Positions 1 to 64,000 of a DNA stretch of 64,000 nucleotides are shown here, in pieces. The position numbers were made by a program, and so were the translations under genes. Every line of letters begins with the position of its first letter. Positions within the stretch are counted from its first letter, which is position 1. Below the pieces are notes generated by a model. The model had not been told where the DNA came from and made no database searches. It saw only the letters and a list, made by a program, of their open reading frames with translations. The stretch is from Pelovirga terrestris (GTDB lineage: Bacteria > Desulfobacterota > Desulfuromonadia > Desulfuromonadales > Geopsychrobacteraceae): contig NZ_JACWUN010000001.1 in the NCBI RefSeq assembly GCF_014773365.1, positions 1 to 64,000 of the forward strand. The letters run 5' to 3'.

Positions 1-986
1 AGTTGATGCTCATCTTCGAACCGCACTTCTCCGAAGCGTCCTACGGGTTTCGTCCCAGACGCAGTGCCCAGCAAGCCGTCCGAAAGGCCCGGCAGCATGT
101 TGCTGAAGGCTATCGCTGGATTGTCGACCTGGATCTGGAGAAGTTCTTTGACCGTGTCAATCACGACATTTTAATGGCGAGGATTGCGCGGCGAGTCAAA
201 GACAAACAGGTGTTACGGCTCATTCGTCGTTACCTGCAGGCAGGTCTGCTCGAAGGAGGAACTGTCTCGCCACGGATGGAAGGGACCCCGCAAGGCGGGC
301 CACTCTCCCCGCTGCTGTCGAACATCCTTCTCGATGAATTAGACAAGGAACTGGAACGCCGTGGCCACCGCTTCTGCCGCTATGCCGACGACTGCAATAT
401 CTACCTGCAGAGCAGACGCAGCGCACAGCGGGTCATGGACTCGGTGAGCCAGTACCTCGAAGAGCGGCTGAAACTCAAGGTCAATCGGAGCAAAAGTGCC
501 GTAGACCGACCGTGGAACCGCAGCTTCCTCGGCTATAGCATGACCTTTCACAAAAAGCCGCGACTCAAAGTTGCACCAGCCAGCGTGAAGCGTCATAAAG
601 CCAAAATTAAGGGAATACTGCGACGAGGACGAGGGCGAAACCTGACGAAGACCATCGAAGAACTGAAGCCGGTTATGCGCGGCTGGATCAACTACTACCA
701 GTACGCAGCAGTTAAGGGCATCTTCGAAGAGCTTGACCAATGGATACGACGTAAACTACGCTGCATCCTCTGGCGTCAATGGAAAAGACCCTGGACTCGT
801 GCCAAGCGGATGATGCAAGGCGGACTGACAGAAGCACATGCCTTCCGTTCAGCCTTCAATGGCCGAGGTCCTTGGTGGAACGCCGGAGCAAGCCACATGA
901 ACCTGGCTTGCCCGACGTCCTATTTCTCAAGAGCGGGACTGTTCAGTTACATAGAGCAGTTCCATCGTTTTCAACACACTTCGTGA
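1..986 (+). CDS. ltrA: Group II intron reverse transcriptase/maturase, 5' end off the window
   Basis: Retron-type reverse transcriptase of a mobile group II intron, which assists intron splicing and copies the intron into new sites. Only about the last 327 codons are present; the frame is open at the left edge, so the TTG at 3 is not a real start. Visible RT signatures are YGFRPRRSAQQAV near the left end, the TPQGGPLSPLLSN block and the YADD catalytic motif with its metal-binding aspartates. The C-terminal part carries the maturase region and ends in WWNAGASHMN followed by a short tail. No HNH endonuclease domain follows, which is typical of bacterial class C introns. The RNA domains V and VI follow directly. 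Confidence 0.93.
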   Translation, partial: LMLIFEPHFSEASYGFRPRRSAQQAVRKARQHVAEGYRWIVDLDLEKFFDRVNHDILMARIARRVKDKQVLRLIRRYLQAGLLEGGTVSPRMEGTPQGGPLSPLLSNILLDELDKELERRGHRFCRYADDCNIYLQSRRSAQRVMDSVSQYLEERLKLKVNRSKSAVDRPWNRSFLGYSMTFHKKPRLKVAPASVKRHKAKIKGILRRGRGRNLTKTIEELKPVMRGWINYYQYAAVKGIFEELDQWIRRKLRCILWRQWKRPWTRAKRMMQGGLTEAHAFRSAFNGRGPWWNAGASHMNLACPTSYFSRAGLFSYIEQFHRFQHTS

Positions 987-1057
987 ACCGCCGTATACGG
1001 AACCGTACGTACGGTGGTGTGGGAGGACGGCAGGGGCGACCCTGCCTCCTACCCGAT
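1..1057 (+). mobile_element. Group II intron (class C-like), 3' portion with domains V and VI
   Basis: After the RT stop codon, 985-1018 folds as the short domain V hairpin: a GAACCGCCGTA arm, an inner stem, and a TACGGTGGT arm. 1019-1057 forms domain VI with arms GTGGGAGG and CCTCCTAC around an inner GCAGGG/CCCTGC stem. The intron should end in AY, which fits CCCGAT ending at 1057. The next base begins the ribosome binding site GGAG of the downstream epimerase. The 5' half of the intron lies outside the window, so intactness and the 5' exon cannot be judged. Confidence 0.85.
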
Positions 1058-1067
1058 GGAGATAACA

Positions 1068-2075
1068 ATGAAAGTTCTGGTGACCGGTGCTGCCGGTTTT
1101 ATTGGTTTCCATCTATGCCAAAGGCTTCTCAAGCGCGGCGATGAGGTCGTTGGTCTTGATAATCTCAACGACTATTACGATGTCAATCTCAAGTACGCCC
1201 GTCTGGCGCAGATTGAGAGTCAGTCTAATTTCCGACTGGTCAAAATGGATCTGGCCGACCGTGAAGGCATTGCCGATCTGTTTCGCGCCGAGAGTTTTGA
1301 CCGTGTTGTTAATCTCGCGGCACAAGCCGGTGTGCGTTACTCCCTGATCAATCCTCATGCCTATATAGACAGCAATCTGCAGGGATTTATCAATATTCTT
1401 GAGGGATGCCGCCATGCTAACGTGGAGCATCTGGTTTACGCTTCGTCCTCTTCGGTCTATGGCGCGAACACCAGTATGCCTTTTTCCGTGCATGACAACG
1501 TTGATCACCCATTGTCTCTCTACGCGGCCAGTAAAAAAGCCAATGAGCTGATGGCCCATACCTACAGTCATCTCTACGGATTGCCGACTACGGGTCTGCG
1601 CTTTTTTACCGTCTACGGCCCCTGGGGCCGCCCCGATATGGCCCTGTTTCTATTTGCCCGGGCGATCCTGGCTGGTGAGCCGATCGATGTTTTCAATTAC
1701 GGCAAGATGCGCCGTGATTTCACCTATATTGATGACATTGTCGAAGGGGTCGTGCGCACCCTTGACCATCCCGCCACCCCCAATCCGCAATGGGATGGAG
1801 CGACGCCTGATCCGGGAACCAGTGCGGCACCGTACCGGCTCTACAATATCGGCAACAATAACCCGGTGGAACTGATGTATCTGATCGAGGTGCTGGAGAA
1901 ACAACTGGGAGTTACAGCGCAAAAAAATATGCTCCCTCTCCAGCCTGGTGACGTGCCGGCGACCTATGCCGATGTTGATGCTTTAACCACCGATGTTGGC
2001 TTTAAACCGGCAACCCCCATCGAGGTCGGGGTAGAGCGTTTTGTTGCCTGGTATCGGGAATTTTATAATAAATAA
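1068..2075 (+). CDS. NAD-dependent epimerase/dehydratase, probable UDP-glucuronate 4-epimerase type
   Basis: Extended short-chain dehydrogenase of about 335 aa acting on nucleotide sugars, probably making UDP-galacturonate or a related precursor for surface polysaccharide. The N-terminal Rossmann motif GAAGFIG (residues 7-13) binds NAD, SSSSVYG supplies the catalytic serine region, and Y152-x3-K156 (YAASK) is the catalytic pair. The [13 protein letters not shown] segment is typical of the UDP-glucuronate epimerase group. The start at 1068 is chosen because GGAG at 1058-1061 precedes it; ATG 1056 spans the intron junction. The gene stands directly behind the group II intron, so its original promoter may be interrupted, although a spliced transcript would restore the leader. 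The exact substrate is not determined by sequence. Confidence 0.85.
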
Positions 2076-2128
2076 AAGCGCTTGACTTTTTCTGTTGGGA
2101 TTTGTTAAAAGGACGCCTCGGTTGTTGC

Positions 2129-2203
<75 letters not shown>

Positions 2204-2235
2204 GCGACTGCAGCGAGATAATTCCAACCGAGTCA

Positions 2236-2259
2236 AGGCATCTGTTAGATGCCTTTTTT
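2236..2259 (+). terminator. Intrinsic terminator after tRNA-Val
   Basis: Perfect 8-bp stem AGGCATCT/AGATGCCT with a GTT loop, followed by a run of T. It separates the tRNA from thrS, whose ribosome binding site GGAGG begins only a few bases downstream. A role as a thrS leader attenuator is possible but no alternative pairing was identified. Confidence 0.8.
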
Positions 2260-2277
2260 GTTTTGGAGGAAGAACTG

Positions 2278-4194
2278 ATGGCCCGTATCCAAATAGAGCT
2301 TCCAGATGGATCGACCAGGGACTTTGACGCCGGCGTAACCCCTTACGATGTTGCCCTGTCCATCAGTGAAGGGCTGGCACGCCAAACCCTCGCGGCGCGT
2401 TTTAATGATCTTCTGATCGACACCACCCGCGCCTTGGAAGAATCCGGTAAGTTACTGCTCATCACCCCCAGTTCTCCGGAAGCCCTTGAGATGATTCGTC
2501 ACTCCTGCGCGCACCTGATGGCGCAAGCGGTCAAAGAATTGTATGGCAACGAGGTCCAGGTCACCATTGGACCGGCGATTAAGGACGGTTTCTACTACGA
2601 TTTTTACAGCGAAACCAAAAAGTTTATTCCCGAAGATTTTCCCGTCATCGAAGCCAAGATGGAAGAACTGGCCAGAGCCGACATGCCGGTCGAACGCAAG
2701 GTGATAAGCCGTGATGAGGCGATCGCCATGTTTCGCTCCATGGGCGAGAGCTACAAGGTCGAACTGATTGAAGATCTTGAGCAGGACACCCTGTCATTGT
2801 ATCAACAGGGCGATTTTATCGATCTGTGCCGCGGACCACACGTGCCGCGTACTGGAGTTTTTAAGGCCTTCAAATTGACCAGTTTGGCTGGTGCCTATTG
2901 GCGCGGTGACGAAAAGAAGGCGATGCTGCAGCGCATCTATGCGACCGCCTTTCTGAATAAAAAGGATCTGAAAAAGCATCTGGAGCGGCTTGAAGAGGCA
3001 CGGAAGCGTGATCATCGCAAGTTGGGGCGTGAGCTTGACCTGTTCTCATTCAGTGATGAGATTGGTGCAGGGATGGTTCTCTGGCATCCCAAAGGGGCAC
3101 TGTTGCGAACCCTGATTGAGGATTTCGAGCGTAAGGAACACCTTAAGCGCGGTTACGATATCGTTGTCGGTCCGCAGTTACTTAAAACCGAGCTGTGGAA
3201 AACCTCCGGTCACTATGACAACTATCGGGAAAATATGTATTTTACCGAGGTTGACGAACAGGGTTACGGTATCAAGCCGATGAACTGTTTGGCCCACATG
3301 CTTATCTATAAATCAAGACCCCGTTCTTATCGTAACCTCCCGATCCGTTATTTCGAGCTGGGGACTGTCCATCGTCACGAGAAATCCGGCGTATTACACG
3401 GTCTGTTGCGCGTCCGTGGTTTTACTCAGGATGATGCTCATATCATCTGTCGTCCCGATCAGATTGATGCAGAGGTCAAGGGCGTTATGTCCTTTGTCCG
3501 CGATGTTGCCGGTATTTTTGGTTTTGATTACACCATGGAACTGTCAACCCGGCCGGAAAAGTCGATCGGCAGTGATGCCGACTGGGAACTGGCAACCGGC
3601 GCTTTACGAAGTGCACTGGATGATGTCGGCGAACCCTATGAGGTCAATGCAGGTGATGGGGCTTTTTACGGGCCAAAGATTGATGTAAAGCTGAAGGACG
3701 CGCTTGACAGGGAGTGGCAGTGTGCTACAATCCAGTGCGATTTTACCCTGCCGGAACGTTTTGACCTGACCTACACAGGACAGGATGGTGAAAAACACCG
3801 CCCGGTCATGTTGCATCGGGTGATTGTTGGTTCTATCGAGCGGTTCATCGGTGTTCTCATTGAACATTATGCCGGCAGTTTTCCTCTCTGGTTGTCTCCG
3901 GTACAGGCCATCGTGCTGAACGTTACGGATCGTCAGGCAGAGTACGCGCAGCAAGTGTTTGAGCAGTTACGTGCTGCCGGCGTGCGGGTTGAGCTTGACT
4001 TGCGTAACGAGAAGTTAGGCTTTAAAATCCGTGAAGCACAGGTAGCAAAGATTCCCTACATGCTGGTTATTGGTGATCGGGAAATGGAAGATCAGTCTGT
4101 TGCCCCGCGTTTCCGCGATGGCAGCACCCTGGATTCACTAGGTGTTGCGGATTTTGCTGCCTTTGTTGCGGCTGAAGCCGCAGCTCATAAATAA
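2278..4194 (+). CDS. thrS: Threonyl-tRNA synthetase
   Basis: Class II synthetase that charges tRNA-Thr; 638 aa, the normal bacterial length. An N-terminal TGS domain (from about residue 2, [14 protein letters not shown]) is followed by the SAD editing domain with [11 protein letters not shown], the catalytic core with the zinc cysteine in MNCLAHM (C337) and motif 2 around [12 protein letters not shown]. The C-terminal anticodon domain ends near [13 protein letters not shown]. Start ATG 2278 has GGAGG at 2265-2269; upstream in-frame codons run through the tRNA and are not coding. It heads the thrS-infC-rpmI-rplT-pheST block, although a hairpin terminator follows it. Confidence 0.98.
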
Positions 4195-4207
4195 GCATGC
4201 GTTGCAC

Positions 4208-4234
4208 AAAAGACCCGTCGTGGGTCTTTTGTGT
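4208..4234 (+). terminator. Intrinsic terminator between thrS and infC
   Basis: Stem AAAAGACCC/GGGTCTTTT with a 5-nt loop; the 3' arm itself supplies the U tract. It probably reduces rather than abolishes read-through into infC, since the block is commonly co-transcribed in other bacteria. Confidence 0.75.
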
Positions 4235-4275
4235 GTGTGTAAATGCGTTAGTTTGCCAAGAATAGGAGACATGTC

Positions 4276-4788
4276 ATAGCCAAAGAAGCGAACATCAACG
4301 AAGACATCAGGGCACGCCAGGTGCGTGTTATTGATGATGAAGGCGGCCAGTTAGGAGTTCTTGATATTGACCGGGCGTTGGAGTTGGCGCGGGAGCAGGG
4401 TCTGGATCTGGTTGAAGTTTCACCTCAGGCAGAGCCTCCGGTGTGCCGGATCATGGATTATGGCAAGTACAAATACCAGCAGGCCAAACGTTCATCGGAA
4501 GCGAAGAAAAAACAGGTCAAGTTCGAAATTAAAGAAGTTAAGATGCGTCCAAAAACCGACGAGCATGACTTCCTGTTTAAAATGAATCATGCCCGGCGCT
4601 TTCTTGACGAAGGGAATAAGGTCAAATTGACCATCATGTTTCGCGGACGCGAAAATGCCCACCCTGATCAAGGAATGATGCAACTCAATAAAGCTGTTGA
4701 AGCGTTAAAAGATATCGGTCAGGTTGAGGCCCAACCAAGTAAGATGGGGCGTTTCATGACCATGATGATCGGTCCCATTAAAAAATAG
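4276..4788 (+). CDS. infC: Translation initiation factor IF-3, apparent ATA start codon
   Basis: IF-3 (170 aa) binds the 30S subunit, prevents premature 50S joining and proofreads the start codon. The N-terminal domain begins AKEANINEDIRARQVRVID and the C-terminal domain contains VKMRPKTDEHDF and MFRGRENAHPDQG. The conserved N-terminus requires translation from about 4276. The frame from the upstream TAG at 4249 contains no ATG, GTG or TTG before residue 16. AGGAG at 4264-4268 lies 7 nt before ATA 4276. infC genes are known for AUU-class starts that let IF-3 repress its own translation, and this ATA fits that scheme. A start at GTG 4321 would delete the conserved N-terminus. Confidence 0.93.
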   Translation: MAKEANINEDIRARQVRVIDDEGGQLGVLDIDRALELAREQGLDLVEVSPQAEPPVCRIMDYGKYKYQQAKRSSEAKKKQVKFEIKEVKMRPKTDEHDFLFKMNHARRFLDEGNKVKLTIMFRGRENAHPDQGMMQLNKAVEALKDIGQVEAQPSKMGRFMTMMIGPIKK

Positions 4789-4829
4789 TCTGTGGCTGCA
4801 GGCAGTCACATCGGTAACAGGAGAGACTC

Positions 4830-5027
4830 ATGCCAAAAATTAAAACAAACCGTGGTGCCGCGAAGCGTTTCCGTAAAACCGGTACCGGCAAGATTCGTCG
4901 CAACAAGGCGTATACCAGCCACATTCTTACCTCAAAAACAACTAAGCGCAAGCGTAACCTGCGCCAGGGCACAACCGTAAATAAGTCCGATGAGAGAAAT
5001 ATCGGTCAGCTGATTCCTTACCTGTAG
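4830..5027 (+). CDS. rpmI: 50S ribosomal protein L35
   Basis: L35, 65 aa, a small basic protein of the large ribosomal subunit. The sequence opens [19 protein letters not shown] and continues with the typical [12 protein letters not shown] stretch. AGGAGAG precedes ATG 4830. It lies between infC and rplT, as in nearly all bacteria. Confidence 0.97.
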
Positions 5028-5149
5028 CACCTAAAGAGAAATGTAACTGCCTCTGGCAGTTAGGGTTGTGAACTGTGGGGACGATCTCCCCCTGCAGATC
5101 CGGCCGCGGCACATGCCGAAACCACCATTAATGTGAAGGAGCAAGTGAG
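5028..5149 (+). other. Structured rpmI-rplT spacer
   Basis: A 122-bp non-coding spacer with several possible hairpins: AACTGCC/GGCAGTT at 5045-5061, then GGGG/CCCC just downstream. This operon is autoregulated by L20 in other bacteria, so a structured L20 leader is conceivable, but I could not match a known L20-binding fold. Confidence 0.4.
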
Positions 5150-5506
5150 ATGGCAAGAGTAAAAAGAGGGTTTAAAGCCAGACGTCGTCGTAACAAGATT
5201 CTTAAACTGGCTAAAGGGTTCCGCGGTGCCCGGAGTAAATTGTTTCGTTCAGCAACCGAGGCAGTTGATCGCGCCTTGAATTATGCGTTTCGTGATCGCC
5301 GGGTTAAAAAGCGTGATTTCCGTGCCCTGTGGATTGCTCGTATTAATGCGGCTGCCCGCGAAAATGGTGTGTCTTACAGCCGTTTGATCCATGGCTTGAA
5401 GCAGGCTGACATTGCTCTGGATCGAAAAATCATGGCGGATCTTGCGGTTAATGACCCAGCGGCCTTCAGCGTTATTGCTGAAACCGCCAAGGCACGCCTA
5501 CAGTAA
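5150..5506 (+). CDS. rplT: 50S ribosomal protein L20
   Basis: L20, 118 aa, needed early in large-subunit assembly and the usual repressor of the infC-rpmI-rplT operon. The start [19 protein letters not shown] and the internal [21 protein letters not shown] are diagnostic. AAGGAG precedes ATG 5150. A strong terminator follows at 5527, separating it from pheS. Confidence 0.98.
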
Positions 5507-5526
5507 AAAAATCGCTGTTCTTTTCC

Positions 5527-5564
5527 GGGAGACCGAGTGTCAGGCTCTGTCTCCCTTTTTTTTT
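5527..5564 (+). terminator. Strong intrinsic terminator after rplT
   Basis: GGGAGAC pairs with GTCTCCC across a 15-nt loop, followed by nine T residues. It ends the infC-rpmI-rplT transcript. It also sits in the pheS leader region, so attenuation of pheST is possible, but no clear phenylalanine-rich leader peptide was seen. Confidence 0.88.
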
Positions 5565-5637
5565 CTCGTTTTCCCTGTTGAAGTCAAAATCAGAATCAAA
5601 CCACGGGTACGCGGTAGCTCGAGATACGGACGACACC

Positions 5638-6657
5638 ATGATAGAACGTATACAGCAACTTCAGCACGATTCTCTAGCAGCTTTGCAAACTGCAGCATCA
5701 CTAAAAGACCTTCAGGCCATCAGGGTTCAGGTTCTTGGCAAAAAAGGAAGTCTGACCGATATGATGAAAGGGATGCGTGACCTCTCTGCCGCGGATCGTC
5801 CGGTAATTGGCAGCCTGGTTAATACCTTTAAGGATGCTTTTGAGCAGGCATATGCGCAGCGTCAGGCTCATCTTGATGAACTCGAAATTTCCTCCCGCCT
5901 CAAGCGTGAGAGAATCGATGTAACCCTGCCGGGCCGTAAAAGCCTTCGCGGCAGCCTGCATCCGGTTTCCCTGGTGACCGACGATATTGTCGATATTTTT
6001 TCTCGCCTGGGCTTTTCGGTAGAGGAGGGTCCCGAGATTGAGAAGGATTTCTATAACTTTGAAGCTCTTAATATTCCCAAGGATCATCCGGCCAGGGATA
6101 TGCAGGATACCTTTTACATCAACGATGATCTGGTTTTAAGAACCCATACTTCGCCGGTACAGATCCGTACCATGTTGAAACAGCCGCCTCCTATCCGCAT
6201 TATCGCCCCTGGAACCGTCTATCGGCGCGATTCTGACCTGACCCACAGCCCGATGTTTCATCAGATTGAAGGGTTTCTGGTTGATGAGCGGGTGACCTTT
6301 GGTGATCTAAAAGGGATTTTGACCCATTTTCTCAATGAATATTTTGGTGCCGGGCTACAGGTGCGCTTCCGTCCTTCTTTTTTTCCCTTTACCGAGCCCA
6401 GTGCCGAGGTCGATATCGCCTGTGTGATTTGTGGCGGTAGCGGCTGTCGGGTGTGTGGTGGCACTGGTTGGCTGGAGATTCTTGGGTGTGGGATGATTGA
6501 TCCGGAAGTTTTTGCTGCGGTCAATTACGACGCAACAAAATATAGTGGATTTGCCTTTGGAATGGGACTTGAGCGGATTGCCATGCTGAAGTATGGGGTC
6601 AGTGATCTGCGTCTGTTCTTTGAAAACGATATACGCTTCCTGAAGCAGTTCAGTTAG
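5638..6657 (+). CDS. pheS: Phenylalanyl-tRNA synthetase alpha subunit
   Basis: Catalytic subunit of the alpha2beta2 PheRS, 339 aa. The N-terminal coiled coil starts MIERIQQLQHDSLAAL. Class II motif 2 lies around TVYRRDSDLTHSPMFHQIEG and motif 3 in FGMGLERIAMLKYG near the C-terminus. The start at 5638 is chosen from the normal family N-terminus; upstream codons have no ribosome binding site, and the one here is weak too. It is followed 20 bp later by pheT. Confidence 0.97.
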   Translation: MIERIQQLQHDSLAALQTAASLKDLQAIRVQVLGKKGSLTDMMKGMRDLSAADRPVIGSLVNTFKDAFEQAYAQRQAHLDELEISSRLKRERIDVTLPGRKSLRGSLHPVSLVTDDIVDIFSRLGFSVEEGPEIEKDFYNFEALNIPKDHPARDMQDTFYINDDLVLRTHTSPVQIRTMLKQPPPIRIIAPGTVYRRDSDLTHSPMFHQIEGFLVDERVTFGDLKGILTHFLNEYFGAGLQVRFRPSFFPFTEPSAEVDIACVICGGSGCRVCGGTGWLEILGCGMIDPEVFAAVNYDATKYSGFAFGMGLERIAMLKYGVSDLRLFFENDIRFLKQFS

Positions 6658-6677
6658 GCGCAAAGGACCAAAAAGTT

Positions 6678-9089
6678 ATGATTATTACCTATAACTGGTT
6701 AAAAGAATTTGTCGATGTTGATGCGCCGCCACAAGACCTATGCCATCGCCTGACGATGGCCGGACTTGAGGTCGATTCCTTCAAAGAATTGGGTGCTGGT
6801 CTTGAATCGGTGATCGTTGCCCGCCTCGATCAGGTTGATCCCCATCCGGATGCCGATCGTTTAACTCTATGCCAGGTCAATACCGGCAGTGACGTCGTGT
6901 CGGTGGTTTGTGGTGCGACTAATCATAAGGTAGGAGATCTGGTGGCCCTGGCACAGCCGGGTACGGTGTTGCCGGGAGACTTCAAGATAAAAAAATCAAA
7001 GATTCGCGGCCAGGTTTCCTGTGGCATGTTGTGCTCTGAAAAGGAGCTGGGGCTGGCTGATTCATCTGAAGGGATTATGATTCTGCCGGAGCAGCTGCCG
7101 GTCGGTCAGCCGGTTTTTGATGTGATGGGGTGGCGTGACTATCAGATTGAAATTGGTTTGACCCCGAACCGTCCGGACTGTCTTAGCATGATCGGCGTTG
7201 CTCGAGAAGTAGCTGCCTTGTACGGTAAACGGCTAAAGCTCCCGACGATCGAGCTGGCGGAGGCTGATGAAGCAATAGGGTCATACGCCCGCGTTGATAT
7301 TGAGAACCCCCAAGCCTGTCCACGTTATGCTGCGCGCATGATTCGCGGGGTAAAAATTGGCCCTTCACCCGACTGGATGGTGCGGCGGCTTGAAGCTGTT
7401 GGTATGCGTTCAATCAATAATATTGTTGATGTGACCAACTACGTCATGATGGAGTTGGGGCATCCGCTTCATGCCTTTGATTTCCGCTTTGTTGAAGATG
7501 GCCGGATCGTAGTTAAGTGCGCACAAGAGGGAGATAAATTCGCGACCCTGGACGGTCAGGAACACCTGCTGTCAGCTGATGATTTGATGATCTGCGATGG
7601 TCATAAGGCCGTCGCCCTGGCAGGCGTGATGGGTGGTCTGAATTCTGAGGTTCAGGATGACACGGAGACGATCCTGCTTGAAGCCGCTTATTTTAATCCG
7701 GTAGCGGTGCGCCGAACGAGTAAGCGCCATGGTCTGCATACCGAATCCTCCCATCGCTTTGAGCGCGGCGCAGATGTTGATATGGTTCCCGTTGCCCTGG
7801 ATCGGGCCGCTGCTCTGATGGCAGAATTGGGGGATGGCAAGGTTCTGACTGGTGTTGTTGACATCTACCCGCAGCCGCTGCCACAACGAAAGGTCACGTT
7901 GGCGTTGGCGACCGTCCATCGCACCCTGGATCTGCCGCTGGAGGCAGCTACTGTCACGCAATGCCTCGAGTCCATTGGCTTAAGTGTGGCACCGCAAAGA
8001 GGGGAAAAACACCTGTTTGAGGTCAGTATCCCGAGTTTTCGCCCGGATCTTGAGCGTGAGATTGACCTGATTGAAGAAATCGCGCGTCTTTATGGCTATG
8101 ATAAAATTCCGGTAACGATGCCGGTTGGTGCAGTAGACGCGGGTGTCCCGACTGACCATCAACGCCTGCAGAGAAAGCTGCGCGATATGCTGGTAGTTGC
8201 GGGATTTTCAGAAACCATCAACTATTCCTTCATTGCGTCACAGGCGGTTGAGAGGATCGGGTTGCCGGAAGGTGACCTGCGTCGCTGTCACGTTCCGATT
8301 TTAAATCCCCTTTCGGAAGAGCAGTCGGTGATGCGTACCAGTCTGGTGCCGAGTCTGCTGGAAACCGTTAACCGAAACCTCAATTACCGCAGCACCGATC
8401 TGCGTTTGTTTGAATTGCGTCCGGTTTTTTTACCCGGTGAAGGTGGCCAGACCAAAGAACGTTTGTCTCTGGCTGCCGTCATGACGGGCCGCAGAGAGCC
8501 GGAAGGTTGGGCACAGGGTGGTGCACTGGTGGATTTTTACGACTTGAAGGGGGCGGTTGAGGGTGTTTTAACCGCTTTTGGCTTGCAACATGTCAGGTTT
8601 GCTGAAACGCCGGTTCAGACTTACTTGCATCCGGGCAAGTCCAGTGCCCTGATAACTGACAACGGGGACCTCCTGGGTTATCTGGGCGAAGTCCATCCTC
8701 GTACCTTGTCGGCCTTTGATATTGAGCAACCCGTTTATTTGCTTGATCTGGATGCTGAAGAACTGCTTTGCCAATTTGTGTCGCGGCGGTCTTTTGCTCC
8801 CCTGTCACGCTTTCCCGATGTCAGTCGTGATACGGCGTTGCTGGTGGATGAAGATGTGCGAGCCGAACAGGTACTGGCTATTTTGCGTCAGCATCAGGCC
8901 AGAACCGTTGAGGATATGACCTTGTTTGACCTCTATATCGGCAAGGGCGTTCCGGAGGGCAAAAAAAGTATGGGGATTCGTATTCGTTATCGCGATATGA
9001 CCAAGACCCTTACAGAAGAAGAGGTTGGTAAGGCGCATGACAGGATGATCAGCGCCTTATGTGAAAAATTGGCTGCTGAAATTCGCTGA
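6678..9089 (+). CDS. pheT: Phenylalanyl-tRNA synthetase beta subunit
   Basis: Partner of PheS, 803 aa, the usual length. An N-terminal tRNA-binding OB-fold (about residues 40-150), B3/B4 editing and B5 domains (YGYDKIPVTMP near 475), a catalytic-like core, and a C-terminal FDX-ACB anticodon-binding domain starting near FAPLSRFPDVSRD. It follows pheS in a two-gene unit. Confidence 0.97.
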   Translation: MIITYNWLKEFVDVDAPPQDLCHRLTMAGLEVDSFKELGAGLESVIVARLDQVDPHPDADRLTLCQVNTGSDVVSVVCGATNHKVGDLVALAQPGTVLPGDFKIKKSKIRGQVSCGMLCSEKELGLADSSEGIMILPEQLPVGQPVFDVMGWRDYQIEIGLTPNRPDCLSMIGVAREVAALYGKRLKLPTIELAEADEAIGSYARVDIENPQACPRYAARMIRGVKIGPSPDWMVRRLEAVGMRSINNIVDVTNYVMMELGHPLHAFDFRFVEDGRIVVKCAQEGDKFATLDGQEHLLSADDLMICDGHKAVALAGVMGGLNSEVQDDTETILLEAAYFNPVAVRRTSKRHGLHTESSHRFERGADVDMVPVALDRAAALMAELGDGKVLTGVVDIYPQPLPQRKVTLALATVHRTLDLPLEAATVTQCLESIGLSVAPQRGEKHLFEVSIPSFRPDLEREIDLIEEIARLYGYDKIPVTMPVGAVDAGVPTDHQRLQRKLRDMLVVAGFSETINYSFIASQAVERIGLPEGDLRRCHVPILNPLSEEQSVMRTSLVPSLLETVNRNLNYRSTDLRLFELRPVFLPGEGGQTKERLSLAAVMTGRREPEGWAQGGALVDFYDLKGAVEGVLTAFGLQHVRFAETPVQTYLHPGKSSALITDNGDLLGYLGEVHPRTLSAFDIEQPVYLLDLDAEELLCQFVSRRSFAPLSRFPDVSRDTALLVDEDVRAEQVLAILRQHQARTVEDMTLFDLYIGKGVPEGKKSMGIRIRYRDMTKTLTEEEVGKAHDRMISALCEKLAAEIR

Positions 9090-9183
9090 TAGCACTTGCG
9101 GCAACCTTGCCTCTATGGTACAAAACTATTGAAATCAAATAGATACTTGATTCCAGGCTTACTTGAAAAAGGCAGGAGGGTTT

Positions 9184-9465
9184 ATGACAAAAGCAGATTT
9201 GATAGAGAATGTTTATCTGACTACCGGGTTCTCAAAAAAGGAATCTGCGGAAATTGTCGAGATGGTATTTGACTTGATGAAGTCAACTCTCGAGGACGGT
9301 GAAAAAATCAAGATCGCCGGATTTGGTAATTTTGTTGTTAAAGAAAAAGCTTCCCGGCGTGGGCGTAATCCCCAGACCGGTGGCGAAATTGAAATCTCTG
9401 CACGTAAAATTCTGACATTCAAGCCGAGTCAGGTACTCAAGGCAGCTATTAACCAAGCTTCCTGA
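9184..9465 (+). CDS. ihfA: Integration host factor alpha subunit
   Basis: DNA-bending HU/IHF family protein, 93 aa, which works as a heterodimer with IhfB in transcription, recombination and replication. TKADLIENVYLTTGFSKKES and the GRNPQTGGEIEI arm motif are characteristic. The start at 9184 has AGGAGG a few bases upstream; ATG 9163 is rejected because of that site and the family N-terminus. It sits downstream of pheT, as in many proteobacteria, and next to a MerR-type gene. Confidence 0.94.
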   Translation: MTKADLIENVYLTTGFSKKESAEIVEMVFDLMKSTLEDGEKIKIAGFGNFVVKEKASRRGRNPQTGGEIEISARKILTFKPSQVLKAAINQAS

Positions 9466-9483
9466 GCTACTTAAAGAGCAGCT

Positions 9484-9858
9484 GTGGCAGATATACCCGA
9501 CAAACTGTTTTTTAAAATAGGTGAGGTGGCGGATCTCCTGGATCTCAAAACCCATGTATTGCGTTATTGGGAGACCGAGTTTGGTTGCCTCAAACCGGTT
9601 AAAAGTCGTACCAATCAGCGCCTATATCGCCGTAAAGATGTAGAAACGGCCCTGTTGATCAAAGACCTTCTTTATCACCAGGGCTTTACTATTGCCGGGG
9701 CGCGAAATCAGCTGGATCATCAAAACAGTCTCGACTTGCCAGCCTCTTCCAGTGATGAGTCCTCTCCTTCCGCCGAGCAACGGTTGATACAAGTTAAGTC
9801 TGATCTGTTGACGTTGCGCCAATCACTGTTAGAAAACCATAGACCTATCGAAAAGTAA
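9484..9858 (+). CDS. MerR-family transcriptional regulator
   Basis: 124 aa with a GTG start. The N-terminal winged helix is of the MerR type: [28 protein letters not shown], followed by [24 protein letters not shown], then a short dimerisation helix (residues 65-115). No metal-binding cysteine cluster is visible at the C-terminus, so it is not an obvious metal sensor. It lies 18 bp behind ihfA and only 4 bp before surE, which suggests one transcript. Targets are unknown. Confidence 0.85.
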
Positions 9859-9862
9859 CGAC

Positions 9863-10621
9863 GTGCTGATATTGGCAACTAACGATGATGGCGTTTATTC
9901 ACCTGGGCTGCGGGCGCTTGCGGGGGCCATGGCGACCCTTGGCGAGACGGTGATTGTTGCTCCGGATCGTAATCGCAGTGCCGTCGGTCATGCCCTTACC
10001 CTGGAACGTCCACTGCGTGCGCAGGAAATTGAACCAGGTATCTTTGCTGTCGATGGAACCCCGACGGACTGTGTCAATCTGGGAATTCATGGTCTGATCA
10101 TGCAGCGCCCTGATCTGGTTGTTTCCGGCATTAACAGTGGAAGCAACATGGGCGACGATATTACTTACTCAGGAACCGTCAGCGCGGCATTGGAAGCTTC
10201 GTTAATGGGGATACCGGCCATAGCCGTATCTCTAGATGCCAGTATATTTTCAGATTCTGACCTGTTGGTTGCCACCCGATTTGTCGTTAAGCTTGCCCGG
10301 CAGTTGATGGAAAAAAAATTGCCGCCCGACACCTTTCTGAATGTCAATATCCCCTCCGGCGGTTGTCTTGGGGTGGAAATTACCCGTCAGGGTAAACGCC
10401 GCTATGGTAAGGCCGTGATTGTTAATGAAGACCCTCGCGGTCGAAAATATTACTGGATCGGTGGTTCCAGTGTCGGTTTTGAGGACATACCAGGTACCGA
10501 TTGCTGTGCCGTATCGCGCGGTTATATCTCGATCACGCCGCTGTATACCAATCTGACCAGTGACAGTAGTTGTGAGAGCCTGAAAAATTGGTTACTTCAG
10601 TGCGATGATGGAGGCTCGTGA
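9863..10621 (+). CDS. surE: 5'/3'-nucleotidase SurE
   Basis: Metal-dependent nucleoside monophosphatase linked to stationary-phase survival; 252 aa, GTG start. The metal site is D8-D9 in ATNDDGVYSPGL; GTPTDCV and SGINSGSNMGDDITYSGTV form the rest of the active site. It leads a unit with pcm, yqaA-like, nlpD and rpoS, the stationary-phase grouping also known from other proteobacteria. Confidence 0.97.
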   Translation: MLILATNDDGVYSPGLRALAGAMATLGETVIVAPDRNRSAVGHALTLERPLRAQEIEPGIFAVDGTPTDCVNLGIHGLIMQRPDLVVSGINSGSNMGDDITYSGTVSAALEASLMGIPAIAVSLDASIFSDSDLLVATRFVVKLARQLMEKKLPPDTFLNVNIPSGGCLGVEITRQGKRRYGKAVIVNEDPRGRKYYWIGGSSVGFEDIPGTDCCAVSRGYISITPLYTNLTSDSSCESLKNWLLQCDDGGS

Positions 10622-11280
10622 TGGTGGACTACACCATCGCTCGGCGGCGAATGGTTGAGCAGCAGATTGTTGCCCGCGGGATTGACGATCCTCGGTTGAT
10701 TGATGTGATGAACAAGGTACCGCGCCATTTGTTTGTTGATGAAGGGCTACGCGGCCATGCTTATGCTGATGGTCCACTGCCGATTGGCCACAAACAGACC
10801 ATCTCCCAGCCCTACATGGTTGCTGCCATGTCCGCGGCACTGGGGTTGCAGGGGCATGAGCGGGTGCTGGAAATTGGTACCGGCTCCGGTTATCAGACCG
10901 CCATTCTTGCCATGATGACTAAACGTGTCTATTCCATTGAACGTATCTCCACTTTGGCTGCTCGCGCCCGCAAGGTGCTTGATCAACTACAGATCAGTAA
11001 CGTCAATATCAAAACCGCTGATGGCACCATCGGTTGGAAAGATCAGGCTCCGTTCGATGGAATTCTGGTTGCTGCCGGCGCTCCAGATGTTCCTCATGAA
11101 TATCTGGTCCAGTTGATTATCGGTGGCAAGCTTGTTATGCCGGTAGGGGGGTATCATCAGCAGAGCCTGATTCGAATAACCCGCCTTGATAAAGATCAGT
11201 TTAAGCGTGAAGAACTGATGGGCTGCCGCTTTGTCCCGCTGATCGGTACAGCCGGTTGGTCTGAGGCTGATGAGATATAG
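10621..11280 (+). CDS. pcm: Protein-L-isoaspartate O-methyltransferase
   Basis: Repairs age-damaged isoaspartyl residues with S-adenosylmethionine; 219 aa. The PCMT signature covers VPRHLFVDEGLRGHAYADG and the SAM-binding motif is VLEIGTGSGYQT. The start is ATG 10621, which overlaps the surE stop by one base and has GGAGG at 10608-10612; GTG at 10618 is an alternative. Translational coupling with surE is likely. Confidence 0.96.
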   Translation: MVDYTIARRRMVEQQIVARGIDDPRLIDVMNKVPRHLFVDEGLRGHAYADGPLPIGHKQTISQPYMVAAMSAALGLQGHERVLEIGTGSGYQTAILAMMTKRVYSIERISTLAARARKVLDQLQISNVNIKTADGTIGWKDQAPFDGILVAAGAPDVPHEYLVQLIIGGKLVMPVGGYHQQSLIRITRLDKDQFKREELMGCRFVPLIGTAGWSEADEI

Positions 11281-11301
11281 GTTGTCTGTGATGAATTCAC
11301 C

Positions 11302-11898
11302 ATGCTGAAATCTGTACGTCGCCTCTACGATTGGGTACTTACCTGGGCCAATAGCCGCTACGCACTCCTGGCGCTGGGGTTGCTTGCCTTTACCGAAGCC
11401 AGTTTTTTTCCGATTCCCCCCGATGTTCTGATTATGGCTCTGGCTCTGTCCATGCCGCAGATGTCCTTCCGCTACGCCCTGATCGCCACAGTTGGTTCGG
11501 TCCTCGGGGCGGCCCTTGGTTATGCCATTGGCTGGGGGCTGTGGGATGTTCTGGCGGTCTATTTCTATGCATATGTTCCGGGAGTTACCGAAGTGGGCTT
11601 TGCCCGCGTAGGCGAATTGTTCAGCAATTATGATTTTTGGATTATCTTTGCTGCCGGTTTTACTCCGATCCCCTACAAGATCTTTACTATTGCTGCCGGG
11701 GTGTTTGCCATCAATTTCCCGGTATTTATGCTGGCCTCCCTGATTGGTCGCGGATTACGCTTTTATCTGGTTGCCACCCTGTTCTATTATATGGGGCAGC
11801 CGGCTCGTACCTTGATTGAAAAGTACTTCAATCTGTTAACCATTATTGTTTTTGTTCTTATTGCGGTTGCTGTTGTTGTCTTGCGGCTGACCAGCTGA
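11302..11898 (+). CDS. YqaA/DedA-type inner membrane protein (VTT domain)
   Basis: 198-aa integral membrane protein. TEASFFPIPPDVLIMALAL and FAAGFTPIPYKIFTIAAG are the paired re-entrant motifs of the VTT/SNARE-associated (DedA, YqaA) family, which are lipid scramblases or flippases in better-studied members. About four to five hydrophobic segments are visible, with a final TM helix at the C-terminus. It lies between pcm and nlpD. The actual substrate is unknown. Confidence 0.88.
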   Translation: MLKSVRRLYDWVLTWANSRYALLALGLLAFTEASFFPIPPDVLIMALALSMPQMSFRYALIATVGSVLGAALGYAIGWGLWDVLAVYFYAYVPGVTEVGFARVGELFSNYDFWIIFAAGFTPIPYKIFTIAAGVFAINFPVFMLASLIGRGLRFYLVATLFYYMGQPARTLIEKYFNLLTIIVFVLIAVAVVVLRLTS

Positions 11899-11959
11899 TG
11901 GCCAGATTTGAAGATCCAAAGAACAACTTCTTATAATTGTCGGCAGCAGGAAGGTGATA

Positions 11960-12727
11960 GTGCTTTTGTCCCGTTTCTCATTGGTTTTGTTGATCGCTGT
12001 GGCCATTGTGGTTGTTTTGGCAGCCTGTCACCGTGGGGTCTATCATACCGTAGAGCCGGGCCAAACCCTTTTCAGAATCAGTCGTACCTATGGGGTTGAT
12101 AGTGATTATCTCGCCCGTATCAACAATATATCTGACCCGACGCAACTGCGTGCCGGGACCAGGTTGTTTATTCCGGGAGCAGACCAACGCCGTCGTGTTG
12201 AGGTCGTAACGTCGCCGCCGGCTTCCACTACAGCCCGTACAACTCCTCCACCGCGACCAGCATCGACTGCGCCTTCATCGCCCGTTCCTGCCCCGGTCCC
12301 TCGTTCTGCTCCAACGCCACCTTCACCTCCTCCCCAAGTAGCCGGCGTGCCGCAAAAAAAGCTTAACTGGCCGCTTAAAGGACCCATTGTGCGGCAGTTC
12401 AGTTCCTCAGCCGAGGCAGGGGCGGGACGCGGTATTGAGATTGCCGCAATGCCCGGCACATCGGTGCTGGCTGCCGAAGCCGGGCGGGTGATTTATAGTG
12501 GCGATGGGGTCAGTGGTTACGGACATCTGGTGATTTTACAACACGATAATCAACTCTTTACGGTCTACGGATTCAATCAGCGTAATCTCGTTGATCAGGG
12601 GGTATTTGTCAGTCGGGGCGACAAAATTGCCTTGTCAGGTGCGCCCCCGGCAGGGGGGGAGCCGCGTTTGCATTTTGAGGTTCGATCGGGGAAGGAACCG
12701 GTAAACCCTCAATTGTATCTCCCTTAG
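11960..12727 (+). CDS. nlpD: LysM and degenerate LytM-domain lipoprotein, NlpD-like
   Basis: 255-aa outer-membrane lipoprotein, probably an activator of cell-wall amidases at division. A signal peptide with lipobox LAAC (near residue 20) is followed by a LysM domain (YHTVEPGQTLFRISRTYGV), a Pro/Ser/Thr-rich linker (about 85-125) and a LytM/M23 domain. The M23 zinc ligands are mostly lost: GRGIEIAA replaces the H-x3-D motif and VYGFNQ replaces a histidine, while LHFEVR keeps one. This matches regulatory NlpD proteins. The GTG at 11960 is preferred because AGGAAGG at 11948 precedes it. rpoS lies directly downstream, as in gammaproteobacteria. Confidence 0.88.
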   Translation: MLLSRFSLVLLIAVAIVVVLAACHRGVYHTVEPGQTLFRISRTYGVDSDYLARINNISDPTQLRAGTRLFIPGADQRRRVEVVTSPPASTTARTTPPPRPASTAPSSPVPAPVPRSAPTPPSPPPQVAGVPQKKLNWPLKGPIVRQFSSSAEAGAGRGIEIAAMPGTSVLAAEAGRVIYSGDGVSGYGHLVILQHDNQLFTVYGFNQRNLVDQGVFVSRGDKIALSGAPPAGGEPRLHFEVRSGKEPVNPQLYLP

Positions 12728-12773
12728 TGATCACTGCGACCCGATTAAAAGCCCGGAGATTTGGAGATTATTA

Positions 12774-13748
12774 ATGAGCAGATACAATTTAGAAGAAGAT
12801 CAGCCGGAAGGGTTGGATGCCTTGCCCGAGGGTGAGGTCGATGGTGAGGACAACATCCAAGATCTTGATACCGATATTGAGGATGAGGATGGAGAAAAGG
12901 AATACCAGCCCGATGATCAGCCATCAACGGCTGACGCCATCAAGCTCTATCTAAAAGATATTCAGAAAAGCCAGCTGTTAAGCGCAGAACAGGAACGTGA
13001 GTTGGCTGAATTGATCGCTGTCGGGGATGATCATGCCAGAGCACGAATGATCGAGTCGAATCTGCGTCTGGTTGTTAAAATTGCCAAGCGTTATATGAAT
13101 CGTGGCTTACCTTTTCTTGATCTTATCGAAGAAGGTAACATGGGGCTGATCAAGGCCGTTGAAAAGTTTAAAGTCAGCAAAGGATGTCGTTTCTCCACCT
13201 ATGCTACCTGGTGGATTCGGCAGTCGATCGAACGTGCGCTGGTGAATCAGAGCCGTACTATTCGCTTACCAGTCCATGTTGCTGATGAAATCAATAAGCT
13301 GGTAAAAGTGAATCGCGAACTGGTTCAGACCCTTAAGGGTGACCCGTCCACTGCTGACATCGCAGCTGCCATGGGAGTCAGTGAGCACCAGGTGGAAAAG
13401 TTGCAGGTTCTGCTCCGAAAAACCTATTCAATAGAGCATCCCATGGGGGACAATAATGATTACAGTCTGATTGATACCGTAGAAGACAAAAATCTCGTTG
13501 ATCCTGCCAGCACCATTGAAGATGTTGATCTTTTTGTCCATGTTCTTGAGCTGATGGATGATTTGAGCGAAACCGAACGTGACATCCTGATTATGCGTTT
13601 TGGCCTGGACGATTCCGAACCACAAACCCTTGATACCATCGGGCAGCTTTTCGGGGTGACTCGCGAGCGCATCCGCCAGATTGAGGCCAAGAGTTTGGCG
13701 ACCCTGCGCAAAGCCGCACAACAGAAACTCATATCGTCTGAATCCTAA
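12774..13748 (+). CDS. rpoS: RNA polymerase sigma factor RpoS
   Basis: Group 2 sigma-70 family factor of 324 aa. An acidic N-terminus (residues 1-55) precedes region 1.2 (DAIKLYLKDIQKSQLLS). Region 2 includes RFSTYATWWIRQSIERAL, which binds the -10 element; region 3 follows, and region 4 carries the helix-turn-helix GVTRERIRQIEAKSL. The nlpD-rpoS adjacency supports RpoS rather than RpoD. GGAGAT precedes the ATG. In Desulfuromonadales RpoS controls stationary-phase and oxidative-stress responses. Confidence 0.93.
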   Translation: MSRYNLEEDQPEGLDALPEGEVDGEDNIQDLDTDIEDEDGEKEYQPDDQPSTADAIKLYLKDIQKSQLLSAEQERELAELIAVGDDHARARMIESNLRLVVKIAKRYMNRGLPFLDLIEEGNMGLIKAVEKFKVSKGCRFSTYATWWIRQSIERALVNQSRTIRLPVHVADEINKLVKVNRELVQTLKGDPSTADIAAAMGVSEHQVEKLQVLLRKTYSIEHPMGDNNDYSLIDTVEDKNLVDPASTIEDVDLFVHVLELMDDLSETERDILIMRFGLDDSEPQTLDTIGQLFGVTRERIRQIEAKSLATLRKAAQQKLISSES

Positions 13749-13772
13749 CCATTGTTGATGGGAGAACAGTTA

Positions 13773-14288
13773 ATGGATGATTTAAAAAATATTATTCGTG
13801 ATATCCCTGATTTTCCCAAAAAGGGGATAATTTTCAAGGATGTTACGACGTTACTTGCCGATGCGAAAAGTTTTCAGCGGATGATTGACTTGCTTGCCCA
13901 CCGTTATATCGGCGAAAAAATCGATCAAATTGTCGGTATTGAGGCGCGCGGGTTTATTCTCGGGGCGGCTCTGGCATATAAGCTTGGGACCGGTATCACC
14001 CTGGTCCGCAAGTCGGGGAAGCTCCCCTATAAAACCCATCAGGTAACCTACGATCTGGAATATGGCAGTGATGTTCTAGAAATCCATGAAGACGCTTTCA
14101 AGATTGGCGACCGGGTCATCATTGCCGATGATCTGCTTGCTACCGGTGGCACCATGGCCGCAGTTATTCAACTCCTCGACCGCGCTGGCGCAGAACTGGT
14201 TGAATGTGCTTTTTTGGCGGAACTGGAATTTTTGAATGGTCGTAGTAAATTGCCGGAAGGAAAGGTTTTCAGCCTGCTTAAATTCTGA
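13773..14288 (+). CDS. apt: Adenine phosphoribosyltransferase
   Basis: Purine salvage enzyme converting adenine and PRPP to AMP; 171 aa. The N-terminal [18 protein letters not shown] block and the PRPP loop [14 protein letters not shown] are diagnostic. The start at 13773 has GGAGAA at 13761 and fits the family N-terminus. It is the last core gene before the mobile-element scar; only 24 bp separate it from rpoS. Confidence 0.97.
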
Positions 14289-14318
14289 TTGCTGGTCGAA
14301 CCGGGTTGCCGCCAACTG

Positions 14319-14458
14319 ACGTGGTCAAGTAAAAATGGACAGTTTATTAAGCCACTTTTTTCATCGCCATCATCTTCTCAAAATCTCTGGGGCTGAGATA
14401 TCCCAAATGAGAATGACGCCTCTTACTGTTGTAGAACATTTCAATGTAATCGGGGCTT
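14319..14458 (-). pseudogene. IS3-family transposase (OrfB) C-terminal remnant with its terminal repeat
   Basis: On the minus strand 14347-14458 encodes DYIEMFYNSKRRHSHLGYLS, then PRDFEKMM, then a stop. This is the C-terminal signature of IS3-group integrase-type transposases. Beyond the stop, 14319-14345 resembles an IS3-family end (reading outward, ACTGTCCATTTTTACTTGAC). Everything upstream in the transposase is missing because the IS5-type element begins at 14453. It is a dead remnant. Confidence 0.85.
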
Positions 14459-16160
14459 CCTGAATAAATTTTTGTTGAGCTGGAACTGGGATCAACTCAA
14501 TTGTTCTGTTCTTTGACAAACCACAGCGGCATTCTTTCGGTTCGCATAATGCGCTGATGCCACGTTATGAACGCCTGTACAGCGCTCCAAGCCTGATACA
14601 GAGTGCTCCGGAAGCAGAAAAAAAGGATAAAAAACAGCTTTTTCAGCCATTTTTCCAGGTTCATCACAATGAAGGTAATGGCAATGGCGGTTTCGCTGGT
14701 ACTGGCTAACTTGGCCATGATCAGGTCAAGGCCAAATCGGCGCTTGCCTTGGCCAAATTTGCCTTCAACGGGGATCCTGTGCCGTTCATCCTGCTGTCGT
14801 TGGCGCTTTTTTTCCTGCAGTTCCTGGGCGTTTTCCGCTGTTTTTTGAGGCGGACGACCTAAGGGCGGCCCTGACATCCGGATGCCGTGCTTCTTGCAGA
14901 AAGCGCGGTTGTCTCGCGTTCGATAAATGGTATCGCAATGCACTGATTCTGGATAATGTCCAAAGCGCTGCTTGTAGCTATTGACCTGCGGGATCAGATC
15001 ACCCGATTCGTTGTAAGGGTCCCAGTCGAGGCGATCCAGGAAAACCGCTCCGTCAACCACGCTGGCTGAAATCTTGGCACCGAACTCCACGGGTGCAGAG
15101 GTTTTGCCACGAACAATGGGCCGAACATGGGGTTGACTGATACTGACAATCCGGCCACTGATCCGATGGCAGCGATTCTCAAACATCCAGTGCTGTTGAC
15201 GATATAGCTCCTGGATGACCAGAAGGTTGCGATACTGGCGGCGATCAAGGCGCGTCAATGGTGTATGCCGGGCCAGGTGGCCAATGGTTTTAAGATTGCG
15301 TTCCAGGAAGCGCAGCTGTTGTCCTAACACCTTGCGTGTTTGCCGAGCGGAACGCTTGCGGGTTTTGCTATAACTGACAAAAAGACGCCGGGCTTTCTGA
15401 CGATAGGTGCGCGGCTTTGACATGGTGCCTTTAAGCGGTTCAAACAGAGTGTCGATGATCTCTTCCGTTTTTTCACGCGCTTCGTTGACCAGACTGACAT
15501 CGGTTGGATAGCGGATGTCAGCGGGTGTGCAGGTGGCATCGATGAGCAGCTTGCCGCTGTTGCCGGTGGACGATGGGGCGTCATCAGAATCATCATCGTC
15601 AGGGGCAGAGGATCCTTCAGCCTGTTGTCTTTCGGCCCTCTCAGCCTGGACAATGACTTCATTGATCTGGCCCAGCTGCTCCAGGCTGAAACGCTTGCGA
15701 AAATGAACATACATGGACGGATCGAAAGGCGCCTCATCGCGAAACTCGTGGAAGCCGAGAAAGTATTGAAGGTACGGATTTTCGCGGATCTGCTCGACGG
15801 CTTCCTCATCACTGACGCCAAGACGCTCTTTGATGATCAGAGCGCCAAGCGCCAGGCGTGCCGACTTGGCCGACGGACCTTGAGGGTTCTGGGAAAACTG
15901 AGCGGCATAAAAGTTTTCCACGAGATCCCATGGGACCATGCGGGCCAGATGGACCCAGCGATTTGAACCACTGAGCTTGCCCCCAAAGGGGAGATAAAAA
16001 TCATCGAAGGCAGGTTGGCTGTCGGGTGTTTTTCGATACATTGGCGACCACCAGGTGCAAGGGTTTTTAAGATAACTGCTTGTTTTCCTTGCACATTCTA
16101 ACCCAGAAAAGCACAAATAATCAAGTAATTTCAGCACGTTGTGCTATGTTCAGGAAGCCC
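14453..16160 (-). mobile_element. IS5-type insertion sequence with 12-bp terminal inverted repeats
   Basis: The ends GGGCTTCCTGAA (14453-14464) and TTCAGGAAGCCC (16149-16160) are perfect inverted repeats bounding about 1.7 kb with one transposase. The left end interrupts an IS3 remnant. The bases immediately outside the two ends do not match each other, so no target duplication is visible; a deletion or recombination after insertion is likely. Confidence 0.85.
14497..16041 (-). CDS. IS5-type transposase (DUF772 plus DDE domain)
   Basis: About 514-aa transposase. The N-terminal DUF772 region includes KSARLALGALIIKERLGVS and PYLQYFLGFHEF. The DDE catalytic residues appear as LLIDATCTPADIRYP (first D), SVHCDTIYRTRDNR (second D) and VEGKFGQGKRRFGL (E). 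The reading frame is uninterrupted, so the element may still be active. I prefer a start at MYRKTPDSQPAFDDF (16041); the frame is open to an ATG at 16137. The exact IS subgroup cannot be assigned by eye. Confidence 0.88.
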   Translation of the reverse strand: MYRKTPDSQPAFDDFYLPFGGKLSGSNRWVHLARMVPWDLVENFYAAQFSQNPQGPSAKSARLALGALIIKERLGVSDEEAVEQIRENPYLQYFLGFHEFRDEAPFDPSMYVHFRKRFSLEQLGQINEVIVQAERAERQQAEGSSAPDDDDSDDAPSSTGNSGKLLIDATCTPADIRYPTDVSLVNEAREKTEEIIDTLFEPLKGTMSKPRTYRQKARRLFVSYSKTRKRSARQTRKVLGQQLRFLERNLKTIGHLARHTPLTRLDRRQYRNLLVIQELYRQQHWMFENRCHRISGRIVSISQPHVRPIVRGKTSAPVEFGAKISASVVDGAVFLDRLDWDPYNESGDLIPQVNSYKQRFGHYPESVHCDTIYRTRDNRAFCKKHGIRMSGPPLGRPPQKTAENAQELQEKKRQRQQDERHRIPVEGKFGQGKRRFGLDLIMAKLASTSETAIAITFIVMNLEKWLKKLFFILFFCFRSTLYQAWSAVQAFITWHQRIMRTERMPLWFVKEQNN

Positions 16161-16372
16161 TATTTATCACCATCTTTCAGACAGAAAAAACTCTCATTCT
16201 CCGTACTGAACGCTTTTTCTGCAATGCACCATATTGGGGACGCGTTGCAGGGGATGAAGAATGCCGGTATTCATCCAAGCCCCTCTGGGATAGCACCAAA
16301 GGATGTGTTGTCGTAACCCTTGGCAAAGGAAATGGGATTTAAAAAGTCGAGCCAGCGGCATAGAGGAAGAAT
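16161..16372. other. Non-coding or unrecognised remnant right of the IS
   Basis: About 210 bp between the IS end and the toxin gene. Short open frames exist but none has a ribosome binding site or a recognisable product. It is probably debris of the DNA into which the IS inserted. Confidence 0.4.
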
Positions 16373-16699
16373 TTACGCTTCCAATAACCGCCGTTGCAAA
16401 AGGGATTGCATATCGCGGCGGCCATCGACAATCAGAAAAACATAGACGTTCTTACTCAAAACTCTGTAGATGATGCGGTAGGGTTTGAAAAAAATCTCAC
16501 GGTAATCGCGGATCCCAAGTGCCAACAACTCCTTAGGAAAAGTACCTCTCTCTGGAAATTCAGAAAGGCCGGTGAAGATTGTTTCTATCTTGTCTAGGAC
16601 ATCGTTCGCGTTCTCTGGCGCGTCGTGCAGAGAGATATATTCGTAAAGCTCCTCAAGGTCACGTGTTGCGTCATTGGTCAAAAGAACGTTGAACGGCAT
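16373..16699 (-). CDS. RelE/ParE-family toxin
   Basis: 108-aa toxin component of a type II toxin-antitoxin pair. The sequence fits the RelE/ParE fold: an N-terminal strand (FNVLLTNDATRDLEELYEYI), two helices, then IRDYREIFFKPYRIIYRVL and VYVFLIVDGRRDMQSLLQRR near the end. Whether it cleaves mRNA or poisons gyrase cannot be told from sequence. It overlaps the antitoxin gene by one base, with antitoxin first, as usual. It probably stabilised a now-degraded mobile element. Confidence 0.9.
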   Translation of the reverse strand: MPFNVLLTNDATRDLEELYEYISLHDAPENANDVLDKIETIFTGLSEFPERGTFPKELLALGIRDYREIFFKPYRIIYRVLSKNVYVFLIVDGRRDMQSLLQRRLLEA

Positions 16700-16974
16700 C
16701 AGCTGGCCTGCCGTCCTTCGCGGAGACGGTTGATTACGTCGGTCACAGGCTGAACTTTGCCTTCCTCGATTTGTCGGTTACCAATCGCCAAGATTTTCAA
16801 AAGCGCCATAGTCTCCTGGGTCTGTTCATAGCTTTCGATATCCTGCATGACGACCTTGGCTTCGCCGTTCTGGGTGATGATGAGCGGTGCTCGTTGCTCG
16901 CCAAAATTCCGCACGATTTCGGCAGCATGAGCCTTCAGATAGCTGATTGGCTTGATCTGACTGGAAAGTTTCAT
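16699..16974 (-). CDS. Phd/YefM-family antitoxin
   Basis: 91 aa. The N-terminal DNA-binding fold is typical of Phd/YefM proteins: KPISYLKAHAAEIVRNF, then APLIITQNGEAKVVMQDIESY. The C-terminal tail is the probable toxin-binding part. AAGGGGGG-like sequence upstream on the minus strand supplies the ribosome binding site. Such antitoxins repress their own operon. Confidence 0.9.
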   Translation of the reverse strand: MKLSSQIKPISYLKAHAAEIVRNFGEQRAPLIITQNGEAKVVMQDIESYEQTQETMALLKILAIGNRQIEEGKVQPVTDVINRLREGRQAS

Positions 16975-17059
16975 GGTGTGCCCCCCTTTCTCAGGAATGA
17001 CTGAATATAGTCCTTAAACGGGTCAACTGTCAATATTGAAGACAAAGTTGCTTCATGGT

Positions 17060-17392
17060 TCATACGGCTTTCTCCCAGCTCGATTCTCGGATCCGAGGGT
17101 TTGTATGAATTAAGGCCTCCTCCGCAATGGTGATGCAGTTAAGCTTCAGATCAGTACCTCTCTTTCTGGTTGAATGAAGAGCTGCCGCCTTCTCTCGCGC
17201 TTCGAGAAGTGACATGGCACCATATTCGCCAATCCGAACCCTTTGTTTCTTGCCAGCATCAGCATAGATATAGTAAAAGGTCTTTGTTCCCGATGGCTGG
17301 ATCCGGACAGAGAAGCCATCGCCTTCTCTGTATTCGTATAATTTGGCCTTCGGCTTGAGATTTCTCAACCAGGTATCAGTGAACCGTTTCAT
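17060..17392 (-). pseudogene. P4-type tyrosine integrase, N-terminal fragment
   Basis: 110 aa matching only the N-terminal arm-type DNA-binding domain of phage P4-like integrases: MKRFTDTWLRNLKPKAKLYE, EGDGFSVRIQPSGTKTFYY, VRIGEYGAMSLLEAREKAA. The core-binding and catalytic domains are absent and the last 40 residues do not follow the family, so the gene is broken. It lies 115 bp on the 5' side of tRNA-Arg, whereas such integrases normally sit beside the tRNA 3' end, so the arrangement has probably been rearranged. Confidence 0.8.
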
Positions 17393-17507
17393 TGTTTTTC
17401 GTGGTCCTTTAGGGCTGTTATGTTATGGTTTTGTTTAGTACAGCATGATATTAAAACAGGAAAGTGAAAATTGTAAAGCATTGAAATTATAAGCTGAAAA
17501 CCCCCAC

Positions 17508-17584
<77 letters not shown>

Positions 17585-17724
17585 ACAATATTTCCGAATT
17601 CGGCAGAAGGATTCGAAGCGCAGCGAACGCTGACTTAATGTCAGAAGAGCGGTCATGGATGGCCGCGTCAGTGAGCGGAGGGGAGCCGACGCAGGAGCCG
17701 CCATGATGGCGGCAACGTAGTGGG
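17585..17724. other. 140-bp hairpin-rich segment between two tRNA-end repeats
   Basis: Non-coding. It contains two clear palindromes: GCGGTCATGGATGGCCGC at 17649-17666 and GCCGCCATGATGGCGGC at 17697-17713. It is bounded by the 21-bp repeats of the tRNA-Arg 3' end and carries no gene, so it is either the remains of a larger excised element or a small tRNA-linked repeat module. Confidence 0.5.
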
Positions 17725-17745
17725 CGAATCCACCTGGGGTCGCCA
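17725..17745 (+). repeat. tRNA-Arg 3'-end repeat, copy 2 (possible att site)
   Basis: Exact 21-bp direct copy of 17564-17584, ending in CCTGGGGTCGCCA. The flanking bases differ on both sides, so the repeat is precise. Confidence 0.75.
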
Positions 17746-17796
17746 CAACAAGCAATTGACAGATCAGCAGGATGCTGCTATAAAAACGCCTCATGC

Positions 17797-17871
17797 GGGC
17801 GGTTAGCTCAGCGGGAGAGCATTCGCCTCACACGCGAAGGGTCACTGGTTCAATCCCAGTACCGCCCACCA
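17797..17871 (+). tRNA. tRNA-Val (anticodon CAC)
   Basis: 75-nt cloverleaf: acceptor GGGCGGT/ACCGCCC, anticodon stem TTCGC/GCGAA around CTCACAC (anticodon CAC), T arm with GTTCAATC, and an encoded CCA. Together with the GAC tRNA at 2129, two valine isoacceptors are in the window. Confidence 0.96.
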
Positions 17872-17880
17872 AAAAATACC

Positions 17881-17912
17881 AGACTCAAGCCTACGACTTG
17901 GGTCTTTTTTTT
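17881..17912 (+). terminator. Intrinsic terminator after tRNA-Val(CAC)
   Basis: AGACTCAAG pairs with CTTGGGTCT (one G-U) across a 7-nt loop, followed by a long T run. It isolates the tRNA from the rubredoxin gene. Confidence 0.85.
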
Positions 17913-17951
17913 GTTCAGGCTGAGGTCTGAACGTTTAAAGGATGGAAAATA

Positions 17952-18110
17952 ATGCGTTATATCTGCACCTGTTGTGGCTACATTTATGATCCCGAGCAGG
18001 GGGATGCCCTGAACAATGTTCTTCCCGGTACGGAATTTGATGATTTGCCGCCTGAATGGGTTTGCCCTTTGTGTTATGCTGAGCGGGATCAGTTTGATCC
18101 GCTGGATTAG
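17952..18110 (+). CDS. Rubredoxin
   Basis: 52-aa electron carrier with a single iron bound by four cysteines: C5-x2-C8-G (CTCCGY) and CPLC at 38-41. The length and the GYIYDPEQGD and EWVCPLCYAE segments are standard for anaerobe rubredoxins, which pass electrons to oxygen- or superoxide-reducing enzymes. AAAGGATGG precedes the ATG. It is monocistronic and converges with the aminotransferase gene. No partner such as rubrerythrin is in the window. Confidence 0.96.
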   Translation: MRYICTCCGYIYDPEQGDALNNVLPGTEFDDLPPEWVCPLCYAERDQFDPLD

Positions 18111-18119
18111 CTCGCCGCT

Positions 18120-19277
18120 TTATAACTCTTCCAATCGTTGCCTTAGTTCGTTGATCTGATCGGTTTCAAGATTACCGAAAGCCAGTCGTAAATAAGGTTC
18201 AAGGTCCGGGCCGAATGCTTCCCCCGGTAAACAGATAATTCCCACTTTGTCCAGTAGCTTTCGCGCCGCCTGACGACCGCTGATGCCGTTCCATGGATGT
18301 TTGACCCAGGCAAAAAAAGAACCGCTGGCGGTCAACTCGAATCCGTTGATGCCGGTGTCAAAACAAGCAGAAACAGCAGCGTGTCGTTGTTGCATCAATT
18401 GTGTTTTTTCCGCAATCCAGCCATCCAGATGATTACAACCATATTGCAGCGCCAGTTGCGCCGGACGCGGTTGGCAAACCACCATGCTGTCCTGAATTTT
18501 TAACCCTTGTTCGATCAGTTCTATTGCGCCGATCAGGGCGCCACAGCGCAAGCCGGTGAGGGCAAAGGTTTTGCCGAAAGAGGCGAGGTGAACAAAGTGC
18601 TGCTGCCAGTTGCTCCGGGCAAAGAGCTGGTGCGGTGCGGCACCGATGAAACAGTTATAGGTTTCGTCAAGAATCAAGACAATTGAGCGCGCTTGCGCCA
18701 GATCGAGAAGCTGTTCCAGTTGCTGAGGCGGTATTGTCGCCCCGGTCGGGTTGCTGGGGGTAACCAATAGTAGGGCACGGGTTCTGGGGGTGATCTTTTG
18801 TTCGATGGTGGCAAGGTCCGGGATGCCACTGCTGTTTGGATCGAAGGGAATATATGATGGTGTTACTCCGTAACTTTGCAACGCCATCAAGTGATCAAAA
18901 TAAGCCGGCAGGGGTACGATCACTTCATCACCCGGTTGACACAGACACAGCATTGCCAGCCAGAAGGCCTGACTGGCTCCAATGGTCAGACAAACCTGGT
19001 CTGGCTGTGGGCCACTCTGGTAGTGACGCTGATACCAGTTGCATAGATCCGTTCGTACCTCCGGCAATCCTTCGTCCGGGCTGTAGCGATAGGTGGCCGG
19101 ATCGTCGAGCGTCTGGTTCAGATGAGCGATGAGTTGTGGAGCCGGAGGGTAATTTGGTACCGCTTGACAGAGATCAAGTAACGATGATTCTTTTGAACTC
19201 CGATGCTTATCAAGCCAGCTTTTGACTTCGGTGATTGGCGGTGGCTGCACCTGGTATAACCGGCTATTGATCTTCAT
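18120..19277 (-). CDS. Class I/II PLP-dependent aminotransferase
   Basis: 385-aa fold-type I aminotransferase. The catalytic lysine is in LASFGKTFALTGLRCG, LVTPSNPTGATIP binds the cofactor phosphate region, and LILDETYNCF carries the aspartate that contacts the pyridine nitrogen. The C-terminal PYLRLAFGN holds the substrate-carboxylate arginine. It is third in a minus-strand unit behind the AMMECR1-like and MetF-like genes. The amino acid substrate cannot be inferred. Confidence 0.9.
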   Translation of the reverse strand: MKINSRLYQVQPPPITEVKSWLDKHRSSKESSLLDLCQAVPNYPPAPQLIAHLNQTLDDPATYRYSPDEGLPEVRTDLCNWYQRHYQSGPQPDQVCLTIGASQAFWLAMLCLCQPGDEVIVPLPAYFDHLMALQSYGVTPSYIPFDPNSSGIPDLATIEQKITPRTRALLLVTPSNPTGATIPPQQLEQLLDLAQARSIVLILDETYNCFIGAAPHQLFARSNWQQHFVHLASFGKTFALTGLRCGALIGAIELIEQGLKIQDSMVVCQPRPAQLALQYGCNHLDGWIAEKTQLMQQRHAAVSACFDTGINGFELTASGSFFAWVKHPWNGISGRQAARKLLDKVGIICLPGEAFGPDLEPYLRLAFGNLETDQINELRQRLEEL

Positions 19278-19315
19278 GACTTAAATATCCACCCGGGGGT
19301 TCGAAACCTGTCCCC

Positions 19316-20056
19316 TTAGATAATGCCGTGCAGATACTTGATGATATCGGTCTTGATCGGCATGAAATACACATTGTCATCATGGTGATGGGCAAATTCA
19401 AGGACCTTGCGGGCAAATTCTCGATTCCATTCCAGGGTCGGGGCAAAATCTCGCGGGAATATGGCGTGGTTTTTGTTCTCCCAATAGCTGCGACTACTTT
19501 CCGTAAGGACGGGTGAGACCCCCCAGTAGATGGTGGTATTGCGTAAAAATCCCTGAAAAATCTCCATCAAGCGCAAATCAAAAAACGGCTGGGTGAAAAA
19601 ACCATCAGCTCCGGCGTCCTGCTTGGCGCGCAGGTAGTCGATCTCGGCTTTGATGCCACTGCGATAGGGGTCAATTCCGGCGTATATCGTCAACTTTGGA
19701 CATTCGCGTTTGAGTCGCCGAATCATTTCCAGAGAGCTGGTACGGTAATAGGTATGTTTCATCTCTTGTGGGGGGTCGCCGTTGATTATCAGCACCGCCT
19801 CAACATTTTCCTGACATAACTGGTCAATGATTGGCAGGGGGGCGTCAGGGTTAAAGTCGATAGCGCGCAAGTGGGGGATGGTGCGAGAAACGTACTCTCC
19901 GGCAATGGCGCACCCCTGCCAGCTGCGCATATCAAATCGCAGGATATCAGGGATATTGATCCGTTGCACCAGCGGGAGGTGCCGGCGCACCAGTTCCAGC
20001 TCTTTACGCAGGGAAGATTCACTCCGGGGTACAAGTTCCAGGGAAATCTCAGTCAT
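19316..20056 (-). CDS. Methylenetetrahydrofolate reductase (MetF)-like
   Basis: 246-aa TIM-barrel protein of the MetF family, which reduces 5,10-methylene-THF to methyl-THF. The recognisable parts are the N-terminal SLELVPRSESSL strand, LIINGDPPQEMKHTYYRTSSLEM (the NGD motif) and GADGFFTQPFFDLRLM. It is shorter than E. coli MetF (about 296 aa), in line with short anaerobe MetF proteins that work with partner subunits. The start at 20056 follows GGAGATAG; ATG 20071 is an alternative. It lies 15 bp behind the AMMECR1 gene. Confidence 0.85.
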   Translation of the reverse strand: MTEISLELVPRSESSLRKELELVRRHLPLVQRINIPDILRFDMRSWQGCAIAGEYVSRTIPHLRAIDFNPDAPLPIIDQLCQENVEAVLIINGDPPQEMKHTYYRTSSLEMIRRLKRECPKLTIYAGIDPYRSGIKAEIDYLRAKQDAGADGFFTQPFFDLRLMEIFQGFLRNTTIYWGVSPVLTESSRSYWENKNHAIFPRDFAPTLEWNREFARKVLEFAHHHDDNVYFMPIKTDIIKYLHGII

Positions 20057-20071
20057 TCTATCTCCAAACAT

Positions 20072-20626
20072 TCAATCCAGATTATTTTTTTCAGCGATGA
20101 TCTCGCCACTGAAGCGATAAATCTCGGCATCAGGCGCTTGCCACATATCTGCTGACAGCCCGGCTTTGTTACAGGTCTGACGCAGAAAAGTCAAGGCATC
20201 CCATTGATGTTCGGTAGCGACTTGGGGCAGCAAAACACCCCGATTGATGCCATGTTCCAGATAAATGCCATGCTCGCCAATGGTGATGTCGTCGGGACCG
20301 GAGATTTTTTCCAGCGGTGAGAGGATGGTGATTTCAAGATGAATCTGATCCAGCTCGGGCTTGGTCAGGGGTGAAAAACGCGGATCCTGGGTCGCAGCAG
20401 CAGCGGCCATCAGTGCTACCTCCTGAAATAACGGGCGGCGGGATTGAAAATTGCCGATACAGCCGCGTAATTGACCGTTCATTTTAAGGGTGACAAAGCA
20501 TCCTGCGCGTTCATTGAGTGACTGTTCTTCCCGCGGCGGCGGGTTGAAGGATTGCTGGTTGATTTCATGCGCAATCGCAGTTCGTGCAATGTTCAGCAGC
20601 ACCTGTGCTGCAGTATCGGTGATCAT
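20072..20626 (-). CDS. amrA: AMMECR1 domain protein (AmmeMemoRadiSam system protein A)
   Basis: 184-aa single-domain AMMECR1 protein. The highly conserved LRGCIG core (in MNGQLRGCIGNFQSRRPL) and a following alanine-rich helix with DPRFSPL are clear. In many genomes it is joined or adjacent to Memo-like and radical-SAM proteins (AmrB and AmrS); neither partner is found in this window. The biochemical role remains unknown. It heads a minus-strand unit with the MetF-like and aminotransferase genes. Confidence 0.88.
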   Translation of the reverse strand: MITDTAAQVLLNIARTAIAHEINQQSFNPPPREEQSLNERAGCFVTLKMNGQLRGCIGNFQSRRPLFQEVALMAAAAATQDPRFSPLTKPELDQIHLEITILSPLEKISGPDDITIGEHGIYLEHGINRGVLLPQVATEHQWDALTFLRQTCNKAGLSADMWQAPDAEIYRFSGEIIAEKNNLD

Positions 20627-20921
20627 GGCGGCTCCTTATTTTAAAAGATGGGTATCTGTTCAGCACCAGATCTTCGGATCCTCTGTCAAGGGACGCGATT
20701 GTTTCCCGATGGGTCATCCCTGACCGCTTGTTGTTGCGACAAACACCCTTGCCACAGAAACCCCGACCCTGCGCAAGGATAGAGCTGAATAGTTACAAAG
20801 ATGGAAAAAGTTGTTTTTAGCCGACGAGATAACTTATAGTTGCTGCTTGTTTTTGACGCAACCGTTTTAATATCAGGCACCAGATTGATGACAATCTGAG
20901 CATGACTGAAAGGGGTATCTG
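20627..20921. other. Divergent intergenic region with dispersed repeat
   Basis: 295 bp between the minus-strand AMMECR1 unit and the plus-strand lipoprotein gene, so it must hold promoters for both. It contains two stretches (about 20649-20672 and 20770-20795) that reappear, closer together, at 44949-44996 upstream of a cysteine desulfurase gene. No gene was seen. Confidence 0.5.
20770..20795 (+). repeat. Dispersed repeat, copy 1
   Basis: Matches 44971-44996 at 25 of 26 positions; the core reads GCGCAAGGATAGAG then GAATAGTTAC. A second shared block containing TCTGTTCAGCACC lies about 100 bp upstream. Confidence 0.7.
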
Positions 20922-22193
20922 TTGGTACGGATTTTTCAGTTTATAGTGATTTTTTGCCTCCTGTCTGTTGTCGGAGGATGTGCCCCGCGGCCGCTGGTTG
21001 TGAAGGTTACTGATGATACGCCTCCCACTCCACAACAGGAAGCACAGCTTGGTCTGATCTTGAGTGGTATGCTGATTCAATATCTGGGAGGGGGTTATCC
21101 GGAGATCGGTCTGGAAAACTATGTCAATCAGGTGGCCCGGCGCTTGCTGACAGCTAACAGCAGCCGGCGCGTACAGGTTAGGGTCGCTAATCATACCGAC
21201 CCATATTTTCTTGCCGTGCCGGGGGGGAGTTTTGTTGTTACCCGTGGCTTGTTGCAGGAGCTTGAGTCTGAATCTCAACTCGCTGCCCTGCTGGCTCATG
21301 AGATCGGCGATTCTCAGCCAGATCTTGTCACTGAAAGGATGACGGCTATAGTGCGGGGTCGTGCCGCTTTTTTGCAGGATGTGCGACCTGGAGAGGCCCT
21401 CTATTCACAACGATTATTGTTGACCCGTGAACTGACGGATGTTGCCCTGCACTGGGGTTATGGAAGGGATAAAGGTCATAATGCTGATATCGCTATGATC
21501 GATGCACTGGTGCGGAGCGGTTATTCTTTAAACGGTGTTTTTGAACTGGACCAGCTGTGGCAGCATCTGAAGCGGACAGCCAGTAACAGCGAACGGTCGG
21601 CTTCTCCCGATCCGTTGTCTGGGCAGCGTCTGCAGGCGGCACGTGATTATATCGCCGCAACCTATCCCGATTATCGTGGATCTAGGGGGGTTCCTTCAAA
21701 GACTGGTCTTCGTCAGCTGGAAAGCTCTGATCAGCTGACGAGGGCCTATCAACTTTATCATCAGGCCCGTTCTGCTGAAGCAGCCGGAGAGCAAGCAAGG
21801 GCTCTGCAGCTCTATCATCAGGCGATTCAGGAACAGCCCCAAAGTCTGTTGCTGACAGGGCTGGGGATGGCTTATCTGCGTGGTGAGGACCTGATCCCGG
21901 CCCGCCGTTATCTGCGCCAGGCAGTTGCCGCCGATGAGGAATTTTATCAGTCTCGTCTGGGCCTTGGTTACATTCATCTGCAGCGTTCCGAATGGTCGGA
22001 TGCAGCTGCAGAACTGGAGGCTTCTCTGACATTGTTACCGACCTTGCAGGGAGTTTTTCTGCTGGCGGAAACAGAAGAAGGGCGGGGCAATCTGGTACGG
22101 GCGCGCAACCTGTATCGCCATTTGCTCGAGGTAGATGGTCAAAGTGCCCTTGGGCGTGCAGCCGCTGAGCGTTTGCGCCTGTTGCCGCGCTGA
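20922..22193 (+). CDS. M48-like lipoprotein with TPR repeats, probably catalytically dead
   Basis: 423 aa with a TTG start preceded by AAAGGGG. A signal peptide ends in lipobox VGGC (near residue 20), so the protein is an exported lipoprotein. The middle matches the M48 (BepA/LoiP-like) peptidase fold: VPGGSFVVTRGLLQELESES, then LAALLAHEIGD. The zinc motif HEXXH is broken: residues 126-130 read HEIGD, and the downstream E-A-D motif reads N187-A-D. Two of three zinc ligands are therefore missing. From about residue 265 there are tandem TPR-like helices (ALQLYHQAIQEQPQSL, AAELEASLTLLP). A chaperone or scaffolding role in envelope assembly is inferred. Confidence 0.8.
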   Translation: MVRIFQFIVIFCLLSVVGGCAPRPLVVKVTDDTPPTPQQEAQLGLILSGMLIQYLGGGYPEIGLENYVNQVARRLLTANSSRRVQVRVANHTDPYFLAVPGGSFVVTRGLLQELESESQLAALLAHEIGDSQPDLVTERMTAIVRGRAAFLQDVRPGEALYSQRLLLTRELTDVALHWGYGRDKGHNADIAMIDALVRSGYSLNGVFELDQLWQHLKRTASNSERSASPDPLSGQRLQAARDYIAATYPDYRGSRGVPSKTGLRQLESSDQLTRAYQLYHQARSAEAAGEQARALQLYHQAIQEQPQSLLLTGLGMAYLRGEDLIPARRYLRQAVAADEEFYQSRLGLGYIHLQRSEWSDAAAELEASLTLLPTLQGVFLLAETEEGRGNLVRARNLYRHLLEVDGQSALGRAAAERLRLLPR

Positions 22194-22198
22194 TCTCA

Positions 22199-22702
22199 AT
22201 GCTGATCTGGCCGCTGGAACAAGATGAGGTTTTGCTCTGGCAGGGGCGCCCGGCACCCCGTTGTTATCTGTTTCGCTGTTGGCGCGGCCAGCTGGTCACG
22301 CTTATTGTATTGTTGTTTGTGGGTGCGTTCTTCCGGCAAGTCCGGCAACAAGACGTTACCTCTATGACCCTGATCTTTTTTCTGGCGTTGTTCCTGTTGG
22401 CACTGGTATATGGACCCCTTCGCTTGATCTATTTACGTTGGCATTGGGAGACCCTTTTTTATGCTGTCAGTGACCGGCGGTTACTGGTCCGCAGTGGAAG
22501 CAACAAGCAAATGGTCAGCTATCCCTGGCTGCTGCTGGATGCCATCGTTGTCCACCCCTACACAGATCAGCTGGCCGATATTGAACTGACATTTGCCGAT
22601 TCGCGGCGGGTGGTGCTTGCATGTCTGGAAGAGCCCAGGACTTGTCTTCGCGCCTTGCCGCTACCGGCTGCTAATTCCCCGGAAAAAAATACCTCGGTTT
22701 GA
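22199..22702 (+). CDS. Membrane protein with PH-like domain
   Basis: 167 aa, starting 6 bp after the lipoprotein gene. The N-terminal EQDEVLLWQGRPAPR resembles the opening of bacterial PH-domain (YdbS/YdbT-like) membrane proteins. Two hydrophobic helices follow (about 33-50 and 58-80), then a cytoplasmic beta-rich part with YAVSDRRLLVRSG, the usual PH-like strand pair. Function unknown. It overlaps the open frame upstream of miaB and is probably in the same transcript. Confidence 0.65.
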   Translation: MLIWPLEQDEVLLWQGRPAPRCYLFRCWRGQLVTLIVLLFVGAFFRQVRQQDVTSMTLIFFLALFLLALVYGPLRLIYLRWHWETLFYAVSDRRLLVRSGSNKQMVSYPWLLLDAIVVHPYTDQLADIELTFADSRRVVLACLEEPRTCLRALPLPAANSPEKNTSV

Positions 22703-22779
22703 CTCGGACCAGTCCTCATGACTATGATGCGAAGTTATTTACAATCGATGCTGAAAAGCATATTAGCAATGAAGGTGAT

Positions 22780-24105
22780 ATGAAGTCTTTTTACCTGGAA
22801 ACATTTGGTTGTCAGATGAATGTGGTTGATTCCGAGCAGATTACCGCGCTGTTGCAGGAGATCGGCTATCAACCAATTGACGCTCCCGATCTGGCTGATC
22901 TGGTGCTACTTAATACCTGTTCGGTGCGCGATAAAGCAGAACGTAAGGTTTACGGACATCTTGGGCGCTTCAAGCCAATCAAGGATAAACGCCCGCAGCT
23001 GATTATCGGGGTCGGGGGGTGTGTCGCCCAGCAGGAAGGGCAGCGCATGCTTGATGCGGTCTCCTACCTCGATCTGGTTTTTGGTACCCACAATATCCAC
23101 CGGTTGCCGGAGATGGTCCAGCAGGTCGAACAGACCCGCCAGCGTGCCAGTGAAACCGATTTTCTCGATCGCGAAACGCGCTTGAATCTGTTCCCGGAGC
23201 GCTCGGCCAGCGAGAGTGCCACCCGCTTTGTTACCATTATGCAGGGGTGCGATAATTTCTGTTCCTACTGTATTGTTCCCCATGTACGCGGTCGCGAGAT
23301 CAGTCGCCTCAGCGCTGAAATCCTCAACGAAATTGAAGCCCTCGTTGCTGCCGGGGTCAAGGAGGTGACCCTGCTTGGGCAGAACGTCAACTCCTACGGG
23401 TGCAAAAATGACGGTGAGTTGTCTTTCCCCCAGCTGTTAGCGGCGGTAGATGCCATTCCCGGTCTCGAGCGCCTGCGCTTTGCAACCTCTCACCCCAAGG
23501 ATATTACGGCTGAGTTGATTGACTGTTTTGGCCGCTTAGAAAGTCTTTGTCCGCAAGTCCATCTGCCGGTACAAAGTGGTTCAGACCGGATTCTGGCATT
23601 GATGAATCGTGGCTATGATGCTGCTGATTATCTGGACAAGGTGCGGCGCTTAAAAGCTGTGTGTCCGCAGATCCGTTTGACCACCGATATCATTGTCGGT
23701 TTTCCCGGAGAGACGGAAGAAGACTTTCAGGCCACCCTTGATCTGGTGGCCCAGGTCCGCTATGCCGATGCCTTCACCTTTCTCTATTCGCCCCGGGTGG
23801 AAACAGCCGCAGCCTCCATGCCGGATAACGCCTCCGCGCGGCAGAAACAACAGCGTTTTGATCGCCTACTGACCTTACAGCAGCGGATCAGTGGTGAAAT
23901 CTGGCAGGAAGATGCTGGAAAGATTCTGCCGGTGCTGGTCGAGGGGGCAAGTAAACAGGGGGAAGGTCAGCTTTTCGGACGCAGCGTCTGGAATCGGATT
24001 GTTAACTTCAGTGGACCACCAGAACTGATCGGTCAGGTTGTCCCCGTAGCTATTAATAAGGTGCTGCGCAACTCCCATCTGGGTGAATACCAGAATAACT
24101 GCTGA
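22780..24105 (+). CDS. miaB: tRNA-2-methylthio-N6-dimethylallyladenosine synthase
   Basis: Radical-SAM methylthiotransferase modifying A37 of tRNAs; 441 aa. The N-terminal UPF0004 domain has three cluster cysteines, in TFGCQMN, NTCSVRDKA and GGCVAQQ. The radical-SAM motif is CDNFCSYC, and a C-terminal TRAM domain ends the protein. The start at 22780 is the family start (MKSFYLETFGCQMN) with GAAGG upstream; the frame opens earlier at 22699. MtaB at 41106 is a paralogue. Confidence 0.96.
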   Translation: MKSFYLETFGCQMNVVDSEQITALLQEIGYQPIDAPDLADLVLLNTCSVRDKAERKVYGHLGRFKPIKDKRPQLIIGVGGCVAQQEGQRMLDAVSYLDLVFGTHNIHRLPEMVQQVEQTRQRASETDFLDRETRLNLFPERSASESATRFVTIMQGCDNFCSYCIVPHVRGREISRLSAEILNEIEALVAAGVKEVTLLGQNVNSYGCKNDGELSFPQLLAAVDAIPGLERLRFATSHPKDITAELIDCFGRLESLCPQVHLPVQSGSDRILALMNRGYDAADYLDKVRRLKAVCPQIRLTTDIIVGFPGETEEDFQATLDLVAQVRYADAFTFLYSPRVETAAASMPDNASARQKQQRFDRLLTLQQRISGEIWQEDAGKILPVLVEGASKQGEGQLFGRSVWNRIVNFSGPPELIGQVVPVAINKVLRNSHLGEYQNNC

Positions 24106-24121
24106 TGACAGGAATACGATA

Positions 24122-24772
24122 ATGATGGATCTTCATACCCATACATTTTTCAGCGATGGTGAACTGGTGCCGGCTGAGTTGGTACGGCGTGCTGCTGTTG
24201 CCGGTTATCGCGCTATGGCCATTACTGATCACGCCGACAAAAGCAACATCGCCTGGCTATTGGCCAATATTGTCCCTGTGGTTGATGAACTCGGTGAGGC
24301 CAACGGGATGCAGGTTCTGGCCGGTGTGGAACTGACCCATGTGGCCCCTGCAGCCATTGCTGATGCCGCCCGTCTGGCCCGCGATCATGGAGCCGAACTG
24401 GTGGTTGTGCACGGCGAAACCATTGTCGAACCGGTCATGCCGGGAACCAACCTGGCCGCAATCAAGGCGGGTGTTGATATTCTCTCTCATCCGGGTCTTA
24501 TCACCCCTGAAGAGGTCCAGCTGGCAGCAGAAATGGGCGTCTGTCTGGAAATTACCACCCGTAAAGGACACTCCCTCACCAACGGTCATGTCGCCAAACT
24601 GGCGCACAAATACGGTGCCAAGCTGGTTATTAATAATGATGCCCACGGGCCCGGCGATCTGGTTGCTGCTGAGCAGATGCGCCGGATTGCCCTGGGGGCG
24701 GCTATGACCGAAGAACAGTTTCTGCAGGCCCAGGCCAACTCAAGGGCTTTGGTTGCTCGCGCCAAGGGGTGA
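24122..24772 (+). CDS. PHP-domain phosphoesterase
   Basis: 216-aa polymerase-and-histidinol-phosphatase domain hydrolase. The metal-binding motifs are visible: DLHTHTFFSDGE, ITDHADKSNI, GVELTH, and NNDAHGPGD near the C-terminus. The group is often annotated as histidinol-phosphatase-like, but the substrate is undetermined. The start is ATG 24122 (or 24125), after AGGA at 24110. It follows miaB by 16 bp. Confidence 0.85.
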   Translation: MMDLHTHTFFSDGELVPAELVRRAAVAGYRAMAITDHADKSNIAWLLANIVPVVDELGEANGMQVLAGVELTHVAPAAIADAARLARDHGAELVVVHGETIVEPVMPGTNLAAIKAGVDILSHPGLITPEEVQLAAEMGVCLEITTRKGHSLTNGHVAKLAHKYGAKLVINNDAHGPGDLVAAEQMRRIALGAAMTEEQFLQAQANSRALVARAKG

Positions 24773-24779
24773 TGGCGTC

Positions 24780-24887
24780 GCAAAAACTCACCAACTGCGG
24801 CGTTGTTGCGATTATTTCACTGCTTCGACGTACGAAAGTACGCCTCATTGCTCAATAATCGCGCGCCTTGCATTTGGCGCTTTTTGC
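24780..24887. repeat. Large imperfect inverted repeat (MITE/REP-like)
   Basis: 108 bp forming one long imperfect hairpin: the left arm starts GCAAAAA at 24780 and the right arm ends TTTTTGC at 24887, with CGATTATT/AATAATCG paired inside and a GTAC/GTAC tip around GAAA. It has no coding capacity and lies between the PHP and M42 genes. The form is that of a dispersed repeat; no second copy occurs in this window. Confidence 0.75.
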
Positions 24888-24935
24888 TTATCCATCCATG
24901 TTGATGTTTTTTGCGAAACCAGCAAAGGGTAGTTG

Positions 24936-26003
24936 ATGAACAATTTGTGTCATTTTGATTTTCTTAAGCAACTGGTTGAAACTCCCAGTCCCTCCGGTTT
25001 TGAACAGCCGGTGCAACGGCTGATACGTCAGCAGCTTGAGCCTCTAGCTGACACTATTGAAACCGACATCATGGGCAATCTTATTGCCCTGCTCAAAGGG
25101 ACTGGCGGCCCGACAGTCATGCTTGCCGGCCACTGCGATGAAATCGGTTTCATGGTCCAGTTTGTCGATGATAAGGGATTTATCTATTTCGGAGCGATCG
25201 GTGGGGTTGATCCCCACCTGTCACCGGGACAGCGGGTGGCGATCCACACTGACCAGGGCGATATTGCCGGGGTTATCGGTAAAAAAGCCATTCATCTGAT
25301 TGACAGTAAAGACCGGGATACCGTCATTAATCTGAAAAAGCAGTACATCGACATCGGTTGTACCTCACGCGAAGAGGTAGAAAGGCTGGTCTCTATCGGC
25401 GATCCCGTTACTTTTGCCGTTGGTCTGCAGCCGCTCCAGGGGCGGCGGGTTACGGCGCGAGCCTTCGATGATAAAATGGGGGCTTTTGTTGTCACTGAGG
25501 TGCTCAAACAGGTAAAAAATAATGGTGGTATGGCTGCCGATCTGTATAGCGTTTCGACGGTGCAGGAAGAGGTCGGGTTGCGCGGGGGGATCACCAGCAG
25601 CTATGGGGTCAACCCCGATATTGGTATTGTCGTTGAAGTGACCCACGCTACTGATTGCCCGGATGTCGAGCACAATGGTATTGGTCGGGTTGAACTGGGC
25701 AAAGGGCCGGTGATCGCCCGTGGCGCCAATGTCAATCCGATGCTGTTCAGACTGCTGGTTGAAACGGCAAAAGCAGAAAACATCCCGGTGCAGATTATCG
25801 GCGTACCGCGCGCTACCGGCACCGATGCCAACGTGATGCAACTCTCCCGAGGCGGGGTGGCCACGGCACTGTTGGGTATTCCTTTACGCTACATGCACAC
25901 CCCGGTAGAAACCCTCGATCTGAACGATCTGGAGTCGGCCATCAGGCTGCTCACAGCCAGTCTGACGAGGATCCACCATCATACCAGCTTTGTTCCCGTT
26001 TGA
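24936..26003 (+). CDS. M42-family glutamyl aminopeptidase/endoglucanase-type metallopeptidase
   Basis: 355-aa dinuclear-metal aminopeptidase of the M42 (TET/FrvX) family, which forms large oligomeric peptide-trimming complexes. Metal ligands and catalytic residues appear in GHCDEIGFM, RAFDDKMGAFV, QEEVGLRGG and VVEVTHATDCPD; the last ligand is in RYMHTPVE. The ATG at 24936 follows AAGGG; TTG 24933 is possible. Cytoplasmic peptide turnover is the likely role. Confidence 0.93.
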   Translation: MNNLCHFDFLKQLVETPSPSGFEQPVQRLIRQQLEPLADTIETDIMGNLIALLKGTGGPTVMLAGHCDEIGFMVQFVDDKGFIYFGAIGGVDPHLSPGQRVAIHTDQGDIAGVIGKKAIHLIDSKDRDTVINLKKQYIDIGCTSREEVERLVSIGDPVTFAVGLQPLQGRRVTARAFDDKMGAFVVTEVLKQVKNNGGMAADLYSVSTVQEEVGLRGGITSSYGVNPDIGIVVEVTHATDCPDVEHNGIGRVELGKGPVIARGANVNPMLFRLLVETAKAENIPVQIIGVPRATGTDANVMQLSRGGVATALLGIPLRYMHTPVETLDLNDLESAIRLLTASLTRIHHHTSFVPV

Positions 26004-26010
26004 TAAATCC

Positions 26011-27204
26011 ATGATGGCCATTGATTCTGAAATACCTGACCAGCAAGCGCAAGCCGCGCGCAAGGTCACCCTGATTGGTCTGGTGGTTAATACCCTCAAC
26101 GCATTGATCAAGGTTGTTGTAGGCTTTTGGGCCAACTCCTACGCCCTGATCGCCGACGGTATTCATTCTGCGTCGGATATGCTCAGTGATGTTCTGGTGC
26201 TGGTGGCCAGTCATTATGGGCGTCAGCGGCCGGATAAAGACCACCCCTACGGCCATGACCGTTACGAAACCCTGGCAACCCTGATCCTGGGGGCCCTGTT
26301 GATTGCCGTTGCCGGCGCTTTGGTATGGGATAGCCTGATGCGTCTGTTAACCCCGCGCGAACTGGTGACTCCCGGAGCGGTCGCGCTGGTTGTTGCCCTG
26401 GCCTCGATTGCCAGCAAGGAATGGATCTACCGTTATACCTTGCGGATCGCCCGGCAGATCAACTCGCGCCTGCTTGAGGGTAACGCCTGGCATCATCGCA
26501 CTGACTCACTGTCTTCCATTGTGGTCTTTGTTGCCATCGGCGGGGCCCTGTTGGGCGTCACCTGGCTGGATCAGCTGGCGGCCGTGGTTGTCGCATTGAT
26601 GGTGGCGCGCATCGGTTTTACCCTGATCTGGGACAGTCTCAAAGAGCTGGTTGATACGGCCCTGCCGCAGGATGTGGTTGCCAATATCCGTGCCAGCGCT
26701 CTGACCGTTCCCGGGGTCAGGGATGTCCACGATCTGCGTAGTCGGCGCATGGCAAATCGCACACTGCTTGATATCCACCTGCAGGTGGATCCGCACATCA
26801 GTGTTTCAGAGGGGCACGAAGTTGGTGCCTGGGTTGCGCGTTTGCTGCGCAATCAATATGATCACATTTCCGATGTCATCTTTCATATCGATCCCGAGTG
26901 TGATGAACAAGTTGATGTCACCGAAGACAGCCGCCGGTTGCCATTGCGCCCGGACGCAGTTGCCCAATTGACGCATTGCTGGCAAGGGGTGCCGTTGTTT
27001 GATCAGCCCCACCATACCGTGCTCCACTATCTTGATCTGGCGATTGATGTGGACTTGTTCTATCGCTCAGCTGATGTGCCCGCTGATCATATTGAGCCCT
27101 TGCAAGCTACCTTGATGAGCCGAGCAGCTGATCTGTCCTGGCTCAGAAAGGTGAGCGTCTGGATCGGTGAACCGCCGGATAGTGATCAACCCTTGCCGAG
27201 TTAG
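26011..27204 (+). CDS. Cation diffusion facilitator (CDF) metal exporter
   Basis: 397-aa inner-membrane proton/metal antiporter. Six TM helices are predictable in residues 20-210. The metal site in TM2 reads ALIADGIHSASDMLSD, and TM5 carries HHRTDSLSS, the H-x3-D pattern common in Zn/Fe/Mn exporters. A cytoplasmic C-terminal ferredoxin-like domain follows (VRDVHDLRSRRMANR). A further tail of about 100 residues ends the protein. ATG 26011 is preferred; it starts 8 bp after the M42 stop. Confidence 0.92.
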   Translation: MMAIDSEIPDQQAQAARKVTLIGLVVNTLNALIKVVVGFWANSYALIADGIHSASDMLSDVLVLVASHYGRQRPDKDHPYGHDRYETLATLILGALLIAVAGALVWDSLMRLLTPRELVTPGAVALVVALASIASKEWIYRYTLRIARQINSRLLEGNAWHHRTDSLSSIVVFVAIGGALLGVTWLDQLAAVVVALMVARIGFTLIWDSLKELVDTALPQDVVANIRASALTVPGVRDVHDLRSRRMANRTLLDIHLQVDPHISVSEGHEVGAWVARLLRNQYDHISDVIFHIDPECDEQVDVTEDSRRLPLRPDAVAQLTHCWQGVPLFDQPHHTVLHYLDLAIDVDLFYRSADVPADHIEPLQATLMSRAADLSWLRKVSVWIGEPPDSDQPLPS

Positions 27205-27228
27205 ATTAGACCCACAGGTGCTGATTCC

Positions 27229-28434
27229 CTATTCGCAGACACAGCGCCGGCTGAGATCTTCTTCGCTCACCAGGGGCGCTTCTGTCGACAATTCCAGTCC
27301 ATCGGCAAGGATTCTGTCACCGCAGGTTTGGAGCAGTTTTAAAAAATTCAAGGTTAGATGGGGGTTGAGTTGACTGCCTGCCACCTCCATCATCCGGCCA
27401 CTGATCCGGGGTAGATCCCAGGGCTCTTTATAGGCGCGGCGGGTCCTGAGGGCATCAAAGGTATCGGAGATCATCGTCATCTGACTGCAGAAGTTGAGTT
27501 GCCAGCCGGGCGGGGGTGTCGGATAGCCGGTTTTGTCATAACGCATGTGATGTTCAAAAGCGGTTAAAATCGCGATCTGCGGCACATCTTCCTGACCCAT
27601 CAGATACTGGGCTCCACGCGCAGGGTGTTTCTTGATCTCCTGCCACTCGGCGTCAGATAGCTGATGCGTCCCCCTGATGATTTCTTTATCGACAAAAATT
27701 TTACCGGCATCGTGCAACATCCCGGCCACGCCCACATCATGCAGCAGATCTTGGTTTAATCCCAGTGATGTTGCCTGGGCGATATTGAGAATGGAGACAT
27801 TGATGGAATGGGCGAAGGTATACTCGTCTTCCACCTTCAGTGGAACCAGGGCCAATAACGGGTTGCATTCCTGTTGGAAGGCCGCAACAAACCCGGAAAT
27901 GATGGCAGAAATCTGACGCAGGTCAACGTTTTCCTTGTCGGCAATTTTTTCATAAAGGGTTTTGATGCTCGCCAGTTCCTCGGGACTTAAATCTTCAAAG
28001 CGGGCAATCGCCAGGGGACTGTCCGGGTCATCCTTGACATCAATTTTACCATAGTCGATATGGGGAGCGCCGGTATCAACCTGCTGGAGCGGCTGGTTGC
28101 CACACACGACATCGATGAACAATTCGATCTCGTTGCTCCTGATCCCGTTTTTCAGAGTAACGTAGCCAATGTTACGACCGTAAAGAGAGCGGGTGATGCG
28201 CTCACAATGGAGGGTTTGTTCCAGAGGGGTTCCGTCACACAGAAGTTCCTTTTTGACGATCATAAAGGTTATTTCTTTATGCTGATTGAACAGAGCCTTC
28301 AGACATTCCAGAATCCGGAGGACCTGGGTCTGCACTTGCTCATGGGTCAGAGAATAGAGGTTGGTCGTTGCAATGGCGGTTGATAAAAGGCGCAATAGTT
28401 CGTCGATTTTACTGCGATCAATGCCCGATTTCAT
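27229..28434 (-). CDS. HD-GYP-type phosphohydrolase with novel N-terminal domain
   Basis: 401 aa. The C-terminal half is an HD-GYP domain, the family that degrades cyclic di-GMP or related dinucleotides: LHDAGK with H241-D242, KKHPARGAQYLMG, and HHMRYDKTGYP. In the last motif the usual HHExxDGxGYP glutamate is M and the glycine is K, so activity is uncertain. The first 110 residues have no domain I recognise, but resemble the N-terminus of the upstream gene product (28431-30593) in length, pattern and several identities. The two genes overlap by 4 bases (ATGA), so they are co-translated. Confidence 0.85.
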   Translation of the reverse strand: MKSGIDRSKIDELLRLLSTAIATTNLYSLTHEQVQTQVLRILECLKALFNQHKEITFMIVKKELLCDGTPLEQTLHCERITRSLYGRNIGYVTLKNGIRSNEIELFIDVVCGNQPLQQVDTGAPHIDYGKIDVKDDPDSPLAIARFEDLSPEELASIKTLYEKIADKENVDLRQISAIISGFVAAFQQECNPLLALVPLKVEDEYTFAHSINVSILNIAQATSLGLNQDLLHDVGVAGMLHDAGKIFVDKEIIRGTHQLSDAEWQEIKKHPARGAQYLMGQEDVPQIAILTAFEHHMRYDKTGYPTPPPGWQLNFCSQMTMISDTFDALRTRRAYKEPWDLPRISGRMMEVAGSQLNPHLTLNFLKLLQTCGDRILADGLELSTEAPLVSEEDLSRRCVCE

Positions 28435-30593
28435 GGGTTTTTCTCCTGCTTATTGCGCTGAAGAATTTGTCTGGCCAGGTTGGCCGCCTCAACGTTCCCT
28501 TTGTTAAGTTGTTGTCTAAGCAGCGGATCGGCCTGGTCCGCAGGGTATTTGGCAAGGACCCTGATGATTTCGATCTTAAGTTGCTCAATTCCCTGACGAT
28601 GAAATAAGTTGCGCCCGTTCAAAATTTTGGAAAAAACCCCCAGGGCCCCGGGATGAACTTTTTCTGCCAAAGCTTGAACCAGATTTTTTTTCAGTTCCAG
28701 ATCGAAATTGAACAGAGATTTTTCGCCCAGCATGGCCAACAGGTGCTTCGTTATCTCCGCATGATTAATTAATTTTGTCATAAGAATAGCATTGAGCGCT
28801 TCCTGCCGGTTCTTCGAGTGGAGCCCGGCCATAATCTCCTTGATGGAAAGGGTATCACCCAGCAACAGACAGGTTTTTAATGCTTCCTGGCGGACTTTGG
28901 TGTGGCTATGGTTGAGCAGGGGTCTGATCCTGGGGAGCTGCTCTTTCGCCTCCAGTTCACCGAGGAGTAGGAGCATATTGCGGACCACGTACCATTGATT
29001 ATTATCAAGGTATGAAGCCGCGGCATCGATGACCTGTTGCCCGAGCTTTTTAAGGCAACTCAGATAAAAAAACCGGTTAGTGCGATTTGTCTCGCTGATC
29101 GTCAGTTCGAGCAGAGGAGAAATAAAGGGTGAGCCAACCAAATCAATAATATCACCAAGCATGATTCGATGATCTTTGCCCTGGTAACAGGCTGCCGTCA
29201 CCGCCTGTTTCAACAAGGAAGAGGGGATCATGTTGCTCGGAAATTGGGTATCTTTGTGGTTCGCCTGAGTGAAAATCGACCGACAGAGGGCCAGTGTTCC
29301 GGCGAAATCGCCCGCATCAAGATAAAATTGCAACGATTTGACAAGCTGCTGATACAATGCCGGCATCTGGTTCTTGTCGGGTCCATGCTCTAACAGATAG
29401 AGCGATAACTGCGCGGTCTGAAGGTCGATCTGGAAGTGTTCCAGACTGGTTTTGAGGCTTTTCAATTCGCGGCTTAGAACGGTCGGAGGCTGTTGGTCGG
29501 CGAGAACATCCAGCAGGGTCTTCTGGTATTCCGCCGGGACGTATTGGGCAATATCTTCATTGCTTAACAGTTCGCCTGCTTTTTTTAAAAATCCTTTTTC
29601 ATCCCGTGACAGTCGGTTGATTTCCTGCTGGGAGACAACTTCTCGTGATTCCGCCAGTTTCATTACCAACGACAGCATCATTGGTGATGAGTAGTTCTGC
29701 CCGGAGGTGGCTTGATAGAGTGCGTTGAGGATCACCTTGTTGGATAGATTATTACATAGATCCTCGGCAAAAGTCTTAGGAATCGGCAGCTTACAGAGCT
29801 CCTTGACAATTTCTTGCCTGGGCTCATCATCAAAGTGGTTGATCAGCTCTGCCAGCTTAATAAGGATTTCCAGGCGTTCGGATTTTGGATAGTGAGCCTG
29901 GGTCGTAGTAATACAGCGGATCAGGGCTTTGTTAAACTGAGACTGCTCTTCCCCGGTCGTTCCTGTTAAGAGCAGGCTGAGTCGGCGCGCCAGGAGGGCG
30001 GGATCAAATCCTGTTTGCGCCAAGCTGTCAAGATCGGTATCCGCAAAAGCAGATATGAGCGAGCGGGCGTAGCGTTCCCAGAAGTGATCGGCCACGCTGC
30101 GGATCTTGTTTTTGTCAGCCTGATCCTTGCCATCGACCAGCAGAAAGTCCTTACGTGACATCTGGGTAACGATAATCCCGTCAATTTGTTTCTGTTCGAG
30201 CAGGTTAATGATACCATCAGCTTTCCAGGTGTCATCAGGGCTGCCCATGATAACGCGCAAAAACCGGTAGAGGGAAGGTATGGTGAGTTCAGCGGTTAGG
30301 GTGAAGGTGGTAATGCCATGCTGAAACATGCGATAGGCGTATTTGCTGAAGAGCTGGTTGTTGGGGTTCAGCAACTCCCCCAACACCATAAAATTGTTTT
30401 TTGCGACAGAGATCTGTACCGGCAGGTTGGCTGCTTGAGCGGCCTTAAGACCGCTCAGCAGTTTGGCGCTGGCAGTCTGGACAACAGCATTATCCTCATC
30501 GTATAAACTCAAATGCTTGCTGAGCACTAGCATGGTTTTGAGGATGTTTTCATGTTGATTGATGATGACATCTATGTTCAGTTGTTGATTCAT
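28431..30593 (-). CDS. Large HEAT-repeat protein paired with HD-GYP gene
   Basis: 720-aa cytoplasmic protein with no signal peptide or TM helix. The N-terminal about 110 residues match the N-terminal domain of the following HD-GYP protein (patterns VVQTASAKLLSGLKAA, MVLGELLNP, HGITTFTLTAEL). The rest is almost all alpha-helical. The C-terminal 200 residues contain HEAT-like repeats: LGELEAKEQLPRIRPLLNHS, HTKVRQEALKTCLLLGD, KNRQEALNAILMTKL. It probably serves as a scaffold or sensor partner of the HD-GYP enzyme. Specific function unknown. ATG 30593 is taken; TTG 30599 is possible. Confidence 0.75.
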   Translation of the reverse strand: MNQQLNIDVIINQHENILKTMLVLSKHLSLYDEDNAVVQTASAKLLSGLKAAQAANLPVQISVAKNNFMVLGELLNPNNQLFSKYAYRMFQHGITTFTLTAELTIPSLYRFLRVIMGSPDDTWKADGIINLLEQKQIDGIIVTQMSRKDFLLVDGKDQADKNKIRSVADHFWERYARSLISAFADTDLDSLAQTGFDPALLARRLSLLLTGTTGEEQSQFNKALIRCITTTQAHYPKSERLEILIKLAELINHFDDEPRQEIVKELCKLPIPKTFAEDLCNNLSNKVILNALYQATSGQNYSSPMMLSLVMKLAESREVVSQQEINRLSRDEKGFLKKAGELLSNEDIAQYVPAEYQKTLLDVLADQQPPTVLSRELKSLKTSLEHFQIDLQTAQLSLYLLEHGPDKNQMPALYQQLVKSLQFYLDAGDFAGTLALCRSIFTQANHKDTQFPSNMIPSSLLKQAVTAACYQGKDHRIMLGDIIDLVGSPFISPLLELTISETNRTNRFFYLSCLKKLGQQVIDAAASYLDNNQWYVVRNMLLLLGELEAKEQLPRIRPLLNHSHTKVRQEALKTCLLLGDTLSIKEIMAGLHSKNRQEALNAILMTKLINHAEITKHLLAMLGEKSLFNFDLELKKNLVQALAEKVHPGALGVFSKILNGRNLFHRQGIEQLKIEIIRVLAKYPADQADPLLRQQLNKGNVEAANLARQILQRNKQEKNP

Positions 30594-30746
30594 CTTCAAG
30601 TTTTTCCGCTTTGATTCAGCCCTATATAAGCAATTGTCTCCCTATGGTATCGCATATAGTGTAGCTCATATGGTTCTGACCAGCAGCTACCGATACACAT
30701 TATGGGTGGATAATGCGCACCGGATGTCCATTTTTCCTGGATCGAA

Positions 30747-32492
30747 TCAGCTGCGTTTGGTCGATCTGTTGCGTGGCAGTGTTTTTTTAGGGGCCGGACT
30801 GCGCCCTTTGCCGACAATCCGCTTACCACGATTGGTTTTTCTCTGGGTGTCCGCCTGAGACGCCCCTTTGGTATCCAGACTGATTAATAAAGGGTGTTGG
30901 TTGATGTTGATGTCTCTGATGCGTTTGAGCTGCGCAGGGTCCAGGGGGGTGAGCAAATCGACCAGGCAGAAGTGCTCAAAAATATTGATGCGCCCGATTG
31001 AGCGACTGTCGATACGTCCTTCGTTGCTCAGGGCACCAACTATATTGCCCGGTTCGATTCCGTGACTGCGACCCACCTCGAGCCGATAACAAGTCGCCTG
31101 CTCGCCTGACCTGCGTTCAGTTCGCTGGCTGAAACTGCGTTGCTCAACTGGTTCCTCCTGAATAAAATGATCCTCTTGCATCTGCAGGGGGCGTTCTTTT
31201 TGCAGCAGAAACGCCAGGGCCGCTGCAATGCGGCGGTGGCCAATATCGTAGTCCGTTTGAATGTCATCAATCAGCTCTTCGAAGAATTCAAGATCCTGGG
31301 ATTCCAGGGTCGCATTGACCTGTTCTTTAAACTGACCAACCCGCCGGTTGGTAATTTCTTTGCGGCTCGGCAGGGCCATGGCTTTGATCGGTTGCCGGGT
31401 GGCCCGTTCAATCGCCGCCAGCATTCTTTTTTCACGCGGGGCCACGAACAGAATGGCTTTACCTTCGCGGCCGGCCCGGCCGGTGCGACCGATGCGATGG
31501 ACATAGGATTCGGTATCGTGGGGAATGTCATAATTGACCACATGGCTGATGCGCTTGACATCCAGTCCGCGGGCCGCCACATCGGTAGCGACGACAATAT
31601 CGAGACTGCCTTCCTTGAGGCGTTCAACTGTTTTTTCACGCATCACCTGGGTCATGTCACCGTTTAAGGGAGCACTGGAAAAACCGCGCGCTTCGAGCTT
31701 TTCCGCCAGTTCCACGGTGGCGATCTTGGTGCGCACAAAGATGATCATGCCATCAATTTCTTCCGCCTCAAGAATGCGGGTGAGGGCATCCAGCTTATGT
31801 AGTCCCTTGACCTGCCAATAGCGCTGGGTGACCTGTTCAACCGTCGAGGTTCTGGATTTGATGCGAATCTCCACCGGCTCCTTAAGATGGCGCCGGGCAA
31901 TTTTCAGCACTTCCTGCGGCATGGTGGCTGAAAAGAGCGCGGTCTGATGATCAGCCGGGGCGTGGGAGAGGATTTCTTCAACCTCATCGATAAACCCCAT
32001 TTTCAGCATTTCGTCAGCTTCGTCAATTACCACGGCAGTGAGTCTGTCGAGTTTAAGTGTGCTCCGGTTCAAGTGGTCCTTAATCCGGCCGGGGGTGCCG
32101 ACCACAACCTGTACGCCGCGTTGCAATTGGCGCAACTGCTGGACCATGTTCTGACCACCGTACACCGGCAGAACCTGAAAACCCGGCAGATGGCGGCCGT
32201 AGGTCTGTACGGCTTCAGCCACCTGGAGGGCCAGCTCGCGGGTCGGGGTCAGAATCAGCAGCTGCGGATATTTCAGCTCAGGCTTAAGGCGGGTCAAAAG
32301 CGGCAATGAAAAGGCCGCCGTCTTGCCGGTGCCGGTCTGCGCCTGGCCAAGCAGATCACGACCTGCAAGCAGGGGGGGGATGCTTTGGGCCTGGATGGGC
32401 GTTGGCGTTTCGTAACCGACCTCGTCGATGACTTTAAGAATGGCCGGTGCCAGCCCCAATTCGCTGAAAGAAAGTGCTTCGTCGCTGCTCAT
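30747..32492 (-). CDS. deaD: DEAD-box ATP-dependent RNA helicase (DeaD/CsdA type)
   Basis: 581 aa. Helicase core: Q motif FSELGLAPAILKVIDEVGYETP, motif I AQTGTGKT, motif II VIDEADE, motif III SAT, motif VI HRIGRTGRAGREG. After about residue 380 come a long helical region and a DbpA-like RNA-binding domain (YRLEVGRSHGIEPGNIVGAL), then a basic tail with KTNRGKR. This is the layout of DeaD/CsdA, which acts in ribosome assembly and mRNA unwinding, often at low temperature. It is monocistronic, with 94 bp to the RND gene upstream. Confidence 0.93.
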   Translation of the reverse strand: MSSDEALSFSELGLAPAILKVIDEVGYETPTPIQAQSIPPLLAGRDLLGQAQTGTGKTAAFSLPLLTRLKPELKYPQLLILTPTRELALQVAEAVQTYGRHLPGFQVLPVYGGQNMVQQLRQLQRGVQVVVGTPGRIKDHLNRSTLKLDRLTAVVIDEADEMLKMGFIDEVEEILSHAPADHQTALFSATMPQEVLKIARRHLKEPVEIRIKSRTSTVEQVTQRYWQVKGLHKLDALTRILEAEEIDGMIIFVRTKIATVELAEKLEARGFSSAPLNGDMTQVMREKTVERLKEGSLDIVVATDVAARGLDVKRISHVVNYDIPHDTESYVHRIGRTGRAGREGKAILFVAPREKRMLAAIERATRQPIKAMALPSRKEITNRRVGQFKEQVNATLESQDLEFFEELIDDIQTDYDIGHRRIAAALAFLLQKERPLQMQEDHFIQEEPVEQRSFSQRTERRSGEQATCYRLEVGRSHGIEPGNIVGALSNEGRIDSRSIGRINIFEHFCLVDLLTPLDPAQLKRIRDININQHPLLISLDTKGASQADTQRKTNRGKRIVGKGRSPAPKKTLPRNRSTKRS

Positions 32493-32586
32493 GCTGTTCC
32501 TGTCTTTTAAGAAGTCGTATTAGTTGATGGCAAAGTTTTGAACATTAGCCTGTCCGTCAGCTTAATGCCAGTTCTTTATGTCGGTT

Positions 32587-35094
32587 TTATACCGGTTTCT
32601 GTCGCGGCTGCCACAATAACAACAGCAGTGCCAGCAAGGTTAAGTTGGCAAACATGGCGACAATCATGGCCAGGCCGGTAAACAATCCAAAGTAGATCGT
32701 TGGATTGAAATTGGACAGCGCCAGAATCGAGAAACCAGTAATAATGGTAACCGATGTGTAGTACATGGCGCGTCCAACACTGTCGTGGGTGCGTCTGATC
32801 GCCGCCAGAGAATCGCCATCGATTCGCAGCTCGTCGATATAGCGATGGATATAATGGATGGTGTCATCCACCGCAATGCCGATGGTGATGGCAGCTATAG
32901 TGATGGTCATAATGTCTAACGGGATCTTCATCAAGCCCATGAGCCCCAATACGGCAGCAGCCGACAGGAGGTTGGGGACAATAGCAATGAGGGCGAGCCG
33001 CATTGAGCGGAACTGGATCAGAAACATGCCGACAATCACCAGAAAGACCACGCCGATGGTCATGATCTGCGATGAAAACAGACTCTGCAATACATTATTG
33101 TAGAGGACGAACATGCCGGTCAGGTGGACCTGTTCCGGTTTGAGATCGAACAATGCAACCAGGTCCTGTTTGATCTTGCCGATCAGCTGATTGCGCTGCA
33201 GGCTCGGGTCGGAGTCGATAATCCGCAGATTAAATCGGATCTGGTTGCCATCCGCAGCCATATAGGGGCGGAAGAGGGCTTCGTCAATGACCTCAGGCAA
33301 CTTACGGTGGATCACCGACAATGCCATATTGTCCAGAGGTTGCCCTTCATTGACGTGCTCCATCAGGGTAAAGGTGGTCGCCATGGACAGCACCTTGCCC
33401 GATTCAGGAAGTTGATCCAGGTAGTGATGAATAGCGTGAATATCATCCACCCGGAAACTGTTATACCAATAGCTGCTGCCGGACAGGCCGGCTTCAACCG
33501 TATCCTCAGCAAAGAAATCGTCAGCAAAGGGGTCATCTTCAGCAACGGCCGGTTCTTGTTCGAGGGCGGCTAAAAAGTCGGGATCGGCATCAAGGATAAC
33601 ATCGAGGGGGGTAGTCCCGCCCAGTTGCCGGTCGATCAGTGCCATGCCCTGATAGATTTCCGTCGTCGGTTTGAAGTAGTCAATAAAGCGGTTTTCAACC
33701 GATAACTGGCTGATGCCGTAAGCGCTGATCAGGGTGATCAGGGCAAAGGTCAGTAAGGTTGCCCGGCTGTGATGTTCCACCAGATGACCACATCCCCTGG
33801 TGATATAACCGGTAATGTCGAGGCGCGGGGCAAAAGATTGTGGTTTTTTTAACAGCACCAGACCCGCCGGAAAGATGATGAGGCTTATCACCAGAGCAAA
33901 TCCGATGCCGATGGCCATCATCCAGCCGAAGTCGATAATGGGTCGAATATCGCTGGTGAGTAACGAGGCGAAAGCGGCGATGGTAGTCAATGCGGTAAAA
34001 ATGCTCGGCAGCGCCTTGGAGCGGATGGTTTCACGGATCAGGGCAGCATGGCTGGCCTCAGGCTGCTCGGCCAGCAGTTCGTTGTACCGAACAATCAGAT
34101 GAACACAGAGGGAAAGGGTGATGATCAGCAGCAGGGAGGTGAAGTTGGAAGAAACAACCGTGACTTTCCAGCCGACCAGTCCCAAAAAACCGAACATAAA
34201 CAAGACTGCCAAAAAGCAGCAGGCCATAGGCAGCAGTACCCATTGGAGGCGCCGGAAAATCAGCATCAGCATGGAGACCAGAAACACCAGGACGCCAAGG
34301 CCGAATTTGACCAGATCGTTGCGAATAAAATCGATCATGTCGACAACAATCATCGGGATTCCACCCAGAAACAGCTCAGCCGTATCACGATGCTCAGCCA
34401 TGATGGCACGGATGGTGGCGATGTCACGAGCTTCCTGCTCATTATGGGCACGGCTGACCTGGTCATAGCTAGCTGAAACCACTGCCAGTTGTTGCTCCTG
34501 GGCGGCGGTGATCATGCCATCATCGCGTTTTTCCCGCAGTTCGGTGCGTTGGCGATGTAAAGAGCGCAGTTCTTCATTGGTTTTCAGCATGACCTGAAGG
34601 GCGGTGGTGCGGCCATCGGCACTGACTAATAGATTTTGATAGATCGGCCCATCGGTAAATTCGGTCATCGCCAGGCCGAGGTCGATACCTGGAGTTTCGA
34701 TCGTACGGATCTCGCGACTGAGTTCCGCCAAGGTGACCCGTGGGCTGTCGATCAGCGGCGCATCAAGGATGCTCATGACCTGGGTAACCCGTTCAATTTG
34801 CACCAGGCGATCGCGCAACCGGCGAAGATCGGCAATGGTTTCGGGTGCCAGCAGTTCCCCTTGCGGGCTATAGCTGATAATCAGGAAGTCGCTGGTGCCG
34901 TACTGGGCGTTAATCTGGCGAAAATAACGCAGATCCTGATCGTGCTCGAGCATCAACGAATCAGCAGAAGCATCGAGGTGAAAGTCTTTGGCAAAAACGC
35001 CCACGCTTGCAATCAGTGCTAACAGCAGTGTCAGGGTGATCAAGGGGTGGTGCAAGACCAGACGTTCATAGATCGAAATGATCGTTTGCTTCAT
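32587..35094 (-). CDS. MMPL/RND-superfamily exporter
   Basis: 835-aa inner-membrane protein with the duplicated RND layout: TM1 (about 20-35), a large periplasmic loop, TM2-6 with GLGVLVFLVSMLMLIFRR, then TM7, a second loop (rich in D/E near 520-545) and TM8-12 ending in LLLWQPRQKP. The GIAVDDTIHYIHRY motif in the C-terminal half matches the proton-relay region of MMPL proteins. Such proteins move lipids, hopanoids or hydrophobic compounds; no outer-membrane or adaptor gene lies beside it, so the cargo is unknown. Confidence 0.88.
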   Translation of the reverse strand: MKQTIISIYERLVLHHPLITLTLLLALIASVGVFAKDFHLDASADSLMLEHDQDLRYFRQINAQYGTSDFLIISYSPQGELLAPETIADLRRLRDRLVQIERVTQVMSILDAPLIDSPRVTLAELSREIRTIETPGIDLGLAMTEFTDGPIYQNLLVSADGRTTALQVMLKTNEELRSLHRQRTELREKRDDGMITAAQEQQLAVVSASYDQVSRAHNEQEARDIATIRAIMAEHRDTAELFLGGIPMIVVDMIDFIRNDLVKFGLGVLVFLVSMLMLIFRRLQWVLLPMACCFLAVLFMFGFLGLVGWKVTVVSSNFTSLLLIITLSLCVHLIVRYNELLAEQPEASHAALIRETIRSKALPSIFTALTTIAAFASLLTSDIRPIIDFGWMMAIGIGFALVISLIIFPAGLVLLKKPQSFAPRLDITGYITRGCGHLVEHHSRATLLTFALITLISAYGISQLSVENRFIDYFKPTTEIYQGMALIDRQLGGTTPLDVILDADPDFLAALEQEPAVAEDDPFADDFFAEDTVEAGLSGSSYWYNSFRVDDIHAIHHYLDQLPESGKVLSMATTFTLMEHVNEGQPLDNMALSVIHRKLPEVIDEALFRPYMAADGNQIRFNLRIIDSDPSLQRNQLIGKIKQDLVALFDLKPEQVHLTGMFVLYNNVLQSLFSSQIMTIGVVFLVIVGMFLIQFRSMRLALIAIVPNLLSAAAVLGLMGLMKIPLDIMTITIAAITIGIAVDDTIHYIHRYIDELRIDGDSLAAIRRTHDSVGRAMYYTSVTIITGFSILALSNFNPTIYFGLFTGLAMIVAMFANLTLLALLLLLWQPRQKPV

Positions 35095-35180
35095 CAGTTT
35101 CCACCTCTATTGTGGTGGTAGGGGTAACATTGACAGTAAAAAACAAAATTTCACTATAGCGCCACCAGGCCAAAAAGACA

Positions 35181-35205
35181 AAAGCCCCGACATGGTGTCG
35201 GGGCC
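35181..35205 (-). terminator. Intrinsic terminator after fumarase gene
   Basis: GCCCCGACA/TGTCGGGGC with a 3-nt loop; on the minus strand it is followed by CTTTTGTCTTTTT. It lies between the fumarase stop and the RND gene start. Confidence 0.88.
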
Positions 35206-35231
35206 ATTGCGCAGTTACTGGTTACAGGTGA

Positions 35232-36851
35232 CTAGAGGCCAAGTTGCTTGAAGAAGTCGTTGCCCTTGTCGTCCACCAGAATAAAGGCCGGGAAGTCAAC
35301 AACCTCAATCTTCCATACGGCTTCCATCCCCAGTTCGGGGAAATCGATACATTCGACCTTCTTGATGTTTTCTTCAGCGAGCACGGCGGCTGGTCCACCG
35401 ATCGAACCAAGGTAAAAACCACCATGCTTGGCACAGGCGTCTGTAACCTGCTGACTGCGGTTGCCTTTAGCTATCATCACCATCGAGCCACCGTTACTTT
35501 GGAGCAGATCAACATAGCTGTCCATCCGACCGGCTGTGGTTGGGCCAAAGGAACCGGAGGCTTTGCCGGAGGGGGTTTTGGCCGGGCCGGCATAGTAGAT
35601 TGGATGTTGTTTCAGGTAGTCCGGCAACGGTTTGCCACTGTCGAGAATTTCTTTGAACTTTGAGTGGGCAATGTCCCGGCCGACAACGATAGTTCCATCG
35701 AGCAGTAGGGGTGCTCCAACGTCAAGCTTGGACAGATCGGCAAGAATCTCCGGCATCGGGCGGTTGAGGTCAATACGGGTTCCCTGGCTGGTTTTGCCAC
35801 GATATTTTTCCGGTATCAGGCGCCCGGGATTACGATCCATCTCCTCGACAAAGAGGCCATCGCGGGTGATCTTGGCCTTGATGTTGCGGTCCGCCGAGCA
35901 GGAAACCGCCATCCCAACCGGGCAGGAGGCACCATGGCGCGGGAGACGGATAACGCGCACATCGTGAGCAAAATATTTCCCCCCGAACTGAGCGCCGATG
36001 CCAAGCTCCTGAGCGGCCTTGAGAAGTTTCTCTTCCAGTTCGATGTCACGGAAGGCCTGGCCGTGGTCGTTGCCGCTGGTCGGCAGGCCATCGAGGTAAC
36101 GAGCGGTTGCCAGTTTAACGGTCTTCATGCAAGCATCAGCTGAGGTGCCGCCGATAACAAAGGCCAGATGGTAGGGCGGACAGGCGGCGGTGCCGATGGT
36201 TTTCATCTTCTGAACGAGGAAGTTATAGAGGGAGTCCGGGTTGAGCAGGGCCTTGGTTTCCTGATAGAGCATGGTTTTGTTGGCGGAACCACCACCCTTG
36301 GCGATAAACAGAAATTTATAGGCATCACCATCGGTTGCGTAGATGTCGATCTGAGCCGGCAGGTTGGTGCCGGTATTCTTTTCCTTGTACATATCAAGAG
36401 CGACGGTCTGGCTGTAACGCAGATTTTCTTCGGTATAGGTTTTAAAGACACCCTCTGAGATTTTCTCTGCGTCGTTACCGCCGGTCCAGACCTGTTGCCC
36501 CTTTTTCGCAACGACGGTTGCGGTACCGGTATCCTGACAGGTGGGCAGTTCAAACATGGCAGATATTTCTGCATTACGCAAAAAAGCCATGGCTACGCCA
36601 CGATCATTATCGCTGGCTTCCGGGTCGCTGAGGATTTTGGCGACTTGTTCGTTGTGGTCGGGACGCAGCAGAAAAGAGACATCGCGCATAGCTGCGTTGG
36701 ACAGTACCTTTAACGCTTCCGGATCGACCTTGATCACTTCTTTGCCATCAAAGTTGCTGACCGTGACGTACTTTTCAGACCCTTCAATCTTGTAGTACCT
36801 GGTGGTGTCTGCTCCCATCGGCATGGGATCCTGATAGGTAAATTGCGGCAT
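35232..36851 (-). CDS. fum: Class I fumarate hydratase (iron-sulfur, single-chain)
   Basis: 539-aa fumarase of the oxygen-sensitive [4Fe-4S] class, interconverting fumarate and malate. The alpha-domain cluster cysteines are in [21 protein letters not shown] and [12 protein letters not shown]. The C-terminal beta domain has [15 protein letters not shown] and [13 protein letters not shown]. The start MPQFTYQDP at 36851 has AAGGAG 8 nt before it; GTG 36860 is less likely. In acetate-oxidising or fumarate-respiring relatives it serves the citric acid cycle. It stands alone between two promoter regions. Confidence 0.95.
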
Positions 36852-37152
36852 CTCTCTCACTCCTTGGTCAATGTTAATAAGATGTTATGGCCATTACGCC
36901 CGACAAAAATAATGCAAATAACTATAGGTGATTTTTCTTCCAGTGTCGACCGATAAGTACAGTGTTCCGGTGTAAAACAACAGAACAGTTCAATTTGAAG
37001 TTCAGGGATGAAAATACCTGACTCTTTCTCTTTAATAAGAAATTGACAGAAACAGTCAGGTATGATAGTGGTTCAAGGTAGTTTGTAGCGCTTAAAGTCC
37101 GTCCTTGTCTGATCTATGTACCCTGTTAGTGCGGTTTTTCAGGAGGTTGTTT
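36852..37152. other. Divergent promoter region of fum and cysE-isc
   Basis: 301 bp without a gene. Contains the ribosome binding site of fum at the left, an IscR-like operator and promoter-like hexamers at 37014-37070, and AGGAGG before cysE at the right. Confidence 0.7.
37014..37070 (+). promoter_or_regulatory. Putative IscR operator and promoter of cysE-iscR-iscS-iscU
   Basis: GAC-N7-GTC spans 37045-37057 within ATTGACAGAAACAGTCAGG, the geometry of the type 1 IscR site, and the right half AGTCAGGTAT is well matched. The hexamer TTGACA at 37043 could be the -35 element, with a -10-like GATAGT downstream. A separate left half, ATACCTGACT (37014-37023), is the exact inverted complement of AGTCAGGTAT (37054-37063), so two operators or a leader hairpin are possible. 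Repression by holo-IscR is inferred. Confidence 0.65.
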
Positions 37153-37851
37153 ATGTTCGCTTTTTTAAAAGACGATATCAGGGCAGTTTTTGATCGTGAT
37201 CCGGCCGTGCGCAGTGTTTTTGAAGTAATTTTCTGTTATCCCGGTTTTCATGCCATGTTGTTTTATCGGCTTTCTCATTGGTTATGGAATAAAAACCGTA
37301 CCTTTATGGGACGCTTTGTCTCCCACCTCGGGCGATTTTTTACCGGCATCGAAATCCATCCCGGGGCAAAAATCGGGCGTGGATTTTTTATTGATCATGG
37401 TATGGGCGTCGTCATTGGCGAAACCGCTGAAATCGGTGAAAATTGCACCCTCTACCATGGCGTGACCCTGGGAGGTACATCATGGGCCAAGGAAAAGCGC
37501 CACCCGACCCTCGGTAATAATGTTGTGGTTGGCTCCGGGGCCAAGATTCTGGGCCCGTTCAAGGTTGGCGATGATAGCAAGATCGGTTCGAATTCTGTTG
37601 TCGTCAAGGAGGTTCCAGCCACGGCGACAGTGGTCGGGATTCCCGGTCGTGTTGTGTTGTCAGGGGAAAAACGGGTTGGTGTCGATCTGCAGCACGGTGA
37701 ATTACCCGACCCCGTAGCAAAAGCAGTAAGCTGTGTGTTTGATCAGATTCAACGGTTGGAAGAGCAGATAACCAGTTTGCGCACGGAACAGGCCAAACTT
37801 AACTCGGAGCTGGAGAGATACCGCGCCGATGAGGAGGATACGGTTTCATGA
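37153..37851 (+). CDS. cysE: Serine O-acetyltransferase
   Basis: 232-aa hexapeptide-repeat acetyltransferase that makes O-acetylserine, the precursor of cysteine. The N-terminal helical domain contains [20 protein letters not shown]; the left-handed beta-helix shows [21 protein letters not shown] and [12 protein letters not shown] with the catalytic histidine. Length matches the short SAT class plus a C-terminal coiled coil. The start at 37153 follows CAGGAGG. Its stop overlaps iscR by 4 bases, so cysteine supply is coupled to Fe-S cluster assembly. Confidence 0.95.
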
Positions 37852-38294
37852 GACTGTCAACCAAAGCCCAGTATGCTGTACGTGCTCTGGTCAGTCTGAA
37901 CTTGGCCAGCGGCGGCAACCCGGTAACCATCAAGGATATTTCCGAGCGAGAAAAAATTTCACTGACCTATCTTGAGCAGCTTTTTGTCAAACTCAGGCGC
38001 GGTCAGATTGTCAAAAGTGTCCGTGGTCCCGGTGGCGGCTATCTGCTCGCACGCGCGGCTGATCAGATTCGCGTAGACCAGATTATTGATACCGTTGAAG
38101 AGATTCTCGTGCCGGTTTCTTGTATGAACGATGATGGTAGTTGTGGTTGCGACCTGGAATGTGCGACTCATTTTGTATGGCAGGGATTGGGAAATCAGAT
38201 CCGTACTTTTCTCGCCTCCATGACCCTGGAAGATCTCACCAGAGATGCCAGCCGCCGTCTTGATCAACATTTTAGAGAGCAAATTTGTATTTGA
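37848..38294 (+). CDS. iscR: Rrf2-family Fe-S regulator IscR
   Basis: 148-aa transcription factor. Winged helix in residues 1-80 ([44 protein letters not shown]). Cluster ligands are C92, C99, C101 and C105 with a nearby H108; the spacing differs by one residue from E. coli IscR (C92, C98, C104, H107). It probably represses the cysE-isc operon in the cluster-loaded form through the site upstream of cysE. An Rrf2 cysteine-responsive regulator (CymR-like) is less likely because of the cysteines. Confidence 0.93.
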
Positions 38295-38326
38295 CGCTTT
38301 TATTCACGTAACCCCGGAGGATTTTT

Positions 38327-39547
38327 GTGAAGCAGATTTATCTTGATAACAACGCAACAACAACAGTCAAGCCGGAAGTGCTGGAAGCCATGCTTCCTTA
38401 TTTTCGAGAGCAATTCGGCAACCCTTCCAGTGTTCATTGGGCCGGCCGCATGGTCAGTGGGGCCATTGAAAAAGCTCGAGAGCAGGTAGCACAATTGCTC
38501 AATTGTTCGTCGGCAGAAGTTGTCTTTGTCTCCTGTGGCAGTGAAGGAGACAACTTCGCCATCAAAGGGACAGCTGAGGCGTTGCGCCACAAGGGGAACC
38601 ACATCATCACCACTACGGTGGAGCATCCGGCGGTATTGGAGACCTGTGAATACCTGGAAAAAAATGGTTTTGAAGTAACCTATCTGCCGGTCGATAAGGA
38701 CGGTATGCTTGATCTGGCCGATTTGGAGGCCGCAATTTCTGACCAGACCATCCTGATTTCGGTCATGTGGGCCAACAATGAAACCGGCAACCTGTTCCCC
38801 ATTAACGAGATCGGTGAGATTGCCCGTCGCCACAAGGTGCGTTTCCATACCGACGCGGTTCAGGCGATTGGTAAGGTGCCGGTGGATGTACAGGCTGCCA
38901 AGGTTGACCTGCTGGTCCTGTCGGGTCACAAGATTGGCGCGCCCAAGGGTGTCGGCGCCCTGTACCTGCGTCGTGGTACCCGCATGACGCGTTTTATGCA
39001 TGGCGGTCATCAGGAACGTAATCGACGAGCCGGAACCCATAATGTACCGGGCATCGTCGGCCTTGGCGTGGCTTGTGAACTGGCCCGCCTCAATCAGGAA
39101 AAGGACTATGCCTATGTGCGTCGCCTGCGTGACAAGCTCGAGCAGGGGATTCTCAGCACGGTTCCTGATGTCAAATTGAACGGTCATCCGAATCCTGATC
39201 TGCGGCTGCCCAATACCCTCAATGTCAGTTTTAACTTCATCGAAGGGGAATCGTTGCTGTTGTTTTTTGATATGAAGGGGATCGCTGCCTCCTCCGGTTC
39301 AGCCTGCACCTCCGGCTCCCTGGAACCCTCACATGTAATGAAGGCGATGGGTGTTGATATTGTCCTTGCTCACTCGAGCGTGCGTTTCAGCTTCAGCGCT
39401 GACAACACCGAGGAAGAGGTTGACTATATCCTGGCGGAACTTCCCCCGATAGTTCAACGCCTGCGCGAAATGAGTCCTCTTTATCAACGTGAAGAGCCGA
39501 CCCCGTTGCATTGCGATGAGTGCCGGATGGTTCATAAGGCCAGCTGA
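38327..39547 (+). CDS. iscS: Cysteine desulfurase IscS/NifS
   Basis: 406-aa PLP enzyme that removes sulfur from cysteine for cluster and thio-nucleoside synthesis. N-terminus IYLDNNATTTVKPEVLEAM; the PLP lysine is K202 in LSGHKIGAPKG; the persulfide cysteine is C327 in SSGSACTSGSLEPSH. GTG start after GGAGG. The C-terminus ends in a cysteine pair (LHCDECRMVH) typical of NifS-like members. Downstream partners are iscU, mnmA and mtaB. Confidence 0.96.
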   Translation: MKQIYLDNNATTTVKPEVLEAMLPYFREQFGNPSSVHWAGRMVSGAIEKAREQVAQLLNCSSAEVVFVSCGSEGDNFAIKGTAEALRHKGNHIITTTVEHPAVLETCEYLEKNGFEVTYLPVDKDGMLDLADLEAAISDQTILISVMWANNETGNLFPINEIGEIARRHKVRFHTDAVQAIGKVPVDVQAAKVDLLVLSGHKIGAPKGVGALYLRRGTRMTRFMHGGHQERNRRAGTHNVPGIVGLGVACELARLNQEKDYAYVRRLRDKLEQGILSTVPDVKLNGHPNPDLRLPNTLNVSFNFIEGESLLLFFDMKGIAASSGSACTSGSLEPSHVMKAMGVDIVLAHSSVRFSFSADNTEEEVDYILAELPPIVQRLREMSPLYQREEPTPLHCDECRMVHKAS

Positions 39548-39600
39548 GGTAAGTGTTACGAGCCTTAGCTGAGAATACTAAAAAAACAGGAGAATGACGG

Positions 39601-39969
39601 ATGTACACAGAAAAAGTCATGGATCATTTCAGTAACCCTCGCAATGTGGGTGAAATTGAAAACGCTAACGGAGTCGGCGAAGTCGGTAATGCCTCCTGTG
39701 GTGATATCATGAAGATCTTCCTCAAGGTTGAAGACAATATAATCAAGGATGTTAAATTCAAGACCTTCGGCTGTGGTGCGGCGATAGCCACCTCCTCCAT
39801 GGTGACGGAACTCGCTATCGGCAAGACCCTTGAGGAAGCGCTGGTATTGACCAATCAGGCCGTCGCTGAGGCTCTTGATGGTCTGCCGCCGGCCAAGATG
39901 CACTGTTCCAACCTGGCCGCCGATGCCCTGCATGAAGCGATCAAGGATTACCAGGCCAAGAATTCCTGA
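39601..39969 (+). CDS. iscU: Fe-S cluster scaffold IscU/NifU N-terminal type
   Basis: 122-aa scaffold with the three cluster cysteines C33 (NASCGDIM), C58 (TFGCGAA) and C102 (KMHCSNLAADAL) and D35. It lacks the NifU ferredoxin and C-terminal domains. No hscA/hscB/fdx or iscA genes follow, so the operon is a reduced isc set common in Desulfuromonadales and other anaerobes. Confidence 0.96.
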   Translation: MYTEKVMDHFSNPRNVGEIENANGVGEVGNASCGDIMKIFLKVEDNIIKDVKFKTFGCGAAIATSSMVTELAIGKTLEEALVLTNQAVAEALDGLPPAKMHCSNLAADALHEAIKDYQAKNS

Positions 39970-40002
39970 TTTGTCAGTGGTACGGCAAACAATTTTTTCA
40001 AT

Positions 40003-40028
40003 AGGCTCCGCTTATGCCGGGGCCTTTT
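40003..40028 (+). terminator. Weak terminator-like hairpin between iscU and mnmA
   Basis: AGGCTCCG pairs with CGGGGCCT across 7 nt and is followed by only four T residues. It may attenuate read-through to mnmA. Confidence 0.5.
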
Positions 40029-40041
40029 GTCTGAGGTGGAT

Positions 40042-41118
40042 GTGAAAAGACGTGTTGTCGTTGCCATGAGTGGTGGCGTTGATTCCTCGGTGACAGCCGC
40101 TCTGCTGAAAGAGCAGGGGCATGAGGTTGTTGGTATGACCATGCAGATCTGGGATTATTCTCAGTATACCGACAAGCACGGCGAGACCTTCGGCAGTTGC
40201 TGCTCCCTTGATGATGTCTACGATGCCCGGCGGGTTGCTGAACAACTTGATATCCCTTTTTATGTCATCAATTTTGAACGACAGTTCAAGCAGCAGGTCA
40301 TTGACCGTTTTTGTGATGACTACCTGACCGGCCTGACGCCCAATCCTTGCGTCCTGTGCAATCAGGTGCTCAAGTTTGAATTGCTGATGCGCAAGGCGCG
40401 TGAACTCGAAGCGGAATTTCTGGCCACCGGCCATTATGCCCGGATCCTTCCCACGGAAGATGGCGGTTATGCGCTGCATAAAGGGATTGACGGCGATAAG
40501 GATCAAAGCTACTTCCTGTTTACCCTGACGAAAGAGCAGATGGCGCTGGTACGTTTCCCTTTAGGTGGCATGACCAAAGAAGAGGTGAGGGGACATGCGG
40601 CGCGCTTTCATCTGCGGGTTGCCGAAAAAGCTGAGAGTCAGGATATCTGCTTTGTTCCTGATGGCGATTATGTCCGGTTTCTGGAAGAAGAGCGGCAGCT
40701 CGATGATTGTGCCGGACCGATTATCCATGTCGCGGGTCAGGTTCTCGGGCAGCATCAGGGCTACTATCGCTATACCGTCGGCCAGCGCAAAGGCTTAGGT
40801 ATCGGCTGGAGTGAGCCTCTTTATGTCGTCCGTATCGATGCCGCCAATAAGACAGTGATCGTTGGTGAAAAGCAGCACCTGCTGTGCCGGGAAATGATTG
40901 TCGGTAGCTGTCGATGGAGCATGGAACCACCACAACGGCCCTTCGCGACCAACTGTCGGATCCGCTATCGTCAGCACGAACAGCCGGCTCAGGTTGTCCC
41001 CCTGACGGATGGCCGGGTTAAGGTGACCTTTGCGATTCCCCAATCAGGGGTAACGCCGGGTCAGGCTGCTGTGTTTTATCAGGGAGATCGGGTGCTGGGG
41101 GGGGGATGGATTCAGTAA
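40042..41118 (+). CDS. mnmA: tRNA-specific 2-thiouridylase MnmA
   Basis: 358-aa enzyme adding sulfur to U34 of Glu, Gln and Lys tRNAs. The ATP-pyrophosphatase P-loop SGGVDSSVTAALL is near the N-terminus; the catalytic cysteines are in NPCVLCNQVLKFE and AEKAESQDICFVPDG. GTG 40042 is preferred, with GAGG at 40033; TTG 40027 opens the same frame. It uses sulfur from IscS, encoded two genes upstream, and overlaps mtaB by 13 bases. Confidence 0.94.
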   Translation: MKRRVVVAMSGGVDSSVTAALLKEQGHEVVGMTMQIWDYSQYTDKHGETFGSCCSLDDVYDARRVAEQLDIPFYVINFERQFKQQVIDRFCDDYLTGLTPNPCVLCNQVLKFELLMRKARELEAEFLATGHYARILPTEDGGYALHKGIDGDKDQSYFLFTLTKEQMALVRFPLGGMTKEEVRGHAARFHLRVAEKAESQDICFVPDGDYVRFLEEERQLDDCAGPIIHVAGQVLGQHQGYYRYTVGQRKGLGIGWSEPLYVVRIDAANKTVIVGEKQHLLCREMIVGSCRWSMEPPQRPFATNCRIRYRQHEQPAQVVPLTDGRVKVTFAIPQSGVTPGQAAVFYQGDRVLGGGWIQ

Positions 41119-42425
41119 CCAGATCAGTGGCGGTTGTTACCCTTGGCTGTAAGACCAATCAGTTTGAATCAGCGGCCATGCTTGAACAATTGGTGGGCAA
41201 CGGTTATCAGCAGGTGGACTTTACTGCCGGAGCTGATCTGGTGATCGTTAATACCTGCAGCGTGACGGCGGCTACTGATTCCCAGTCACGTAACCTGATT
41301 CGTCGCGCCCAGCGCTTAAACCCCGCGGCCCGAATTGTCGTCACCGGCTGTTATGCCCAGATCAATCCCGTCGAACTGCAGAAGCTTCCCGGGGTCAGTT
41401 TGATCATCGGCAATGAGGAGAAAAAAGAACTGCTGCGGCTGCTGCTCCAGACCCGGGAAAACAGCGCCAGCGAGGCCTTCGTCGAAGTGTCTGATATCCG
41501 TGCGGCCGAAAACTGTCACCCTCTGGATCTTCAGTCCTTTGCCCAGCGCAGCCGCGCTTTTGTCCAGATCCAGAACGGTTGTGATGCCTTTTGCTCCTAC
41601 TGTATTATTCCTTACGCTCGTGGTAAAAGTCGTTCGGTGGGGGTTAAGCAGGTGGTCGCCCAGATTGAGCGCCTGGGAGCGGCCGGCTATCGGGAGGTTG
41701 TGTTGACCGGCATCCATATCGGTGGCTATGGTCAGGACGTTGCGGATGGCACCAATCTGTTGACCCTGTTGCAGGCGATAGAAACCTGCGAGTTTGGCGG
41801 TCGTGTACGTTTAGGGTCGATTGAGCCGACGGAGTTGCCCCCCCGGTTGCGTGACTACATTGTTCAGAAGCCGTGGCTCTGCCCGCATCTGCATATTCCC
41901 CTGCAGGCCGGTGATGACGCGATCCTGAGGCGCATGAATCGTCATTACGATACGGCTTTTTTTGCTGATCTGCTCGCTGATCTGCATCAGCGTCAGCCTG
42001 ATATGGCGCTTGGACTTGATGTCATCTGTGGCTTTCCTGGTGAAACCGAGGCGCATTTTTCCAACACGTTCAGATTATTACAGCAGCTTCCTTTCAGTCA
42101 TCTGCATGTTTTTCCCTTCAGCCGCAGACCCGGAACCCCGGCTGCGTCCATGCCCGATCAGGTCGCTCCAGCGTTGATTAAGGAACGTGCAGCCAGGTTG
42201 CGCGGGCTGGGGGACGAAAAATTACAGCAGTTCAGCCGTCGTTTTATTGGAACAGAATTGCAAATGCTGGTTGAAGGGGGTGTTAACCAGGGGCTGTACA
42301 AGGGACTGTCGGAGAACTATCTGACCCTGCTGATTGATCAGCACCAGGCACAAGCAGGGGAGCTGTGCCTGGTGCGGGTTATCCATCAGACCAACGACGG
42401 GTTGACGGTGGAACGAGTGAACTGA
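41106..42425 (+). CDS. mtaB: tRNA t6A37 methylthiotransferase MtaB
   Basis: 439-aa radical-SAM enzyme making ms2t6A at position 37. Cluster cysteines of the UPF0004 domain are in VTLGCKTNQFES, IVNTCSVTAATDSQS and VTGCYAQINP; the radical-SAM motif is CDAFCSYCIIPYARG. The LGCKTNQ and CYAQ forms separate it from MiaB (GCQMN) seen at 22780. It starts inside the end of mnmA, so translation is coupled. Confidence 0.94.
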   Translation: MDSVTRSVAVVTLGCKTNQFESAAMLEQLVGNGYQQVDFTAGADLVIVNTCSVTAATDSQSRNLIRRAQRLNPAARIVVTGCYAQINPVELQKLPGVSLIIGNEEKKELLRLLLQTRENSASEAFVEVSDIRAAENCHPLDLQSFAQRSRAFVQIQNGCDAFCSYCIIPYARGKSRSVGVKQVVAQIERLGAAGYREVVLTGIHIGGYGQDVADGTNLLTLLQAIETCEFGGRVRLGSIEPTELPPRLRDYIVQKPWLCPHLHIPLQAGDDAILRRMNRHYDTAFFADLLADLHQRQPDMALGLDVICGFPGETEAHFSNTFRLLQQLPFSHLHVFPFSRRPGTPAASMPDQVAPALIKERAARLRGLGDEKLQQFSRRFIGTELQMLVEGGVNQGLYKGLSENYLTLLIDQHQAQAGELCLVRVIHQTNDGLTVERVN

Positions 42426-44645
42426 TCAGGCACACTCACTGAAGCCGCAGGCGTGGCAAACGCAGCAGCCTCCCTCATGTTCAACCGGACCACCGCAATC
42501 GGGGCAGGCACCACCGCCATTGTTGACTGCAGTCAAGATGTCTTCTGAATCTGCCATGTGCAGCTGAATCGCTTTGGCAACCGCATCGGCACAGGAGGTG
42601 ATGCGGTTATTGCCGAAGCCGCTGGGCTTGTGACAGGTAATCCCGATCAATTGTTTAACGCTCTGGCGCGCCTGCACGCCGCTGCGCCAGGCCAGGGACA
42701 CCAGGCGACCGATCGCTTCACATTGTGATGCGGCACAACCACCGGCCTTGCCCATGGTGGTGAAAAGTTCAAACAGCCCCTTTTCATCCTGATTGATGGT
42801 GATATAGAGTGGCCCACAACCGGTTTCCATCTGGTAGGTGGCGCCGGTCAGGGCCCGCGGGCGTTCACGTTTGCGCAATCCCTTGCGGGTTTCCATCGGG
42901 ACATCTTCTTCGGTCTTGGCTTCTGCTTTGCCGGCCACTGAGAGAACCTGCATGGAACGCGAGCCGTCACGATAGATGGTCACCCCTTTACATCCCTGTT
43001 GATAGGCCAGACGGTAAACGGTGGAGACGTCTTCACGGGTGGCACTGTGGCAGAAATTGACGGTCTTCGAAACGGCATTGTCGGTATGTTTCTGGAATGC
43101 CGCCTGCATCATCACGTGGTCTTCCGGGGTTATGTCGTGGGCGGTAACAAAGATCCTGCGGATATCTTCGGGGATCGCTTTCACCTCCTGTACCGACCCT
43201 TTTTCGGCGATTTCCTGCATCAGCTCTTCCGAGTAAAAACCACGTTCGCGGGCAATGCGGGCGAACATTGGATGAACTTCAATCAGCTTGTTGTTGTCCA
43301 TGACCTGGCGCACGTAGGAAACGGCGAACAAGGGCTCAACTCCGCTTGAACAGTTGGCGATAATGGAAATGGTACCGGTCGGTGCAATGGTGGTGCAGGT
43401 CGCATTCCGCATGGCACGACCTTCAGGATGATCAAAAATGCTCCCCGGGAAGTTGGGGAAGGAACCCCGCTCTGCCGCCAACTGCGTAGACTGTTGGTGT
43501 GCGGCGTTATTGATAAAGCGCATGACTTTTTCGGCCAGGGCCACCGCTTCCGGGCTGTTGTAGGGGATCTTGAGCAGAATCAACAGGTCGGCCCAGCCCA
43601 TAACCCCAAGCCCGATCTTGCGGTTGGCACGGGTCATCCGGTCGATTTCCGGTAGCGGATAAGCGTTGGCTTCGATGACGTTGTCGAGGAAGCGGGTCGC
43701 CAGTTCCACGGTTTGCTGTAGTTTGTCCCAGTCGATCTGCCCGTTGTTGACCATCCGCGCCAGATTGATCGAGCCCAGGTTGCACGACTCGTAAGGCAGC
43801 AGCGGCTGCTCACCACAGGGGTTGGTGCTTTCAATTTCACCGACCAGTGGGGTGGGATTGTCACGGTTCAGACGATCGAGGAAGACAATACCGGGTTCGC
43901 CATTGTTCCAGGCCATGTCGACAATCTGGGTAAAGACCTTGGTGGCATTTAACAGTTTGACCTGTGCGCCGGTACGTGGGTTGATCAGAGGGTAGTCATC
44001 ACCGGCTTCTACCGCCTGCATAAAGGTTTCGGTAACGCCAACCGAGATGTTGAAGTTTGTCAACACCGTCGGATCGCGCTTGGCCATGATAAAGTCCATG
44101 ATATCGGGATGATCTACCCGCAGGATGGCCATATTGGCACCGCGGCGGGTGCCCCCCTGCTTAATCGTTTCCGTTGCCGCATCAAACACCTGCATGAAAG
44201 AGATGGGACCCGAGGAAACGCCGCTGGTCGATTGCACTTCGTCATTGGCTGGACGAATACGGGAGAAGGAAAAGCCGGTACCGCCACCACTTTTATGAAT
44301 CAGGGCGGTGTGTTTGATGGCATCAAAAATGCTTTCCATGGAGTCACCAACCGGCAAGACAAAGCAGGCCGAGAGTTGTCCTAAGGGCCGACCGGCATTC
44401 ATCAGGGTCGGCGAGTTTGGCAGGAAATCAAGCTGCGACATCATGTTATAGCAGGCCGCTTCAAACTGCTCACGTCGATTGCCGTCTTTTTCCACACCGG
44501 CTATGGTGCGCGCAACGCGGCGAAACAATTCTTCGGCATTTTCCAGGGACTTGCCGTTGGCATCGCGGATGAAATAGCGTTTACGTAAAACTGTGAGGGC
44601 GTTAGTGGACAGGTTGAGGGTGTTTTCCGGGTGATTATCGGTCAT
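42426..44645 (-). CDS. nrdJ: Vitamin B12-dependent (class II) ribonucleotide reductase
   Basis: 739-aa adenosylcobalamin-dependent enzyme reducing ribonucleotides to deoxyribonucleotides. Active-site segments: SACFVLPVGDSMESIFDAI, SGGGTGFSFSRIRP, and STNPCGEQPLLPYESCNLGS with the N-x-C-x-E motif. The C-terminus is a zinc-ribbon-like cysteine cluster (CPDCGGP, CCVCHACGFSEC), which serves in active-site disulfide reduction. There is no N-terminal ATP-cone. It converges with mtaB with no gap, and NrdR boxes lie upstream. Confidence 0.95.
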   Translation of the reverse strand: MTDNHPENTLNLSTNALTVLRKRYFIRDANGKSLENAEELFRRVARTIAGVEKDGNRREQFEAACYNMMSQLDFLPNSPTLMNAGRPLGQLSACFVLPVGDSMESIFDAIKHTALIHKSGGGTGFSFSRIRPANDEVQSTSGVSSGPISFMQVFDAATETIKQGGTRRGANMAILRVDHPDIMDFIMAKRDPTVLTNFNISVGVTETFMQAVEAGDDYPLINPRTGAQVKLLNATKVFTQIVDMAWNNGEPGIVFLDRLNRDNPTPLVGEIESTNPCGEQPLLPYESCNLGSINLARMVNNGQIDWDKLQQTVELATRFLDNVIEANAYPLPEIDRMTRANRKIGLGVMGWADLLILLKIPYNSPEAVALAEKVMRFINNAAHQQSTQLAAERGSFPNFPGSIFDHPEGRAMRNATCTTIAPTGTISIIANCSSGVEPLFAVSYVRQVMDNNKLIEVHPMFARIARERGFYSEELMQEIAEKGSVQEVKAIPEDIRRIFVTAHDITPEDHVMMQAAFQKHTDNAVSKTVNFCHSATREDVSTVYRLAYQQGCKGVTIYRDGSRSMQVLSVAGKAEAKTEEDVPMETRKGLRKRERPRALTGATYQMETGCGPLYITINQDEKGLFELFTTMGKAGGCAASQCEAIGRLVSLAWRSGVQARQSVKQLIGITCHKPSGFGNNRITSCADAVAKAIQLHMADSEDILTAVNNGGGACPDCGGPVEHEGGCCVCHACGFSECA

Positions 44646-44694
44646 TTTCAGGTCCTTCTGGTTTGGATGGATAGACAGGATGTTGATCTTCTTG

Positions 44695-44740
44695 ACACTA
44701 TATATGTGAAGCCAGAAACTCTAGCGACTATATATTGTGG
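44695..44740 (-). promoter_or_regulatory. Tandem NrdR boxes upstream of nrdJ
   Basis: Two 16-bp elements, ACACTATATATGTGAA (44695-44710) and CGACTATATATTGTGG (44725-44740), match the NrdR consensus acaCwAtATaTwGtgt. Their starts are 30 bp apart, close to three helical turns, as usual for NrdR repression. They lie 50-95 bp before the nrdJ start. Confidence 0.85.
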
Positions 44741-44948
44741 TTTCAAGTTATTTTTTATTTATTTCCTGTAACCCGACAAGCGGGTCAGGACGGGGTTTGC
44801 TTCGGTATCCATCGGGTCAGGAATCGGTTATAGTAAAAGACAAATCTGTGGCATTATTTTGCCGGCGCGAGAATGTCTTGTCGTCACCATGAAATTTAAG
44901 TATTGTTCGAAGTTTGACGGGGCCTTACAGAACTTTTTTCGGATCTGT

Positions 44949-44996
44949 TTAGCACCGGATCCAAAGGCTTTGCGCAAGGATAGAGCGGAATAGTTA
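44949..44996 (+). repeat. Dispersed repeat, copy 2
   Basis: Contains TCTGTTTAGCACC and, 9 bases after the GGATCC that follows, the 26-bp stretch shared with 20770-20795. The end of the repeat is 30 bp before the downstream start codon. Confidence 0.7.
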
Positions 44997-45026
44997 CCTT
45001 TTTCTTTAACCGGATCAACCTCAACC

Positions 45027-46175
45027 ATGAATCTGCTTTATCTCGACAACGCTGCGACCAGTCACCCCAAGCCGGAGGCCGTTTATCAAGCAGTTGATGC
45101 CGCCCTGCGCAGCGGCGGCAGTGCCGGGCGCGGCAGTCATCAGCAGGGAATCAGTGCCGATCGTGAGATTTTTTCCACCCGCGAGCTTCTCGCTGAGTTG
45201 TTCGGGGTTGCCTCATCAGAGCGCTTTATTTTTACCGCCAATGCCACCCAGGCACTGAACACGGCACTCTTTGGCCTGCTGAAGCCGGGCGATCGGGTGG
45301 TTACTACCAGCATGGAGCATAACGCAGTAACCCGGCCATTGCGTGCTTTGCAGGACCAGAGTGTCGAAATTGTCAAGGTCCCTGCCGATGCGCAAACCGG
45401 CGTGACAGCAACGGCGGATATTCAGACCGCCTGCCTGGCAGCGCCCACCCGCCTGCTGGTGGTCAATCATGCTTCCAATGTGTTCGGTTCACTGCAGCCG
45501 CTGGATGGTTTGGGGCGCTGGTGCCGTCAGCAGGGCATTATTCTGCTGGTTGATGGTTCCCAGACTGCGGGGCTGTTGCCCATCAATCTTGATGAATTAG
45601 CGATTGATCTGTTTGCCGCTCCCGGTCATAAGGGCTTGTTGGGGCCCCAGGGAACCGGTTTTTTATATGTCCATCAGGGGATCGAGTTACGTCCTCTGAT
45701 TTATGGCGGCACCGGTGCCAATTCCCATTCGTCGCAGCAACCGGATGTTCTGCCGGAACGCTTCGAAAGCGGCACCTTCAACATCCCCGGTCTGTCCGGT
45801 CTCGGTGCCGCTTTGCGGTTTTTGCTCGCAACCGGTGTTGAGCAGATTCGCACCCATGAGTCCCGGCTGGTGTGCCGGCTGATTAATGGTCTGACGCAGA
45901 TCAACGGCGTTCAGCTTTACGGTCCGTCTGCCCAGCAAGCCCGAGGATCGGCCGTTTCTTTCACCCTTGAGGGCATCGATCCTTCAACTGCGGGCTATCT
46001 TCTTGATCAACGTGGCATTGCGGTACGGACCGGGTTGCATTGTTCACCCGACAGTCATCGCAGTTGTGGAACGTTTCCCACCGGAACGATTCGCGTCAGC
46101 CCCGGTTTTTTTACCACGGAAAAACAGATTGATGATTTTATCGAGCAGGTTGGCAGCCTGAAACTGACTTTGTGA
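45027..46175 (+). CDS. Class V aminotransferase-fold cysteine desulfurase
   Basis: 382-aa PLP enzyme with the group II (SufS/CsdA-like) layout: LYLDNAATSHPKPEAVYQAV, TSMEHNAVTRPL, the PLP lysine in AAPGHKGLLGPQGTG, and RTGLHCSPDSHRSCGT around the candidate catalytic cysteine. It is a paralogue of IscS at 38327 but clearly different in these motifs. No SufE or SufU partner is adjacent. Sulfur (or selenium) delivery is likely, but the acceptor is unknown. Confidence 0.88.
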   Translation: MNLLYLDNAATSHPKPEAVYQAVDAALRSGGSAGRGSHQQGISADREIFSTRELLAELFGVASSERFIFTANATQALNTALFGLLKPGDRVVTTSMEHNAVTRPLRALQDQSVEIVKVPADAQTGVTATADIQTACLAAPTRLLVVNHASNVFGSLQPLDGLGRWCRQQGIILLVDGSQTAGLLPINLDELAIDLFAAPGHKGLLGPQGTGFLYVHQGIELRPLIYGGTGANSHSSQQPDVLPERFESGTFNIPGLSGLGAALRFLLATGVEQIRTHESRLVCRLINGLTQINGVQLYGPSAQQARGSAVSFTLEGIDPSTAGYLLDQRGIAVRTGLHCSPDSHRSCGTFPTGTIRVSPGFFTTEKQIDDFIEQVGSLKLTL

Positions 46176-46215
46176 ATTGGACCACTGGCGTTCCGATTCC
46201 CCGGAGAGACATGTG

Positions 46216-47532
46216 ATGAAGTATTATATTCTGGATACCAATGTTGTTCTGCACGATCCCCAGGCTATCTTTAAATTTGATGATAATGTGGTCGTCCTCC
46301 CGTTAACGGTGATTGAGGAGATTGATCGGTTTAAAAAGGATCAGAGTGAAACCGGACGCAATGCGCGTCATATCTCACGGATGATCGATGCCTTTCGCTC
46401 CCAGGCCAAACTGGTGGAGGGGGTAACGCTGGAAAATGGCGGCATTCTCAAGGTAGCTATCTATAAGCAGGAGTTTATGCAGAAGCTGCCGCCTGAGTTG
46501 CGGGTTGATCGTGGCGATAACCGGATTCTGGCGGTGGCAAACGATCTGATGGAGTCTCTGCCTGATAGCCGGGTGGTCCTCATCTCTAAAGATATCAATC
46601 TGCGCATTAAGGCGGACACTTTGGGCCTGCAGGCGGAGGATTTTCTCAATGACAAGGTGCCGGTAGATGAGTTGTATACCGGGACGGTGGAGCAACTGGT
46701 CAGCAAAGAGCAGGTTGATCGTTTTTACGAAGAAGGCTCTATTGATATCGAACTGGACTTTTATCCCAATCAGGGGGTTACCCTGGTCGATGAAACCAAC
46801 CCCTCCCACACCGCCCTCGGCCGTTTTTTTGCTGCTCAGCAGCAGATTGTTCCTTTGATCAAGGTGCCCAAGGAGGGGGTATGGGGGATTCATCCACGAA
46901 ATCGTGAGCAGCAGTTTGCCTTTGATCTGCTGTTGAACGACGACGTTCAGCTGGTATCTCTGGTAGGCAAGGCCGGTACCGGGAAAACCTTGCTGGCTAT
47001 TGCTGCCGGTCTGCTTAAATCCGCCGATGAAGGAACCTATAACCGTTTACTGATCTCGCGCCCGGTTTTTCCGATGGGGAGGGATCTCGGTTTTTTGCCC
47101 GGCGATATAGAAGAAAAACTGTCACCCTGGATGCAGCCGATTTTCGATAATGTTGAGCTGCTGCTGTCTTCCCATGACGAAGGAGGGAAACGCAAACGTG
47201 GTTATCGTGAGCTGATTGATCTGGGATTGATGGAAATTGAACCCCTAACCTATATTCGTGGACGCTCGATTCCAAAGCAGTATCTGATTGTTGATGAAGC
47301 GCAGAACCTGACTCCCCATGAAATAAAAACGATTATCAGTCGTGCCGGTGAAGGGACAAAAATCGTCCTGACCGGAGATCCCTATCAGATCGATAATCCC
47401 TATGTTGATTCGGCCAGCAACGGACTGTCTTTTTCAGTAGAACGGTTGAAGGGGCAGGAGCTGATTGGTCATGTCACCCTGACCAAGGGGGAACGCTCGG
47501 CTCTGGCTGAGTTGGCCGCAAATTTATTGTGA
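46216..47532 (+). CDS. PhoH-family ATPase with N-terminal PIN domain
   Basis: 438 aa: an N-terminal PIN nuclease-like domain (residues 1-140, starting YYILDTNVVLHDP with acidic residues around VIEEID and RVDRGDNRIL) fused to a PhoH P-loop ATPase (Walker A GKAGTGKT at about 251-258, Walker B YLIVDEAQN). This is the PhoH2/YlaK layout, linked to RNA degradation or unwinding. The start at 46216 has GGAGAG upstream. Confidence 0.92.
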   Translation: MKYYILDTNVVLHDPQAIFKFDDNVVVLPLTVIEEIDRFKKDQSETGRNARHISRMIDAFRSQAKLVEGVTLENGGILKVAIYKQEFMQKLPPELRVDRGDNRILAVANDLMESLPDSRVVLISKDINLRIKADTLGLQAEDFLNDKVPVDELYTGTVEQLVSKEQVDRFYEEGSIDIELDFYPNQGVTLVDETNPSHTALGRFFAAQQQIVPLIKVPKEGVWGIHPRNREQQFAFDLLLNDDVQLVSLVGKAGTGKTLLAIAAGLLKSADEGTYNRLLISRPVFPMGRDLGFLPGDIEEKLSPWMQPIFDNVELLLSSHDEGGKRKRGYRELIDLGLMEIEPLTYIRGRSIPKQYLIVDEAQNLTPHEIKTIISRAGEGTKIVLTGDPYQIDNPYVDSASNGLSFSVERLKGQELIGHVTLTKGERSALAELAANLL

Positions 47533-47548
47533 TAGATAGGGACTTGTG

Positions 47549-48562
47549 ATGTTGCTTCTGGCTTTGGAAAGTTCCTGTGATGAGACGGCCGCCGCCGTGG
47601 TCCGAGATGGCCGTGAGGTGCTGTCGAATATTATCTCATCGCAGATTGATCTGCATGCAGTCTATGGTGGTGTGGTACCCGAACTGGCCTCGCGCCGCCA
47701 TCTGGAAGTGATCAATCCTCTGGTTGATGAAGCCCTGCAACGTGCCGGTATAACCGCCGGTGATCTTGAGGGGGTCGCAGTGACCAGTGGCCCCGGTTTG
47801 ACCGGTGCCCTGCTGGTCGGTGTGTCCTTTGCCAAGGCTTTTGCCTATGCCCTGAATATCCCCTTTATCGGGGTGCACCATATCGAGGCACACATCCAGG
47901 CGATTCGCCTTGAACAGGAGGTTGCTTATCCGTTTCTGGGCGCGGCAGTTTCCGGTGGCCATACCCACCTGTATCGGGTCGATGGTATCGGTTCTTACCG
48001 TTTGCTCGGACGTACCATCGATGATGCAGCCGGTGAAGCCTTTGATAAGGTAGCCAAGATGCTTGGACTTGGTTACCCCGGGGGGCCGCTGATCGATAAA
48101 CTGGCCGTCAGGTACGATAGCGGTGAGATTAAATTTCCTCGCCCCTTGCTCAATCGAACCAATCACGACTTCAGTTTTTCTGGTCTGAAAACCGCTGTAC
48201 TGAGTTATATCCAGGGGTTGCCGCAACCGCTGAGTGAACAGCAGGTGGGGCAGGTTGCCAGTGCCTTTCAACAGGCTGCGGTCGATGTGCTCACGGCCAA
48301 AACGTTACGCGCGGCGCAGCGCGAAGAGCTGGAGCGGATTGTTGTTGCCGGCGGGGTTGCCTGTAACTCAGGCTTGCGGCAACGTTTTGCTGATTTGACT
48401 GCAGGATCCGGGATCCAGGTTTATTTCCCCAAACCTCTGTTGTGTGCTGACAACGCTGCGATGATAGCGGTGGCTGCCGACTATTATCTAAGCCACGGCA
48501 AGCGTTCTGGGTTTGATCTTAATGCGGTGTCGAGTTGGCCTCTGGAGCAGGTCTCCCTTTGA
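47549..48562 (+). CDS. tsaD: tRNA N6-adenosine threonylcarbamoyltransferase TsaD
   Basis: 337-aa ASKHA-fold enzyme transferring threonylcarbamoyl to A37. LALESSCDETAAAVV, the metal-binding HHIEAHIQAI (H-x3-H), VSGGHTHLYRV and the C-terminal PLLCADNAAMIA are diagnostic. GTG 47546 is an alternative start. It makes the t6A that MtaB (41106) methylthiolates. It overlaps the next gene by about 4 bases. Confidence 0.97.
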   Translation: MLLLALESSCDETAAAVVRDGREVLSNIISSQIDLHAVYGGVVPELASRRHLEVINPLVDEALQRAGITAGDLEGVAVTSGPGLTGALLVGVSFAKAFAYALNIPFIGVHHIEAHIQAIRLEQEVAYPFLGAAVSGGHTHLYRVDGIGSYRLLGRTIDDAAGEAFDKVAKMLGLGYPGGPLIDKLAVRYDSGEIKFPRPLLNRTNHDFSFSGLKTAVLSYIQGLPQPLSEQQVGQVASAFQQAAVDVLTAKTLRAAQREELERIVVAGGVACNSGLRQRFADLTAGSGIQVYFPKPLLCADNAAMIAVAADYYLSHGKRSGFDLNAVSSWPLEQVSL

Positions 48563-49089
48563 ACGAGCCTTCTGTCAATCGCTGGCAGCGTTTCGGCTTT
48601 TTTCGCCAGTTCAAACTTCATTTGATCCGCCTGGCACGCATTAAATCTTCCCCGGATGCCGTAGCCCGGGGGATGGCTCTCGGTGTTTTTATCGGTTTCA
48701 CCCCGTTTTTTGGTTTTCATATCCTGATTGCCCTGTTGTTCGCCTTTGTTCTGCAGCAGAACAAGATTGCCACCTTCGTTGGCGTCTGGGTTACCAATCC
48801 GCTGACTGCTCCCATTATCTATGCCCTTGAATATGAAATCGGTCGTATGCTGATGGGAATGCCACCCATTGGTATTGCAGTGTTCAGCCGTGAATTAACC
48901 TGGAACACGGCGTTGCAGTTAGGTTTGCCGTTAGGACTTGGTTCTGTCGTCCTTGGCTTGCCGATGGCCCTCATCAGTTATGCCCTGACCCTGCGCTTTA
49001 TTCCCTGGTTGCGCCAATACCGGATACCACGCTGGCCCAAGTCCTTGCGCAAACTGTTACCCAGCGACAGCAAGAACGAGAAGCCATGA
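48559..49089 (+). CDS. DUF2062 membrane protein
   Basis: 176 aa. DUF2062 signature: ARGMALGVFIGFTPFFGFHI followed by GVWVTNPLTAPIIYALEYEIG. Three hydrophobic helices (about 45-75, 80-95, 130-155). The family is of unknown function and often sits near lipid or glycan genes. The probable start is TTG 48559, overlapping the tsaD stop (TTGA); its stop overlaps rsmA (ATGA). Confidence 0.8.
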   Translation: MNEPSVNRWQRFGFFRQFKLHLIRLARIKSSPDAVARGMALGVFIGFTPFFGFHILIALLFAFVLQQNKIATFVGVWVTNPLTAPIIYALEYEIGRMLMGMPPIGIAVFSRELTWNTALQLGLPLGLGSVVLGLPMALISYALTLRFIPWLRQYRIPRWPKSLRKLLPSDSKNEKP

Positions 49090-49886
49090 GTTATCAGACC
49101 AAAAAACGTTTCGGCCAGCATTTTCTTCATGATCCCGGCGTGATTGACAAGATTATTGGTGCCGCCCGTCTCGAACAACAACAGCGGGTTGTCGAAATCG
49201 GTCCCGGTCTGGGGGTGCTTACCGACCAACTGCTGGACAAGGTGGGCCGGGTTGACGTAATCGAAATCGATCGTGACCTGATTGCCCTGCTGCACCAACG
49301 TCAGGACGAGCATCTGATCATCCATGAAGGTGACGTTCTTAAGCTGCCCTGGCCCGATCTGTTGATTCAACCGCCCTATACCCTGGTTGCCAATCTGCCT
49401 TATAACATCTCCAGTCAGATTCTGTTCAAGCTGTTGGACCATCGCCACCTGTTTGCGCGAATGGTCCTGATGTTCCAGCGTGAGGTGGGTGAACGTCTGA
49501 TGGCCCGGCCCGGCACCAAAGATTACGGTATTCTCTCGGTACTGTGCCAACTCTGGTATGATATAAACAAGGTCGTGCTGGTCAAGCCCGGCGCCTTTAA
49601 TCCCCCACCCAAGGTTGATTCCCTGGTGCTCACTTTTATCCCGCGGGCAGAACCTCGGGTGGATCCGGGTGATGAGTTCCTGTTTAAAAAACTGGTGAAG
49701 GGGGCCTTTACCCAGCGCCGTAAAACCCTGCGGAACAGTCTGCTGGCCAGTGGGATCAACGCCACAGCTATCGATGCGGCGCTAACCCGGGCTCAGATTG
49801 ATCCCGGCTGTCGGGGTGAAACCCTGAGTCTGCCACAATTTTCAGCGTTAACCAGGGCGTTTCTGGCGATTGAAGCAGTCGCGTAA
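49086..49886 (+). CDS. rsmA: 16S rRNA dimethyladenosine transferase RsmA
   Basis: 266-aa methyltransferase that dimethylates two adenines at the 3' end of 16S rRNA. KKRFGQHFLHDPGVI, the SAM motif VVEIGPGLGVLTDQLL, and the catalytic NLPYNISSQI are all present. It overlaps the DUF2062 gene by 4 bases. Confidence 0.97.
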   Translation: MSYQTKKRFGQHFLHDPGVIDKIIGAARLEQQQRVVEIGPGLGVLTDQLLDKVGRVDVIEIDRDLIALLHQRQDEHLIIHEGDVLKLPWPDLLIQPPYTLVANLPYNISSQILFKLLDHRHLFARMVLMFQREVGERLMARPGTKDYGILSVLCQLWYDINKVVLVKPGAFNPPPKVDSLVLTFIPRAEPRVDPGDEFLFKKLVKGAFTQRRKTLRNSLLASGINATAIDAALTRAQIDPGCRGETLSLPQFSALTRAFLAIEAVA

Positions 49887-49994
49887 ATGCCGCAGGCGCC
49901 TTGCCCCTCGGCGGCGACTATTCTATATTTTTCAGGTCAACATGGTATTATTTTTAATCAGAGCTCATTTCACCCACCAACAAAGGAGTCGGTA

Positions 49995-52900
49995 ATGAAA
50001 GTAACGGTTCTAAGTAGCGGATCAATAGAAGAAAATGAACGGCTGTTTGAACCGGATGCGATTAAGAAGGAGTTGCAGCGGCAGGGGCAAAAAAGAAATC
50101 TTGATACCTTTGTGACTTTAGCTCAGATCTTGCGCACTGAGATTCCCGAACATTTACTGGCTCAGTTGAGTTTTGCCGAGTTGACCCAACAATTGATCGA
50201 GGCTGGACGCTTTCTCTTTACTCAGGATCATGAGGTCAGGGCGAAACTGTTTCCCCTGAAAGATTCCGGAAAATATCGTCTGTTCACCAACTCCCCTGAC
50301 GCCAATCATATCTTTTTCTCGTTGCAGGAGTTCCTGCACCGCAGGGCCCTGCAATTTCACGTGGTCTGTCATCCCATTCTGTCGGTAACGAGAAAAGATG
50401 GAAAAATTGAAAGTCTCACCAACGCATCCGGTGACCTGCCACGTGAGTCCTTTGTCTGGATGGAGTTTGAGCGTCTTGCAGAAGGGCAGGTTGAGGAGAT
50501 TGAAGCGGCGCTCAAAACCATTATTTCAGCGGCCCTGACCATCTACCGCGATCGTCCGGCGATGCTGAAAAAATTCGATGAACTACTGAAAATAAAAGAG
50601 TTTGCGGGCCATCAGGCCCTTTTTGAATGGTTGAAGCAGGAAAACTTTATCCCCGTGGCCACGCGTAATTTTACTTATGCTTCAGGTGACGATATCAATG
50701 GTTTTAAAGAAGAGGACAGTAAGGCCCTGGGATTGAGGGAATTTTATCTCCAGCCTTTCCACAAGGCTGATAAGCCGTTCACCCTGAGTATGGAGAAGGC
50801 CTTTTCACTGCTTGGCCATGGGAAAATGGTCGATGTTGAACGAACTGAATTGCGTTGTCCGCTACACCGTTTTGAGCGTCTGACTTATCTTGGTTTTCGC
50901 GAAAAGATCAAGGGTGGCTACCGTGAACACTGTTTCTTCGGTTTTTATACCCAAAAAAGCATTGATGAAAACAGTTTTATGATTCCGGCCCTGCGTCAGC
51001 GGATCGAAAAGGCCCAACAGCAGTTGAACATTGTTCGTGATAGTCACAACTATCGCAAGACGGTCCAGATCATCAACAGCTTCCCCAAAATTGAACTTTT
51101 TCTGATGGAAGAGGATGAATTGCGGCGCATGTTGCGCTCCTTCATCCAGATGCACCGCCAGGCCGGCGTCAAGGTGGTAATCGCGCCGACAACCGCCGAG
51201 CAGGGGTTGACGCTGCTGCTGATCATGCCGAACGAGTATTATCTGCCTGAGCATATTGAGCGTCTTGAGGCGTATCTGCGCCGCTATTTCAAGGCCGTCA
51301 GCGTCGATATTCGCCTCATCCATGCCGCTTCGGATTATTTGACCCTGCATGTTAATCTGCAGTTGCGCCATAAAGAGGTACAGGTTGATCTGCTCAAGCT
51401 GGAACAGGGATTGACCCGCCTGACCATGCCGTGGAAGCTGCGTTTTCGTACCTTGCTGGAGAAGAACTTCAGCAGTGAATCCTATGCCACCTGGGATACC
51501 TACATTAAGGCCTTTGATAAGGAATATCGTGCCCGCAATGAGCCGCGTTTTGCTATCCGGGATTTACGTAACATTGAAAAGCTCCTGCATTTTCAGCAGG
51601 ATGTTTTTGATCTATGGGGCCCGTTCCATGGTAAACGCGATTATTATCGGTTGCAGTATTATAGTTTGAACCGCAGCTACCTGAACGATCTGATGCCTTA
51701 TCTGCAGAATCTCAATCTGTATGTACTGCACCAGGTTGATTCCGATCTGGTCATCAACGATCAACCGGTCTATATCAAAAGTTTTTCCGTGCGCGCAGAC
51801 GCCGCCAAAAGTTTGCCCATGGCACAGGTTAAAACACCGTTGATCGAGACCCTGCGCGCTCTGAACAATAATGAGGTGGAGAATGATTATCTCCACCAGC
51901 TGTTGTTGCCAACCGGACTCTCATGGCGCCAGATCGATGTCTTTCGTGCCTATCGTAATTACTATCTGCAGCTAGGAAGTCCTTTCTCCAAAAAACGGGT
52001 CGCTGAAACCCTGACCAATAATATTGCCGCTACACAGTTGTTGTATCGTTATTTTGAAGGGCGTTTCAAGCCGGCACCAGAGTGGGACGATCCGATGGTG
52101 CGTGAGTTGGAGGTGCTCTCGCCGGTGCGGCAGGAGTTGGTCAAGGTGCTGGAAAATGTCACCAACCCCAATGAGGACAAGATCCTGCGCACCCTGTTTA
52201 ATCTGATTGACTCCACTATTCGTACCAACTTTTTTGTCCGCTGCGACAAGGATGATTACTTTATTTCCCTCAAAATCAGTTCTCTGGGTGTCATCGATAT
52301 GCCTGCACCGCGCCCGCTCTATGAAGTCTACGTCCATTCGGCGCAGATAGAAGGGGTCCATCTGCGTGGTGGCAAGGTTGCTCGTGGCGGCATCCGCTGG
52401 TCCGATCGGCCCGATGATTTCAGAACCGAAGTGTTGGGACTGGTCAAAGCTCAGATGACCAAAAACGCCGTGATCGTGCCGGAAGGTTCCAAGGGGGGAT
52501 TTGTCACCAAACGTAGCAGTGCCGATCGCGAGCAGCTGGGGAAGATCGTCAAGGAGGCCTATCAGACCTTTATGCGCGGCCTGTTGGATATCACTGACAA
52601 CCGGGTTGGTAACGATATCGTCCGTCCTGCCGGGGTGATTGCCCATGATGACCAGGATCCCTATCTGGTCGTTGCGGCCGATAAGGGCACGGCTCATCTT
52701 TCCGATGTCGCTAACGCGATCAGTGAATCCTACAACTTCTGGTTGGGCGATGCCTTTGCTAGTGGTGGTTCTCATGGTTATGACCACAAAAAACTGGGAA
52801 TTACCGCTCGTGGAGCCTGGGAGAGCGTTAAACGTCTGTTCCGGGAGATGGGGCACGATATTCAAACTGAGCCCTTTACCGTGGTCGGTATCGGCGACAT

Positions 52901-54752
52901 GAGTGGCGACGTGTTCGGCAATGGTATGCTGCTGTCGAAAAAAATCCGCCTGTTGGCGGCTTTTGATCACCGCCATATTTTCCTTGACCCTGATCCTGAT
53001 CCGGAAACCTCCTGGCAGGAGCGTCAGCGCCTGTTCAATGTGCCGCGTTCAACCTGGGAAGATTACAACAGTGAACTGATCTCTGCCGGTGGCGGCATTT
53101 ATTCACGCCAGCTCAAGGAGATTCCTTTGACGCCGCAGGTTGCCAAGTGGCTTGGTGTGCGTCAGAGCAGTATTGATGTGCCCGGCCTGATTAAGTTGCT
53201 GCTCACTGCGCCGGTTGATCTGTTGTGGAATGGCGGTATCGGTACCTATATCAAGGCCTCAACCCAGAACCATGAAGAGGCTGGTGATCGGGCCAATGAC
53301 GGATTGCGCGCCGATGGTATTGAGGTGCGTGCCAAGGTGATAGGTGAGGGGGGGAACCTCGGCTTGACCCAGGCCGGCCGCATTGAATTTGCCTTGAATG
53401 GTGGGCGGGTAAATACCGATGCCATCGACAACTCAGGCGGTGTCGACAGCTCCGATCACGAGGTTAATCTGAAGATCCTGTTACGTCTGTTGCGCCAGGA
53501 AAAGAAAGTTAAATCACTTCAGGCCGGCTACGCTTTACTTGAGGAGATTGAAGAGACCGTTTGCAAGGATGTGCTGGCGAACAACTACACCCAGACCTTG
53601 TCTATTTCGCTGGATGAATTACGCATCGAAAAGGATGTGGAACCGCATCTGGACCTGATCGATCGCCTAAGTCGCGCCGGGCTGCTTGATCGTCGCGGAG
53701 AGGGGTTGCCGAGCCGCAAAGAAGTGGCACTGCGCCAACCCAATCGCCTGACTCGTCCGGAACTGGCAGTGCTGCTGGCCTATAGCAAGATGTTTCTGTA
53801 TCGCGGATTACTCGACGCCGAACTGCCCGACAATAAGGTCGTCAAGCAGCTGCTTTTTGATTATTTTCCGGCAGAAATTGGCGAGCGTTATGCCGAACAG
53901 GTCCCCCGTCACCCTCTGGCGCGAGAAATTACTGCGACGATGCTCACCAACCGCGTCATTGACCAGGCCGGAAGTGCATTTTTGCAGACCGCCAGCCGTT
54001 TGACCGGGCGTTCGCAAGTCAGTGTCGCTAACGCTTATCTGATTTTTGACAGTCTGCTTAGTGGCTCGGAACTACGCCATGCGGTGTATTCACTGGATAA
54101 CCGGATGGCGGCTGCGCGTCAATATGAGTTATTGCTGCTCCTTGAGAATATTTTGGCCACTTTTTGTGTGTATGCTCTTGGTAACGGCATGGCGATTCCG
54201 GCGACCACCGCTGACCTTGAACGGATCAGCGCCCAGCTTCATGATTACGCAGGACTGTTGCCCAAGGTGCTGCCGGCCAATGCCTGGCAGGAATGTCGTC
54301 AAGGTAAAAGCACTTTGCAAAATGAGGGGTTGAATCCGGACATTGCTTATAAATTTTCGGTGTTGGACAGCCTCGTCGACTTTCTCCCACTCTTGTGTAT
54401 GGCTGACAGCTCCGGGCAGAGTCTGGAAACTCTGGCTCAGATCAAGGTGCTGGTGGATCAGCAGGTTAAAATTGATGTGCTCCTGGGTCAACTGGCGAAA
54501 GTGCCGGTTCGTGACAGTTGGGATCGTCAGGCCCGTGAGTCTTTGATCAGCAGTCTTCACGCTGTCAATGTCAACCTGGTGGACCAGGTGGCGACGCAAT
54601 CAGCAGACCAACCGGAGGCCTTTTTCAGCCGGCGACGGGCAAAAATACGCTTCCTTGACAACGCACGCCAATCGTTGATTGCTGAAGAACCGCAGAACTT
54701 TCATCCATTTTCGGTGCTGCTGCATCATCTGGAGGGGCTGGTTAAATCCTGA
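49995..54752 (+). CDS. gdhB: Large NAD-specific glutamate dehydrogenase
   Basis: 1585-aa enzyme of the L-GDH (about 180 kDa) family, converting glutamate to 2-oxoglutarate and ammonia with NAD. The N-terminal half has ACT-like regulatory regions; the catalytic core is recognisable at GGKVARGGIRWSDRPDDFRT, QMTKNAVIVPEGSKGG with the active lysines, VGIGDMSGDVFGNGML (NAD binding) and GEGGNLGLTQAGR. The helical C-terminal region is normal for the family. Start ATG 49995 follows AAAGGAG. It appears monocistronic, and intact over its whole length. Confidence 0.95.
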   Translation: MKVTVLSSGSIEENERLFEPDAIKKELQRQGQKRNLDTFVTLAQILRTEIPEHLLAQLSFAELTQQLIEAGRFLFTQDHEVRAKLFPLKDSGKYRLFTNSPDANHIFFSLQEFLHRRALQFHVVCHPILSVTRKDGKIESLTNASGDLPRESFVWMEFERLAEGQVEEIEAALKTIISAALTIYRDRPAMLKKFDELLKIKEFAGHQALFEWLKQENFIPVATRNFTYASGDDINGFKEEDSKALGLREFYLQPFHKADKPFTLSMEKAFSLLGHGKMVDVERTELRCPLHRFERLTYLGFREKIKGGYREHCFFGFYTQKSIDENSFMIPALRQRIEKAQQQLNIVRDSHNYRKTVQIINSFPKIELFLMEEDELRRMLRSFIQMHRQAGVKVVIAPTTAEQGLTLLLIMPNEYYLPEHIERLEAYLRRYFKAVSVDIRLIHAASDYLTLHVNLQLRHKEVQVDLLKLEQGLTRLTMPWKLRFRTLLEKNFSSESYATWDTYIKAFDKEYRARNEPRFAIRDLRNIEKLLHFQQDVFDLWGPFHGKRDYYRLQYYSLNRSYLNDLMPYLQNLNLYVLHQVDSDLVINDQPVYIKSFSVRADAAKSLPMAQVKTPLIETLRALNNNEVENDYLHQLLLPTGLSWRQIDVFRAYRNYYLQLGSPFSKKRVAETLTNNIAATQLLYRYFEGRFKPAPEWDDPMVRELEVLSPVRQELVKVLENVTNPNEDKILRTLFNLIDSTIRTNFFVRCDKDDYFISLKISSLGVIDMPAPRPLYEVYVHSAQIEGVHLRGGKVARGGIRWSDRPDDFRTEVLGLVKAQMTKNAVIVPEGSKGGFVTKRSSADREQLGKIVKEAYQTFMRGLLDITDNRVGNDIVRPAGVIAHDDQDPYLVVAADKGTAHLSDVANAISESYNFWLGDAFASGGSHGYDHKKLGITARGAWESVKRLFREMGHDIQTEPFTVVGIGDMSGDVFGNGMLLSKKIRLLAAFDHRHIFLDPDPDPETSWQERQRLFNVPRSTWEDYNSELISAGGGIYSRQLKEIPLTPQVAKWLGVRQSSIDVPGLIKLLLTAPVDLLWNGGIGTYIKASTQNHEEAGDRANDGLRADGIEVRAKVIGEGGNLGLTQAGRIEFALNGGRVNTDAIDNSGGVDSSDHEVNLKILLRLLRQEKKVKSLQAGYALLEEIEETVCKDVLANNYTQTLSISLDELRIEKDVEPHLDLIDRLSRAGLLDRRGEGLPSRKEVALRQPNRLTRPELAVLLAYSKMFLYRGLLDAELPDNKVVKQLLFDYFPAEIGERYAEQVPRHPLAREITATMLTNRVIDQAGSAFLQTASRLTGRSQVSVANAYLIFDSLLSGSELRHAVYSLDNRMAAARQYELLLLLENILATFCVYALGNGMAIPATTADLERISAQLHDYAGLLPKVLPANAWQECRQGKSTLQNEGLNPDIAYKFSVLDSLVDFLPLLCMADSSGQSLETLAQIKVLVDQQVKIDVLLGQLAKVPVRDSWDRQARESLISSLHAVNVNLVDQVATQSADQPEAFFSRRRAKIRFLDNARQSLIAEEPQNFHPFSVLLHHLEGLVKS

Positions 54753-55110
54753 AGAAACACCATCAGATGATTGGTGGTCAGATGGTGGTCTGGGCGGTAC
54801 AGAGGGGAAAAGATGGTGGACAGCTTTTTCCCCTCTGTGGTATATCCGGGGCGGTTTTGTTCCTATGGTTGGCAGCGCAATTGGTGGTGTGGTATTTATC
54901 TTAATAGCCATTGTTTGAGGTTTTGGCAAAAAAATTAACCTGGCGACCCGGAACGTGTGCCGGAGTCATGCCCGGTCGTTTAACCGAACACATATCGCCT
55001 GGATCATCAAGACCGGGACGAAACGGTATTCTTTTAAGCGAAGTCTGGTGCTTCGACTGTTGCCTTTCGTTACGACGGAGGGCTTTTTTGTTGGAAACAC
55101 AGGATCCATT
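54753..55110. other. Spacer between gdh and panB
   Basis: 358 bp. An inverted repeat GAGGGGAAAA (from 54811) with TTTTTCCCCTC (from 54826) is a possible gdh terminator. Short hydrophobic open frames cross 54780-54918 but have no ribosome binding site I trust. The panB promoter should lie at the right. Confidence 0.5.
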
Positions 55111-55917
55111 ATGGTGCAAAAAAGAAAAACCATCCTTGATATTGCCCGGATGAAACAGGACAAGAGCAAGATCGCGGTCCTGACTGCCTATGATTACCCT
55201 TTTGCTCGTTTGATGGACGAAGCGGGCATTGATGTTATTCTGGTCGGCGATTCGGTTGGTTCGGTGGTGTCCGGCTATGATAATACCCTGCCGGTCACCA
55301 TGGATGAAATGATCTACCATACCAGGGCCGTCATGCGTGGTAGCCGACAGGCGCTGGTGGTCACCGATATGCCTTTCATGTCCTATCAGAGTGACATTCG
55401 CGACGCCCGTATTAATGCCGGCCGTTTGATTAAGGAGGGTGGGGCGCAGGCGGTCAAACTCGAGGGCGGTGTACCAATGGCCGCCACCATTCGCGCTTTG
55501 GTCGATATTGACATCCCGGTGGTTGGTCATATTGGCCTGACCCCACAGTCGATTCATCGCATGGGTGGATTTCGCGTCCAGGGGCGGGCCGATGACCAGG
55601 CCCAGCAGCTGATTGCTGACGCCCGCGCGGTGGAGGAAGCGGGAGCTTTTGCCCTGGTGCTGGAGGGCATTCCGGCGCCGCTGGCGCGTGAAATTACCCG
55701 CCTGTTGACCATTCCAACGATTGGTATCGGTGCGGGAATCGGCTGCGATGGCCAAGTGCTGGTGATTCATGATCTGCTGGGACTGTATGACAAATATGCA
55801 CCCAAATTTGTCAAGCGTTATGCCGATGTTGCCCCGGTGATTTCGCGCGGTATCGAGGATTACATTCAGGAAGTCAAGCAGGGGATATTTCCGACTGATG
55901 ATCACTCCTTCAAATAG
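55111..55917 (+). CDS. panB: 3-methyl-2-oxobutanoate hydroxymethyltransferase
   Basis: First step of pantothenate synthesis, making ketopantoate with methylene-THF; 268 aa. [43 protein letters not shown] and [20 protein letters not shown] are diagnostic, with the metal aspartates in AYDYP and VGDS. The start at 55111 (MVQKRKTIL) matches family length. It begins a panB-panC-panP unit. Confidence 0.96.
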
Positions 55918-55927
55918 GTGTTAAGGG

Positions 55928-56779
55928 ATGGAGATTGTAGAATCCATAGAGTTGCTGCAACAGCGTATGATGAGCGCACGCGCTGCTGGTAAAACCATCG
56001 CCTTTGTTCCCACCATGGGGTTCCTCCACGCCGGGCATTGTTCACTGCTGGAGGAAGGTCGTCGCCGCGGCGATCTGCTGGTGCTGTCGATTTTTGTCAA
56101 TCCGACCCAGTTTGGCCAGGGGGAGGACTTTGAAGACTATCCGCGTGATCTGCAAAAAGACTGTACCCTGGCCCAGGAAGCCGGGGTCGATCTGATCTTT
56201 GCGCCGTCGGCAGTTGCTATGTATCCTCATGGTTATGCGACCGAGGTCAATGTCGCGGGTATTACTGCCGGGCTCTGTGGCGCCAGTCGCCCGTCCCATT
56301 TTCGTGGCGTCTGCACCGTTGTTACCAAGTTGTTCAATATTGTTCAGCCCCATGTTGCCGTGTTCGGTACGAAAGACTTTCAGCAACTGGCGGTGGTCAA
56401 ACGCATGACCCGGGATTTAAATCTTCCTATCGAGATTATCGGTATGCCGATCTACCGCGAAGCGGACGGTCTGGCTTTGAGCTCGCGCAATGTCTATCTT
56501 GATCCTGAGCAACGTCAGCAGGCCCTGGCACTGTCGCAAGGAATAACCCTGGCGCAGGAGCTGGTCAAGCAGGGGCAGACAGATGCCGCAACAGTCATCG
56601 CTGCTGTTTCCTGTCATCTGGGGGCCCAGTCACAAGTTCGCAGCGACTATGTTGCCATCTGTCATCAATCAACCCTCGAGCCGCAGCAGCAGATAGATGG
56701 CGATTCGGTGCTGCTTGTCGCCGCCCTTGTCGGCCGGACGCGTCTGATTGATAACGGCTACCTGATGGATCTGTCATGA
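55928..56779 (+). CDS. panC: Pantothenate synthetase
   Basis: 283-aa ligase joining pantoate and beta-alanine. The nucleotidyltransferase motifs FVPTMGFLHAGHCSLL (HxGH) and the KxTRD-like VKRMTRDLNLP are clear, with FGTKDFQQL between. It starts 10 bp after panB and overlaps panP by 4 bases. Confidence 0.97.
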   Translation: MEIVESIELLQQRMMSARAAGKTIAFVPTMGFLHAGHCSLLEEGRRRGDLLVLSIFVNPTQFGQGEDFEDYPRDLQKDCTLAQEAGVDLIFAPSAVAMYPHGYATEVNVAGITAGLCGASRPSHFRGVCTVVTKLFNIVQPHVAVFGTKDFQQLAVVKRMTRDLNLPIEIIGMPIYREADGLALSSRNVYLDPEQRQQALALSQGITLAQELVKQGQTDAATVIAAVSCHLGAQSQVRSDYVAICHQSTLEPQQQIDGDSVLLVAALVGRTRLIDNGYLMDLS

Positions 56780-58425
56780 CTGAAACTGCAAGGGCCAATC
56801 TCGAAAATCTCTACCGGATCTTTACCGTGCCGGAAGCTCCCGATTCAACCCTGGGGGCCATCGATCAGGCGATCAGTAAAAATGTTGCTGATTTTTTGCA
56901 GAAACACGTGGTTGCGCTGGAGCGTAGCCTGGAGGATATCGAAAAGGATTTTTCTCACAGTCAGATCCCGGATGAGCCAACCTTTGTGTCCGAATACACC
57001 ACCTTCGTCAAGGAAAAGCTTGTCGCCCAGTCGGTTCATACGGCGGCCCCTGGTTTTATCGGCCACATGACCTCGGCGTTGCCCTATTTTATGTTGCCCC
57101 TGTCGCGCATCATGATGGCCCTGAATCAGAATCTGGTCAAAGTTGAAACCTCCAAAGCCTTCACTCCGATGGAGCGGCAGGTGTTAGCCATGTTGCATCG
57201 GTTGATTTATGCTGGTGAGGACAGCTTTTATCAGCAGTGGATCCACGACAGCCGCCATGCCTTGGGTGCCTTCTGCTCCGGTGGCACTATCGCCAATATC
57301 ACTGCCCTGTGGGCTGCCCGTAATCGCCTCTGTGGGCCTCGGGACGATTTCGCGGGCTTGGCCATCGAAGGTCTGCCGCGAGCTCTTGACTCCCTGAATT
57401 GTGCCGGCCTGGCGATCCTGGTGTCACGCCGAGGTCATTATTCCCTTGGCAAAGCTGCCGATCTGCTGGGTATTGGGCGCAAGCAACTGATTCTTGTCGA
57501 TACGGATGCTAACAATCGGATCGATATGGCGTCCCTGCGTGAGGCATATAACAGGCTGCAGCAGCAGAATATCCGCGTTCTGGCACTGGTGGGTATTGCC
57601 GGGACTACCGAGACCGGGCACATTGATCCGCTGGTGGAAATGGCTGATTTTGCTGCCGAGGTCGCATGTCATTTTCACGTTGATGCGGCCTGGGGTGGGC
57701 CAACCCTTTTTTCCGATACCCATCGCCATCTGTTGCGTGGTATCGAGCGGGCCGATTCCGTTACCATTGATGCCCACAAGCAGCTCTATGTGCCGATGGG
57801 GGCGGGGATGGTTCTCTTTAAGGATCCACACACCCTGACCGCTATTGAGCATCATGCCAACTATATTCTGCGTGAAGGGTCCAAGGACCTGGGCAGCCAC
57901 ACCCTTGAGGGCTCACGACCGGGCAAGGCGATGCTGGTTCACGCCGGGTTATCGATTATCGGCCGTCGTGGTTACGAGTTGTTGATTGATTTGGGGATTG
58001 AAAGGGCCAGACGTTTCGCCGAAATGATTGTTGCTCATCCTGATTTTGAGTTGGTCACGGCACCGGAACTGAATATTCTTACCTACCGCTATCACCCTGC
58101 CTGGTTGCAGCAGCAGATGGCGAACCTTGACTCGCAACGTCGGCAACATATTAATGATGTGCTGGACCAGCTGACCCGCGAGGTGCAAAAACGTCAACGG
58201 GAAGCCGGCAAAACCTTTGTTTCCAGAACCCGCTTGCGTAGCCCGGTTTATGGAACGCAGCAGATTACCGTTTTTCGTGTCGTGCTGGCTAACCCCCTGG
58301 CCACCGATGACATCCTTGAAGCGGTACTGGCGGAACAACGTGACATTGTTTCCTCCCCTGACCTGCAAGAGCTACTCTCTTCAATAACCGACATCTGTCA
58401 GTTGACAGCACCGAACTGCTGCTGA
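56776..58425 (+). CDS. panP: PLP-dependent aspartate 1-decarboxylase PanP
   Basis: 549-aa group II PLP decarboxylase. The PLP lysine is in TIDAHKQLYVPMGAGM; HFHVDAAWGGP carries the aspartate for the cofactor; FCSGGTIANITALWAARNRL binds phosphate. Family-level annotation alone could read glutamate decarboxylase. Its ATGA overlap with panC and the absence of panD here argue that it makes beta-alanine for PanC, as PanP does in Vibrio and relatives. Confidence 0.88.
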   Translation: MTETARANLENLYRIFTVPEAPDSTLGAIDQAISKNVADFLQKHVVALERSLEDIEKDFSHSQIPDEPTFVSEYTTFVKEKLVAQSVHTAAPGFIGHMTSALPYFMLPLSRIMMALNQNLVKVETSKAFTPMERQVLAMLHRLIYAGEDSFYQQWIHDSRHALGAFCSGGTIANITALWAARNRLCGPRDDFAGLAIEGLPRALDSLNCAGLAILVSRRGHYSLGKAADLLGIGRKQLILVDTDANNRIDMASLREAYNRLQQQNIRVLALVGIAGTTETGHIDPLVEMADFAAEVACHFHVDAAWGGPTLFSDTHRHLLRGIERADSVTIDAHKQLYVPMGAGMVLFKDPHTLTAIEHHANYILREGSKDLGSHTLEGSRPGKAMLVHAGLSIIGRRGYELLIDLGIERARRFAEMIVAHPDFELVTAPELNILTYRYHPAWLQQQMANLDSQRRQHINDVLDQLTREVQKRQREAGKTFVSRTRLRSPVYGTQQITVFRVVLANPLATDDILEAVLAEQRDIVSSPDLQELLSSITDICQLTAPNCC

Positions 58426-59708
58426 TGCAACCGCAGCAAGAGCTGATTATCACTGCCAAATTGCTGGTGACGGCTGACCGCTCCCCGTTCGAAGGGGGAG
58501 CCTTACTCTGTCGTGGGGATCGGATCGTCGCCGTGGATGATTTGACCTCCCTGAAAAAAAACCATCCTGATGTTGTGGTCAAAGACTATGGCGATGCCGT
58601 TATCCTTCCCCTGTTGGTCAATGCTCATACCCATCTGGAGCTTACCGATTTTCCTGACTGGGCTAATAAAAAAGGGCGGCAGGTGGATGAACACAAAAGC
58701 TTTGTTGACTGGATCCTTCAGCTGATCCAGGTCAAAAAAAAGATCGATCCCGACAATTATCGCCATGCGGTTATTAACGGCATGGAACAATCGATCAGAG
58801 CCGGAACCGGAGTGGTCGGAGATATCCTCGCTCATCACAGTGCTCGCAGCGCCTATCAGAGCGCACCACTGGCCGGCGTTGTTTTTCTTGAAACCCTCGG
58901 TCAAGATCCGGCGATGATACGTCGCCTGAAAAAATCTCTGCACCAGGTTCTCGACGAGCCGTTTGCAGCTGAGACTATGCTCGGCATTTCCCCCCATTCT
59001 CCCTACACCATCAGTAATGTTTATTTGCGCCATATTTACGATTTATGCAAAAGGCGCGGACTGCGCTGCTGCACCCATGTTGCCGAATCAGAAGAAGAAG
59101 TAACTTTTACCCGCGACAGTCGGGGGGCAATCGCCGAACGTTTTTATCAGGCCATCAACTGGCAGGGATTTATTCCTCCACCGAGTGGCTTGCGTCCGGT
59201 AACGTACCTTGAAAAACTCGGAGGGTTGTTCCCGGAGAATCTGCTGGTTCACGGTGTTCATCTTGATGACAGAGATATTTCTCTGTTGGCGCGCAACCGG
59301 ATGTCCCTGGCGTTGTGTCCGCGCAGTAACGAACGTCTGAAAGTTGGGAAAGCACCGGTCGGCCTTCTGCTCAAGGCGGGTGTTAATCTGGCTCTTGGTA
59401 CCGACAGTCTGGCCAGCAATGATAGCCTGTCAATCTGGGATGAAATGCACTTTGCCGCTCACTGGTTTGCCGGAGAGCTCGACGCGCCGACCATCTTTTC
59501 CATGGCGACTCAGCAGGGAGCCGATGCCCTTGGGGTTGGCAAGGATTACGGTAGCTTGAGCGCGGGCAAAAGGAGTAGCTTCCAGATTGTCAGTGCGCCT
59601 GCCGGTGCAACTGCAGAAGTATATGAATATTTCACCTCCGGGATTGCCACGGATGATATAATGCAACTCTACCGTGATGGAATTCCACAGCTTTCCGGGG
59701 TAAAGTAG
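58425..59708 (+). CDS. Amidohydrolase-family deaminase/hydrolase
   Basis: 427-aa TIM-barrel metal hydrolase. Metal and catalytic residues: VNAHTHLELTD, the LGISPHSPYTIS segment, CTHVAESEEEV, LLVHGVHLDD and ALGTDSLASND. The set resembles chlorohydrolase/S-adenosylhomocysteine or aminodeoxyfutalosine deaminases. The latter would feed menaquinone synthesis, but no mqn genes are in the window, so the substrate is open. Its start overlaps the panP stop by one base. Confidence 0.85.
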   Translation: MQPQQELIITAKLLVTADRSPFEGGALLCRGDRIVAVDDLTSLKKNHPDVVVKDYGDAVILPLLVNAHTHLELTDFPDWANKKGRQVDEHKSFVDWILQLIQVKKKIDPDNYRHAVINGMEQSIRAGTGVVGDILAHHSARSAYQSAPLAGVVFLETLGQDPAMIRRLKKSLHQVLDEPFAAETMLGISPHSPYTISNVYLRHIYDLCKRRGLRCCTHVAESEEEVTFTRDSRGAIAERFYQAINWQGFIPPPSGLRPVTYLEKLGGLFPENLLVHGVHLDDRDISLLARNRMSLALCPRSNERLKVGKAPVGLLLKAGVNLALGTDSLASNDSLSIWDEMHFAAHWFAGELDAPTIFSMATQQGADALGVGKDYGSLSAGKRSSFQIVSAPAGATAEVYEYFTSGIATDDIMQLYRDGIPQLSGVK

Positions 59709-59710
59709 CC

Positions 59711-60160
59711 ATGATTGAGGAGCTCGGAACTGTTATTGCGTTGCGTGAAGGTGGGCGTATCGCTCTGGTGCAGTGTCACAAACAAACAGCCTGTGCTTCG
59801 TGCCAGGCCGTAAGTGTGTGTTGCTCTGGTCAGGGAAAACTGCGTGAGGTCGAAGCGCGCAACGATGCGCATGCAAGGGAATCTGACCGGGTCAGGTTGG
59901 CGACCAGCAGCAGGAACTTTTTGCGTTCCTCTTTTATCCTCTATATCCTCCCGGTATTGGGGTTGCTGGGCGGTGCCGGCTTTGGTCATCAACTTGGTAC
60001 GGTGGGGTTTTTGACCATAGATCCGGAATTAATGATGGCGCTATCTGCCATTATCACCATGGCGATTGTGTTCGGTTTGATTTATCACTTGACCCGACGT
60101 CTTAAGCGGGATGCTTTTATGCCGATCATCGTCGCGGTAGAGATGAAAAAACAGCAGTAA
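59711..60160 (+). CDS. rseC: RseC/MucC-family membrane protein
   Basis: 149 aa. An N-terminal soluble part has the cysteine cluster ACASCQAVSVCC (residues 28-39), the usual RseC feature. Two TM helices follow (about 75-95 and 107-128). Homologues act on the sigma-E pathway or on electron-transport (Rnf) assembly; no rse or rnf genes adjoin. It follows the amidohydrolase by 2 bp. Confidence 0.88.
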   Translation: MIEELGTVIALREGGRIALVQCHKQTACASCQAVSVCCSGQGKLREVEARNDAHARESDRVRLATSSRNFLRSSFILYILPVLGLLGGAGFGHQLGTVGFLTIDPELMMALSAIITMAIVFGLIYHLTRRLKRDAFMPIIVAVEMKKQQ

Positions 60161-60176
60161 AGGAACGTTTGTCCTC

Positions 60177-60632
60177 ATGGGAATCAAAATTATCGCCACC
60201 AACAAAAAAGCCTATCACGATTACTATATCAGTGATGTGTTTGAGGCCGGTCTGGTGTTGACCGGGACGGAAGTCAAGTCGATTCGGGCCGGCAAGGTCA
60301 ATTTGAAAGAAGCCTTTTGCCGGATCAAGGACGGCGAGGTCTATATCAACAACATGAATGTGGCCGAGTACACCCATGGCAACCGCGAAAATCATGATCC
60401 GACCCGGATGCGCAAGTTATTGTTACATCACGCTGAAATTGACAAGCTGATCCGCATGACCGAGCAGAAAGGGTTGGCCCTGATTCCGACTAAAATTTAT
60501 TTTAAAAACAATTATGTGAAATTGGAGATTGGCCTCGGGCGCGGGAAAAAACTTCATGATAAGCGTGAGACGTTAAAACGCAAGGAAGCTGACCGGGAGA
60601 TGGCCAAGGCGGTGAAACAGCATACTCGATAG
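60177..60632 (+). CDS. smpB: SsrA-binding protein SmpB
   Basis: 151-aa partner of tmRNA in trans-translation. NKKAYHDYYISDVFEAGLVL, GTEVKSIRAGKVNLKEAF, RKLLLHHAEIDKL and the basic tail KKLHDKRETLKRKEADREMA are characteristic. ssrA lies 249 bp downstream, so both parts of the ribosome rescue system are together. Confidence 0.97.
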   Translation: MGIKIIATNKKAYHDYYISDVFEAGLVLTGTEVKSIRAGKVNLKEAFCRIKDGEVYINNMNVAEYTHGNRENHDPTRMRKLLLHHAEIDKLIRMTEQKGLALIPTKIYFKNNYVKLEIGLGRGKKLHDKRETLKRKEADREMAKAVKQHTR

Positions 60633-60821
60633 CCAGGAATGGCTAGACCGGTTCTTAATTCCGAATCGCTATCGGGAGCGTTTTTGCTGTTGTAGATAGC
60701 CTGACCCTCTCTGACTAGCGAGTTATGTGTTTCGATTTCGATTTTGATCCCGATAGCGATTTGGATTTGGATTTGGATTGTCCTAACGTTTGTTTAGATG
60801 GAAAAAACAAGCAGGATGGAT
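60633..60821. other. Low-complexity smpB-ssrA spacer with inverted repeat
   Basis: Contains AATCGCTATCGGGA (60664-60677) and its exact inverted copy (60748-60761), plus a run of GATTTC/GATTTG hexamers around 60729-60780. The frame across the run would encode an Asp-rich, artificial-looking peptide and is not called as a gene. Confidence 0.55.
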
Positions 60822-60850
60822 TTGCTATTTTTCGCTATTTTTGCGATAAT
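60822..60850 (+). promoter_or_regulatory. Sigma-70 promoter of ssrA
   Basis: TTGCTA (60822-60827) and GATAAT (60845-60850) are separated by exactly 17 bases. The predicted start site lies about 25 nt before the mature tmRNA 5' end. Confidence 0.75.
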
Positions 60851-60881
60851 TACTACATCAAAGTTAAACAACCTTATCAAT

Positions 60882-61238
60882 GGGGGTGTCAAGGTTTCGA
60901 CGGGGGAAGGAAACGAAGTGCCGCATGCCGGAGTGGGCAGGCTCCGTAAAAAAGCCCAACTTAACTAAACGCAGACTCTGACGTTAGTTACGCATTAGCA
61001 GCTTAATAGCTGCTACGTCCTGTCACCCATCGCCTGTGTGGCTGTCGGGACGTTAATTGAAGCGGGCTGGTTTTGAAGAAGGACTGTGGCTTCGAAACGA
61101 GACTAAAAGCAGACTCGCCTGATCCGTATCCTGTCTGTAGGAGCCTGATCAAGGTTAAATTTAAACTACAGACTAAGCATGTAGACGCCTTACGCGGATA
61201 GCTTTCGGACGCGGGTTCGATTCCCGCCACCTCCACCA
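60882..61238 (+). ncRNA. ssrA: tmRNA (transfer-messenger RNA)
   Basis: 357-nt tmRNA that rescues stalled ribosomes with SmpB. The 5' end GGGGGTGTCAAGGTTTCGAC and the 3' end with TTCGATTCCCGCC and encoded CCA form the alanine tRNA-like domain (acceptor GGGGGTG/CACCTCC). The tag frame starts at the resume codon GCA 60971 and reads ADSDVSYALAA followed by TAA at 61004, so the full tag is AADSDVSYALAA including the charged alanine. Confidence 0.96.
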
Positions 61239-61241
61239 TTT

Positions 61242-61281
61242 AAGTAGCTGAAATCATTAAGTTTTGTGGTTTCAGTTACTT
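61242..61281 (+). other. Hairpin after ssrA
   Basis: AAGTAGCTGAAATC and GGTTTCAGTTACTT pair at 12 of 14 positions around a 12-nt loop. It is in the position of a terminator but has no T run; it could also be the edge of the adjacent transposon remnant. Confidence 0.5.
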
Positions 61282-62022
61282 ACCAATCACAAGACTTTTC
61301 AACTCTTCTAAAACTGATAGTACGCCCAAAACTGTGACACAAACTCTCAAGCTCAGCTCATAAAGTTTGTGTCTAAGGGGAGGTACTATATGACCAGTGG
61401 AAGAAGAACAAGTGAACCCCTGGCCTCGAATCAGGGCAATCGCCTTGATGAGAGTCCGTGTCGCATCGCGCAGCAACACCCAATCCACCGGAAAATGGAT
61501 ATTGCTCTTCACACAGGTCGTATCCGCAAAGATCTCATCGAACGTCAGAGCGGTATCCGCATAAAGCAACTCCTTTGCCCTGACGGGATCAGCGGCCGCC
61601 CTATTGCCATCGTGAATCAGTGTTGAAATCTCTTCGCAGGAGAAATATTTTTCATAACGCTCAATGCTGCTCTTGGAGAGAGGGCGCACCCCGTCGACCT
61701 CAGAGGTATGAGTAAACCACTGAAACAGGGCACTATCTGCAACGCGATGCGAGAGGGCGCGGTGTGAAAGTCCGGTCAGAGCCAGAAGAATGGTGTAACG
61801 CAGCGCTTGGCGTAACCGTTTATAAGCGGAAGGGCGGTGGTTTTCGGGGTAAGCGTCATCTGCAGAGGTCAAATGGGCGACGAGCAGACGATGTTCGATG
61901 CCCGTAGCCGTAAGAAAATGATCGACCTCTTCGATCGTCTCGCGAAACTCACGATAATCTTTTGCACCGAAAACAACAGGAAGTTCTGGACGAAGTTCAG
62001 TCTGAAATGCGATAGTTTTCAT
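61276..62022 (-). pseudogene. Transposase, truncated after first catalytic Asp
   Basis: 248-aa frame. Residues to about 190 look like a DDE transposase N-terminus (LRQALRYTILLALTGLSHRA, FDEIFADTTCVKSNIHFPVD with the first catalytic Asp). The C-terminal 50 residues do not continue the family and no second Asp or Glu is present, so the gene is cut off near the tmRNA end. A start at 62022 (MKTIAFQTEL) is assumed; the frame opens at 62052. The family was not identified. Confidence 0.7.
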
Positions 62023-62070
62023 AGGACGCCTTTGGTTTCGTTGTGGTGACAAAATTATAAGGCATCTGTT

Positions 62071-62106
62071 TCCACTAAAGGAGGCGAAAATGCTTCCTTT
62101 AGTGGA
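62071..62106 (+). promoter_or_regulatory. Hairpin enclosing the ribosome binding site and start of transposase-like gene
   Basis: TCCACTAAAGGA (62071-62082) and TCCTTTAGTGGA (62095-62106) are a perfect 12-bp inverted repeat. AAGGAGG (62078-62084) lies partly in the stem, and ATG 62090 lies in the 12-nt loop. The structure should reduce translation of the downstream frame. Confidence 0.7.
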
Positions 62107-62770
62107 TTATTTTATCCTGCTATCGCAGACGGACAGGGCGTTTGCGCTAAATGGGACAGGCTCTAAATATGGTGACAAGCTGACGGCTGAACGTGTCGCT
62201 GAATTGCCCTTGATCAGCCAAAGACTTTTTATCTATGGGCAACGGCAGACGGTTCACTATCGCAGTTGCCTTGTACGAGCCCGCTTTCTTGATGGACAAC
62301 AGGTTCGGGCGGTCTGGTCGCAGATTGAAAACAACGATGGATCCTTGCGTCAGCCCCGGCTCATCTTGAGTACTGATCTGGGCTTGTCGGCAACCCGTAT
62401 CCTGCTGGCGTATAACCGCAGGTGGTCCATTGAGGACCTGTTCAATCAGCTCAAGAACCGTTGGGGCTGGAAAGACGCCTGGCAGCAAAGTCGTCAGGTG
62501 CTGCATCGTTGGACCCAGATTCTTTCGACCAGCTATGCACTGCCCCAGTTGCTGGCCCAGAAAAACAGTGATGAAGTTAAGGATCTTGCTTCCACATCGC
62601 CTTGGCGGAACAACCAGCCGATCACTGCCGGGCGTGTTCGCCAAGGACTACAAAGGATTTTTCGCCATGTCGATATCCGCAGCCATTGGCACCCGAAGTC
62701 GGGAAAATTCATGCCCCAAAGCCGGGGCAAAAAGCCGGATCGACCGCCAGATCTGCGCAACACACCTTAA
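62090..62770 (+). pseudogene. Transposase C-terminal part (DDE superfamily)
   Basis: 226 aa. ILLAYNRRWSIEDLFNQLKN followed by RWGWKDAWQQ is the C-terminal signature of many DDE transposases, with the catalytic Glu in SIEDLF and LSTDLG upstream. The N-terminal domain with the first catalytic Asp is absent. It has its own strong ribosome binding site (AAGGAGG) inside a hairpin, which is odd for a fragment, so it could be a whole short gene of an unfamiliar element. It diverges from the fragment at 61276-62022 and ends in a poor basic tail. Confidence 0.65.
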
Positions 62771-62907
62771 CTTCGACAATTTTCTGTTATCAATGAACGC
62801 TCCACCTCACCGGTTCAGGCCGGTTTGGGGAGGGGTGTAATTCTAAACTTCAGATCAGTGTTTATCTGCGTTCAATTAGCCGTACTTGAGTACTGAGGGG
62901 AAAGTTT

Positions 62908-63858
62908 ATGTCCAATATTTTAATCACCGGTGCTACTGGCTTTGTTGGTCGTGGACTTTGTTCCCGCTTGCTGGTGGAAGGGCGTAATCTTCGCTGTGCT
63001 GTTCGCCAAGCGTCATCGATAGCTAATTCAGTGGCGATCGGTGACATCGGCCCTGATACTCACTGGGATGAAGCACTCAAAGGAATCGACACCGTCGTCC
63101 ATCTCGCCGCTCGTGTTCACGTCATGAAAGACAATAGCAGTGATCCGTTAGCCGGGTTCCGCTGTGTCAATGTTGATGCTACCCTCAATCTGGCACGGCA
63201 AGCAACTGTTACCGGCGTCAAGCGCTTTATTTTCCTCAGCACCGTTAAAGTTAACGGCGAAAAAACGACTTCAGATCATCCCTACACCGAACAGGATGCG
63301 CACCAACCGCAAGACCCTTATGGCATTTCCAAGCAGGAGGCAGAAGATGGGTTGCTGCGATTGGCGGAAGAAACCGGTCTGGAGGTGGTGATTATCCGTC
63401 CGCCCTTGGTTTATGGTCCCGGCGTTAAAGGAAATTTCCAAAGCATGATGCGCTGGATCGGCAAAGGCATCCCTCTGCCGCTGGGTGCTATCCACAACCA
63501 GCGCAGTCTGGTCGCCCTCGACAACTTGGTCGATGTCATCATCAGCTGTATCGATCACCCCGCCGCCGCAGGTCAGACTTTTCTCGTCGCCGACGGCGAA
63601 GACCTCTCGACTACAGATTTATTGCGCCGTGTCGGCCAGGCGATGGGCAAACCCGCGCGCCTGATTCCGGTGCCTATGTCGGTGCTCAAGCTCGGAGCGC
63701 GACTGCTTGGCAAACAGACCATGGCCCAGCGTTTATGCGGTAATCTGCAGGTGGATATTTCCAAGGCACGGGAGGTGCTGGGGTGGACACCGCCGGTGAG
63801 TGTGGATGAAGGGTTGGGAAGGGCAGTGAGAGAGCGAGGTGGCGAGGTAGTAAGGTAG
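62908..63858 (+). CDS. NAD-dependent epimerase/dehydratase (UDP-glucose 4-epimerase-like)
   Basis: 316-aa extended SDR protein. The Rossmann motif GATGFVG is at residues 8-14, FLSTVKVNG carries the catalytic serine/threonine region, and YGISKQEAE is Y-x3-K. It resembles WbpV/WbgZ-type hexose-amine epimerases in O-antigen clusters. GAGGGGAAAG precedes the ATG. Its last codons (RERGGEVVR) are encoded within a repeat-rich stretch, so the C-terminus may vary between strains. The sugar-transferase start follows 96 bp later. Confidence 0.85.
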   Translation: MSNILITGATGFVGRGLCSRLLVEGRNLRCAVRQASSIANSVAIGDIGPDTHWDEALKGIDTVVHLAARVHVMKDNSSDPLAGFRCVNVDATLNLARQATVTGVKRFIFLSTVKVNGEKTTSDHPYTEQDAHQPQDPYGISKQEAEDGLLRLAEETGLEVVIIRPPLVYGPGVKGNFQSMMRWIGKGIPLPLGAIHNQRSLVALDNLVDVIISCIDHPAAAGQTFLVADGEDLSTTDLLRRVGQAMGKPARLIPVPMSVLKLGARLLGKQTMAQRLCGNLQVDISKAREVLGWTPPVSVDEGLGRAVRERGGEVVR

Positions 63859-63928
63859 TAAGGTCAAAATCTCTCTCGCAATCTCGCTATCTCACAGCTT
63901 TCCCACTCTCGCAATCTCGCTACCTTAC
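63843..63928. repeat. Short direct repeats at the end of the epimerase gene
   Basis: Two near-identical 23-bp units at 63873-63895 and 63906-63928 (core CTCTCGCAATCTCGCTA), and a GGTAGTAAGGTAGTAAGG run at 63846-63863 which is roughly complementary to CTCGCTACCTTAC. The epimerase stop codon lies in the run. Confidence 0.7.
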
Positions 63929-63954
63929 AATTTCGCTATTTAGAAAGAGCGCCC

Positions 63955-64000
63955 ATGCAACAAAGACTCATTCGGACCTTAGATATCCTGTTTTCCGCCA
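63955..64000 (+). CDS. Start of probable bacterial sugar transferase, cut by window edge
   Basis: Only 15 codons: MQQRLIRTLDILFSA. Short basic start then hydrophobic helix fits undecaprenyl-phosphate sugar phosphotransferases (WcaJ/WbaP/PglC type), which usually follow such epimerase genes. AGAAAGAG lies upstream. The call rests on context and a few residues. Confidence 0.5.
   Translation, partial: MQQRLIRTLDILFSA

Follow-up and report, generated by a model that had tools for sequence, protein, structure and literature searches.

Two overlapping genes of Pelovirga terrestris encode proteins that start with the same unnamed domain of about 135 residues (hereafter the N-domain), which is followed by HEAT repeats in one protein and by a variant HD-GYP domain in the other. 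Because the N-domain is common to both proteins and the two genes have been inherited together across several phyla, the pair very probably constitutes one signaling unit. What is new here is the HD-GYP subfamily, its undescribed HEAT partner and the unnamed domain that they share, while the kind of enzyme itself is known.

Two overlapping genes share a homologous N-terminal domain

The pair lies on the reverse strand of the window, that is, of the whole stretch of 64,000 nucleotides that was analyzed. The upstream open reading frame (28431..30593, reverse strand) encodes the HEAT-repeat protein (HEAT_2, E-value 7.2e-9), which has 720 residues when counted from the ATG at 30593, with a TTG at 30599 as a possible alternative start. 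The second open reading frame (27229..28434, reverse strand) encodes a protein of 401 residues with the N-domain and the HD-GYP domain (HD_5, E-value 3.9e-14, above the Pfam cut-off), hereafter the HD protein. The overlap of four bases reported by the first-pass annotation is exact in its coordinates and corresponds to the ATGA at 28434-28431 (28431..28434, reverse strand). A ribosome-binding-like AGGAG precedes the start codon of the HD gene and is located within the HEAT gene (28443..28447, reverse strand). At the other end of the HD protein, the C-terminus (27229-27260) reads RCVCE; the terminal [CHQ]VCE is conserved in the close clade of the window protein (401-403 residues) and missing from the other pair types, and it includes a conserved C-terminal cysteine.

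The N-domain covers residues 10-148 of the HEAT protein (30150..30566, reverse strand) and residues 6-134 of the HD protein (28033..28419, reverse strand). The similarity of the two N-termini was initially proposed from an alignment made by eye, which is not proof because the score of the single sequences barely exceeds that of shuffled ones (local score 41, shuffled mean 27.7, P-value 0.018). We therefore rely on the comparison of the profiles of 36 HD and 34 HEAT homologs, which match over 129 columns in the same register as that first alignment (hhalign probability 99.5%, E-value 3e-22). In the control comparisons of either N-terminus with the other segments of the partner, no match was found (probability ≤ 5.4%). 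Moreover, a joint profile of the N-domain has exactly two matches in the P. terrestris genome, namely the HEAT and HD proteins of the pair (E-values 4.5e-39 and 2.8e-39, respectively). The marginal score of the single sequences could be taken as a sign that two helical N-termini resemble each other by chance, but the profile match, the failing controls and the absence of any other match in the genome rule this out, and we assign it a negligible probability. The N-domains of the two proteins are thus homologous.

The predicted structures agree with this conclusion. Both models (pLDDT of 84 for the HEAT protein and 78 for the HD protein) have an alpha/beta N-terminal region with the same order of secondary-structure elements, which consists of two long helices, a hairpin of two or three strands, a helix, a strand, further helices and a strand. 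The consensus of a mixed alignment of 30 sequences (LYxxxHPxV ... LxxL ... V-strand ... LxxxGIxxxxFxxGxxxxELxxFxxxL) is mostly hydrophobic. Its only invariant column is one tyrosine, and no charged residue is invariant across the HEAT and HD copies.

The first-pass annotation had also suggested that the pair arose by duplication. This holds at most for the N-domain: since only this domain is common and the other parts are unrelated, as indicated by the failing control comparisons, the two genes are not duplicates over their whole length. In the HEAT protein, the N-domain is followed by a middle region with no named family (residues ~160-480; 29154..30116, reverse strand), which is all-helical in the AF2 model and has no Pfam match, and then by the HEAT repeats (residues ~480-718; 28440..29156, reverse strand), which are supported by Pfam, by the AF2 model and by Foldseek. 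The best HEAT_2 (PF13646) stretch covers residues 524-602 and scores 36.3 bits against a cut-off of 27.7, and 33 of the 34 members match this family. The C-terminal repeats are those of the PBS-lyase-like HEAT_2 proteins, but the HEAT protein of the pair differs from them in the N-domain and helical middle, which lie outside any model, and in its strict pairing with an HD-GYP protein.

The N-domain had been described as unrecognized, and we reached the same result. No Pfam model covers it in the 34, 36 and 30 members that were tested, and the same holds for NCBIfam, which was searched with both proteins of the window and with 34 HEAT members. A match to the GAF family was found in none of the members tested. 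The profile search of the PDB returned no convincing solved structure and nothing beyond noise; one match to a designed protein (0.0007), limited to 45 residues and with no passing stretch, was taken as chance. When whole models were searched with Foldseek, HD-GYP and HEAT structures dominated and no match was attributable to the N-domain alone. Finally, we found no description of an N-domain/HEAT/HD-GYP pair in the literature that we searched, in line with the claim that the pair is undescribed.

The pair is conserved and inherited as a unit

The N-domain is present in all 60 Desulfuromonadales relatives that were searched, where 128 of the 150 matches listed, a list that stops short of the weaker matches, have a neighboring match on the same strand within 2.6 kb. 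These genomes contain two types of pair, of ~725 and 400 residues (the type of the window) and of ~545 and 445 residues, and some of them host two pairs in tandem. Beyond this order, the domain is found in 63 of 148 genomes of the wider phylum, in 54 of 80 genomes of a Nitrospirota draw and in 33 of 79 genomes of a Coriobacteriia draw, each of the 33 having an even number of matches. Pairs were detected also in Aminicenantes and Fermentibacteria.

Overall, in the loci that we fetched, a gene for an N-domain/HEAT protein lies directly upstream of 99 of the 116 open reading frames with N-domain and HD-GYP domain. The remaining 17 are at contig or locus edges, are frameshifted or are second copies of loci already counted, and hence no intact gene among the 116 lacks its upstream HEAT partner. 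The pairing is thus obligate in all complete loci, including those of Desulfuromonadales, for which the gene pair had been proposed as worth searching. The overlap is also conserved, as it occurs in 72 of 87 distinct pairs (43 by exactly four bases and 7 by one), with a few long overlaps over-called because the first possible start codon was used. Among individual loci, a frameshift or stop splits the HD gene in one case (L034:5986-7120) and the HEAT gene in another (L088:2968-4631). In a metagenome-assembled genome labeled as Pseudomonadota, both the HD-GYP protein with N-domain and the upstream HEAT protein (L042:1832-3943 and L042:3-1835) host a very long low-complexity stretch rich in Gly and Ser.

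The genes that flank the pair vary between clades. An acyl-CoA ligase is found upstream of the ~545 and ~445 residue type, whereas the pair of the window's clade is flanked by a DEAD helicase gene on one side and a cation efflux gene on the other. A Desulfuromusa-like group (L017-L024, L091, L092, L099, L103) has the fixed order of phoH/yqfF-like (7TM-HD) genes, pair and ettA-like ABC-F gene, in which the latter is downstream of the pair and the phoH/yqfF-like genes are divergent. Due to these differences, no common neighbor points to a pathway, and flanking genes were discarded as a clue to function.

In a tree of 156 N-domains, one branch separates all HD-type from all HEAT-type copies, as expected from one ancient split of the domain; the branch is weakly supported (66/83) and a smaller tree did not recover the split cleanly. 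When the N-domain is left out, the trees of the two proteins have 36 of 75 splits in common, compared with a mean of 0.2 and a maximum of 2 under permutation, and their mirror correlation is 0.86. In each of the 12 genomes with two pairs, the cognate combination fits better than the swapped one. These matched trees indicate inheritance as a unit and speak against frequent exchange of partners; they do not indicate contact, since adjacent genes share their history anyway.

The HD protein belongs to a variant HD-GYP subfamily

The HD-GYP domain (residues 198-370; 27325..27843, reverse strand) is supported by conservation across 99 sequences and by alignment to PmGH, the GAF-HD-GYP c-di-GMP phosphodiesterase of Persephonella marina (PDB 4mcw/4mdz/4me4; phmmer E-value 1.6e-26 for 4mcw), whose HD-GYP fold it shares (Foldseek E-value 2.8e-9). 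It keeps H209, H241-D242, K245, H270, H295-H296 and D324. In PmGH numbering, the residues retained are D183, H189, H221, D222, K225, H250, H276, H277, the GYP residues, D305, D308, R314 and K317, which include seven of the eight metal ligands. Unlike PmGH, the HD protein has a tyrosine (Y205) at the position of E185, as in a binuclear-type subfamily, and HHM in place of HHE, so that the altered motif HHMRYDKTGYP is present just as the first-pass annotation had it. The two proteins also differ in that the N-domain has no recognizable match to the GAF domain of PmGH, with another predicted order of elements, and in that the study of PmGH [PMC4159591] describes no HEAT partner gene for it.

We extended the comparison to the 99 proteins with N-domain and HD-GYP domain. 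The seven bi-metal ligands tested (H189, H221, D222, H250, H276, H277 and D305 in PmGH numbering) [PMC4159591] are all kept in 98 of them, including that of the window, and the exception is the copy from Fermentibacteria. The equivalents of K225 and D308 and Y285 are likewise kept, and together with the metal ligands are found in 97-99 of the 99 proteins. At the position of E185, 96 of the 99 have a tyrosine and hence miss the carboxylate of the trinuclear (E/D-T-G) subgroup. This tyrosine places the family in the Y/F group of HD-GYP proteins, which has been described as probably binuclear [PMC4159591]. With respect to the signature HHExxDGxGYP, HH, D and GYP are retained, the glutamate is replaced by M, L, I or V in 95 of the 99 proteins and the first glycine is variable. 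HHE is present in the readable HD-GYP proteins without N-domain from the same loci and in the other HD-GYP protein of the genome. Because of the changes at these two positions, the proteins are, as judged from their sequences, a recognizable variant subfamily, HH-[MLIV]xxDxxGYP, rather than standard members.

The metal site of this subfamily is apparently complete and phosphodiesterase activity is likely, although activity or substrate may differ because of the departure from the signature at the glutamate and glycine. The same departure would fit a binding or structural domain in place of an enzyme, which would make the pair a scaffold, and HD-GYP proteins that are inactive do exist. One of them is Bd1817, an unconventional HD-GYP protein of Bdellovibrio (PDB 3tm8; Foldseek E-value 2.2e-5) that has the same fold and an extra N-terminal region; it lacks the GYP tyrosine [PMC4159591], whereas the HD protein of the window retains GYP. 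We consider such a loss of catalysis improbable, given the almost complete retention of the seven metal ligands, K225, D308 and Y285. Furthermore, PmGH remained active upon alanine changes of the GYP residues, while most losses of metal ligands abolished its activity [PMC4159591].

The N-domain recurs in proteins related to second messengers

The N-domain is found also outside the pair. Its carriers comprise proteins of ~1430 residues with GGDEF, AAA_16, two tandem N-domains and HEAT repeats (L145, L146, L147, L153, L185-L192), which occur in several families of the phylum; GGDEF-AAA-N-HEAT proteins of ~1200 residues; proteins of 1680 and 918 residues with N-domain and HEAT repeats that end in cNMP-binding and PilZ domains (L148:3014-8056, L149:2920-5676); a histidine kinase of 573 residues with N-domain; and lone N-domain/HEAT proteins. 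By this domain composition, the recurring company of the N-domain is the synthesis, binding and breakdown of second messengers. One further N-domain protein of 741 residues (L159:2404-4629) has a sub-threshold GGDEF match near its C-terminus (17.3 bits, cut-off 23.8), possibly a degenerate GGDEF domain.

In the first five proteins with tandem N-domains, the profile scores looked suggestive of one HEAT-type and one HD-type copy, as if the pair had been fused in a single chain (the Rosetta-stone idea). A tree with nine such proteins rejected this arrangement, as the tandem copies cluster together in a separate clade (98/98), and the groupings of the HEAT type with the first copy and of the HD type with the second were rejected. 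The tandem copies hence derive from an independent duplication inside these proteins. Like the pair, GGDEF-AAA-N-N-HEAT proteins (L145, L185-L192) combine N-domain and HEAT repeats, to which the chain adds GGDEF as a cyclic-dinucleotide enzyme; they differ from it because this enzyme is a synthase rather than a phosphodiesterase and because of the separate clade of their N-domains. Since the N-domain is found in HEAT and other proteins that have no HD partner, pairing between HEAT-type and HD-type copies is not its sole use.

A candidate phosphodiesterase with a dedicated HEAT partner

We propose that the two genes encode a cyclic-dinucleotide phosphodiesterase and its dedicated HEAT partner, coupled via the homologous N-domains, and we hold this model with about even confidence. 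Building on the homology, obligate pairing, joint inheritance and retained metal ligands, we infer heterodimerization, catalysis, the substrate and a binding partner of the HEAT protein. The HD protein would be a phosphodiesterase of c-di-GMP or 3',3'-cGAMP, belonging to a distinct HD-GYP subfamily. The two N-domains would most likely pair with each other as a pseudo-symmetric heterodimer, and the HEAT solenoid, by binding a target or receiving a signal, would determine how active the phosphodiesterase is or where it is placed. The tandem duplication of the N-domain in GGDEF-AAA-N-N-HEAT proteins fits two paired N-domains as the working form. By analogy, this pairing would resemble the dimerization of PmGH, in which only the N-terminal GAF domain and the linker helix take part and to which the HD-GYP domain does not contribute contacts [PMC4159591]. 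The HD protein has a comparable layout, since its model places two helices (residues 151-165 and 172-189) between the N-domain and the HD-GYP domain.

A context of cyclic dinucleotides, as had been suggested initially, is supported by the alignment to PmGH, the retained ligands and the occurrence of the N-domain in GGDEF and PilZ proteins. The genome of P. terrestris has 30 GGDEF matches, 10 EAL matches over the cut-off and one further HD_5 protein, as well as four matches to riboswitches of the c-di-GMP-I family. This riboswitch family also comprises the cGAMP-sensing GEMM-Ib variants. The description of the pair as two-component does not hold in the sense of histidine kinase and receiver, as neither protein has HisKA/HATPase or REC domains. 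No PADLOC model matches the pair either, and a known anti-phage defense system is not indicated.

Two other readings concern the N-domain itself. Each protein might form homodimers through its own N-domain, so that the two would be co-translated and act in the same pathway with no stable complex between them. HD-GYP proteins such as PmGH are indeed homodimers [PMC4159591] and the N-domain occurs also in lone proteins, but a shared pathway does not usually require that the genes are always adjacent and overlap and that their trees match, and we regard this possibility as unlikely, albeit the strongest competitor of the heterodimer. Alternatively, the N-domain might bind a ligand, for example a nucleotide, with both proteins answering one signal. 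Such a role would suit a domain that lies at the input end of HD-GYP, histidine kinase and HEAT proteins and that adjoins GGDEF-AAA modules, yet a mostly hydrophobic consensus with a single invariant tyrosine and no invariant charge across both copies makes sensing rather doubtful. In its broadest form, the model of the coupled phosphodiesterase takes the N-domain as a new signaling dimerization domain and assigns the HEAT protein to a new HD-GYP subfamily as its obligate regulatory subunit. In at least five phyla, a widespread bacterial second-messenger phosphodiesterase would then be regulated through the heterodimer that it forms with a HEAT scaffold by means of homologous domains. This wider proposal is more tentative and we lean slightly against it.

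Implications

To our knowledge, HD-GYP enzymes are common and the regulation of only few of them is known. One of their subfamilies, marked by HH-[MLIV]xxDxxGYP, has a fixed HEAT partner and shares with it an unnamed domain, and the pair offers a concrete candidate complex of two proteins to test. Defining the N-domain would give a name to many proteins that are annotated merely as 'HEAT repeat' or 'HD domain'. In metal-reducing Desulfuromonadales, cyclic dinucleotides control extracellular electron transfer, as for Geobacter GacA [PMC6456294]. We speculate that the pair may be part of this control in Desulfuromonadales.
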